From Blastocystis sp. Blastoise (taxonomy: Eukaryota > Sar > Bigyra > Opalinata > Blastocystidae), in the NCBI GenBank assembly GCA_039096225.1, contig JBBPEB010000017.1:874501-938500 (forward strand): a stretch of 64,000 nucleotides of DNA, given 5' to 3'. Numbering within the stretch: position 1 is the stretch's first letter; the number at the start of each line of letters is the position of its first letter. Of this stretch, positions 1 to 64,000 are shown piece by piece. The translations under genes and the position numbers were made by a program. The notes beneath the pieces are model-generated. The model saw only the letters and a list, made by a program, of their open reading frames with translations, had not been told where the DNA came from and searched no databases.

Positions 1-1475
1 TTTATTCAAATAGTTTTGTTTCTTACTCTTTGTCTCTCCTGTTATAGTTTCACTCTCATCCAATAAATCCAGTTCAGGCAAATTATCTCCCTCAGTTGGC
101 CCAAGTACCGGAGAATCATGAATATATTTATTAAAATCTAATGATTTCATTCCATAAATTTCTTTTTTATGAGTACGTATATAAGTAGAGAGAAATAGTT
201 TAAAAGACGGTTTCATTACTAATATATCTATATCATCATAAGGAAGAAATAAATTACGTAACTATATATATATGTATATAGAGAGATTTTAAATAGATAT
301 AGAATAATATTTGTAATATACAGACAATTAAGAATACATATATAAATTCATAAACGAGTTATATATAAATATTTATAATAATAATAAAAATAATAATTTC
401 AATATATAACTATCTATATAACTATCTATATAACTATATATATATATACATCAAGATTGAATATCATATGTTGTCCTGTCTTTTGGCCAAAGTTACTGAT
501 ACTAGTACACAGTTGACTACTCATATTATTTCTTCGTCTTCTCTTTCCTTCTTCTATCGGAGTATCTATTGTTTCCGTCACCTCCTCACCACGACGCGGT
601 CTCCCGCGGGAGCGACGCTGTCCAGGCACTTCAGGCACTTCGACGCGCTCCTTACGAGGTCTCCCGCGGGAACGAGGGGGAGGACGAGGCTTGCCATTAC
701 GCATGACGCCATAAGGATATTTAGATGATATATCCTCTTCTATATATAGTATATTATATAATATGTAGTATATTATATACTATATATATAGTGTATAGAA
801 TCATATAGTATATTATATAATATGTAGTATATATTATATACTACATATATAGTATATAATATATATAGAGTTACCTGACTCATTTGAGGACTTTTCATCA
901 TTCTCATTGGATTCCTTTGGTTCTTCCCCCGCGGGGGAAATAGCATTAAGTTCATCATATTCATATATATCTTTTTCCAGATCGACATCAATAGCTGATG
1001 CATATAGACACAAATAAGATAATCTTTCATTACATATATATTCTTTAATCATATATTTAATATCTTTTAACCATCTCATGATCTATATATATAAATTAAT
1101 ATATTATATATATATATAAATGTACGGAGAAGTCGCTGGCAAGTGTTTTATTGGTTATAGAGTCTAACAGAGAAATGGGTAATTGTACGGGTAAACGGCC
1201 TTCGATAATCAACTGATTAAACATACTATCTAATAACTATATATATAAAGAGAGAGAGAGCTATATTAAACAGCATAGTAATATATATATATAGAATTCA
1301 ATAATATAAAGAATTCAATAATATATATATATATATATATATACTTGGATAGGAGAGGGTAGTTTGAATGGTTTAATAATCATTCGAGAAGTATAGGTTT
1401 GATTTAATAGAGATAATATACGTATAGGAAAGAAGGACCAAGACATTAGTAATAAAGTCTGTATATGCTTCTCCA

Positions 1476-1526
<51 letters not shown>

Positions 1527-2284
1527 CTGATAATCATAATATCAATAGGAATAATTATATTAATAAAAATATAATATATATAATAATATATAGAATAACA
1601 TAAAATATAATAACTCTAAAAATAACTATTTTCTATACTCTGAGAACAAGTAATTCATCAATATATCTTTCGATACATTCCTTTGGCCGTGATTCAGAAT
1701 TCTTTATATATACAATCAAAGGTTTATCAGGATGTTCACATTCTGATAAATAATCCGTAATAATAGTTAGTGAATCAAATTGATTAATAGCTAGAAAGTT
1801 ACATTGACAAGTAGATAAAGCATAATCTTCGATTTCATAACAAATCGAATCGCCAGTTTGAGTTAAAGGATTCGATAATAATAAAGCAGTAGGAAGAACA
1901 ACGGTATTTGAAAAATTTCTATATATTGATATATATGTTTTATTTAAAAAATAATAAAAATCTATATATATAATAATAATAATACTTCATCATTTCTTCT
2001 AAAAAAGATTTAATAAAGACAACTGCCTTTTGAGATATACTACGAATTTCATTATTAAATATATCATCAATATCATGGCAACACTTCTTATAAAGCTCAC
2101 ATTTCATCAAATAATGATCTTTGACATCGTATGGGATACGCTTATCTAAAATGCCTAAGAATTTACTTATTTTAGGTTCGACCGTCACACCAAATCGATC
2201 TTGGTTACGACTCACTTCTATGGTGGTTGATTTCTCTTTTACAAAGCAATACTTTGTTAAGCTATTCTGTATACCATAACTCAT
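1..2284 (-). CDS. ORC3: Origin recognition complex subunit 3 (C-terminus beyond window)
   Basis: Subunit of the complex that marks replication origins and loads MCM. Seven exons join in phase: 2284-1986, 1918-1639, 1476-1345, 1236-1126, 1082-875, 739-450 and 261-1, giving about 527 residues before the window edge. The ATG at 2284 opens a typical ORC3 N-terminus. The stretch around NTVVLPTALLLSN matches the ORC3 segment before the AAA-like core. The region LLDSMFNQLIIEGRLP through DFSIMRWLKDIKYMIKEY follows human ORC3 (LDKLLLTTQFPF ... DFSIQNFIKGLQLSLLEH) almost without gaps. After it comes an acidic insertion and two AT-hook motifs (RGRPRK and RGRPRR, about residues 365-392), which I do not know from other ORC3 proteins. 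Introns are nearly pure TA. Identity rests on remembered family sequence and is good. The intron between exons 6 and 7 could hide a small exon. Confidence 0.82.
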
Positions 2285-2951
2285 TATTAAACAATCAACT
2301 TATTAATGAGTATGGATATCTTGTATTCTTGAAGATAATACACAATTTTTTTTTGTAGACTTTTTAAAAAAGGATTCCCGTTGTTCAATAAGCTAATACA
2401 CTTTGTTTTTCATATTTCCCAGAATTATTTTTGTTCATCATAATTACTATTAAGCTAAGTCATTCATATTGATTTTATGAATAAAATCTTTTAATTTTCT
2501 CGTATAGTTGTCATATAGCTATTTTATCTGATAAAATTATAAAATGAAAACTGACAAAAAAAATTAAAATGTGTAAAAGTAGTTAATTAATGTCTGAGAT
2601 CAATTCGGCGTCGAATCTTTGCATGATTTATTCACTATTTTGTTAAAACCAAACTTATATTGTAAAAAATCATTATTATAAAAGAGTGATTAAGAGGGGA
2701 AAAAATGGAATACAAAAATAAAATGGGACAAAGAAAAGAATTCTGTGAAATTTTTATTTCTCCCTAGGGAAATAAGTAAAATGAAATATCGATTCACGAC
2801 AAGTTTTCAAAAAAATGGAAGAAAAAGAATTATACATAAGAGTTCATACAAAAAAAACGTTTCTTAAAAGAATGTTGACCTAACGTGCACTTTGTTTTTT
2901 CATATTTTTATCATATCTATATTTTGAGTATAAGTGGAATACTAAACCAAG
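2285..2951. other. Intergenic, divergent promoters of ORC3 and SDHC
   Basis: About 670 bases with no supported gene on either strand. It should hold the promoters of both flanking, divergently transcribed genes. A 10-base palindrome TCCCTAGGGA lies at 2761. No TATA box can be singled out in this AT background. Confidence 0.6.
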
Positions 2952-3759
2952 ATGCAACCCATTTTTCTTAGACGTGCTTTAACTCCTCTTGCCAACCAAA
3001 TCAAGGTTGTCGCTATGCGTAAAACTCCTTCTGTAATGGAAAAACCTCTCACTTACCTTGAAGAACAATATGCTAGAGGTAGATTTGTATCTCCCCATAT
3101 TTCCATCTACAAAAATCATTGGGCTACTTTATCTTCTGGTTGCCACCGTTTAACTGGTCTTGGTCTTTGGTTAGGTATTTTTGATGAATTACTTTTATTT
3201 AAATTATTCTTTTTAACAAATAACACATAATTTTCTAGTTTTTCATTATTTTATTCTTAATGTATATGTATTTTAGGTTTTGTTACTATTGGTTGTGCTG
3301 CTGCTTGTACTGTTAATGTTGATAACTGTATTAATTGGTGTAGATTACATCCTATGATTAATTATCCTTTCAAATTCTTCCTTACTTATGCTTTTGGTTA
3401 TCACGTAGTTTGTGGTACTAGACATCTTGTATATATATAAAATCAAAATTTTATGCATCCTTCAAAGACAGACATTTATTATTATTATAACTAATATATG
3501 TAGTATCCCTTTTTTTTTTTTTTTTTAATTTTTTTATTATTATTTATAAAGATTGTTTATTTAAAAATAATTCTCTTTATATACTATATCATAACATTAT
3601 TCTATATTTATTATCTAGTTCTTTGATTTCTATCCTGAAAAACTTACTTGGAAGAACATTCAAACCTCCTCCATCTGTATCATTTGGGGTATGGCTGTTG
3701 TTGCCCTTCTTGCTGCCTGCTTAAAATTAAAGCCTCTTGAAGATAAGAAGAAGAATTAA
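2952..3759 (+). CDS. SDHC: Succinate dehydrogenase cytochrome b subunit
   Basis: Membrane anchor of mitochondrial complex II; it helps bind haem b and ubiquinone. Three exons join in phase: 2952-3174, 3277-3428 and 3619-3759, giving 171 residues, normal for the family. The N-terminal region is basic and fits a mitochondrial targeting peptide. The hallmark SPHISIYKNHW and SSGCHRLTG (quinone-site Ser and Arg) lie at about residues 47-69. The axial haem ligand histidine fits GTRHLFFD across the second splice. Three hydrophobic helices can be seen. The introns are ordinary AT-rich GT-AG introns rather than TA-only. Its presence implies a respiratory mitochondrion. Confidence 0.95.
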
Positions 3760-4001
3760 ATTATTCAACTTATGTAGAATTCATGTATTAGAACATTTAT
3801 ATATTTCATTTTATTAACTTATAAAAACTTTTATTCCTGTGTTTTGTATTATTCATACTTTTTTTTTTAATTCATTTGATTTTATTAATACTTTTTGTAT
3901 ACAACAATACAAATAAGAAGTAATATCTTTATACTTGAAAACTAAGACAATAATAGTATAGAATAATAAGTCTCTTTTTTTAAAGAGTTAGTGCACATAT
4001 A
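3760..4001. other. Intergenic between convergent genes
   Basis: About 240 bases of 3' flanks of SDHC and the GH28 gene. No other feature is seen. Confidence 0.6.
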
Positions 4002-6475
4002 TTAGATACAAGATTGTATAGTATGAATATTCACATTGACATAAGAGGAGAGGGTGATATTACGACATACCCAAGGCTCCGAAGTCTCGAGATGTATATC
4101 CTCAATACGAATATCACTAGCATGCCAATCAGAATCCTCAAATCCCTATAGAGTGATGTATATTATATATATTATATATAGATTTATAGTGTATATATTA
4201 TATATATATAATATATATATATATATATACTTCAAGAAGTCCAGGTGTATTTGTGATTGTTCCTGTAGCATTTTGAAGAGATACATGATCTAATAGAGGA
4301 AGTATTGTACCTGTATATCCTATATATAGAATAGTATATATAGATTACTATATATTTATTATATATATATATACCAGTACGTCTTTGATTGTGTTTACTA
4401 TAAATAACAAATAAATATTTTGCGGTTTGTACTTGAATATCCTTATAAGATATGTCGTGCACGTGACCTCCTCGTCCAAGAGCCAGCTTAATGCCTAACG
4501 CACGAACAGCATCGACAACATCGATATGGTTACAAACAACGTCCGATATACCTCCACTGGTCTCACTACCAATAGCTATAGCACTATATATAATCATATG
4601 ATATATATATATATAATAATAAAATTATATATATAATAATAATAAAATTATGTTAAAAAAATAATAAAACTATAGATATAACAATAATAAATAAATATAT
4701 ATAATAATAATAAATCTATATATAATAATAAACCTATATATATAATAATAAACCTATATATATAATAATAAACCTATATATATATATATATACCTTCTAA
4801 AGGGTGCAATACATTGTAGTTGTTGTATATATATATGTGTAGAAGGAGTATTATAATCAAGACCGATGTCATCCCAACCACTTTTTATAGCTATACAATC
4901 ATCACCACTCTCTATATGAAGATCTATATATATATATATATATATATAGTATAAACATTGAAGAAACAATAAAGAAATAAAAATAGGCATATATATAACT
5001 GAACAAATAATATATATATTATTATATAATTAAACATAACCACAAAAATAGTTTTTATTATATACACTTAGTTTAATAATAATAATAGCATATATATATA
5101 CTATTTAAATAAACATATTGGCACGAGTCAGGGACAACACCATCTGTATTTGGCGCCAATCTCTCGTCTCTCCTTCCCTCCAAATGATCCTTATTCATAG
5201 AATCTAACATATTCTTTATTATCTTCTGCATACTATATAAATATTGAAGTTTCTTTGGTACACCTAAAGCCTTATTGAAATCATAAAAAGACCGCTGGTA
5301 AAAACGTCCTTTGGTAGGGAGATATTCTGTTGTTGGATTATATATAGAAACAGAAGTCATATATATATATGAAGAAGTATAAAGATGAACGGTCCAAAAT
5401 GGAGAACAAAACAGAGAAATATCCGATATCTATGTATTATATATGTAATAAAACGAATGAAATATTATATATATATACATGGATATTATTTGAATATGCA
5501 ACTTCAATTATATGAGGACGTGTATACCTATATATATATAAAGTAAGCTATTTATATAATGATTAAATTATATATAATAACTATATTATATATAATGACT
5601 ATATTATATATAATGACTATATTATATATAATAACTATATTAGTTATAAAAAAACTAAGTATATACATATATATAATAATCAGAATCAGAATAATCAAAA
5701 TAGAAAATATATATATATATATATATACATTAATTGTTTATTTTGGAATTGAAGCCACCAGAAAAGTCCTTGACCGTTAATAGATCCCCCACCAGTTATA
5801 TGTGCATCCGTAACATTATAAAGTTCAATTATATTATGATAACGAGGACTATTTATATAGCAAATACATTTTTAAAAGAATGAATAAAAAAGAATGAATA
5901 AAAAAGAATGAATAAAAAAGAATGAATAAAAAAGAATGAATAAAAAAGAATGAATAAAAAAGAATGAATAAAAAAGAATGAATAAAAAAGAATGAATAAA
6001 AAACATACCCTGGCATTTCACGACCTTGACCGTAACTAGGAAGCCAATGAATCAATGGATAATTGTTAATATCAGTTGTAGCAGATAATTCAGCATATGG
6101 TAAAATACATAGAGTCGTATAAGAAGTGAGATTAAACGGATTCACGACATATTGACCTTTTTCAAAGACAATAATTAAGTGTTCCCCAGCACTCCTATTC
6201 TGAGCAAATAATGTCATTTGATCTTCCAATAATGAAGTAACTAAAAACGAATTCTTTCTTTCATCACGAGATAACTTATCATCCATAAACGCATATCTTG
6301 ATCTACGTTGTGCCTTACATATTTGTGTATAATTCACAGTAGGACTTCGAACAAAACTCTGAGTAATTAATTCTTTTGGTGAATGAATATTGAAATAGGT
6401 AAATAAAACAACTTGTGCAACCAAGAAAAACCCACAGATACTAAAATAAAGTACCCTTCTTCCTTGAGGCGTCAT
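4002..6475 (-). CDS. Membrane-anchored glycoside hydrolase family 28 (polygalacturonase-like)
   Basis: Predicted inverting pectin hydrolase of the plant-like GH28 branch. Eight exons splice in phase: 6475-6009, 5848-5729, 5527-5479, 5429-5102, 4923-4794, 4583-4375, 4319-4231 and 4145-4002, giving 511 residues. The N-terminus has a cytosolic stub and one hydrophobic segment (about residues 8-27), so it looks like a type II membrane or signal-anchored protein. Family landmarks occur in order: LPSYGQGREMPG, ITGGGSINGQG, YTRPHIIEV, SPFWTVH, NTDGVVPDSC (catalytic Asp), ESGDDCIAIKSG (catalytic Asp pair) and GSETSGGISDV, with GRGGHVHDI just after. The His of the usual G-x-H-G-x-S motif is replaced by the SETSGG form seen in this branch. 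A 60-residue insertion separates FWTVH from NTDG. All introns are TA-rich; the first holds a 14-base tandem repeat. Confidence 0.9.
5876..6003. repeat. 14-bp tandem repeat inside GH28 intron 1
   Basis: About nine head-to-tail copies of a 14-base unit (gaatgaataaaaaa), with almost no divergence. It lies wholly inside the first intron of the GH28 gene. Confidence 0.9.
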
Positions 6476-7961
6476 TCTTGCACGAAAAAAAGAAATTATT
6501 TTTTGAGATTGTATTGCTTCTCTTTCATGATAGAAAAAGTTTATATTAGTTTTATATAACTTATTTCACTTCTGGAACTATAAGCAAGAAGATAATTCCA
6601 TATAAATCTTCAACTAACAGTCGTTCCACGTAATCATTATTGAAAAATTCTTATTTTTATTATTTGATATATTAAATAGCTTTATCATTGTATCTCAAGT
6701 GAATCAAAAAAGAAATGATATTCATTGTAGAAAAAGTCGAAACAATTGTTAGATTTGAAACTACTGTCAATATTGATAGTAGCAAATTACATGCTCTAGA
6801 CTTTATTTCAATACCATTGGGAACTGAAAAAGATTCAATATGTATAAATATCACAAAAAAAACATGAATCATCTTTTTATATCTCAGAAACATTTTTTAA
6901 TACTATCTATTATTAGATGATATTCTCGTATATAATAAAAATTATGAGGAAATGTATATATTATGAAATAAAAAGGATAAACAGTTTTTCATTGTCACTA
7001 TCATTTAATATATGTAGATTACACGTATAACAATCCTTTTATTCTTAAGAAAAAGCATATATATATATCTTATTCACACTCCTTTTCTTTCGAAATCACT
7101 CTACTTAATAGTATCATAGTATTCATTTAAATATAAATAAAAATAGTAATAAATTAAATATCATATTTATTATATATTAATATTCACTTAGTCTAAAGAT
7201 GAATATATATAGAAAAATGAGGAAAAATGATTTGTTTTATAATGATGAATAATTATTGTTAAAATAATGAAAACATTTACTGATTTATTATTCAATTAAA
7301 TAGCGAATTGGAAACTAATAAGAAATCATATTACAAAAATAACAAATAAGCAAATCGAAAAAACATAGTATATAAAAACAAGACAAAGCCAACAGATTTA
7401 TATCTCAAAGAAATTTAGACAACTGATCTCAGTAATAGTCTATGACTAAAGAGTCTCTTATACAGAATATCAAATCATGAGAAATTTCACTATTAAAAAG
7501 TGATTTAGATTGCCATCAATTCTAGAGAATCAATCTCTCGCTTATCTATTATACGAAATTATTAATTTTGCATCATTTTGTCGCATTTGAATCATGAAAA
7601 AAGGACGATCACCGAGTAAACGACATTTTCTATTTTTCTTTAATAAATAGATTCCACTCATAACATTATTTTTAATGATCTATAATACATAAATATTAAA
7701 TACTGAAGATTCAACAGCAAAAAGAATAGAACAATCAAAAACCAAGATTATTCATTTCCCTGGTTTTTGGTAAAAATATAAAGAGTTTTATCTAGAAAAC
7801 AGTGGGAATAAGCAAACTAGCATTTCTTCTATTTGATATTTTGTTTATAACACTTGTCATTTTATATATAGAATATAGAGCAAACAAGTTTTTTAATAAA
7901 GAAGAATATATAGAGTTATATCAGATACATAAAACTCAAAAACTCAATAACAATTGCTACA
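6476..7961. other. Intergenic, divergent promoters of GH28 and the pseudokinase
   Basis: About 1.5 kb with no gene I can support. Open frames at 6672-6893 (minus) and 7802-7987 (plus) have random AT-rich composition and no recognisable motif. A weak 8-base inverted repeat lies near 7735-7770. Confidence 0.55.
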
Positions 7962-8673
7962 ATGAATTCCGAGTCTTACCAAAGTGATCAACCTTTAAGT
8001 GAATTAACTGATTTAGAGAGCTATAGAAGAGTATCTACATGATTCCATACTATATTTATTCTTTCTATAGAAAAAGAAAGTGAATTCTAATGAGTGTTGT
8101 GAGATGTAAATAATTATTTTATTGTCTTATTATATCCTATATCCTATTTTTCATTTTTTAGATATCAATCTTATGATATTGGTACAGGTGGTGAAAGTTA
8201 TTGGAATGTGTATGATCTCAAAAACTATACATCTGATCGTATTCAACTTCTACATCGAATTATCGAATTAATTACAACTGGATCACTTCCAAAGTATATT
8301 ATTTTTTATATTATATATATAATATAGTGGTATTATTGATATTCGTTATATAAAAATGAGTGACGAATTCAAACAAATTATATTTATTTCAGAACATATG
8401 GAAGACACTCTTTTAGAGTATATTATTATGTTTATTATATGTTTATTATGTTGATTATTATATTTATTATTATATTTATTATTATATTTATTATTATATT
8501 TATTATTATATTTATAATAATATATACTATATATATAAAGGATATTTCGTGTGATATTGGTGCGTGCGGGGTTGCTACGTAAGTATATCGGTAATATCCT
8601 CTCTATTCTCGAGGACCTCCATATAAACACGAACGCGAAACGACCCTACCCCATCGTACATGGAGCTATAAGG

Positions 8674-8768
<95 letters not shown>

Positions 8769-9471
8769 CTACTACTATATTATTAAATCGATGCAGTGGG
8801 GGTCTTAAGCTGACGAACTTCTTTTGGATGAGAGAACTAAAACCATCCAATCAGAATACAGATCAATCGATGACGGAGAATGCATCAGATCCATCATTAG
8901 AATTATATTTCTCTGCTGCACAAAATACAACTGAAACTAGTATATATATATATATATATATATATCCTATTATTTCTCATATCTAGATCCCCGTGATTAT
9001 TTCCCTGCAGAAGTATGGAAGAGATCGAGTTGGGGTGTTCATATCGATATATATGCCTTGGGCATCAGTCTCCTTCATCTCCTCTATCAACAACTACCGT
9101 ATATATATATATATACATATATATATATTCATATATATATATGTATATAGATATGAAGATTTAACTACTGAACAATTTATTGAAGCTGTTACTCATGTAT
9201 ATATACATATATATCTATATTAGCCTTATTCTCATTATATATATATATATATATATATAGCATCAGTTACCAAAGTGTATGGAATCCCTCGAAAGCACCT
9301 GCCCCGATTTGGCACATTTTATTGAACTTTGCTTGCAACCTGAAGTATATATATATATATATATAACTATATATATATATAGAGTTCTTGTCCTTCTTTA
9401 AGTACCCTCAGAGATCATGCCTTTATGAAAGACAAAGATAATAATGATCCTATCGAAATAGAAAAACATAG

Positions 9472-9516
<45 letters not shown>

Positions 9517-10856
9517 AGTACAGAATCTATTCAAACAGGAATACCTCCATTATTGGCGTTAGCGTGCACGCAGCCTCTGTCACAAGAAATAAAGAATGGC
9601 GAGAACCATGCCGGGCAAGTTGTACCTCCTCCATCCCCCGCTGCGTCATCTACTGTTGCTTCATCAGAAGTTGATTCCGTACATAATAATAATACTACGA
9701 AACAAGTTGTATCATCCAATGAAATGAGTGATCCTGAGAATAGTATTCCTGTGCATGTGACTACAGCATATCCTCCATTACCTGATTTCCCACTTCCTTC
9801 TTCTACTAATAATATTATGAATATTCCACTTCCTCCTCCTTCTACTACTAGTATCATAAATACACCTCCTCCTTCTACTAATAATATAAATGCTTCTTCT
9901 TCTACTAATAATATAAATGCTTCTTCTTCTTCTTCTACTAATATAAATACTCCTTCTTCTACTCCCTCCTTTGCATCTGTCGCTTCTACTCCGTCTCCTC
10001 CTTCTCCTTCTCCTCTTTCTATGTCTATTCCTATAGACATCCGTCAGGCTCTCACTTCTCAATCGGTTCCTCTGACTCTAGGGGGTATTATGTCATCTCC
10101 AAATACATCTCTACAATATCCATCTATTCCTCCCTCTACAGAAAACTCAGATATCACCATTCCTCTCCTCTCTACACTACAGAAATGTACCTCAACTACA
10201 TGTCCTCCTCCTCTTTGTCTTCCAAATATATCATCATCATCATCATCATCATTAAGTACAACGACTACTTCACTGTCTACACAAAACATCAAGGTCAATA
10301 CACAACAAAAAGAACCATCGTCGTTCTCTTTCGATCTCCCGCCTCTAGCTCCCCTCTCTATTCCCGCCAATCATCAATATATCCCGCCATCTCTACATCC
10401 CCCTACACCGAGTGTCACAGGCCTCTCGCCTCCCCTATCGCCAAAGTCTATTCTCCAACCCTCTCCCACTTTCTCTCTTCCTATACTTCTCGTAGATACC
10501 AATAATATTAATAATAATAATAATAATATTAATAATAATAGTATTAATAATAATAATAATATTAATAACAATATTTCAGATAATAATAATAATACCATTC
10601 CATTGAATACCGTTAGTACGGGTCTACTTCATAAATCATTCACACAACCCTCTTCTGTTCCTGACCCCCCCGCGTCACAAATATCTATGCTCCCAGTCAT
10701 GCCTGTGACGCAGGATGTGTCACCTAAGGAGACGAAGGATGCGTCATTCACCGATGTTCCTCTTAATAGACCTGCTCTGTCAACTACTTCAACTCCTCCA
10801 GAGAATGTTCTTTCGAAATCGACCTTAGAAATCGCCAATATTCAACCCTCTATTCC

Positions 10857-10907
<51 letters not shown>

Positions 10908-12618
10908 TTTCTTTAGGACTTCAAATGTTTCTACTGACTCCACTTCAGGTATATATATATTATTATTATTATTATTATTATATAGTATTATCTAATGATG
11001 TAACGGAGTTCCATTCATTAACATATATTATTACTCTGTATCTCTCTTATAATGCCCTCTTCTCGATCCCAGTTACCGCCACCAATCCCGCCAAATATAT
11101 TCGACTCACCGTCCCCTTTAATCCCCTGCATGACACACCTCAATCCATCATCTCTGTGATCTGTCATAAACTGCATCTAACGGAAAGCAAAGAAATTGAA
11201 AAGGAAATTCAGGCGGGGTTATTTGCCGCGCTCAAGGAACAAATGAGGAAAGCATTACGTAATATCAAAGGAGATGTATATATATATTATATATTATATA
11301 CTATATATATAGAAATGTCCCTGTGGAATGATTCATCAAGACCCTACTATTGGTATATATATATATATATATATATTATTACTATTATTATTATTATTAT
11401 TATTATTATTTTGTAGAAACTGTTGCTGACCGTTATGCTTTTGTAACGGTTGTGTTCTACATTCAAGCTTCTCTATTGGTCCCTTCTTTACCCTCGACCT
11501 ATTGTACTCTTAAAATGACTATTTCCCCGCGGGAATCAACAGAGTCTATAGCCAATGAGATACTCAAGACGATCAAAGGAATTCGAAAAGAAAGTAATTT
11601 ACAAGAACTGAATTCTGCTGAAGAAACCTTAATTATCAACGAAGTTCGAAATAAACTTGATTTCCATGTATATTCTTATTATATGTTTTATATAATTATA
11701 TATATATATATATATATATATAGTTTTATCAGCCAATTCGTTTATTTACTAAGACTAATACTGGTATATATATATATTATATTATATTATATATATTAAT
11801 AATAGCCATCATAATATATATATATATATATATAGGTGATCATCTTCCCTCCTTTTGTATATCTCACCCATCCTCGTCATTCGATTATAAGCAAGTCGCG
11901 GATTCGTCACTCTCTATTTCCCTCCCTCTTCCCGCCATCCCGCCCTCCACCGTCTCTACCTCTATCTCACTCTCTATCCCATTCTCAGAATTATCAAATA
12001 ACCGCGAGGAACTCAAACAATATATATTAAATACCCTACAAAATACAGTCAGTAATGCTATCTATATTCAAATGAAAGGAAATATTCAAGGTATTATTGA
12101 TGAGGTATGTAGTATTATGTTTATTATTATGTATTATTATGTATTATTATTATGTTTATTATGTTTATTATTATGGTTATTATTATTATTATTATGTTTA
12201 TTATTATTAATATAGATTCTCCAATTCATTCCTACTTCAGTTTTACCTTCTCTCTCTAACTGTATATATATATATATATATATATATACCTATTCATCTA
12301 TAATGATATCCCCTACCTACAGCGTCTGATCATTCCTCACCCCAGGTCGTCATCGGTTCTCCCGCCTATTCCGACGGGCGATATACTGTTCCCTTCGCAT
12401 TTCCCACGGGGTATTTTGGTGATTGTCAACAATTCGAGCTTCGTACACATGTGACCTACTCGAAGAGTAAAGACACACGTGATGATTTCTATGATAATTT
12501 ATTGTCTTTTATTGAGACAGATACAGGGATCCAAGTGAATGCGACATTTGATGATACTTATAGACAAGCATTATATAGTCTGATTGACGATGCCATTCTT
12601 AAATGTAATCAAAACTAA
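7962..12618 (+). CDS. WNK/NRBP-like pseudokinase with repeated C-terminal domains
   Basis: Nineteen exons join in phase from the ATG at 7962 to TAA at 12618, about 1,189 residues. Residues 25-320 form a protein-kinase fold: a poor glycine loop (YDIGTGGESYWNVYDL), a catalytic-loop equivalent PIVHGAIRATTILLN, then KLTNFF, FPAEVW, DIYALGISLLHLLY and a final ...LSTLRDHAFM helix. HRD is replaced by HGA, DFG by TNF, and no VAIK lysine is seen, so phosphotransfer is unlikely. The HG-x-L/I-x5-I pattern and overall layout resemble NRBP and WNK relatives. Exon 11 (9515-10859) codes a Ser/Thr/Pro/Asn-rich linker. The C-terminus has several modules shaped like hydrophobic strand, SI-x-x-x-I/V, helix (IRLTVPFNPLHDTPQSI, CTLKMTISPRESTESIANE, ISLSIPFSELSNNREEL), which recall the CCT/PF2 domains of WNK and OSR1 kinases; that link is inference. 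Exons are GC-richer than the introns, which are nearly all TA. Confidence 0.8.
8679..8765. repeat. Pure AT dinucleotide run in pseudokinase intron 5
   Basis: About 85 bases of uninterrupted (AT)n fill most of the intron between exons ending 8672 and starting 8767. Similar shorter runs fill most other introns of this gene (for example 10860-10904). Confidence 0.9.
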
Positions 12619-13219
12619 AATATAAAGGTATATTATAAATAATTCATCCTCAATATATGTATTCAATCAATCTCCTATTTCATTTACTTCTTATTTTTAC
12701 TTTTTCTTCTTTCTTTCTCATATTTCTATATATTTTATTTTTATATACTCTTTATCATTTATATCCATTTTGATTTCTTCTTCTTCTTTTTCTTTTCTTT
12801 TTTCTACTATTTTGTGCTTTTTATTTTTTGATCTCGTATTGTGTGGTAGTTCAACTTTCTATTATTTTAATAATCATTTTCTTTTATATGTTATGACATT
12901 TTTTATATCACTTTAAATATATTCATTTTTTATATGCTTTTTCTTTGTTTGTTTTGATCTTTTTCATATCAGATTTATAAAATTTCTCATTTTCTGTATA
13001 TAAACAATAGGCTATAATGATTTATATAACAGAATAATGAGGATCTTATTTTTTTATCAGTGCAATTTTTTTCTAAATAATCTATAAAGTCTGTAAACAC
13101 TAACTGAGCTCAATGAAATGAAACTTCTTTGAACTTTACAAATTCTAAAACCCTTTGAACAAAATATTTTTCAAGTAAAAAAAATAAAAATTGTTTTTCA
13201 ATAGAATTGCCGTGCAGTA
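12619..13219. other. Intergenic, pseudokinase 3' flank and MED31 promoter
   Basis: About 600 bases, rich in T runs on the plus strand over its first 380 bases. No coding or RNA feature is recognised. Confidence 0.55.
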
Positions 13220-13868
13220 ATGAATATTGAAACAAAAGCACAAGAAAATTCTTCTGTTTCGGAGGAAATACTCAAACAGAAAGAGAAGAAACGTTTCCTA
13301 ATAGAATTAGAATTTGTCATCATGCTCTCATCTGTAGATTATCTTGTTTGTATGCTTTCTATTGTGTTCTACTTTACAGATTTTTAATTTTATATCTCTT
13401 AAGGGCTTACAAATGAAGGTTACTTTGACAAACCAGAATTTCTACGATATATTGACTATTTACAATACTGGTCTACACCAGAATATGTTCGATATGTTAC
13501 ATTCCCAGAAGCATTATATTTCTTAAAACAAATTCAAGATCCAGACTTTAGAACTGTATGTATTTATGATTGACATATATATTCAACTATTCTTCATACC
13601 TTTTTACATGGGATATGCATTCCTTTTATGCAAATTATTATTTTTATAGTCTCTCAAGGATCCAAATTTTATATTTTTTCTGCGTAATCAGCAGAATTTT
13701 CATTGGAGATATTACAAACAAAATGAACAAAAATTATCTTTTGATCCTACGTTAAATAAAAAAGAGGAATCAACAGACGAACCTGTTCAAGTTGTTCTTG
13801 TAAATGAATCTCACGATCAATCCATGGAAATACAAGAAAATGGATATATTCCTTCTGATCAGAATTGA
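13220..13868 (+). CDS. MED31: Mediator complex subunit 31
   Basis: Small conserved subunit of the Mediator middle module, nuclear, linking activators to RNA polymerase II. Exons 13220-13349, 13404-13555 and 13650-13868 splice in phase to about 166 residues. The family core is plain: RFLIELEFVIMLSSVDYL, then GYFDKPEFLRYIDYLQYW, PEYVRYVTFPEALYFL, and NFIFFLRNQQNFHWRYY. The first donor is GTATGC at 13350, chosen because it alone gives the frame that continues the family alignment. The tail after about residue 120 is acidic and unconserved, as in many MED31 proteins. Confidence 0.93.
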
Positions 13869-14077
13869 TTGAATAAAAATAATACTTTTATGATTATTTA
13901 TTTTTTGATCATTACATTTTTTCTTCTTTTAAATTTTTTTATTTTAATTCATTTTATTCGCTTTATGATATTAAGCAATTCTATATTTATCAAATAGTTC
14001 TATTATTAGTTGTTTTGAATACTTCTTCTTTTAAAAGAACTTTTAGGAGAGTATAAAATTTTTATTTGTTTTATGCA

Positions 14078-15069
14078 ATGGAAACAACACAAAGGAAACC
14101 AAATATATTAGTTGGTGTATGTGGGAGTGTAGCTGCTGTCAAAGTATATGTATCACATAATTTTAAGATGAATGTACATAGATTCCTGAAATCATTTTAT
14201 GTCTTTCTGAATTTGCTAATGTATTCTATTTATAAATAATATGTATATAATGATTCATGTGTTATAATATCAAATTTATGATTTTTTTTTTACATTTAGA
14301 TAAAAGTTTTAATTAGTAAGAGTGCTGAACATTTTTTGGCTTGTTCTAAAGAATATAATCCGTCAGTGTATAATACATTTGAAGAAAAGAAATATGAATT
14401 ATACTATGATTGTGACGAATGGAATAATTATAATCATGTGAAAAGTGATAAGGTGTTGCATGTCGAAGTACTTTTATATTTTATTAATTAGTAGTTATTA
14501 TATTCTAAATGTATAACTGTATTTATATTCATTTTTTTTTTAAAGTTAAGAAAATGGGCTGATATATATTTAATATGTCCTTTAACTGCCAATACATTAG
14601 CCAAATTATCTACGGGTCTTTGTGATACTCTAATTGTATAATTTTTATATGTTCATATACTATCATTTATAGACTTGTGTTGCTCGTGCTTGGGATTTTT
14701 CAAAACCTTTTATAATATGTCTATATATATTTAGTTTTTTTTTTTGTTTTATTATATATATATAATATTTTAGAAAATACATAATATATATATGATCTTT
14801 AAATATATAATAAAGAAATAAAAATATTATAAATAAATATTAATATATATATATTATTATGTATATAGATATGTCCTGCTATGAATACATATATGTATGA
14901 TCATCCTATAACGAAGTCTCAGCTAAATATACTTCATAGTTGGGGTATACAATGTATAGAACCAATATGTAAAGTATTAGCATGTGGAGATCAAGGTAAA
15001 GGAGCTTTGGCAACTGTAGATACTATAGTAAAAGTATGTAAACAAAATGTTGTTTATGATGTATCGTAA
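14078..15069 (+). CDS. PPCDC: Phosphopantothenoylcysteine decarboxylase
   Basis: Flavoprotein that decarboxylates 4'-phosphopantothenoylcysteine to 4'-phosphopantetheine in coenzyme A synthesis. Six exons: 14078-14143, 14182-14220, 14300-14467, 14546-14635, 14673-14714 and 14869-15069, about 201 residues. Landmarks: VGVCGSVAAVK near the N-terminus (FMN phosphate site), IKVLISKSAEHFL, VLHVELRKWADIYLICPLTANT (active-site His and the TANT loop), TCVARAWDFSKP, then CPAMNTYMYDHP (PxMNxxMW-like clamp) and LACGDQGKGA (substrate-binding CGD). The last intron cannot be removed as GT-AG without breaking the invariant region between DFSKP and PAMNT; it begins ATATGTC, and the same seven bases start the next exon. 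Otherwise the gene looks fully functional. Confidence 0.92.
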
Positions 15070-15208
15070 TTACTGAAATGTTTATTAATTTTTTAATTAT
15101 AAAAATATGTTGTTTTAATTCATTAGTAGATTATTTTCAAGTAGAACAAAACAAAATAATGATTTTTGTTACATATATGGTTTAGAAAACTTTTAATTTT
15201 ATTCCTAT

Positions 15209-16528
15209 TTACTTCTTAGCAGTAGTATCACGGACAATGGACTTGACAATACCGACAGCAACAGTTTGTCTCATATCTCTGACAGCGAATCTACCAAGAG
15301 GAGGATATTCAGTGTAGGATTCAAGAGACATAGGTTTAGAGGGAACCATTTCAGTCATCATAGCCTTACCAGCCTTGACAATATCAGGGTTTTCACGAAG
15401 AACCTTACCAGTTCTCTTATCCATTTCAGATAAGATTTTTTCGAACTTACAGGCGATGTGAGCGGTGTGGCAATCGATAACGGGACAATATCCGGCACGA
15501 ATACCAGAAGGATGAGACATGACAATAACTTGAGCAGTGAAAGAATTGACTTTAGCAGGAGGATCGTTCTTGACATCACCACAAACGTTACCTCTGTGGA
15601 CATCCTTGACGGAGATGTTCTTTACGTTGAAACCAACGTTATCACCAGGAAGAGCTTGAGCAAGTTGTTCATGATGCATTTCAATAGACTTGACTTCAGA
15701 AGTGACACCAACGGGGGCGAAGTAGACAGTCATACCGGGTTTCATGATACCAGTTTCGACTCTACCGACGGGTACTGTACCAATACCACCAATCTTATAG
15801 ACATCTTGAAGAGGAAGACGAAGAGGCTTATCAGAAGGTCTCTTAGGTTCCTTACAGTTATCAATAGCTTGGATAAGAGTAGGTCCCTTGTACCAAGGCA
15901 TGTTAGTGGAGGGTTCAAGCATGTTATCACCGTTGAAACCAGAAATAGGAATGAAAGGAATTCTTTCTTCAACCTTGGTGTAACCAACCTTGGTTAAGAA
16001 ATCAGTCATTTCAGCCTTAATTTCAGAATATCTCTTTTCAGAATATTGGACAGTCTTATCATCCATCTTGTTGATACAGACAATCATTTGCTTGACACCA
16101 AGGGTGTTAGCAAGAAGAGCATGTTCACGAGTTTGACCGTTCTTACCGTAACCAGCTTCGAATTCACCAGCACCAGCAGCAATAATAAGAATAGCAAGAT
16201 CGGCTTGAGAAGTACCGGTAATCATATTCTTGATGAAATCTCTGTGACCAGGGGCATCAATAATAGTACAGGTGTACTTTTCAGTTTGGAATTTCCAAAG
16301 GGAAATATCAATGGTAATACCACGTTCTCTTTCAGCCTTCAGTTTATCTAAAACCCAAGCGTACTTGAAGGAACCCTTACCGATATCGTTAGCTTCCTTT
16401 TCAAAACGTTCAATGGTTCTCTTATCAATACCACCACAGGCATAAATAAGATGACCAGTGGTAGTAGACTTACCACTATCGACGTGACCAATGACGACAA
16501 GATTAATATGAGGTTTTTCCTTACCCAT
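15209..16528 (-). CDS. EEF1A: Translation elongation factor 1-alpha
   Basis: GTPase that brings aminoacyl-tRNA to the ribosome. A single uninterrupted exon of 439 residues, close to the family's usual 430-460. GTPase motifs: GHVDSGKST (G1), RERGITID (G2), DAPGH (G3), NKMD (G4) and SGF (G5). Domains 2 and 3 are complete, with [23 protein letters not shown] and [20 protein letters not shown] (each within the conserved core). No opisthokont insertion follows MPWYKG, so the host is not an animal or fungus. Codon choice is markedly more C-ending than in neighbours, as expected of a very highly expressed gene. It is convergent with PPCDC, 139 bases apart. Confidence 0.98.
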
Positions 16529-17423
16529 CTATATAAATTATATAATTAATTTTTTTTATTTTCTATCAAAATAATATAGATGCATTTCCAGCATCAACTA
16601 GTTATAAAGAACAACTTATATATCAATTATAAGAAAAACATACTGCTATTAACAAAGATACAACAGAAATAAATTATTGCTTTCCAACCACAACTGATTA
16701 TTCTTCAGACTGGTTGTAAGTGCAACATTTAATCTTATCAATTAATCAAATCTATTGGTAATTTTCAAAATTGACGAACCAAAATACATTATTTTCTAAT
16801 TCCATCTTTTTTTCTTTGATTAATGTCGACCATTGCTCTCATTCTGGTTTTTTTACTTAGTTCTCGAAGATTATTGGTTCTCATGAATCAACAATATGTG
16901 GTTTTTATTAATGTATGGTTTTCGTAAGTGTTTCGCCTTCTTTCTCCAAAATATTTTAGATTATTATCTGGTTGTTTTAATGGTAATGATATATTTTAAC
17001 CAGTAATTTCGCATCATTTTAGGCATTCATGTTTATAGTCACTTCCAGTTTATTTTTTTGGTTTGGAAAAAAGAGCTAGTATGTAGGAAATACTTATTTT
17101 TACCTTAGTTGTTTTTTTATTTCTTTGATTGAGTAAGCAGAAGTTGCTATATATATCATATATCTGTATAATATTGAAAAATTATTGTTTTTTCTAATTA
17201 AATAATTTCATAAAATGAGATTCAATGGTTAGATGCATATTTAAAACGTAATTTATGAAGTCAAGTCTATATTTTTAGTAATTTAACTAATAAATTAGAA
17301 CAAAAAAAAATAAAAAAACTTAAAAACTAATTTTTAAATAGAAAATGAGATATATATATAATCTAAAGCAAGATGCTGATGTGAAAATGAACAGAAAATG
17401 GGAAAGTCTATATAAAAAAAATG
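16529..17423. other. Intergenic, EF-1alpha promoter side
   Basis: About 900 bases upstream of EF-1alpha and downstream of the transporter gene. No open frame or RNA gene is recognised. It is less TA-repetitive than the introns nearby. Confidence 0.55.
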
Positions 17424-19101
17424 TTAACGAGGAGTTTGAGACTCAACGACTATTGTAGGAGTATCTAAAGTTGATTTAGGATTAATCTTCGAGTATTTGA
17501 TATGATTTGATTTGAAAGACAACTTTGTTGCAGCATACAAGAGTGATCCAAGAGAAATAATTGCTGTGCTAGTGATTGTTGCTTTATGAAGAGGTGAATG
17601 AAAGATATAAGATCCTAAGACTGTCTATAATCAATGATACATAATAATGTTAAATATTATGGTATATAAATGTACTTGAACACAGTTTTTCATAATGCCA
17701 CTTACATTATGAGTTAACGATGAAGTTAGTTTGATTTGTAGGAATGTTGAGAAAGAAACAAGGCATCCCAATACTCCTGCTATAAAAATTAAAATGTTAA
17801 TTATATATATATTATTTGATAGATTAATTTTTAAAAGTATTGACTTTTTATTTTAAATAAAATAGAGATCTATATATATTTTAGATAATTACATAAAAAT
17901 AGAATTGATGTTATTTTGAGGGATATATTTTCATATAAGAAAAATGGAAATATATTCTCTTTCATGATCTATAACAAAATAAATTAGTTAAATATATTTT
18001 ATCTAATATATAATGCATTATAATAAATATATAATGTATTATAATAAATATATAATGTATTATAATAAATATATAATGTATTATAATAAATATATAATGT
18101 TTTATAATAAATATATAATGTTTTATAATAAATATATAATGTTTTATATGTTTAAGGTTAAAAATGAATACATATATATATATATATATACAAGACTCCC
18201 TATGGGAAGTAATAAACACGATTCGAAATGTAAATCTAAAAGAATAGTAATAGTACTAATATTGGTTTTCTGTTGATATTGTTTGATATATATAGTATAG
18301 AGAGATCCGAAAATGCTACTTAAAAGACCATAAAGAATGCCATAGATAGATATATCATTCTCTTTCTTTATACCATAAAAGTATCTAAAGGTTTATATAT
18401 ATATAATTATTCTTTTTATTATTATAATTATAAAAAATAGAATAATAACTGTCAAAAATAGCAAAAAGAAAGTTACACTATTTATATATAGCAACAATAA
18501 TATACCCTGATAATATAATAATACAGGAAAGTAGTGTTTTCCAAGGTGTTTTTTCATGTAATAATATATATCTATATACATGAGAATTGAATGGAGAGAT
18601 CAATAATGTATTTAATACAGAAAGAAAGGAATCATAGGTAAACTGAGACTTCGTACAATCTGATAATATGTGATTGGAATTGATTTTAAACATAAATTAG
18701 AAAACAATAGCATGAGTACAAAGGATAAACTCAATGGGAAAACATTTACTAATCGAAATAAAGTTTTTCTAACGGAAACAAAAAAAAATTAAAACATTCA
18801 TTAATAACAAAAGAAAAAGTCTATAATATACTGAAAAGATAATGATTTTTCATTATACACCCTGTTATAAACTCTTTTAACAAGGAAAAATAGTAAAGCT
18901 GAAATACCTGTTTGAATAAAAGTGACAAATAAAGGAGCTTTATTAATATAAGAAGTACAAGAATAGACCCATCTTTAAAAAAATTAATCAATAATATAAA
19001 TATATCGCATACTTATTGGCGAATATTGAAGATATAGATATACACCAATAAAAGAGAATAGCTCCTATTATTTTAAGCAGTTGATTACAATCGTAGATCA
19101 T
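17424..19101 (-). CDS. GDP-fucose-type nucleotide-sugar transporter (SLC35C1-like)
   Basis: Multi-pass Golgi/ER antiporter of the drug/metabolite transporter superfamily, predicted to import GDP-fucose or a related nucleotide sugar for glycosylation. Eight exons splice in phase: 19101-19013, 18972-18859, 18768-18619, 18571-18506, 18384-18192, 17968-17893, 17779-17676 and 17624-17424, giving 330 residues. Best landmarks: FYWCISISSIFANK (TM1), PLFVTFIQT, VFPLSLSFVLMLLFSNLCLK, IIILSGYFYG, and LQIKLTSSLTHNVSG followed by KNCVQTVLGSY, which is the signature of GDP-fucose transporters (LTHNVSG-x3-K-x3-QTVL). About ten hydrophobic segments can be counted. The exact sugar is inferred from the family. 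Intron 5 holds a 21-base tandem repeat. Confidence 0.88.
18008..18145. repeat. 21-bp tandem repeat inside transporter intron 5
   Basis: About six and a half copies of a 21-base AT-only unit (atataatgtattataataaat); the last copies differ by one shared base change, so two subfamilies have expanded in blocks. It is intronic. Confidence 0.9.
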
Positions 19102-19578
19102 TTACTCGAAGAATTTTTCATGTATTAAATGATCAATCAAAAGAGTGCAAGCTATTTCATCAATGAAATACACTGATATAAAAGAATAATCCTTGATGAA
19201 ACACGAATTGAAGAAAGGATATAGATAATAATCAAGGATCCTTGTAGATTTCATCATAGTTTTGTTTGTTCATCATGAACTCGGAAGTATTTGAAGTGAA
19301 ATAAAAAGTTATATGACATTCACATCATATACTTAATTAAAAAAATACCTAAAAATATATGCATATGACTTAACATCGATAATGACATGCAAAAGAAAAT
19401 ATAGATTGAATAATCTTTAAATATAAAGAAGGTTGTTTTTTAAAAGCAGAAAATGAAAAGTTGTTCGTTGTTTTCGTTATAAAAAATCAACAATTCTTTA
19501 TTTTTTGCCTTTCCTTTTAATTTTTTATTATTTTTTAAAAATTTCATTGATTTCTTTGGTATGATTTACTAAGTGATT
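19102..19578. other. Intergenic, divergent promoters of the transporter and GCNA
   Basis: About 480 bases between two divergent starts. No other feature is seen. Confidence 0.55.
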
Positions 19579-22500
19579 ATGAAAGATTCATCAACAATGG
19601 AAAACAACAACAAATCACAAAAAGTATTTTCATCTCCTACTTTGAAAGATACTGAAGAACCCTATCTCTATGAACCAAGCAGTCTCAGTTCTATTTTTGA
19701 TGTATTCATATGTATTAACTTTCTTTATTTACATTAGAATTCAAGTCTTGTTGAGGAGGAAACTATGCCTTCTTCTCTTCAAGGTGTTCCTATCCAGGGA
19801 TTATTTACACAAGTTATTACTGGTATTTAGTCTTATTATATTTTACTATTCTTGAATTTATTTTTTTTGAATAGGTCGATCAGATAGTCGAAAACAAGCA
19901 AGATTATATGAGAATAATGAGGAATCTGAAAATCAAATTACTGAAACTAATCCCGTATTTAAAATAAAAACATTTACTTTTTCTATCTTTAGCCTATAAA
20001 TGAGGATTCACCATCAGAAAATGATGCCTATCCAACTGATGATAGTATTGTATTTTTTTATGAATTATGAATATATTTTAAATGTTACTCTTTACTTTAT
20101 ATTTATCTTTAGTTAAATCCAGAACTTCATCATTCTCAGAGTTCTATGAGTGAAGAAGAAAAAAGTTTTATGAATTTAGTATTAAGTCAGAGATCTAATG
20201 AACATAATAGTTCTGATTATAAATTATCTTCTGTTTCTTCTGTTTCTATTCCTAATGAGCGTCTTATTACTCTTCCTCAAGATGAATTACCTCAAGTTGA
20301 TGACCCTTCGTGGTTTGAACAATCAGATTCGAATTCTGAAGATTCTACTCGAGTAAAACATTCCTATAAAGAGACTAGTATTCCTTTATCTTCATCTTCT
20401 CATTCGTTTGATGAAGATCTATTGAAAACATTTATTAAAGATTCTTCAAATAGTTCTCATAGTACCGATAATGAAGAAGAAGATCCTTGGAGTGATCTTG
20501 AGATCTATTGTTCTAAATCAGAAGATAGTGCTTATGATGATAGTGGATATATTGATATTGAATATCTTATTTCTCATCCAAGTGATGCATTCTCTAGTAT
20601 TAGTGGAAGTGTCTCCTTAGGCACACGCCAAAGTGTATTATCTATAAAAGAATCAGAAGGCACTACAGATCCTTCTAATGGCATTAATAATAATAATGGT
20701 ATTAATAATAATGGTATTAATAATAATGGTATTAATAATAATAATGGTATTAATAATAATAATGGTATTAATAATAATAGTGATAGTATTAATCCTTCTA
20801 ATGCTTCTAATCCTGTTCCTTCTAATGGTATGTCTAATTCTTCAATAAATCAAGGAACAACAGATTCACATAACTCATTGAAATGTATTACTCTATTATA
20901 TACTCATATGCTGTTTTATATAATGTTTCTATTGCCTTTATTATATAATACTTTTAATTTATATATATATATATGTTTTTGTTTAATTTTTCGTATCTAT
21001 TAGTTTTATTCTTAAATCAGTGTTTATATTAATATTATTTATATAATATAAATAATATAAATAATATGAATAATATAAATAATATAAATAATATAAATAA
21101 TATAAATAACCTATATAACCTATATAGATAGTCCATGTTTAACTCCTATTCCCTCCCCTCATTTAAAGCCTCTTCCTTGTATATCTCCATTTCATTCCGA
21201 ATCGGAACATAATTCTTCGATTTCTGAAGTCTCTGATTCTGACGATAGTATTATCCGATTCTCTCAGCGTATCAGTCGTCAACTCTCTATTGCTTCAAGT
21301 TATACTTCTTCTTCTCTTCCTTCTCCTCATCATGCTAAATACTCGCCTTCTAAAGGAAATACACCTCATTGTATTTCTAATACATCGACTTCACCTGTAT
21401 TAAATGAGGCTATATATTCAAATGAACATACACATTATAATGAAGATGATGAAGACTTCGTTGATATCCATTCAAAACTAACTCATTCTAAGGATATAAA
21501 CGCTTCAACTGTAGACAATCAAACTATATATTTAGATGATTCTTCTAGTAACACAAATCATTCTCTTTTAAATACTTCAGAAACATTATATAATGACTCC
21601 ATAATGGAACAAAATGAACGAAATAGACAACAATTCGCGCGATCTCTTTATACACCACTTTCTTCCACTATTCCTACTACTACTACCCATGCTTCTATTC
21701 CTCCTCCTCCTCCTTCTTCCTCTTCTATACATAATATATCCCTTCAAAAGAATATCAATTCAACATCTCAGTCTTCCTCAGAAAGGTATATATATATAAA
21801 TAGTTTATGGTCGTTTTAATTAATTATTTTATTCATTATCTTTTATTATCTTTTTTGAGTTTATTATCATTCATCATCTTCTCATTTCTTTTTCTTTTTA
21901 TATTAATCACTTTCTCATTTTTATATTTGACTCTATATATATATATATATATATTGCCAATTTCTCTTAGTTCTAGTCCTATTAAATCCAAAAAGTCTAT
22001 TCCTCGAATTCTTTTGGATTCAGATTCTTCTTGTGATTCTTCAGTACCTCAGGGTCATATGATAACATCTCTACAACAAAAACTAGCTGCATTCTCTCCT
22101 ATATTTCGAAATCCTTCTACAATTCCCTCTTCTTCTTCTTCAATGTATAAATCTTCATCTTTCTTTTCTTCTTCAAATAATATATCAAAGAATATATCAA
22201 AGAATATATCAAATAATATATCAAATAATATATCAAAAGTGAATACAATGAATATACAAAAGAAGAGTCCACATTCTTATTCTTATTCTACATTTGATTT
22301 CAATCTTCCCTATCATCAAGAATCACCAAAACAAAATGATATGTATAAACAATCTATTCAAAATTCTATTTCCTCATCTATACATAAATCTTCACCTTCT
22401 TCTTCTTCTTCTTCTACTTCTCCTTCAATAATTACAAATCATATTTCTTCTTCTAAGAATATCTATTATAAACCTTCTATTTCTACTATTCCTTCATCAT

Positions 22501-24814
22501 CATCATCATCTTCTCCTTCTCCTTCACTTCCTCGCTCTAATATTCATGAACATAATACTTCTAGCTCTATTACATCTCTTTATAAACAACCTACGAACAC
22601 ATTCTCTATACTTCATGAACCTTATTCTATGTCTCAACTCTATCATCCTTTGGAACAATCCAAATTACCTACATCTCTCCCTCAAATCCCTCAAATCCCT
22701 CAAAATTCTTCTTCTTCTGTTGCTCATAAACGATCGGATGCTTCTGTAACTCCATTAAAGAATGAACGACAAAAGAAATTGAAAGAGAATAGTGATGATA
22801 GTATGATTTTGATGAAAGTAACTCGTCATCATTTGATTCTCTCGAGTTCGGAAAGTGAAGTAGAAGAAGAAGAAACTGAAGAGAATACTCATACTAATAG
22901 TAATAATAATATACAGACTATGAATGACAATATAAATAGAAATACTTCTCAAGATAAGAATACTACTGCTCCTAGAAATATGAATAATAATATAAATATA
23001 GATACTTATAAAAATACTAATTTGAACGTTAATCAAAACAATAATAAGAAACTTCAAAATTTCTCTCCTATTTTATCTTCTTCAAAGACTCAAATTATTC
23101 AAGAAAATACTGTTACTTCTTCTTCTTCTTCTAATACTTCTAAACCTAATTCCCTTCAAAACACGTCTTTATCTCCTAAAAAAACAAAGAGGGCTTCTAT
23201 TTCTATAGATATTGACTTAACTAATGAGAAAGAAGTTCTGTCCGATAGTATTATTACTATAACTGAAACAGATACATCTATTTCTTATAGTGAAGATCGA
23301 GCAAATCTATCTACTGTAGGTAGATATTCACATATAGAACCCCAAAACTCATTTATTTTCTTATCCAGTTCTTCAACGAATTCAACTCCTTTTCCTTCTC
23401 CTCATAAATATACTACTACTACTACTCCTAAATATATAACTAGCCCAAATCCTATACATAATAATAATACTAATAATAATATACTTCTATCTCCTTCATT
23501 AGATTGTTCTCCTAAGAAAATATTACCTCAATCAACTCTTATTTCTAGTAATATATTACATGGAAATACATATTCAAATCGTAATTCGAATGCTTCTATT
23601 CCTGAAGAAGATCTCTTTGATCCTAGTCCTGTTCATATGTATTCTACTCTTAATAATAGTGAGTTATGGAATGAAGAAAATGTAGTCCTTCAAAGTCCAA
23701 AGAAATATAATCATATACATACAAAGGATATTATACCCGATTCAGAACAGATTCATACTCATAATAAAAACACAGATCTATCAAGTACTCCTAAAAATAA
23801 CTCTAATCAATCGAACTTTAATTGTATATATATATATAAATCATTTAACATTACCAAAAACCTCACTTATAATATATAATTTTACTATTATATGTATATG
23901 AAAATTATATAATATATATTCTTTTATTATGAACAAGTTATAAATAATTATAATATTTCGTGTGATACTATTTTTTACTTTTTATTTCTATAGTTGTAGC
24001 AAAAGATATTGTATTTGAAAATAAAAATAGTAGAGATAAAGTTACAAGAACTACATTCAATACGTTTAATAAAATTGTTTTTCAGAATAAATTGCCTTCT
24101 TTAGATATAAAATGGAATAAAAATCTCAGAACAACTGCAGGAACAACTCATATGTGGAAAAATGGAAATAATCTCTTCGCTAGAATAGAACTAAGTGAAA
24201 AGGTATGTACCTCTGAATATCGTATGAAACATACATTACTCCATGAAATGTGTCATGCAGCTGTTTGGATAATAAATGGAAAGGCAGGAGGTCATGGAGA
24301 AGATTTCAAACAATGGGGATCTATTGCTACTGCCAAATTCCCTGATTATGCTGTAACTACAAAACATTCATTTAAAATATTTTATAAATGGCAATGGAAA
24401 TGTACAAATCCTAAATGTGGCCATATTTTTGGCAGACACTCCAATAGTATTAATGTGGATAAACAAGTAAATATATATATGTTTTATTATTTTTTTTTGA
24501 AATTTTTAAAATTATATATATTCTATGTATGTGTGTTATTCTACGTGCATAAATTATTTAATATTTTTTAGGTTTGTGGATATTGTCATTCAAAACTAGA
24601 GTTTTTGGGTAAGTTTAAGCAGGATGGTACTCAAAATTCGTTGCGCCAACCTAGTGAGTATGCAAAATTCGTGAAAGAACATTATCGTGAAGTGGCTAGT
24701 GAATTAAAAGCTCAAAATGCTAAGAAGGAAGACATCTTACGAGAGGTTGGTAGAAGATGGAAGATCCAACACAGCATAAAGGCAAGTTCAGAAGCTGCAA
24801 CTAAAAATAAATAA
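19579..24814 (+). CDS. GCNA: GCNA-type SprT metalloprotease with long disordered N-terminus
   Basis: Predicted nuclear protease that clears DNA-protein crosslinks. Nine exons (19579-19701, 19738-19822, 19875-19954, 19993-20049, 20113-20884, 21128-21785, 21971-23823, 23994-24466, 24572-24814) give about 1,447 residues. The first 1,200 are Ser/Asn/Glu-rich and disordered, with probable SUMO-interacting motifs such as RILLDSDSS, LILSSSESEVEEEE and SIDIDLTNE. The C-terminal 230 residues carry the SprT domain with HEMCHA (HExxH zinc site, about residue 1293), GHGEDF with the third zinc His, a zinc ribbon (CTNPKCGHIF ... CGYCHSKL) and an HMG-box-like tail (PSEYAKFVKEHYREV, REVGRRWK). SprT plus ribbon plus HMG box is the GCNA/ACRC plan rather than Spartan. 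Exon joints are canonical and in phase. Confidence 0.9.
20687..20787. repeat. Coding GINNN tandem repeat in GCNA
   Basis: Six copies of a 12-15 base unit encode Gly-Ile-Asn-Asn-Asn(-Asn) in the disordered N-terminal region. A noncoding 9-base (aatataaat-like) tandem repeat follows in the next intron at about 21036-21110. Confidence 0.85.
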
Positions 24815-25116
24815 CCTTTTAAAAATATATAATTTTTCTTTTTTCTTTTTATAATTATGATTAACCTTTTATTTATTGGGTCTTTTGTGTATTTTTCCAT
24901 GAAACTGTCTTGTTGTTCCGCCTTTGTTTTTCATATTTTTGCACTCCGTAATCTAAAAATAATAGAAAAATTCTTATTTGATACAATTTTTATAATAAAA
25001 AAAATCAAAGAAATAGAGGATGGTTCTAACGTGCTCCTTTTGTAGACTATTTTTTTTATGGTTTATTCAGACCTTTAAGAGTTAATTTTGTGTGCCCTTT
25101 CTACTATATAATTAGA
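24815..25116. other. Intergenic, GCNA 3' flank and eL20 promoter
   Basis: About 300 bases. It may also contain the true first exon of eL20, which I could not place. Confidence 0.4.
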
Positions 25117-26246
25117 ATGCCTGTATTTATTTGATATATTTTTTGATTTCTCTTGATGATTCTATGATTTATGAAACTGACTTATTCATAATATTTAATC
25201 AATTATCTATTCATCATTATCAAGTTGTTGGCCGTCTTCATCCTACTAACGGAGAAGAAACTCCCATCTACAGAATGCGTTTATTCGCACCAAACCCCGT
25301 TACTGCTAAGTCCCGATATTGGTATTTCTTAGCTAACCTTCACAAGCTGAAGAGAGCTTCCGGTGAAATTCTTGCCGTTAATGAAATATAATAATATATC
25401 ATATTTTATTAATAGATTCTATAATTTTTATTGCCTTTTTATGTGTCATTTTTTTTTAATTGTAACATTTAAATAATGAATTGAATTTTATGTCAATGAA
25501 AGGATTATCTATACTAACTTATATCTCAACATCCCTAAATATTTTTTTACCTATATTATTTTAGATTAGAGAAAGAAACACCCAAGTCAAGACCTATGGT
25601 ATTTGGTTAAGATATAACTCTCGTTCTGGTACTCACAATATGTACAAAGAATTCCGTGATACCACCCTTCTTGGTGCTGTCAAGAATCTTTATGCTGATA
25701 TGGCTGGTAGACATCGTGCTCGTGACCGATCTATTCAAATCATCCGTACTGCCATCATCCCTGCTGGTGAATCTCGTAGAGCTCATAATCATCTTTATGA
25801 AGTATATATATAATAGATATTATAGAATATTTTTTTATTGAGTTAATATATATTATTTTTAATGCTTATACTATTTGATATATATTATAATATACATATT
25901 ATTACAAAGCAATACTTGTTATGATTATTTATATAAATATTATCATTTAATGTTGAGTTCCTCTATTATTTGGGTTTAACTATATATATATATATATTTA
26001 TTTTTAATCTTTTTAGCATCAAAATCCTAAGTTCGCTCTTCCTCACCGTATCTTCCGTGCTGGTAACAAGAAGTATCGTTTTGTTTAATATATTTAATAT
26101 TGATGTCTTTTAAAAATATATTTTAAATACTTTATTGTTTATGAAAATTATATTATATATATAAATAAATTGTATCTTATTCTTATTTCCCTTATAGGTA
26201 TCGTACTACTTTCCTTGCTGATAGACCTACCACTTTCTTTGGTTAA
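25117..26246 (+). CDS. RPL18A: Large-subunit ribosomal protein eL20 (L18a); 5' end unresolved
   Basis: Component of the 60S subunit. Clear coding starts near 25218 with [11 protein letters not shown] and continues [20 protein letters not shown] and GEILAVNEI. Exon 25565-25801 has [22 protein letters not shown] and [12 protein letters not shown]. Exons 26017-26072 and 26198-26246 end in [12 protein letters not shown] and [15 protein letters not shown]. These match plant and yeast eL20 throughout. Two problems remain. The start is not settled: an ATG at 25117 would need an intron whose only AG is out of phase. The intron after LAVNEI has no GT donor unless VNEI is cut out. The last intron is canonical, but GTATCGT occurs at both its 5' end and the start of the next exon. 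Confidence 0.85.
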
Positions 26247-26479
26247 ATAACAAGTTGACAGTTGAACATAGGCACACTCCTTTTTTTTTTGTTTTGTACA
26301 ATACATTTTTTTTTTAAATATTAAAAAGTCACAACTTTATGATTATAAAATATTTGATACGAAAAGATATTGTTTTTATGTTTTTAAAAGATATATATAA
26401 TTGTTTTTTTATAATATAAATATAATTATAAAATAGTATATGATATACAAAACAGATGATGAATGTAGAATAACTATTT
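26247..26479. other. Intergenic between convergent eL20 and DCAF7
   Basis: About 230 bases of 3' flank with long T and A runs. Nothing else is seen. Confidence 0.55.
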
Positions 26480-28617
26480 TTAAATATGTAGAATGGAAAA
26501 GTGATTATTATGACAAAGAGATATATGATCAGGAGAGGTAGAAGACCAATAGACATGATTGATTTCTTGTTTTGTATGATAAGATAATATGGGTGCTAAA
26601 AGATATAGATAAATGAGATTTATATAAATAGATAATATAAAAATAAATACATCCACTGACTGGTGATTGATCTTGAATATCCCATATATAGCACTAGAAG
26701 TATATATAGATGAATATATGATATATATAATATATATATATATAAAGAGATCATAATGAATAGAATCAATAGAGATTATATACATTGGAGTCATCCCCTC
26801 CTGACACAAGATACTTTTGTGATTGTGGTGCCCAGTCAATGCTATTTATACATCCGCCGTGTCCATCAAGAAAACATAACGGAGAAAGCGGCTTTCTAAT
26901 AGAGAACCGTTGATAGAGATAATATGAAATATATATGATAATCATATATATAATATTAATAATAATAAAACAGATAATAATAATAAAACATATATAATAA
27001 TAATAAAACATATATAATAAATCATATATAATAATAAAACATATAATAATAATAAAACATATAATATTAATAAAACATATATAATAATAATAAAACATAT
27101 AATAATAATAATAAAATATATATAATATTAATAAAACATATATAATAATAATAAAACATATAATAATAATAATAAAACATATATAATATAAAAACAATAT
27201 ATAGTAAAAAGATAAAATAGAGACTTTATCTTATAGATATAGAATACCTGATATCCACAAGAATAATGCGAGGACTGTCAAGTTGAATGGCTGCAATGAT
27301 ATTACTATTTTGTTCATTCCAGGATAATCTTAACAGTGGTGTCATACTGGTACTTTCATAGATTACATTACAATGTTGAAGTGACCTAGGAAATATAAAA
27401 TAATAGAATGAATGAATATAGTATTATCAAAATAATAAGAAATAAGAAAAGGACGAAACAACAATAATATAATGCTCAATCAATATATTAGGAATGTGAA
27501 TATGTATTTTAAAAAGATATGAAATCGAAAAGTGAAGAAAAGAATCAATAAATAGTATATATTCATGATTAGAAACAAAACAAATAACAATAAAACACAT
27601 AGTATTGCTATGTAATATTTTATTTGTTTATATATATATATATATATATATATACCTTAGATCGAATAATCTCATGGTTCCATCTCCACCTACTGTTGCA
27701 AATAAATCCTGGTTCTGAGGAGAAAATGAAATATCATATACCTCTTTATCATGGGCCACTAAGTGAAACTTGACTTTATTTGACTAAATTATAGAATATT
27801 CATATGAATAGATATTGTGATGAAAATAGTAAATAATAATAATAATAATTTGATTAATAATAATAATAATAATTTGGTTAATAATAATAATAATTTGGTT
27901 AATAATAATAAACATAATAATAATAATAATAAATATAATAATAATAATAATAATAATCAAAAATAAACAAATTATACATTAATATCCCAAAATGTACATG
28001 TCGTATCAATAGAACATGTACCAATTAAATTTTCATCAATTGTGTTCCAATCAAAGGAGGTAATTGGAGCCAAACTGTCTTTAGAATGAAACTAAAAGAA
28101 ATTTAAATAAGTCATATAAAAAAAACAAAATATTTTTTCACAAAACAAATTATGAAAAAAATATGAATAGCAATGAAAATAATTACAACATCAAAAACCA
28201 TAGGATCATGAACTCCATCATTTTGATCATTAAATTCATATAATCGAAGAATATCGCTCGATGTAGCAATAACATTTTTTTTCTCTGATGTTTTATTTGG
28301 TTTCCACATAATCTTCGTTGCTGGATAAGGATGGTCTATTGAAAACAACGATGTAACTTTTGATTGCGTTTCATTGACATCCAAAAACTATAAACAACAT
28401 ACATACAAATATGTATATAAGAGGATTATATATATATTTAAATGATGTTCAAGATAATAAGGAATACTTCAATTTTATTTGCTGCTTTTTCTATATAACT
28501 CGATATAGCGACAACACTAGAGTCTTTTGTAGGATTATAAGAACTCCAACAAGAAGAAGAAATTGTCCATGAGGAATCGTATGTAATTGGAGTCTTAGCT
28601 CTATTAGAACTTTTCAT
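26480..28617 (-). CDS. DCAF7: WD40-repeat protein DCAF7/WDR68 (TTG1/AN11 family)
   Basis: Scaffold WD40 propeller that binds DYRK kinases in animals and bHLH-MYB complexes in plants. The ATG at 28617 opens exon 28617-28468, with at least six further exons. Blocks in order: [38 protein letters not shown] (Hpyp-x-tkimw-P is a family hallmark); [10 protein letters not shown] and [29 protein letters not shown] and [34 protein letters not shown] and [15 protein letters not shown]. The end is [17 protein letters not shown] ... HFSILHI, matching the family C-terminus. Inner exon ends were judged by alignment and not all were phase-checked. Introns contain AAT and AATAATAATAAAACATAT repeats. Seven blades fit the family. 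Confidence 0.92.
26955..27195. repeat. Degenerate tandem repeat in DCAF7 intron
   Basis: Around a dozen imperfect copies of a 15-20 base unit (aataataataaaacatat with variable linkers). It is intronic and noncoding. Confidence 0.8.
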
Positions 28618-29903
28618 TTGTATGCAAATATCTATGATTTATATCAAAACTAACATATAACAAAATTAATCTCTGCTGCTATTTCAGCAGAATTACTACT
28701 TAAAATTTATATTATTTATTTTCACTGTTATGTAGTTTAATTTCTGTTTTATTTGTATTTCTCACAGGAAACTGTTTTCTCTTCTTTTCATTGCTAGTGT
28801 TTTATTAATTATTTTATAGATGATTCTGAATTCTATGGAATAATTCACATGAATCAAAAATTACATGTAGCGCTTCTAATAGAAAAAAAAAATAATATAA
28901 AACAACAATTCATTACATTTTGTTTTACATTGATTATTTAGAAAAAACGTCAGTATAAGTTAAAGCAAAGACTACAATCAATATATAAATATAAATATAT
29001 TCAAAATTGGCAACTTCATAAAAAAAAAATTAAGCTTATCGATATTTACGTTCATTTCTATTAATAATAAGTAATAATACAATATTGTATTAAAACATGA
29101 ATAGTTCACAAAGTTTCTACGAACGGTAGAAAAAAAATATATATAATTGTATTGTTTTCTATTGAATAGACTTATAGGCTAGAGATATTGAATCTATATA
29201 ATATTAAATCACAATATTTTAATGTCTTCGAAATTGGCGCTAGTAATTTGATGTGAAGATGGTCACCCATTCTAGTTTTTTATATACTACCTAAGACTTA
29301 AACGTTCTAATACAATCATCTTTAATAGATATTTGAAAAATCTCTAGTAACTCATAACGAAAAATACAAAATAACTGAATCAAGCCAGTTCGTAGTTTTG
29401 TTACCAAAAGACGAAGACGAAACTCTCTCTGATTATCACGGTTATCTCTATAAAACCACTGAAATAATTATTTTTATCATTTTACTGACTTCAGTTTTTT
29501 GGAGATCAAAAATGAAAAATAAAATCAACTTTTCATTCATAGACATGAAGTGCTTTTTTTAGTTATTCGAATAATGAAAGAATCATTTGTTCTAGAAGCA
29601 TTTATGATCAAATGTGTTGTTTGATTGGATAATTCATTATTGTTCCAGTAAATAGGAAGAACCGTGGGAAAACTCAATTATTATGTAGAATTTATTGGAT
29701 AATTTCAAGTCAATAAACACCATTATCGTGTTTTTAGTGGAGATCCATTTGTTAAACCACTTCGATTTCTAAAACCCAAAAGAAAATTTGTAGTCATCTT
29801 TAGAAAAAAAATCAAGTTTATCACTTCAAGTTCATCATTTTTTATTATTTTTTATTTCAAATTATCGTTATTTATTTTTATTTGAAAGAAATTATTTTTT
29901 ATC
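28618..29903. other. Long intergenic region between DCAF7 and the A20/AN1 gene
   Basis: About 1.3 kb holding both divergent promoters. No open frame is convincing. On the minus strand at 29276-29261 a 16-base stretch differs at one position from the 5S rRNA box C region (see findings). AACCGTGGGAA lies at 29660-29670. Confidence 0.5.
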
Positions 29904-30269
29904 ATGTCTCCTGTTTATTGCAAAACTGAAGGATGTTCTTTCTATGGTTCTCCTGAACAGAATAACCTATGCTCAAAATGTTACAAAGAATTATTAGAAA
30001 AACAAAAACTTATGAAAGAAGAAGAACAAGTAACTCCTATACCTGAAGAACCTGTAAAAACACATAAGAAGAAGTCAAAGAGATGTGCTAAAGAGGGTTG
30101 TGGTCGTAAACTAGGTTTTTGTGAAGGAACTGAATGTCGTTGTGGTGGTATTTTCTGCAATCTTCATAGAGCAGCTCAAGATCACAATTGTACATTTGAA
30201 TGGAGAGACAATCAGACATCTTTACTAACACAAAAGAATCCTGTAATTGCTTCTAAAGTTACTTTTTAA
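29904..30269 (+). CDS. A20/AN1 zinc-finger protein (stress-associated / ZFAND type)
   Basis: Single exon, 121 residues. The A20 finger at residues 5-33 has the pattern C-x4-C-SFYGSPEQNNLC-x2-C. A Lys/Glu-rich linker follows, then an AN1 finger at residues 61-100 (CAKEGCGRKLGF ... CRCGGIFCNLHRAAQDHNC with all Cys/His ligands). A20-plus-AN1 proteins bind ubiquitin and work in stress signalling (plant SAPs) or proteasome regulation (ZFAND5/6); which role applies here cannot be told. The length is slightly short for the family, but both fingers are complete. No intron. Confidence 0.95.
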   Translation: MSPVYCKTEGCSFYGSPEQNNLCSKCYKELLEKQKLMKEEEQVTPIPEEPVKTHKKKSKRCAKEGCGRKLGFCEGTECRCGGIFCNLHRAAQDHNCTFEWRDNQTSLLTQKNPVIASKVTF

Positions 30270-30620
30270 GTTTAACTATTATTTTATTATTATTCTATAT
30301 ATTTTCTTTTGTTTTTCTACTTTTTGATTTTTCGTAATGTTATTCATATTATGATGACGAATTTTTCTTTTCTCTTTTTGGGTATATTTTTTTAAACAAA
30401 TAAATATTTGTTCTAAAGTGTTTCGTTTACTGTTTTTATTTTTTATTTAATTTTTATACTCTGCGAACAATTGTAACTAAGTTATGAATACATTGAACAC
30501 ATATAGATTGAATAAATATATGTAAATATTAATAAAAAAATGGAAAAAGAAAAGGAAAAGTAATTAAAAGAGAAAAAGAAGGATTTAAATAAAGTTATTT
30601 TTAGAATACAAGACTATTTT
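30270..30620. other. Intergenic between convergent genes
   Basis: About 350 AT-rich bases, 3' flanks of the zinc-finger gene and the MAN1-like gene. Nothing else is recognised. Confidence 0.55.
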
Positions 30621-30850
30621 CTAATTATCCAGAGATGTGTCATATATTCTAGATATATAAATAGTAAATATAATAAATATGTAAATACATAAAGAATTTT
30701 GTATATATATACATGAAATAATGTTTTGTTCCATCATCATTCTTTACAGTATAATGAATTGAAGGTGTTTGAAGTAAATAATTAACAGCCTATATAAGTT
30801 GAAATATAATAATAAATATAATAAATATATTAAAAAAAAAAAAAAAAAAA

Positions 30851-30949
<99 letters not shown>

Positions 30950-30952
30950 TTT

Positions 30953-31014
<62 letters not shown>

Positions 31015-32398
31015 GAGTATACTTGTGTCCAAACTTGATCTATATAGGGAATACATTCGATAGAATCATTTAGTTGTTCTCGAAGCATATCTATATCAAC
31101 AACATTGTTCATTGTCATATTCTCGTCAGTAGATATACTTAATATTGTATCCAATAATAATGTATATACATATTTAATCTACAGATAATATGAATAATAA
31201 TTAATATAAATAAATATATAAAAATATTATAAATTAAAAAAAAATTATAAGATTATCTATAAAAAATATAAGTATAAATAAAATAATATATACATTTTTT
31301 CTATATGTGATATACATATTAAGTCCTTTTCTGTTAAGAATGAATACTATAAATATAAGTAATATTGCCATGAATGTGATTCTATTATAATATAAATAGA
31401 GTATTATTTGTTCTCTATAACTCAAAAGTGCTTCTTCTTCAGGTACAGATATTATATATATAGAGTTCTCTTGTTGTTTCATATATACAGATGACTTTAA
31501 CGTATTTATTATAGCGCTATACGACTCTTCGAAAGAAGTACTATTTAGTGAGTAATATCTATATATATAACAAAAATTAATATAAGTCTATATTATACGT
31601 AGGTTAGAATTAATATATATATATATATATATATATATCAAATTAATAAAAAAGATTTAATAAAAATAACTATTAAAATAATATATATATACTTCGAGAG
31701 TGTTTTATTAATATATAAATCTGATAAAATAGACTCTGATGAGTGACCAAATAGAATTCTTTCGAACTTCTGATGACCGGCTGAAAACCTATATCATAAT
31801 CATTATATAATTATATATATATACCGTAAATATGTAAGCACTTGTTGATAGGGTTGATATATTTTTTCAGACACATACTATATATATATATATAAATAAA
31901 ATAAAATAACTATATCAAATTATACAGGTTCTAGAAGACATTTTCCATATTGATATGAATATCCAGGATCACAAATACATAACAATGTTGTACATTTACC
32001 ATAAAGAGGACATGGTTCACAATCTATAATAAAAACTATAGTTTCTGTCTTTATTTCGAGTGAATAGACACTTACATGCAGATACACGACTATTACAGTA
32101 AATATGACTTGGATAGAAAATAATAAAACCATAGGATGCCAATACAATCAGAAGAATTAATAAAATACGGACAAAATTTCTAAAATTTTGAATACATTAT
32201 AGATAATGAAAGAAATATATTATAATTCTGAGTTATACTTATCAGATACAACATATACCTGTCACAGAAATGTCCATAATGAGATTTCTCCTTGGTAAGA
32301 TATGGTAAATGGACTAAATTATTATATCAATCAGATTAAATCAACTAGAATTGTATGAAAGAATATATACGTGTATTAATAAAGGATTGTGCAAACAT
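30621..32398 (-). CDS. MAN1/Heh-type inner nuclear membrane protein (MSC domain)
   Basis: Predicted two-pass inner nuclear membrane protein related to MAN1, LEM2 and yeast Heh1/Src1. A model from the ATG at 32398 to TAG at 30621 uses short exons whose phases fit wherever checked. Order: a short N-terminus; TM1 in NFVRILLILLIVLASYGFII; a lumenal Cys-rich knot (CEPCPLYGKC ... CICDPGY), typical of the Man1-Src1 C-terminal domain; a lumenal region with Tyr/Ser; TM2 in TFMAILLIFIVFILN; then a winged-helix-like tail (IDMLREQLND ... YIDQVWTQ, AVNYLLQTPSIHYTV, DDGTKHYF). No LEM or HeH helix-extension-helix is seen upstream of TM1, so either the first exon is wrong or this is a minimal form. A large intron of (TAA)n splits the winged helix. 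Confidence 0.72.
30838..31013. repeat. Poly-A followed by (TAA)n run in an intron
   Basis: About 20 A bases and then some 50 TAA triplets, broken once by a short tttgtt stretch at about 30950. It fills the intron that splits the winged-helix exons of the MAN1-like gene. Confidence 0.9.
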
Positions 32399-32709
32399 AC
32401 TAAATGTTTAATTATGAAATAAGAATGAAAAAAAGAAAACACAAAAATTTTCTTATTGATAGCAAATAAGAATTGCTGGCAAAGTACAATTTCATTGTTC
32501 CACGGATATCTCAATATTTGCTGTGCATTTCCGAAAATCCCGTGAAACAAAGTATCTTCCTAAATCATTTTTTCTTTGTTTTATCCTTTTTGAATTGTCA
32601 TGGAAATATCTGAAACCTCACTGATTGTTTTACAAAAAATTTAAAAATAGAAAACAGTTTAAAAAAAGTACTAATTCACATTATCTTTTAGTCTTTTTAT
32701 TGTGTAAGA
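32399..32709. other. Intergenic, divergent promoters of MAN1-like and MOB genes
   Basis: About 310 bases. An unproven upstream exon of the MAN1-like gene could lie here (minus-strand open frame through 32341-32550), but no LEM-like sequence is seen. Confidence 0.45.
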
Positions 32710-35083
32710 ATGTATCAGTCTAATAAACAGAAGACTTACAGAAATACAGACGCTTTACAAACGGGTACTATTCGTGGTCGTGAAAAGAATCAATTAGCAA
32801 CTCTCTCACATACTTCCTTAGAATCGTATGCTATTAACAGTAAATTTTCTATCATTATGAATAACATATAGACTACCACCGGAACAAGCCGTTCTATGCC
32901 CTTATGGTGTTGATGAAAATGATTGGATTTCTATTCATGGTATTTGAATGAAAATAAATCGAATTTATATTGATTCGTATCTATCTTTAGTTTATGAGTT
33001 TTACAAAGATTTAAATTGGGTGTATGCTGTCATTATGGACGACTGTACAACTGAAAAATGTCCTACTATGAGTGCTGGAAAAGCGTATATATCTAAATTA
33101 GTGACGTTTATATGCATATATTGTCTAGTTACGAATATCTTTGGGCTGATCGAGAACATAATATTAAACCTACTCATTTATCTGCTCATGAATATGTGGA
33201 TAAATTATTTGATTGGGTAGAACGACAAATGTATGATACTACCTTATTTCCTGTTAGCGATCGTATATATTATTATATATATTATTTTTTTCATAACTAT
33301 GTGTAATATATATATATTTTTTTAAAGAAATTTTTTTGATTATTTATGGGAATATAAGGTTTATCATTTTATTTTTAGATATGTAGTGTTGTCTATATAT
33401 ATATAAGTGATATATTTAATGTTCTATATAATATATATATATATATTATGTATTTTACTTTGTTTTATATATAAATTATCTAATTATGTTATTTCTGTAT
33501 GTTATGTGATATATATATATATAGAAGATACATACCCTCCTGATTTCCTTAAGAAGGTTCAAGGGATATTTAAACGACTTTTTAGAGTCTATGGACATGT
33601 GTATTATAAGTATATATATATATATTATTTTTATTATACTTTTTTTTTTATCATACTTATTCTTTATATATAATATAGTATAGTATAATATACATTTTTT
33701 CTATATATAGTCACTTTACTTTAATTGAACTCGCTCATTTCACAAATACATTCATCAATTGTTTCCGTCATTTTGTTTATTTTGTAAGTGCTTATCATCT
33801 TATTGATTCTATGGACCTTAAACCTTGCTATACACTTATTATGAGACAATGCCCAAACTCAGTTGGTATATATATATATATATATAATATATTACTTAAT
33901 AGAATTATGATTATAATTATAATTATAATGATATTTATAATTATAATTATAATTATAATTATAACTATAACTATAACTATAACTATAACTATAACTATAA
34001 CTATAACTATAACTATAACTATAATTATAACTATAACTATAACTATAACTATAACTATAACTATAACTATAACAATATAAGCTATTTCTACTATATAGCA
34101 TTTAAGGAGTTAGCTAAAGAGGAACAGATTCCTGGTACAGTAACTGACATGTCTGTTGCTTACCCTAATGCTGGTCCATGCGCTAACTCTATTCCTTATC
34201 CTCCAGAGAGTCTACGCCATGATGCTCCTATTGTTCCCTCGCCCTATAAGATAGAACACCAATTACAGCAATTACCCCCTATTCAAGTAGTCCCTCAACC
34301 TGTACCCTTTATTTCACAAGCACAAGTGATTGCTGTCAAGCCATCACAACTTCCCTCCCCTACCTTCAACGTCTCTTCACAAGGACAATCCTCACTATAT
34401 ACCGAGGCTGTTGCCGAAGAGAAAGAGGTACCAAATCCTGCTGTTGATCTTCCCATTATTGATTCTATTGTTACGAATGAAGAAAACACACATTCTTCTA
34501 TTATTCAAGCTCCTATCTCTCCTTATCCTGACGTTACATTACCGAGCACAATCCCTAGTAATGTAACGCCTGAGGGACCGAAGAATCTTGAAGATATTGT
34601 AGACAGTGTTGTTCAAGATAAGCCGTTAGAACCGATTATTCCCCTCCATCCTGTTCCCGCGGAAGTTGAAATGATTGATATCAGTAATACTGCTGTTCAA
34701 GCACATCTAGAAGAAAAACAAAGTAATTTATATAGTATTATTATTATATATTATATTATATACTATTATGTTATATTATATTATATACTATTATATTATA
34801 TACTATTATATACTATTATATTAAATTATATTATATTAAATTATATTATATACTATTATGTTATATACTATTATGTTATATTATGTTATATACTATTATA
34901 TACTATTATATTACATTATATACTATTATATATATAGAACAAGAAAAAGCAGCCAGTTCCAAGAAACAAGATCAAGGTCAAGATCTGCCTTCTCATAAAT
35001 CATGTGTATATATATATATACATATATTTTATACATTTAATATCTACATATTTATATATATATATGTTTTCTTCATAGTATAG
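32710..35083 (+). CDS. MOB kinase activator with long C-terminal tail
   Basis: MOB proteins bind and activate NDR/LATS kinases in the Hippo, MEN and SIN pathways. The ATG at 32710 opens exon 32710-32825 (donor GTATGC). Its join to 32872 gives TSLESLPPEQAVLCPYG, a gapless match to MOB1 (LGSGNLRQAVMLPEG). Further blocks: DDCTTEKCPTMSAG (zinc-binding Cys pair), YEYLWAD, YVDKLFDWVERQM-DTTLFP, FLKKVQGIFKRLFRVYGHVYY and HF (zinc His), then HFVYFVSAYHLID. After the MOB fold the exon from 34101 adds about 200 residues rich in Pro, Val, Gln and Ser, ending in a short Lys/Gln-rich exon and TAG at 35081. Introns carry (CTATAA)n and TATACTATTA repeats. Assignment to MOB1, MOB2 or phocein cannot be made safely. 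Confidence 0.85.
33905..34077. repeat. Hexanucleotide (ataact)n repeat in MOB intron
   Basis: About 20 copies of ataact, with shorter ataatt blocks at the left end and in the middle. Intronic, just upstream of the tail exon. Confidence 0.9.
34735..34936. repeat. TATACTATTATATTA-type repeats in MOB intron
   Basis: Imperfect tandem copies of a 10-15 base AT-only unit fill the intron after the Pro-rich tail exon. Confidence 0.85.
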
Positions 35084-35552
35084 CTATGTATTCTCTTATC
35101 TATATTCTACTTTTCTCTTATATATATATAGTGTTGTTCCATCATGTAATCTTCTTTTGCGTATTAAATCATTATCATTATATTATGTTTTATTTTTATA
35201 GTTCTTTTTGTCTCTTGTATTAGTATTAAATATATATATATATATACATTTGTTAGCTAATTTATTTATTGCCTTATATATTTATCAACACAAATACTAT
35301 TGCCTATACCTATCGTTATATATATAATATAATATAATATTTTTATTTGGTTCTTGTATTAGCTATTCAATGTATTTTTTTTTTGCATTTTATTTACTCT
35401 ATTTAATATAATTTTATTTTATTCTAGTCTATTTCTTTGTTTATTTTATTCTTTCTATTCATTGTATTAAATTCAGCTGTTTTGTTCTTTTTATCCTTAT
35501 ATATATAATAAACAATGTATAGGAACAAATGCAATATATATATATATGTATG
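35084..35552. other. Intergenic between convergent MOB and REV1
   Basis: About 470 bases, very T-rich on the plus strand. No gene or RNA is seen. Confidence 0.55.
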
Positions 35553-42089
<6,537 letters not shown>

Positions 42090-42408
42090 TGAGAAAATCT
42101 TATTAAAAATGCTTCAATAATGAGTTATACATCTTAAAAAAATAATGCGGGAAAACTATGAATTTGATTTGTGTCACAGTAATTCCAAAAAAAAAAAAAG
42201 AAAAAAAAGTGAAGAATAAAAATATTAAATACATGTTATTTATTTATATAATTTTATGTTGTAGATTATTCAGTGAATTGAAAACAAACAAATAAGAACA
42301 AGAACACGCTACAATGATGTGATAAGCTTATAAGAGAGACATAATATAATTGTAATGTACAGATAACATGTATAAATTGAAGAAATATAGTATAATTTAT
42401 ATATTTTC
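42090..42408. other. Intergenic between AP4M1 and REV1 (same strand)
   Basis: About 320 bases, upstream of REV1 and downstream of AP4M1. A-rich; no feature is seen. Confidence 0.5.
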
Positions 42409-44072
42409 TTAGATTCTGGTACAATAACTATTGGATACGGTATTGTATCTGAGCCAACGTTGACTATATAAATGTAAAAATAAGATAAATTGTTATAAAA
42501 ATAAATAAAAAAAAAAAGAGAATAGAATAAAAATAAAAAAATACGGATTATAGTTCTTTTGTTGACTATCAATAGATAAGCCACGAATCTTCATACCAGA
42601 TAATTGGAAGTTAGGAATTTCAAAGTTGCAAAGAATAGGTCCAATTTCTTTAGTAATAAATTGATTAGCAGGTTTTTCAAGATTGTAAATAATTTTAAGA
42701 TAATGTTCTTGAGCGCCAGTGACTTTCTTTAACATCCAGAATACACGCTTTTCTTTTTCACGATATTCCTTTAACTATATATAATATAGAATAATAAATA
42801 TAATGAATTAATTAGATTAAATAATAATAATAAATATATTTAATTGTTGTTGAGCATTAGGAGCAATAGTAATATTACAAGTAGTAGTATCTACAGGAGC
42901 ATGAAGAGAAACGAAAACATTGTTAGCAGATACATCAGCAGGAAGAGCAACAACAAGCTATGAATATAATAAATATAATAAATAAATATAATAAATAAAT
43001 ATAATAAATAAATATAATAAATAAATATAATATATAATAAATATATAATATAATAAATAAAATAAATAAATATATAATAAACATATAATAAATATATAAT
43101 GAATACTTTAACAATGACTTCAATTTTAGTAGGACTCTTTTCTTCGACCATAGCATATACTGTGAACGGAGGTTTATAATAGGAGGTAGTACGATAGTTG
43201 AGTACTGTGAATTCACCTTCTTGAGGTACTAAAGTAAGAAGACGCTTTTCATCAAATTGTTCTAAATTGACAGAATCATCAAAGTTCATATCATCAAGAA
43301 TAACCGTGGGATTCTTCTCATCAGCAGGAGGAAGAGGAGAATCTTTACCAACAACAAGATGAGCAGGAAGAAGAATTTTAACAGTAGGATTACCAGTTAA
43401 GAAAGATCTCATAACAATAGAACCATCAATAGAAGAATGAAGAACATTACCCTTAGAATTAAACATAATAGATAATCTTTCAGTACAATCAACAAAGATT
43501 TCATTATTTGATTTCTTGTTATTACTAACAATAGATTTATTAGCAGCAGTAACAGAAGTACTAGCAGAATCTTCACCTTGAACGGGTTTACTAAAGACAT
43601 AAGTCTTAAGATTCGTAGTCGAAGTATCCTGAGGATAACCAAAATCAATTAATTCTTCTAAAAGTTCATAAATAAGAATGAAATTCTTTCTAATAGAATC
43701 TTCAGAGAGAACACCACAATAATCCTTAATAATCTTGATAATACGGAAGAGAACTTCAGTACCATAACAAGGAGAAAGATTCATCTTAGTGGTAATAACG
43801 AAATAAATTCCATTTTTTTTAGAGAATAAATAAGTGACAGCATCTTTGTTCTAAAATGAATAAAAATAATAACTGTAAATATCAATAAATAAAAAAACAC
43901 AAAAAAAAGAATTTATAGTTAAAAGAAATACGAAAATTGGAGGAGCATCACCAGGCCAGAAACGGACAGTTCTAAGGAACTTTTCACAAGCAGTGATAGG
44001 TACGTCAAAACGGAAATCTTTATAGATGAGACGATCACCTCTGTCTGATAAGATGAAGAATTGTGAAATCAT
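42409..44072 (-). CDS. AP4M1: AP-4 adaptor complex subunit mu
   Basis: Medium subunit of the AP-4 coat that sorts cargo at the trans-Golgi. Five exons: 44072-43932, 43850-43107, 42957-42844, 42774-42545 and 42463-42409, giving 427 residues (human 453). The start MISQFFILSDRGD is diagnostic, followed by FGYPQDTST, VDCTERLSIMFNSKG, SYLTGNP-like SFLTGNPTVKILL, VPQEGEFTVLNYR, and ITKEIGPILCNFEIP with the C-terminal NPQRWLRYNTVSNSYCTRI. The third intron has no GT donor: the gapless match to AP4M1 across NAQQQ-LKEYREKEKRVFW forces removal of a segment beginning TTAAATATATT, and the next exon also begins TTAAA. All other joints are canonical and in phase. Confidence 0.93.
42958..43100. repeat. AATATAATAAATA tandem repeat in AP4M1 intron
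   Basis: Imperfect copies of a 13-base AT-only unit (ataataaataaat) fill the second intron. Confidence 0.85.
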
Positions 44073-44728
44073 TTTGTAATGCTACTTGCAATAATGTGTC
44101 AAATAGTAAAATGCAAATATGATAGAAATAATCTTTTTTTTTTTGCATTTAGGATTATAGATGACCATAATTCAAAAAGATGAATTTTTATGTATCGCTA
44201 TTTCGTTTGTTTTCCCATAGAATACCGTATTTTTATTTGGACATCTTTTGAATTATGGTCAAGATGTTTTTTATATCTCCTAATGTAACCCATTTCTCTT
44301 CAATCTTTAGAGAGAAAACACCGATAATCATGATTATCTATACTTAAAAAAAGATAATCTTTTTTATTCCCAGTGTTTTTCTTATTATTTGATTATTTGT
44401 TTTTTTTTGTTCTTTAGATATATTGTCAAATCTTTTTTTGATATGTTTATTTCCAAAAGATCAGTTTTTTTTGAAGTATACTATTCATTGACAAGAGATA
44501 ATAATGATAGATAAAACGTGCAATTATTCATAAATTATAAGTATTGTACTAACTAAACAATTTATTTGTGAAACAAATTATATAATATTGATAAAAATAT
44601 TTTTCTTTTGAAGTGTAAACATTGAGTTGGAAAGAGATTCGATTTACAAATAAAACAAACAATAAATAATATATAAATATATATAAAATATTATTTTTAA
44701 TTCACAACTATAGAAAAATGAATACGAT
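44073..44728. other. Intergenic, AP4M1 promoter with inverted repeat
   Basis: About 650 bases. A 20-21 base inverted repeat lies at 44162-44182 and 44242-44261 (one-base length difference, 59-base spacer), 90 bases upstream of the AP4M1 start. It could be a hairpin, a protein-binding site, or the end pair of a tiny mobile-element relic. Nothing else is seen. Confidence 0.6.
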
Positions 44729-46054
44729 TTAATGAGCGTATAATGATTCATGAAGAGAACTAGCTCTGCTTAATCTTCTTTCTTTTCTTTCAGAAATAGG
44801 AAGATTCTTTTCCCAGCCGGTACCATAAACATATGCTAAAACACAGTATACAATAAATCCCAAAACTAATAATCCACAACAAATATAAGATTCAAGAAGA
44901 TACTATATACAATAATAATAATATGATATAATATAAGATAAATAAATAAATAAAATGATATAATATATGATAAATAAATAAATAAAATGATATAATATAT
45001 AAATACCATATCAGATGTAGCACTAGCACTACCTGCGGCAGAATCAACAAAAACGGGAGCTAAGAAGAAACAAGCGGAAGCACCATAAATTTGGAACTAT
45101 AGTAATTAATATAATAATAATATTATTATTATCAAAAATAATATATATATATAATAAATGTATACCATTCTTAAGACAGCAAAAGCAGTATCAATTTTAT
45201 CACTGAATAATTGACCCGAAAGAGTCATAAGTTGAGTTTGGAAAGCACAATCTGAAATAGCATAAAGAGCTGCAGCGACGTGAATTAACCAATTTTGTTG
45301 TTCATTAGCAAATACACCCACAACTAAACCAGCAACTCCAATAATAGTACCAGAAGCAAGAACAACAGTATTTCCAAAAAGATCTGAAACTTTTCCAAGA
45401 ATAAGGCTGAAAACAACTTCTATAATACCATAAATTGTCATAGCAACACCAACAACAGTAGCATCAGTTACTTGTCTGTTAAACATAGCAGCAGGCCACA
45501 TCATCATATATCCTAAAGAATTATAATGTAACTTATAAAAAAATGAAGGAAAAAGAAATAATAATAAGTAATAATAATAAAAAAATTAATAATAATAATA
45601 AAAAAAAAATTAATAATAAAATAATAAAAATAATAATAAAAATAAATAAAAAAATATATATAAATAATAAAAAACAATAATATAGGAATATAAAAAGCAT
45701 ACCACTTCCAAGCATAAGAGGAACAAGAAGCCATACTTTAGTATCAACCATCATATGTCCATAGGCAAATAATTTATCTTTAATGGATTCTTGAGGTTCA
45801 GTAGAAACTGTAGTAGGTTCTTCTTTAGCTAAGATTGATTGAATTTCTTGTTCTACAACACTATTACTACCTTCTTGATCTCCTTTTTCTTCTTCATCTT
45901 CAATCTTAATAGGTTTTCTTAATAAGAATAACACAACACTACCTAATATACCAAAGAAACCAAGAACTAAGAAAAGAATAGAAGTATTTCCATTCCAACC
46001 AGCTTGACCAGGCTTATTATCCTATATATTTTAAATAGAAACATGAAATTAATA

Positions 46055-46113
<59 letters not shown>

Positions 46114-46841
46114 CATACAACAGGGAAAATAGTTAATAATAAAGTAGCTACAAGGTTACCAAAGACTTATAATATTAAGAAAATTATCTTACAATAAATA
46201 ATAATGAAAATAATTAAAAGGATATATTACTTAACATATAAATAGACCAGAAAAGACCAGAATTTGTACCTCTATTTTTAGTAGTAGAACATTCACTTAA
46301 GTATACACCTTGAGCAGCCCATACAATACAAGCACAAAAACCATGGAAACCACTAAAACATAAAGCTACAGGAATAATCAAATAAGAGAAATGAGCTATA
46401 AAGAGACCATATTCAACAGATGATGCAGCAATAGCATATCTGGATTGACCAAATTTCATAATCACAGAAGGAGCAATAATATTCAAAATAGAAAAAGAAA
46501 TATTGACAATACCAAGGCAAGTAGCACCAACATCACCTATATGTTTCTGCTTAAAAAAAAACATATTAATATATAAAAATACCCATTAACTTCACAGAAT
46601 AATTCTGAGCAGGATTAAAAGCTAGAAAAATAATTAAGATAATAAAAAAATAATTAATTAGTCATTTCATATAACAAAAAATTAGACTTAACAAAATATA
46701 TATACCCATAAATAAAAGCATAAATCCTAAACCAAGATGAATGACATTCATTTTATTGACTGTTTCCGCAGATAAATTCTTAAAACAAAACCATTGATAT
46801 GTCTTCTTATTAGAAGTATCCTTTACAAGAGGCTGCTCCAT
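44729..46841 (-). CDS. UNC93-like major facilitator protein
   Basis: Multi-pass membrane protein of the UNC93 branch of the MFS; relatives act as channel regulators or in receptor trafficking, and the substrate is unknown. The ATG at 46841 opens MEQPLVKDTS. TM1 ends with FMLLFMAFNPAQNYS, matching the family's F-x-AFN-x-AQN motif. Other parts: GDVGATCLGIVNISFSIL, GFCACIVWAAQGVYLSEC (family motif GxGaaxxWxxQGxYlt), a charged central loop (residues rich in Glu between TM6 and TM7), WPAAMFNRQVTDATVVG, IIEVVFSLILGKVSD, and a last TM followed by a basic tail with RKERRLSRASS. About 11-12 hydrophobic segments are counted. Splicing after AQNYS uses donor GTGAAG; the later GTATTT donor would be out of phase. 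Other exon ends were placed by reading frame and not all were checked. Confidence 0.85.
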
Positions 46842-47898
46842 ATTTTAAAGTATCTTCTTAATAATAATTAAAAAAAATAATATATTTTTAAAAGAAACTT
46901 GGTTTATTTTTTTTGTTTGATGTCGCAGGAGAAACTATATGGGGAATTTTGTATAGAGGAGAAACAGATATATTTCTTTTCTAAACCAGTCATTTTTATT
47001 ATTTCTTAAAAAACCAATGTTTTTTGTTCTAAAAAGCATTCCTTTTGTTTTTAATTCTTAACAGCTCTGAAAGAAATGACTTTGGAAATTAAAAACGAAT
47101 GGTTCATTCCTCTTGTTTTTGGGGAATCTTAGAATATTCCGTAATTTGAAGTAAAGTCTCATGTTTATTTTTTCTATGGTTATTTTCTTTGTTTACAAAA
47201 GTATTATTTTGGGAATAGAAAATAATTAAAAACTTTAATAGCTTTCACTCACACGTACGTATAGCATATATGCAAAAAAAAATGAATGATGATCTTCTTG
47301 TGATAATTATCATAATCATCTTGACACATATTAATGAAAATAACTTGATAAGAATAATACTCAGTAAGGACTGACATGAAAAGAATAATCAAAAAAGAGA
47401 TTTGAAACAATGATTGCCTTTTACCAGTTTTTTTTAACAATGAGAAATATACTACAAATCTTTGACTTTTTACGAACAGGAAGATAGTCTACATATTATC
47501 AATATGATACGATAATAGAATACTTAAAAAGAAGGTAATTAATTTGTGAATCTACAGTTACAAGAGTAAGTCACATGGCTTTTTACAAGAAAAAAAAAAC
47601 TAAATATTATGAATCAAGCTTTTTAATCAATATATGTGAATAACTAGTAATTCAAACTCTATTAAAAAAACAGACCAAATACTATGAAACTTGAAGATTA
47701 TTTATATCTTCACGGGAATTTTGCATTATTTAGTAAATAACTCTATTGTTTTTTGTATATAGTAAAAACTACACTGTAATACTGGAAAAGTTAGTAATGA
47801 ATTCTCATTACAAGAAAAACTCTAATTTCTTTTTTCGTTTCACATTAATAATTAATTAATTAATTAATTGTATATATTTAATTTTATTGTTTGTGTGA
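46842..47898. other. Intergenic, divergent promoters of UNC93-like and giant ATPase genes
   Basis: About 1.06 kb without a supported gene. A (taat)n-type run lies at about 47849-47872, just upstream of the giant gene. TTCACGGGAA lies at 47710. Confidence 0.55.
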
Positions 47899-48553
47899 AT
47901 GAATCCTCAAGTTGCATACCAATTTACGTGTAACTGTGAAACAACCCAATATGAATATGCATTAACCAACGTTGTTTACAATGAAACAGCTACAGTTTTC
48001 CTCTCAAGATACATGGTAATTTACTTATCGATAGATCTATGAATTTATTTTATAGAAATGGGTCCCTGAACATTTTCAAATAGGTTATAATGTATTTACA
48101 GCTGGCTCAGCGTTGATCAATACGAAATCTACCATGCTGGATCTAATTCAATTAAGAGAACCAATTTATTTATTTTTAGATGTTACTCAAGAAGTTTTTT
48201 TTAGTATGAATCCTCAAATTCAAGAACTTTATCCAATGAGATCCATGTCAAAACAAAGTCAATCTGATAAACAATGGGTATATTATTATTATTTTTCATT
48301 TGAATTTAATTTTTATTGTTTTCAAAAAAAAAAAAGTTTTTTTTTTTACTTATATTTAATGTTTATTTTAGATCTCTACCCTTCCCTGGCCTCATGGATC
48401 AGGATATATTATCCAGTCATTATGGATTAATTACTTAGTTCAAAATAATCAATATGTTCCACAGAACCCTATACCTATAATATTTGTTTTGCTTTTTAAG
48501 GTATATTCACGATTATTTTTTAATTTATAATATATTTTTCTGTATTTACTTAG

Positions 48554-48584
<31 letters not shown>

Positions 48585-50895
48585 GATAAAGGAACCTTCT
48601 CCTCCTCCTCCACCTCCTCTTATTCGTATATATATATAATTTAAATTAATTCCAAATTTATATACCTTATATTTATATCTTTTTTTAGTTTTTTTTTTTG
48701 CTAAATTATAAATTATATATATATATTTATTATTATATATGAAAGATATATATGTTAAAGAATACTATATATGTATATAGTTACTCTTCCTGAATCTCCT
48801 TCTCCATCTCCTTCTCCTTCTCCATCTCCTTCTCCTTCTATACCTATTCAAAATACTATTCAACCCATTGTTCAACAACCTACTGATAATATCACTCAAC
48901 AATCTACTGATAATGTCACTCAAGAATCTAATAATGATATTGTTCAACAACCTAATAATGATATAGTTCAACAACCTAATAATGATATTGTTCAACAATC
49001 TACCAATAATATTACTCGACAACCTAATAATGATATTGTTCAACAACCTAATAATGATATAGTTCAACAACCTAATAATGATATTGTTCAACAACCTACT
49101 GATAATATTACTCAACAATCTAATAATGATATTGTTCAACAACCTAATAATGATATTACTCAACAACCTATTCAAGAACCTATTCAAGAACCTATTCAAG
49201 AACCTATTCAAGAACCTTCTGACTCTATAACTAAAACTATTAACGAACCAATAAATGATGATCTAAAAGCTTCTTCTTCTACTATTACTGATTCATCAGT
49301 ACCTTCTAAAGATAATTCTCTTTCTACTGTAAATAACGATAATTCCAAGAATTATTCTAAAGAGAATTCAGGGGAATCTTCTTCATCACAACCAAAAGAT
49401 GTGTCTCCAGATAAACCTAATACTAATTGTATATATATATTAATTATATTATACTATTATATGTTTATAATATATATAGTATATATATATTAATTGTTAT
49501 ACTATACATTGTTATATATATATTTATTAAAATATATTATATATATAGCTCCATCAGGTAATTCTGCGGATTCGATTGATATAAATATAGATGTAGATGA
49601 TATTGATGATTTAATAGATAATGACACGCCGCAACATGCTGCTGATTCCACTCCAAAACCCATGGAAAATATGTCTATTTTAGAAATCCTTCAAAATGAA
49701 TTAATTAAATTATGTACTATAACCGATACACCCTCTTTAGATAATCAATATGAATTGTTATTAAAGAAATATACTCAAGAAAACATTCAAGAAGCTTTAA
49801 ATAGTATATATCCGATGAACGAAGTAACATCTTCTATTTGGTATAATAATCTTGTTGTTTATGCGACACGACTTCTTGTTTTTAAACGTAAAGTAGATAC
49901 CAACTGTATTTATATTATTTATATTTATTTGTATTATATATTTTTGATGCTTTTTTCTATTTATTTGTTTTGTCAAACTAATATAATATATATCTATAGC
50001 GAATGAATTCAGGGCTGAAGTTGAGTATATATATATATTACTATTTATTATTCCTTCTTACTAATACCACATATATATAGGAAAAAGACAAACTATTTAA
50101 AACAAACTTTTAATAATTATATTTATGTATATATATTTATATTTATGTATATTAGTGAATATATATATATATATATATATAGAGTATTTCTACTGTAGAT
50201 ATTTACGCTCTTAATTTAAATACACGTGACACTCTTGTATACCATAATTCTGCAAAGATGACTACGTATAAACCCTTTATGGACTTCTTAATTGTATATA
50301 TATATATATATATAATATTTGATTTTTTTTATTTCTAGAGAAAATATGGTGAGAGTATCTATGTTATCTATCATAATAAGATACTTACTCATGAAGATCT
50401 TAATTACGTAAAACAAAAACATATTCAGAGACTAGATATTGCTATTCTTAACGTATATATATATAAATATATATATTATATATACATAATTATAGTACAT
50501 ATTTATTGAATTACATTGTGTATATAGTATAACTTCAATTTTCCATATGTTTTTAGAAATCCACAATTAGATATGGGATTCAGTATATATATTTTATTTA
50601 GATTATTTTTCTCTAAAGAATTTATTTATCTTTTTATTTTCCTTGTTTTTACTGTAGATATATTTGCTATTAGATTTATATAAAAGAATTTTTATTAAAA
50701 TATATATTGTTATATATACATTAGATGTTTTATTTTTTCATAGCTTTATATATATATATATAACATTAATTCTATAGATATTCCTGAAGATTTTAGTTTT
50801 CTGAATGATATTAAATTATTATCTAACGAACAATATTCTGAATGGATTAATAATATTATACATCCTCGTCTATTATGTATATATATATATATATA

Positions 50896-50931
<36 letters not shown>

Positions 50932-53900
50932 CATTATATAGTTGATCTTCCTCGTGCTCCTAAAATGTTTAATGATATTTCATTATTTCAAGAGGACTGC
51001 CTTTCTACAGTCACAGAAATTATTGTAGATAGTATATAAATATAATAAATATAAATATAATAAACATAATAAACATAATAAACATAATAAACATAATAAA
51101 CATAATAAATATATTAAATATAACAAATGTAACAAAAAATAAAGAAAATAAATATAAATATAATATATATATATATATAGATCGTTCTACGAATAGTCTT
51201 GAATATACTTGTTCCTTTAAAAATAATTCTTTGGGTATTATTCCTTTTAGAATGGGTCTACAAGGTATATATATCTTTATATATCTTTATATATCTATAT
51301 ATATAGTTTCTTATTATAAGAACGAATTATCTGAATTTTTCCGTCTTCCTGAACTTTATACTAAACTTATATCATTACAGAGCTTTACAATTTATTGTGA
51401 CGAACTGAATATGAAAAGTCAAGAATATCCGCGATTCTTTGCTTATTTATATAAAGGATATATTAATTATAATGCTAGTCGTGAAGAATTACAACGTTTC
51501 TCAGTATATTTATTCTCTATAAATATATATATAATATTATATATTATCTATATAGTTTAATGGAAATAAATTAATATATGATGAATCTTATCTTGAATCT
51601 TTTGAAGATCAAGAATATAAACTTCGTATATATAAATATATATATAATTAATTAATGTTAAATAATTTTTATTATTCAAATTATTACTCATTATATATCT
51701 ATATATATATATAGATAATACTATACCTCATCGTCCTGCAGATCCTTCTTCTTATTTCTCTACTAAAGTGAATCCTCCTTCTCCTTATGGATATACCCCT
51801 TATGCACCTTGCTATCTTGCTTTTAGTATGAATACTCGATCTCCTGCACTTATTACTCCTAATAACCTTATATTACATACATTACATGAGAAACCATCAA
51901 CTAGAAATAATGATAAACGTACTTCTATTCTATCTCTTCCTTGTGCTTTATATAATGGATTAGATACATTATCTCTTGGTGATTATGTTAATTTTAGTTA
52001 TCAATCAACTGAAAATGAAGTTTATTTCTATCTTCCTTTACTTAAAAATATAGAATTAGATATGAATCGTCTTGGTAATAAAACTATTAATTTCTTCTGT
52101 ATTCGTCCTAACGATCCTGTTAATTATAATCGTGATCAAGATGGAAAGAAAGAACCTCATTATAAAGGATTAAGTGTATATATAGAAGGAGTTGGTAGAT
52201 TAAGAATTACTGCTGATTATGTGATTGTTCATTCCATAGAAAATACATTAAATTATATTATAAAAGGTCAATCTTATACTATATATCCTTATCGATCTAT
52301 TAATCTTATGAGTCGAAAGAATACATTTATTTCAACTCCTGAAGCTGAACAACGTGTTTATCATATTGAACAAGCTATTCAACATAATATTCCATTATTA
52401 ATTGAAGGAGAAACATCTAGTGGTAAAACTTATAGTGTAGAATATGTAAGTAAAAGAAGTGGTATTCGTGTGATTCGTTATAATTTCTCTCCTACTTCTT
52501 CTCCTGAAGATTTAATTGGTGATATTACTTTACAAACAAATAATAAACATAGTACTTTTGTCTTTAAATCTGGTGCATTCACAGAAGCATTTATTCATGG
52601 GGGTATATTATTATTAGATGAAATGTCTTTAGCTCCTCAATCTATTGTTCAATCAATTTTATCTTTCTTAGATTCTAAACAAATCTTTATTGATAAGATG
52701 GGACAATATGAAATAAGAGAAATGAATCCCAATTTCCGTCTTATAGCTACACAAAATCCTGCTGGATCTATATATAAACGAAATACATTAAATACAGATA
52801 TTCGTGATTACTTCAGAGTATTAAATGAAGAATTATTTCCTCCTATTTCTCAAAAAGAAATTCAACAATTTATTGAGAAAAAGAATATTCGAAATCATGA
52901 GTTTGAAAGTCAATTATTACAAACACATAATGAAGCTGTTCTTGATGCTACAAAACGAATTGCTAATAAATTTTATACTATTCGAGATGCTAATAGAGCT
53001 ATTTCTATGATGAAATTAAGAGAAAATTCTCAAGATATATGGCCAATAGTATATAATACTCATTATACACAAGGATTTAATCGTAAACAATTAATGGAAC
53101 AACTTCTTCAACAAGATCAATCTACAAGATCAAAGAATTCAGATGGATTCAGTGATGCTGAAAGAGGCTTAGATTATCCTGGTGAACCTTTAGATCCTAT
53201 TGTATTCCAATATATAGGTAAACAATTAGATATTGCTTTAAATAGTGGTAGTCATGTAATAGTATGTGCTTCTGATGAATATGTTGCTCGTAAATATGTA
53301 TATGCATTCTTATATCATCGTCAACAAATATATGGTCAAATCAATAAAAAGAAGAATGGTATTAAATTACGTTATTCTAGTGTATATAAGACTTTATATT
53401 GTTCTAAAGGTATTACAGCTGAGAATTTAATAGGTTCTTCTAAATTAGAAGAAGATATTAAGAGTCATGAATATATACCTCAATGGGTAGATTCAGAATT
53501 ATTAAAAGCTGCTGATGAAGGTAATATATGTGTTATACAAAATATAGGATTAATGAATTCTAATTCTCTTGAAAGATTAAATAATTTATTAGAAGTAGAA
53601 TATCATACATTAGATGCTAGTAATAATAATATTGAGCCTATTAGTGTTCGTTTTGATGAACGACAATGTAATGGAGATCTTATTGTAGATCCATTATTCC
53701 GTATTATTGCTACTTGTTCTGTTAATGATCTTAATCATTTCTCTCCTGCTCTTAACAATCGATATATACATTTACGTATTAGTGATGATATGCTTAATGA
53801 AAAATGTTATAAATTATATAAAGAGCCAAAAGATTATTTTAATAAGATTTCTACAAGTGTAATTCAGAATATAAATGATGAAAATGAAAAGAATTTATAT

Positions 53901-56900
53901 ATAAATATGAAACAATTCATCGATTCTCAATCTAACTTTTTTAATAAGAAGAAATATTATATTAGTTTAGATTTCATATATGAAATGTGTGAATTATCAT
54001 TTGAACAGAAAGTACAATTAATTAAAGATTATTGTACTTCAGAAGGTAAACATTTATCAATATTAGATCAATATATTCCTTCTACTCGTTGTGATAAATG
54101 TAATGAATTATTTAGTTCTATTTGTGAACATAGAACAACTAGTTTAATTGGATTAGAATCTACAGGTAAAACACATCTTCTTTTGAATGTACTAAAGAAT
54201 AGTGGATTAATAAAACGTTATAAAACAGTTTTCTTAACTCCAGATACAGATATAAGTCAATTAATAGGTAGTTATACATTTTCTTCAAGTTCTTCAAAAG
54301 AATCAGTTTCTCAAGGTGCAGGATTTAAACGAGGACCTTTATTAGAAGCTTTAGAAAAAGGAACTATATTAATATTAGAGAATGCTCATTATTTATCTGA
54401 AGAATTAATTGAATCTATTCAACAATTTATTGATCCTTTAGCAACATCTGTTGTTTATTTAGGTAAAGAATATCATATTTCTAGTAATTTCAGATTAATA
54501 TATGTATTTAAATCTTATCAACAAAATAAGATTCATCATGATTTACCTTCTTATATTCAAAGAGTATATGTAGATTTATATACACAATCAGAAATAGAAT
54601 TAATTCTTCATCATCCTCTTTTATGTCGATTATATCGTTATGAATCTATTTCCATTCAACAGTTATTAATATATTATGAAATCTATCAACGTTATTGTCG
54701 TAATGTCTCTTTTGATCAATCTAATGAATATATGGCTGGTATCGTATGTTTATATCAACCTTCTTCTTTTCTACTTCAGAATTCTCCATTTTTAATTGCT
54801 ATTGCTACGCATTGTTTAAAAACACATAATGATGATTATAAACCTTCAGATATTGAAATTGAAAAAATGAAAGATAAAATTAAGAAATTTGTAAATTATG
54901 AAATTGTTCAAGGAACAAAACAAAATACAATAACAAATTCTATTTTACAAGTATACTATCCTGATAGTATTAATTTATCTACTTGTCATTGGTGTATTTC
55001 TTCTTTATTCCGTCTCCTTATTCTTCAAAGTTTAAGTACAATTCCTCCTATTCTTATTGGTGGATCTGAATCAAAAGATCAATTTATAGATATACTACAG
55101 AATAATATGGATACTATTGAATTATCAAGATCTTTAGAATGTGATTATTTAACTGGATTATCTACTGTTTGTAGTAAGACAGATATTCAATCATTACATG
55201 AAAGAATAAAAGCAGAAATTACAAAATTAAATATTAATATTCATTCAGGAGATGATAAATATACAGCATTAAAAGACTGGATTAACGATATTGAACGATG
55301 TTTATCAGAAAAATCAGATACAAGTATGATTTTTAAACCTGGTCAAATTACTTTAGGTATATTTAAAGAGAAAGCTTTATTATTAAAGCATTTTGAATTA
55401 TTGAATGATAATGTTATTCCTCGATTAAGTTCTTTATTTGATAGTTATTTAAGTGGCTATTCTTTCTTGTTACATGAATCTGATAGTGGATATCAAGTTA
55501 ATCTTCAGAATTGTCGATTTGTTGCTACTGTTGAAGAAGAAAACTTTACTAAAACTGCTCTTCGTAATTATTTTATTTATTTACCTTGTTCTGATTATAA
55601 TTTATCCGAAAAGATGAAGATTATTCCGTGGATCTCTCAAGTTGATTCTATATTTGCAAAAGAATCTTTAATATTCTTAAAGAAAATTGATGCTCTTGCT
55701 CCATTCTTTAAGAATTCTTATCAAGATGCTTATTTCTATTTAAAGTATATTTCAGGGACAAAAGAAGAACGTATTCAATTAATGAAATCATGTCAATATA
55801 GTGATTCTATTAAAAAATTATTTACTTATTCAGAAACTATTGATTCTTATAATCTACCAAGTGAATATTTAAAAGAAGTCTTTATAGATGGTTCTGGTCT
55901 TGATATTAATAGAATTCGTAAAATAGAAGAACTTCCTGGTTTTCAGCCATTAACAGAATCTCTTACTACTTTACATATATTAATATCTATTTTATTAACA
56001 AAGAATACAGGAGATCCTAAACCGAATAGATCAGATATTGATTATTATCCTATTATATTAGAAGGAGCACCAGGTATTGGTAAATCCGATTTAGCTATTC
56101 GTATATTTGAAGGATTACAAATTCCTTATATTCGTCAAAATTTTGCTCAAAGTATAGATATTGGAAATGTATTTGGTTCTGTATCTCCTACTTCTAATGG
56201 TGGTATTCAATTTAAAGATAGTGAATTAAGTTTCTTATTAAAAGGTAAAGATAAGTATAGAGTTATGGATGATAAAGGTAGTTATATTTTTGATCCTAAT
56301 GATTCAAATGTTATTGATAAATATAAGAATAATGATAAGAAATATGCATTATATAAAGGTGAATATACAATAGGATTATTATTAGATGAATTAAATCTTG
56401 CTTCTCCTGAATTATTAGATACTATATCTACTTTAATTACACAAGCTAGTAAAAGAGGTAGCTTTTATATCCCAGGTAATATAACAATCAAGAGATTACC
56501 ACGATTATTGATAGTTATTTGTGAGAATCCTGCTGTTATGTCGAATAGTCGTGGTGTTTTACCTAAATCTATAATTGATAAGAGTTTTTATTTCCGTAAT
56601 ATAGAATTTGAAGTATTTGAATTGACAAGACTAAGTGGTATTATTCTTAATGAATGTGTTTTAAGTGATAAAAGATCTGATAATTCTTTTAGTGGTACAG
56701 AATTCTATAAGAAGAATTTAAAAACACGTATAAAGGCACTGATTGCTAATGCTATTTATAGTAGTTCTCAGACACGTGTCAATTTCTCATTACGTGATGT
56801 TTTAAAAGGAAAATACTTAATAGATCAATCTAGGCACATGAATTATTCTATTCCTGTAGAAGCTGCTTTATGGCTTACGATTGTATGTAAATATTTACCT

Positions 56901-59900
56901 GAAGATCGTGAATCTCTAGAGAAATCCCTTGGTTTAAATTTATCAGATATTATTCAGCATTCTTATTATGCAGATTCATATACTAATAAAAGTTATTTAC
57001 AATTACAAAGTACATTTGTGACTTCTATTGAATGTATTGATAGATCTCCATCTCTTTTATCTTTAACAAATTCAGAAATGAGATTATTATATCAATTATC
57101 TATTGCTTATTCTAGTAAACGAGGTATATTAATTTATGGTCCATCTCCTTCAGGAAAAACACATGTACTTACAAATATGGCTAAAATAATGGGTAAACAA
57201 TTACTTGTTGTTCCTCTTAATAATGAAAGTAATTCATCAGTTCTTATTGGTAGAATGGAACCTCGTAACCCAGAAGAAGATATTAATAATATAAATAATA
57301 ATAATAAGAATAGTATTTTAGTCTTCCGAAAAGGACCTTTATTAACAGCTATGGAAAAAGGTTATTGGATTAATATTGATGGTATTCAATTAGCTTCAGG
57401 AGATGTTTTAGAACGTTTGAATTCACTTTTAGAAGAACAACCTACATTAAATGTTATTGAAAATACTACTTGCCCACTATTATATAAAGATCAATCGAAT
57501 CATGAAATTTCTTCAACTCAATATTCTCCATTAAATTCTTCTTCTTTTTATAATGGATTGAATAATTCTGTGAATTCTGATAGTAATAAAGGTCGTGTTA
57601 TACCTATACATCCTGATTTCCGTATTATATTAACCTTATCATCAAATTCTATTGTATCTGTACCTGCACCTCTTCAAAGTAGATGTATATTATTATATGC
57701 AGAATCATTATCTACATATAAAAATATATGTGAATTATGTGATTTAAAAAATAATTTTAATAAACCAATTGGTAATTATATTCCTAAAAGTATAGATAAT
57801 AATAATAATAGTGAAATAAAAGGATTATCAACAAGAAAATTAATTCGTATATTAAATTCAGATGAAACTATTGAAGCTATTAACGCAATTGAATTTTCAA
57901 ATTCTTTACAATATAATCCAAGAGATAGACAACTTAAGAATATAGAAATGGATAATGAATTTAAAAATGATTTTATTAATATGATTCAAAATAGATATAC
58001 TCCTGAGAATGAAAAGAAATTTGGTCCATTGATTGTAGAATGTCTTAAACAAAATATTCAAATCTTTTCAAATGAAGATATACAAATAATAAAGAATTCT
58101 TTACGATTATGGATACGTAGTATATTATGTTATCCACTTAATTATATATGTGAACGTTTATCTGCAAAACGTGGTTTGACTTCTTGTATATTATCTGAAG
58201 ATCAAAAAGAATATAAATATTTATTAAGGTGGTCAAAATTTAGTGATAAATATTATGAGCCAATTATGTCGATACATATTGATGAAAGAATAAATAAATA
58301 TTTTTCTTCTTCTAATCCATTTGATTATTTTAGAATATCTAATGAGATGGATCGTTTTTATTTTGCTTATGTTACTGGTAAATATGATAGTTTTCTTTCT
58401 ACAATATCTTTTCAAGAATTTCATAATGTTTTAGAGATTTTAAATTCAAAGCTTGAAGAAGTTGCTGATGAGAATATAGATTTATTTTTAAAAGAATTAT
58501 TTGATATAAAGAAGAAATGTGAAGAATTAGATGGTTATTATCAAGATGTTACTAAAGATAATTCAAAAGCAAAAGAATTATATACACTTTCGCATGAAGC
58601 TTCTAATTCTCTTACAATTCAACAAAAGAAGATTACACAATACATGCCTTTATTTGAAGTATTAGATAGAGAAATAAAAAGTAGTCAAAGTAAATGTGAA
58701 GAGATTCGTAGTATAAGAGAATCAAATATGGATACAGGTGATTCTTTACTTGATGATGTTATTAATAGTGTACCAAAAAGTATGCAAGAATCAATTAAAC
58801 AATCTATTTCAAAAGATGATCCTGATTTAGAAAAGAAAAGAGATTTATTAATGAATACTGAGAAATCAATAGATATACCTGTAGACTATAAGAGAATTAC
58901 AATGAATTATTATAAGGAATATATACGATTAAGTCATTTTATGGTAGCTATGAATAGAGCAAAATTGAATCCTGTTCCTATTCTTATGAATACACCTGAA
59001 ATATTACCTTATATAAATATGAAGATTGAAGATATTGCTAAGAATATATTATTTATTACTGATTGCATTAAAGATATTAAAATAATTATTAATTTCTTTA
59101 TGAATATATATTGTGGTTTAGCACAATATATTATTTTATCTCCACAATTATTAGAAATAATTTGTGTAAAGGATTTATATATTCATAAAGAAGTCAAGGT
59201 TGAACAATTACGTATTGCATTATTGAATTGTTGCCATTATGGTTTATATGGTATTATGAATACAGAAATATCAGATATATCAACAATTGAAGAACTATTT
59301 AAAACATTATTTAGTACAATGAGTATACCCATTCAACTTTATGATTATTATCCTGTTCTTATATTATCTTATCCTTGTGAATTATTAAGTTGTATTGAAC
59401 CTCCTAATGAACAATTATTGAATTGTTATTATGTTAATTCTATTAAATCATTACCAAAAGATTATAGTATTCAATGTGAATTAGATATAAATGATAAATG
59501 TACTATTAATAATATTAATTATATTCGATTCTTGCATCATCATCATAATATGATAATTCCATCAAATGATTTACGTATTTATTATGGAATATTAAAGAAT
59601 ATGAGTAATCAAGAGATAGAACCGTTTGATCAATATATTATTGATTCTACATTAAATATTCGTGATAAATATCAATTATTATTCCCTGCATTCTATACAC
59701 CTGTGTCTACATTATTAATTGAAATTCTTGTTCGTAGTTCCTATTCAGATTTTGCTAAAGATGCTATTGAAAGTATGTCTAATTCAGGAAAAACTTCAAT
59801 TAATGATATATTTAATAAAATAGAAGAATTAGAACAAAAAACTGGCAAATTAGATACTTTATATGATGATAATAATAAAATAAATGAAAAATTACAAAAT

Positions 59901-62900
59901 ATGAATGTTGAATGTGCTGATTTGAAATCTCAATATGATCAAAATGTAAATCAATTTGATAGTAATATTCCTTTAGTTTTAATAGATATTAATAAGAAAT
60001 ATGATATTAATAAAGAATTTATTTTGAAGAAACAGAGTATACGATCATGGTATGTAACACAATTATATCATTATAGTTGGAATGCATTTATTAATTCTAT
60101 TAATACTATACGTTATTTCATACCAAAAGAATTACAAGAAAAAGCTCAAGAATTAATTGATAGTCGTTCATCTCGTTATTTCTTAAAGGAAAAGCCTATT
60201 TCTAATCAATTTATTAAAGTAGCTTTTATTACATATCCTTCTACTTGTAGAGATATTCCTATTGAGTTTCAATTAGTTAATAATCAAGGAGAACCTGCAC
60301 CAATTACTTTTAAATATCATTCGCTTAAAATTGAATCAAAACCATCATCAAAGAAGACTATGTATTCTTCATTTATTCCTCTTCCTTTTTCTACGTATGA
60401 TGTTATTATTAATAGAACTAGAATTGAGAAATGTGTAACTATTCATTATCGTTATGTTAGTCTCCCTGATTTATTTAGACATGATTCTTTCGAAGATGAA
60501 CAATTATTATTATGTAATTATCTCTTAGATTCTTTATGTATTATAATGAAAGAAAAAAAGATATTATATAATATTTCTAGATCATTTAGAATTGAACAAT
60601 TTTCTGTTATTGAAAAAACATTATTGTATCGTGAACAATCTAATTCTGATTTTAGTAAACGAAAAGAAAATACTATTCTGCTTTATAAATATGATACAAC
60701 TAATGATATTAATGATCGTTATGCTATTTCTTTTGCTTCTTCTTGTTGTACATTGCCTTTTTACTTTAAATCTGATTGTAAATCTGTTGAAATACCTTGT
60801 TATTCAATGGATCCTGAACCTCAAGCTAATGATTATTCTTATTTGAATTCTGATGAAGGTAAGCATTATAATAAAGAAGATTTATATTATACAGATGCAG
60901 ATGAAATAAATGCATTAAAAATATATACTGTACCTAATTTAAATGATGATAGGTATGTAAAGAATCTTCGAGACATAAGTATTCGTATTAATAATATTGT
61001 AAAGGAATATGATGAGAAATATAAAACTAAGCTTGGAATGGAAAAAGAACTTAAAACAATAGAAGAAACTATTAATGCTACAAATAAACATTTATTAAGT
61101 TCTCGTGTATTTGTAGATCGATATAATATTGATGAAGGATCTGAGAACTACTTAAAATATACAAAGAATCCAAAATTTGAGAATTGTATTAATATATTAT
61201 CTTTAAGATCTATTCCTCAAATAATTGTAGCTAGTGAGAATAATAATAATGTTTTACGTTTACCTACTTATGTTTATTCATATAATAAGCCAACATTATT
61301 AATACCTATACTAAATCCTATGAAATATGAATATATATGTAAATGTGATGATGATTTAATTCTTATTGAAAATGTTTCTTCTGGAATAAAAATACAATTT
61401 TCTGATGAATATGATATAGATAAAAAAGATAAACTTGAGTTCACGTTAGTACTACGTGTTCAATATATAGATCAAGATAATAGAAGCAAACAACATAAAG
61501 ATACGGTTATTAAGTGTATTGCTCCAGTAGAACGTCAAATTTCATATTTATATACAAAAGAGAATTGTTCTTGTGAATGTTATAAAGATGGATCAAAGTT
61601 CTTTAATGTAGCTGGTTCAAGTATATCGTTTATTATGAATGGTAAACCATATTATTATCGTTCAGGAAATAAAGAGAATAGATATGTATTTAATACTAAA
61701 TATCTAATTCGTTATAATATGAATATAAATTGTCGATATAATGAGTTTTACATTGATTCTAATGGTATTATAAATATATTTGAAGAACCAAAAGCAGAAG
61801 ATAATAGAATAACCCAAAGTATTCAATTAGAATCTACTTGTAGTTCATTATTAAAGAATTTCAATGATAAGAATATTGCTCGATATGTATATGCTATTCA
61901 ACAATCTCCTTATTGTTTATTTGACTCTACTCATAGTGATGATATAAATAAGATATATACTTTATTAAAGTATATAGTAAGTCATAAAGATACTTATTTC
62001 TCAACTATTTATTATTATGCTGAAAAGAGTTTATGTGTATTTAATAATACATATAAATTAGTATGGTTTAATTGTAAAGATTCTATTTATCAAATGAATG
62101 AATCTTCTTCGATAGAGAATATTTTAAATAGATATACAAAAGAATTTAAATATGAAAAGAAGGTAACAGATTCTAAATCAGATTCACAACCAAAGTCTTC
62201 AAATCCTGTGATTAGTGGGGGTAATATTAATCCAAATGATATTGAAGATATCTTACATCAAGCTAAGAATATAGCATCAGCTGCTACACATGTGATCTCT
62301 ATAGATGCTGATTTAAATCCTGAAGAACAACAAAAACAAGAAGAAGATCGTAAACAATTTGAAATTAAAAGAAATGATATTAAAAAGATTTTACAAGAGT
62401 TTAGATCTATGTCTTTATCTAATTTATTTAAAGATGTAATGTCTCGAAAGAATATATTAGATTTAGTTAAAATAACATCATCAAATGAAGATCGTTTGAA
62501 ACAAATTAATATAGAAGCTATTAATAGAAATCAAAATCTAATAGATTTTATATTGGTTAATTATAAAGGTATATTATCATATTATGTGAATAGTATACGT
62601 AGGAGTGAAAAGAGAGAGAATAAATATATTCCTCGAGTGAACTTGATATTTGATGTGAATGTAAGTCATAAAGTGAACAAATCTAGATTAAGAAGTACAA
62701 TAGGTTGTTTATTATTACTTACTTGTGATTGTTTAGGTATACCAACTTCTCTATATTGTACAGGAGGTCGTTCACAAGCATTTAAATTAATACCAACAAA
62801 AGATAATTTATATGAAAAGATTTCTATTATTTATGATTTAGAAACAGTAGAAAAGATACCTTCAACACCATTAGATTTATTTGCTTTTGAACAGCCTTCT

Positions 62901-64000
62901 AAAGATCTTAAAACTCAATCATTCTTTATATTATCTGATGGTTATTCTGAACAATTATTAAGTGAACGACCAGAAATTACTAGTTTCTTTACAACAAATC
63001 TTCAGCATTTATTTTTATTCCATATACAATCTGATGGTTTAATACAAGATGAAAGTCTTCCTGAAGTACTTTTGAATGAAATGAATGATCAATTAAAGAA
63101 AAATTTTAAAGAGAATATGATGAATGTATCAAACATAGCTTCTTTATGTTCTCAACCTCTTGCTAACTCATTTAGAAATATGTTTTATTCATCTGAATTA
63201 CTTGAATCAAATGTAGATAAATTAGAAGTAGTATATCCAGGTAAAAATAGTGTAAAACCTAAAGTAATAGATATATTATCTATATTATCTATTCCTCTAG
63301 AAGATACAAAAGATAATACAATATCTCGTTTATCAGAACTTGATAAGCATAATGGTATACCTTATGTAGTTAGTTTATTCCAAAAAACAGGAGAAACTAT
63401 TATTCTTCCTTCTGTTGCTCAAACAGATTTAGAACATGTTCCTAATGGAGGAAATACATTAATATTGAATCAAATGAGTAGTATTATTAGTAAGGAATTA
63501 CTATATGATTCTACGAATAATTGTGTTCTTCCTCCAAATAAAGCTACTTCTTGGATTGCTTCTGTTACAGGTACATCAATTCATTTAAGAAATTATATTA
63601 ATTTCTTAATTACTAAAACAGGTAATGGTAAATTATTTAAGAAGAAGTCAGGAGGTAAGATTCGTGCTTATTCTATTAGTATAATAATAGATTGTAAATG
63701 TTCTTCTTTTAATATATTGAATATTCGTCATTCAATTCATACTATATTATTATTTATAAGATGTTTAAGTGAATTATCTGTATCAGCTGTGGATATATGG
63801 ATAGCAAAAGATAAATGTTATTGTATTGGAACAGGTTTACAATCTTATGAAATTTGGACATATACAATTCTTTCTTCTTTATTTCAACATTTCTCTTCTC
63901 CTACTCCTTCTACATGTATAGATCAAGTAATAAAGCAAGCTACTTCTGTATGTAATAGTCGTCCTTATTCAAGTATGGAATTTGTATTTACTGATGGTAT
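47899..64000 (+). CDS. Giant multi-AAA+ ATPase with VWA-like C-terminus (3' end beyond window)
   Basis: Seventeen exons splice in phase from the ATG at 47899: ...48015, 48056-48277, 48372-48500, 48586-48625, 48781-49428, 49549-49905, 50000-50024, 50081-50126, 50183-50293, 50339-50452, 50528-50582, 50778-50876, 50942-51031, 51181-51264, 51307-51503, 51556-51625, then 51715 open to the edge. At least 4,896 residues. The first 1,000 match nothing I know and include PxPSPS and QQPNNDIV repeats. Six AAA+ modules follow: AAA1 GETSSGKT (1033) with LLLDE; AAA2 without Walker A; AAA3 GLESTGKT (1614) with ILEN; AAA4 lost; AAA5 GAPGIGKS (2252) with LLLDE; AAA6 GPSPSGKT (2610) with NIDG. Several coiled coils lie between about 3040 and 4360. 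Two VWA-like folds start near LIFDVNVS (4444) and IIIDCKCS (4792), both with imperfect MIDAS motifs. The plan resembles midasin (ribosome assembly), but the acidic region is missing. Function unknown. Confidence 0.8.
48786..49222. repeat. Coding repeats in exon 5 of the giant gene
   Basis: Three nested protein repeats: SPSP (48790-48840), 24-33 base units encoding QQPNNDIV or QQPTDNIT (about 48865-49170), and four 12-base units encoding QEPI (about 49170-49217). Together they form a low-complexity linker. Confidence 0.9.

Follow-up and report, generated by a model that had tools for sequence, protein, structure and literature searches.

A giant AAA+ gene of Blastocystis points to a second family of midasin-type proteins apart from MDN1/Rea1

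The window analysed here, a stretch of 64,000 nucleotides from Blastocystis sp. Blastoise, holds at 47899-64000 most of one giant gene on the + strand. Placement of this gene in a second family of giant AAA+ proteins of midasin type, apart from MDN1/Rea1, is strongly supported, and the family is apparently unnamed. Judged by sequence, its members form a paralogous sister family of midasin and are therefore not unrelated to it, the AAA ring, the hook and one VWA being homologous. The gene is built of short N-terminal exons and one giant exon:

47899-51665, + strand: start codon and short N-terminal exons with AT-rich introns between them, located by tblastn of the P0002 N-terminus
48780-49430, + strand: repeat tract (PSPSPS... 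and NDIVQQP units), possibly coding, unmatched by P0002
51666-64000 in the window, frame open to 66122, + strand: giant exon of 4,818 codons

The ATG and first exon lie at 47899, and all 39 residues compared there are identical in P0002, the protein of the C16 copy. Pieces matched in the N-terminal region are 47899-48015, 48056-48280, 48372-48503, 49629-49904, 49999-50025, 50079-50126, 50192-50587, 50771-50875, 50947-51033, 51171-51503 and 51556-51627; their limits are HSP ends and thus approximate, and an intron is still included in 50192-50587 and in 51171-51503. The giant exon stays open from 51666 to a TAA at 66120-66122, 2,122 nt beyond the window end, and its residue n corresponds to window position 51666+3(n-1). 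A ciliate code need not be invoked, because translation with table 11 already leaves the exon open.

The N-terminal region of the window gene is diverged and carries no recognised domain in this copy. A length of 1,000 residues had been predicted for it; in the C16 copy, where the Walker A of AAA1 stands at residue 806 of P0002, the region comprises ~800 residues. In the window gene it would reach ~1,000, provided that the exon with the NDIVQQP repeats (48780-49430) is translated. AlphaFold2 applied to the 799 N-terminal residues of P0002 (5 sequences) gave pLDDT 33.5 and no usable fold. Among the N-terminal pieces scanned, a Pfam ubiquitin match was obtained only in the paralogue P0007 (C21 gene; 5.9e-8, two stretches). 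No ubiquitin-like domain is claimed for the window gene, because profile comparison of its type of N-terminus with the P0007 repeats gave a probability of 0.1. A kinase-like N-terminus, suspected by eye in the Neocallimastix giant, was likewise dismissed, as it found no support in a Pfam scan.

Six AAA+ modules lie in the giant exon, with approximate limits for every module:

52338-52985, + strand: AAA1, Walker A GETSSGKT (52407-52430), Walker B LLLDEMSLA, ATPase motifs complete
53208-53885, + strand: AAA2, Walker A and B lost (CASDEYVARK / CVIQN)
54093-54755, + strand: AAA3, Walker A GLESTGKT kept, Walker B LILEN
55008-55685, + strand: AAA4, both motifs lost
56007-56705, + strand: AAA5, Walker A GAPGIGKS, Walker B LLLDELNLA, ATPase motifs complete
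57081-57725, + strand: AAA6, Walker A GPSPSGKT kept, Walker B NIDG

The six tandem modules of the original prediction are borne out by hhalign, in which the AAA1-6 profile is collinear with midasin (residues 180-2017 against 254-2292, 1,620 columns, E 3e-63), and each of the six modules finds its best midasin counterpart in a module of equal parity. Only AAA1 and AAA5 had been said to keep both Walker A and a DE Walker B, and this is so in the window copy. In an alignment of 11 Blastocystis giant sequences, DE is found in AAA1 of all 11 and in AAA5 of 10 (NE in C3c), whereas the corresponding alignment positions of AAA2, AAA3, AAA4 and AAA6 showed none. Walker A is canonical in AAA3, AAA5 and AAA6 of all 11 copies and in AAA1 of eight, the other three (C3c, C21 and C3a) having SSAKT. 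The Pfam midasin lid models AAA_lid_5 and AAA_lid_7 were not matched in the giants in searches of their own genome. Pfam MDN1_4th is uninformative, since it was matched nowhere, controls included.

Behind the ring extend a long linker and a composite tail:

57813-62585, + strand: linker of ~1,590 residues, without sequence match to the midasin linker, holding the highest-omega segments (0.55)
62619-63215, + strand: VWA-A, DVNVS ... STPLD ... SDG, MIDAS variant D-x-N-x-[S/T]
63516-63680, + strand: hook equivalent to Rea1 MIDAS element II (PPNKATSWIASVTGTSIHLRNYINFLITKTGNGKLFKKKSGGKIRAY), from hhalign to the midasin C-terminus
63681-64000, running on beyond the window end as far as exon residue ~4,200, + strand: start of VWA-B, MIDAS decayed to DCKCS
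exon residues ~4572-4818, beyond the window, + strand: VWA-C, a third VWA-type fold, its motif degenerate in the window copy (CTSGN)

An extra Rossmann-like domain precedes VWA-C beyond the window (exon residues ~4250-4560), so that the tail of the whole exon consists of three VWA-type folds and one Rossmann-like domain, the latter recognised from the secondary structure predicted by a model of low confidence (pLDDT 57.7). CTP synthase proved too weak as a name for it (Foldseek rank 18, probability 0.57). Two VWA folds with decayed MIDAS motifs had been proposed. Over the whole gene there are three, and VWA-A is a MIDAS variant rather than clearly decayed: across the 11 copies D-x-N-x-[S/T] and the last D are present in all, and the later T in nine (C3b has A and C13d has S instead). 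The proposal stands for VWA-B, which is decayed, as is VWA-C in the window copy; the first D of the VWA-B motif is kept in 11 of 11 copies, while its second and third motif residues vary. The acidic region reported as missing is indeed lacking, with a maximum D+E content per 200 aa of 0.17-0.26 in 14 family members versus 0.43-0.49 in six midasins.

The hook with VWA-B, represented by 12 family rows, matched the midasin MIDAS region with a probability of 96.5 (E 8.4e-10), compared to 38.7 for VWA-A and 0.5 for VWA-C in the same test; with Blastocystis rows alone the match is weak (E 4.7e-4, probability 32.6). The PY of the PY-NLS in element II is absent in all 12 family rows and present in only three of the five midasin rows shown. 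Homology to midasin covers more of the giant's length than originally thought, taking in the whole AAA ring, the hook and one VWA. The structure model of the C-terminus is weak (pLDDT 57.7); its best Foldseek match is Rea1 6ylf (E 1.7e-4), followed by unrelated VWA proteins (E 1.9e-4), and superposition on 6ylf is poor (TM 0.13). The VIA list was taken up by the third VWA and is uninformative on the other C-terminal parts.

The original prediction had allowed for a midasin that had diverged or for a family of its own, not described before. A second, standard MDN1 in the genome was to speak for the latter, and reciprocal best matches to MDN1 in a genome holding no other midasin for the former. 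A genome search located one canonical MDN1 on contig C34 (~165.9-187.3 kb), which aligns in unchanged order with fungal midasins between AAA1 and the MIDAS domain and is the sole place in the genome matching Pfam AAA_lid_7 and AAA_lid_5; the giant gene is separate from it. Together with the separate clade formed by the giants, this favours a separate family. The split between giants and midasins received support of 100/100, and 100 in a PMSF analysis, in an unrooted tree in which P0021 of Rotaria was entered by its AAA region only and which did not include P0137.

Family distribution is patchy, with members in anaerobic fungi (Neocallimastix lanati), in Bryopsis among the green algae, in Kipferlia among the metamonads and in a rotifer of the genus Rotaria, as well as in ENA/JGI/lgn records. 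The window gene has the order VWA-A, hook with VWA-B, VWA-C that marks the family, and three VWA domains with DxSxS-type motifs are found in Bryopsis, P0123 and P0127. The Rossmann-like domain is common to the Blastocystis giants, Neocallimastix and Kipferlia. Complete motifs in AAA1 and AAA5, by order and spacing, are also present in P0128, P0138 and P0139, the last two being proteins of 7,778 and 7,753 residues that group with Rotaria P0021 at 100/100. Restriction to AAA1 and AAA5 is not universal in the family, because Neocallimastix members have DE in AAA3 as well.

At least 21 matching loci were found in Blastoise, 15 of them with uninterrupted frames of 4,429-5,515 codons; this count leaves out a one-stretch match on C25 at 121 kb (E 0.0013, internal stops) and an AAA_5-only locus on C17. 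The copies are mosaic, with mixed flanks and segment trees that change along the gene: 3' flanks are common to C16b/C26 and C30/C8a, and 5' flanks to C8a/C8b. Such flank sharing fits recombination and not a defined mobile element. Similarity between copies does stop near the gene ends, but no shared terminal repeat was seen by eye, and a mobile element was rejected. A repeat search of 46500-48000 disclosed only short, imperfect, mostly AT-rich matches. A viral or prokaryote carrier was also discarded, since a pattern search of viral contigs with one family member gave no match, and none of 69 matches to two peptide patterns in a prokaryote genome collection was confirmed as a relative of the C-terminal part.

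Amplified copies might constitute a diversifying conflict or self/non-self system, with N-termini that would sense a trigger and an AAA/VWA engine that would release or assemble an effector, an explanation we regard as unlikely. The number of loci, the mosaic flanks and the changing segment trees are in its favour. So is the comparison of P0002 with P0003, whose first 400 residues are 27-38% identical while residues 501-1600 are 85-99% identical, and the fact that in C26, C8a and C8b DNA similarity to the window gene begins only at 51107-51138. PMC7159879 also places midasin in the MoxR clade and proposes a conflict role for bacterial MoxR-vWA ternary systems. However, other P0002/P0003 blocks also fall to 45-55%, and the N-terminus is hence not the sole variable part. 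Moreover, six close copies are under purifying selection, with an exon omega of 0.31 in a codon-frequency model, 0.14 over VWA-B, and no full 300-codon segment above 0.55. NG86 gave omega 0.52-0.92, well above that value; the codon-frequency estimate is provisionally preferred because G+C of the window is ~20-35%. No effector domain was recognised, and the amplification is seen in the one genome examined.

The giants could also represent a fast-diverged, lineage-specific duplicate of the Blastocystis midasin, grouped with the other giants by a long-branch artefact and perhaps still engaged in ribosome assembly. The tree does have long branches, and the midasin on C34 offers a possible source. 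This is nevertheless highly improbable: constraining the giants with the C34 midasin was 231 log-likelihood units worse (AU test, p = 1.4e-6), rejecting that origin, and grouping them with midasins away from other giants gave AU p 0.001. PMSF yields the same split, and independent characters (extra VWA domains, the AAA1/AAA5 pattern, no acidic tail) agree with it. A dynein-like motor serving cytoplasmic transport or the cytoskeleton, suggested by weak Pfam matches to dynein motor AAA models, is scarcely credible given the C-terminal VWA folds, dynein being named in PMC7159879 as the apparent exception without a vWA partner, and given that no dynein chain occurs among 12 PDB sequences at E <= 0.1, where midasins (~1e-58) and NorQ/CbbQ/CobS types are listed. 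The initial view of a protein that is neither standard midasin nor dynein is upheld. A RING-type zinc finger, as in giant ubiquitin ligases of RNF213 type, was absent from Pfam scans of P0001 and of exon residues 3780-4818, and from the N-terminal exons scanned in part, from the C16 and C8 copies.

We consider it likely that the giants are a second midasin-type family separate from MDN1/Rea1, with a Rea1-like ring-and-lever engine and probably another substrate. The mechanism is modelled on Rea1 anatomy (mechanics in PMC6624252 and PMC11603028). The six AAA+ modules would close into a ring and hydrolyse ATP chiefly where the motifs of AAA1 and AAA5 are located; AAA3 and AAA6 would probably bind nucleotide without hydrolysis. 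The ring would swing the long linker bearing the tail of VWA domains; this lever is suggested by position only, because the linker has no sequence match to that of Rea1. The tail would grip a ligand, the hook would dock VWA-B on the ring as in Rea1, and the stroke would thus extract the ligand from a larger complex. The N-terminal region, sharply different among copies, would probably set the target or location of each copy. The substrate is probably other than pre-60S UBL factors, because a canonical midasin is present, a six-frame genome search found two NLE-type UBL loci only, the VWA-B metal site is lost and the acidic tail is gone. A separate family with about twenty copies therefore probably pulls apart something beyond the usual ribosome targets.

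A broader proposal, possible if rather doubtful, is a second eukaryote-wide class of Rea1-like mechanoenzymes outside ribosome assembly. Blastocystis would then harbour a recombining multigene family in which one conserved pulling engine is directed to new targets by N-termini that vary, with recognition or defence as possible roles.

The textbook examples of giant AAA+ rings made from a single chain are midasin and dynein. If the preferred reading of a second midasin-type family is true, the ring-and-lever plan of Rea1 was put to a further use in proteins that have a catalytic pattern of their own and several VWA grips, and that occur patchily, anaerobic protists and fungi included. Such a family would provide a natural comparison for the way in which hydrolysis in the ring of Rea1 sets its linker and MIDAS in motion, and Blastocystis, which carries these giants, is a very common gut microbe. 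Where their sources named them, the Blastocystis giants are labelled hypothetical, uncharacterized or 'AAA+ ATPase domain-containing'. A literature search for an earlier description, covering few subscription papers and preprints, found only a remark in PMC7943196, where a rotifer protein is met as a transposon insertion site, and one table line, 'Midasin-like protein', in the Blastocystis SNP list of PMC9896827, which may be either gene. The terms midasin, von Willebrand and dynein are absent from the searchable text of PMC5608401.

The giants share with midasin (MDN1/Rea1) the number and the odd/even order of their tandem AAA+ modules, a ~1,600-residue linker, and a C-terminal VWA preceded by the Rea1-specific element II hook. 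They differ in having complete motifs in AAA1 and AAA5 instead of AAA2-AAA5 (the midasin set given in PMC11603028), and in lacking the Asp/Glu-rich region of ~600 residues before the midasin MIDAS domain. They also have three VWA folds and a Rossmann-like domain, with the VWA-B metal site (DxSxS...T...DG in midasin) lost and reading DCKCS here, are unmatched by Pfam AAA_lid_5/AAA_lid_7, and form a separate clade in the unrooted tree.

Giants of Bryopsis (BSKO_10106, BSKO_10123), Neocallimastix lanati, Kipferlia bialata and Rotaria share with the window gene the clade (100/100), the hook with VWA-B, and further VWAs. In contrast to it, DxSxS-type MIDAS motifs persist in many of these giants and the Rossmann-like domain is missing from Bryopsis and P0127; the N-termini have no similarity evident by eye. 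The rotifer protein mentioned in PMC7943196 probably belongs to the same family, given that Rotaria P0021 groups with P0138 and P0139. In bacterial MoxR-vWA chaperone and conflict systems, according to PMC7159879, AAA+ proteins belonging to the same clade act together with VWA domains to which a peptide ligand is bound; unlike in the giants, MoxR and vWA are separate proteins there.

The gene studied in the window is long, intact and constrained, and belongs to a midasin-type family yet is not a midasin. The Blastoise genome comprises 33.3 Mb in 34 contigs, and the window corresponds to bases 874501-938500 of contig C25, which carries the following features (window coordinates):

15212-16528, minus strand: EF-1alpha-type GTPase, an ordinary gene
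42894-43784, minus strand: adaptor-complex medium subunit, an ordinary gene
47899, plus strand: start of the giant gene, with short upstream exons and AT-rich introns between them
51666-66122, plus strand: main exon of the giant gene, an open frame of 4,818 codons

Upstream exons were positioned using P0002, the protein encoded by the copy on contig C16, as the reference. Because the main exon reaches 66122, its final 2,122 bases are not covered by the window. A candidate repeat-coding exon (PSPSPS and NDIVQQP units) was noticed at 48780-49430, where P0002 has no match. The giant gene is adjoined convergently by an open frame that spans 3,482 codons or more (L010, C25:947054-957499, window coordinates 72554-82999, minus strand). 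Six hormone receptor domain (HRM) stretches and one WSC domain occur in the 3,333 codons scanned, and its predicted product is a giant surface- or secretion-type protein.

In the window gene protein, Pfam AAA_5 is found in five stretches (E 4.9e-49), and midasins are the top relatives of known structure (E about 1e-58). In a profile comparison, exon residues 180-2017 align with midasin residues 254-2292 across all six AAA modules (E 3e-63), and the giant and midasin linkers show no sequence match. Compared module by module, the parity of the best midasin match agrees in six of six cases, the module number only for AAA5 and AAA6; the remaining giant modules G1, G2, G3 and G4 best match midasin modules M3, M4, M1 and M6, respectively. 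Among 11 aligned Blastocystis sequences, a DE Walker B is present in AAA1 (11/11) and AAA5 (10/11) and absent at the aligned place from AAA2, AAA3, AAA4 and AAA6, while Walker A is retained also in AAA3 and AAA6.

The original prediction proposed searching the rest of the genome for a canonical midasin, and one is indeed present on C34 (~165.9-187.3 kb), collinear with fungal midasins from AAA1 up to and including the MIDAS region; where that region begins, identity to them is 56%. Own-genome searches with AAA_lid_7 and AAA_lid_5 match this locus only. The genome also has two NLE-type UBL loci, as would be expected if they encode Rsa4 and Ytm1.

A tree of 30 AAA regions (1,686 columns) included 21 giants (11 from Blastocystis, nine others and P0021 from Rotaria) and nine midasins. 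Giants are split from midasins, the C34 gene among the latter, at 100/100 support, and PMSF analysis gave the same split. Blastocystis-specific origin of giants from the C34 midasin was rejected (AU p 1.4e-6), as was joining Blastocystis giants to midasins, apart from other giants (AU p 0.001). Neocallimastix is a weakly supported candidate for closest relative of the Blastocystis branch (bootstrap 60 and 76), and since the tree is unrooted, it does not give the relative age of the two families.

AAA1 matches define 17 loci in Blastoise, the C34 midasin excluded, and tail matches add four (C26:442 kb, C16:18 kb, C22:15 kb and C21:1116 kb), making at least 21 when neighbouring AAA1 and tail matches on one strand are taken as one gene. 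Frames of 4,429-5,515 codons occur in 15 of them, and at least one (C26:442 kb) is fragment-like. Tail-only matches near contig ends (C16:17.6 kb, C22:14.9 kb, and C21:1116 kb of 1154 kb) show 27-28% identity. An AAA_5 match at C17:510528-510908, inside a 2,113-codon frame, is not among loci of the AAA1 search.

Sequences were read for the window gene and ten other copies, three of those ten being cut at the 3' end. Across the exon, omega is 0.31 in six close copies (GY+F3X4), with a minimum of 0.14 over VWA-B and a maximum of 0.55 in the linker; the simpler NG86 method gave 0.52-0.92 for 21 pairs from seven copies. Identity between P0002 and P0003 is 27-38% in the first 400 residues and 85-99% in residues 501-1600, with later blocks also down to 45-55%. 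In three copies, DNA similarity to the window gene starts only at 51107-51138. Segment trees differ along the gene copies and flanks are common to conflicting pairs, which indicates that copies recombine. Copy C8a (L023/L024) has the 5' flank of C8b and the 3' flank of C30, and C26 (L021/L022) shares its 3' flank with C16b; this flank sharing fits inter-locus recombination.

The C16-copy tail retrieved five proteins. P0123, an ENA record containing three VWA domains, was one of them (E 4.7e-4). The P0123 tail in turn gave 23 matches including P0123 itself; Bryopsis sp. KO-2023 contributes two of these and Neocallimastix lanati one, and many others are records without names. The last three of the 23 were not counted as family, as they contain the midasin lid AAA_lid_5 and one is named midasin. 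Motif scans of 14 proteins, from these matches and related ones, disclosed in Bryopsis and P0127 a DNSGSM motif in VWA-A, the hook and a VWA-B bearing motifs of the D[IVL]S.S type, and D.TGSM or D.SGSM in VWA-C. Complete sites in P0128, P0138 and P0139 are AAA1 and AAA5, assigned by order and spacing; in Neocallimastix AAA3 is complete as well, and P0136 begins within AAA1. The arrangement is similar in Kipferlia P0099, from the first search, whose AAA1 Walker A is a variant. The Rossmann-like domain is common to Neocallimastix, Kipferlia and Blastocystis and lacking in Bryopsis and P0127. So far, the subfamily carrying it is represented in Blastocystis, anaerobic fungi (P0141) and one metamonad (P0099), all of them anaerobes; lateral transfer is possible. 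In the portions of the literature searched, the family was not found described, except for a brief mention of a single rotifer protein.

Domains, motifs, family and copy number are established for the giants, and a mechanism can be proposed on them. The AAA ring would close, ATP would be hydrolysed at two sites, the linker would perform a lever stroke and VWA domains would bind ligand, with a presumably non-ribosomal target. Metal-dependent grips are likeliest in VWA-A and, in some copies, VWA-C, while VWA-B would more likely dock the tail onto the ring. The C21 gene product (P0007) has two N-terminal ubiquitin-like repeats (residues 1-165, Pfam 5.9e-8) and a midasin-type VWA in the same chain; as the equivalent VWA of Rea1 binds ubiquitin-like domains of substrates, an intramolecular contact is conceivable.

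For Rea1, published work describes how ATP hydrolysis swings the linker toward the ring-docked MIDAS and strips UBL-bearing factors from pre-60S particles (PMC11603028, PMC6624252). By anatomy, the ring, arm, VWA grip and docking hook are all retained in giants, which probably work as a Rea1-type engine.
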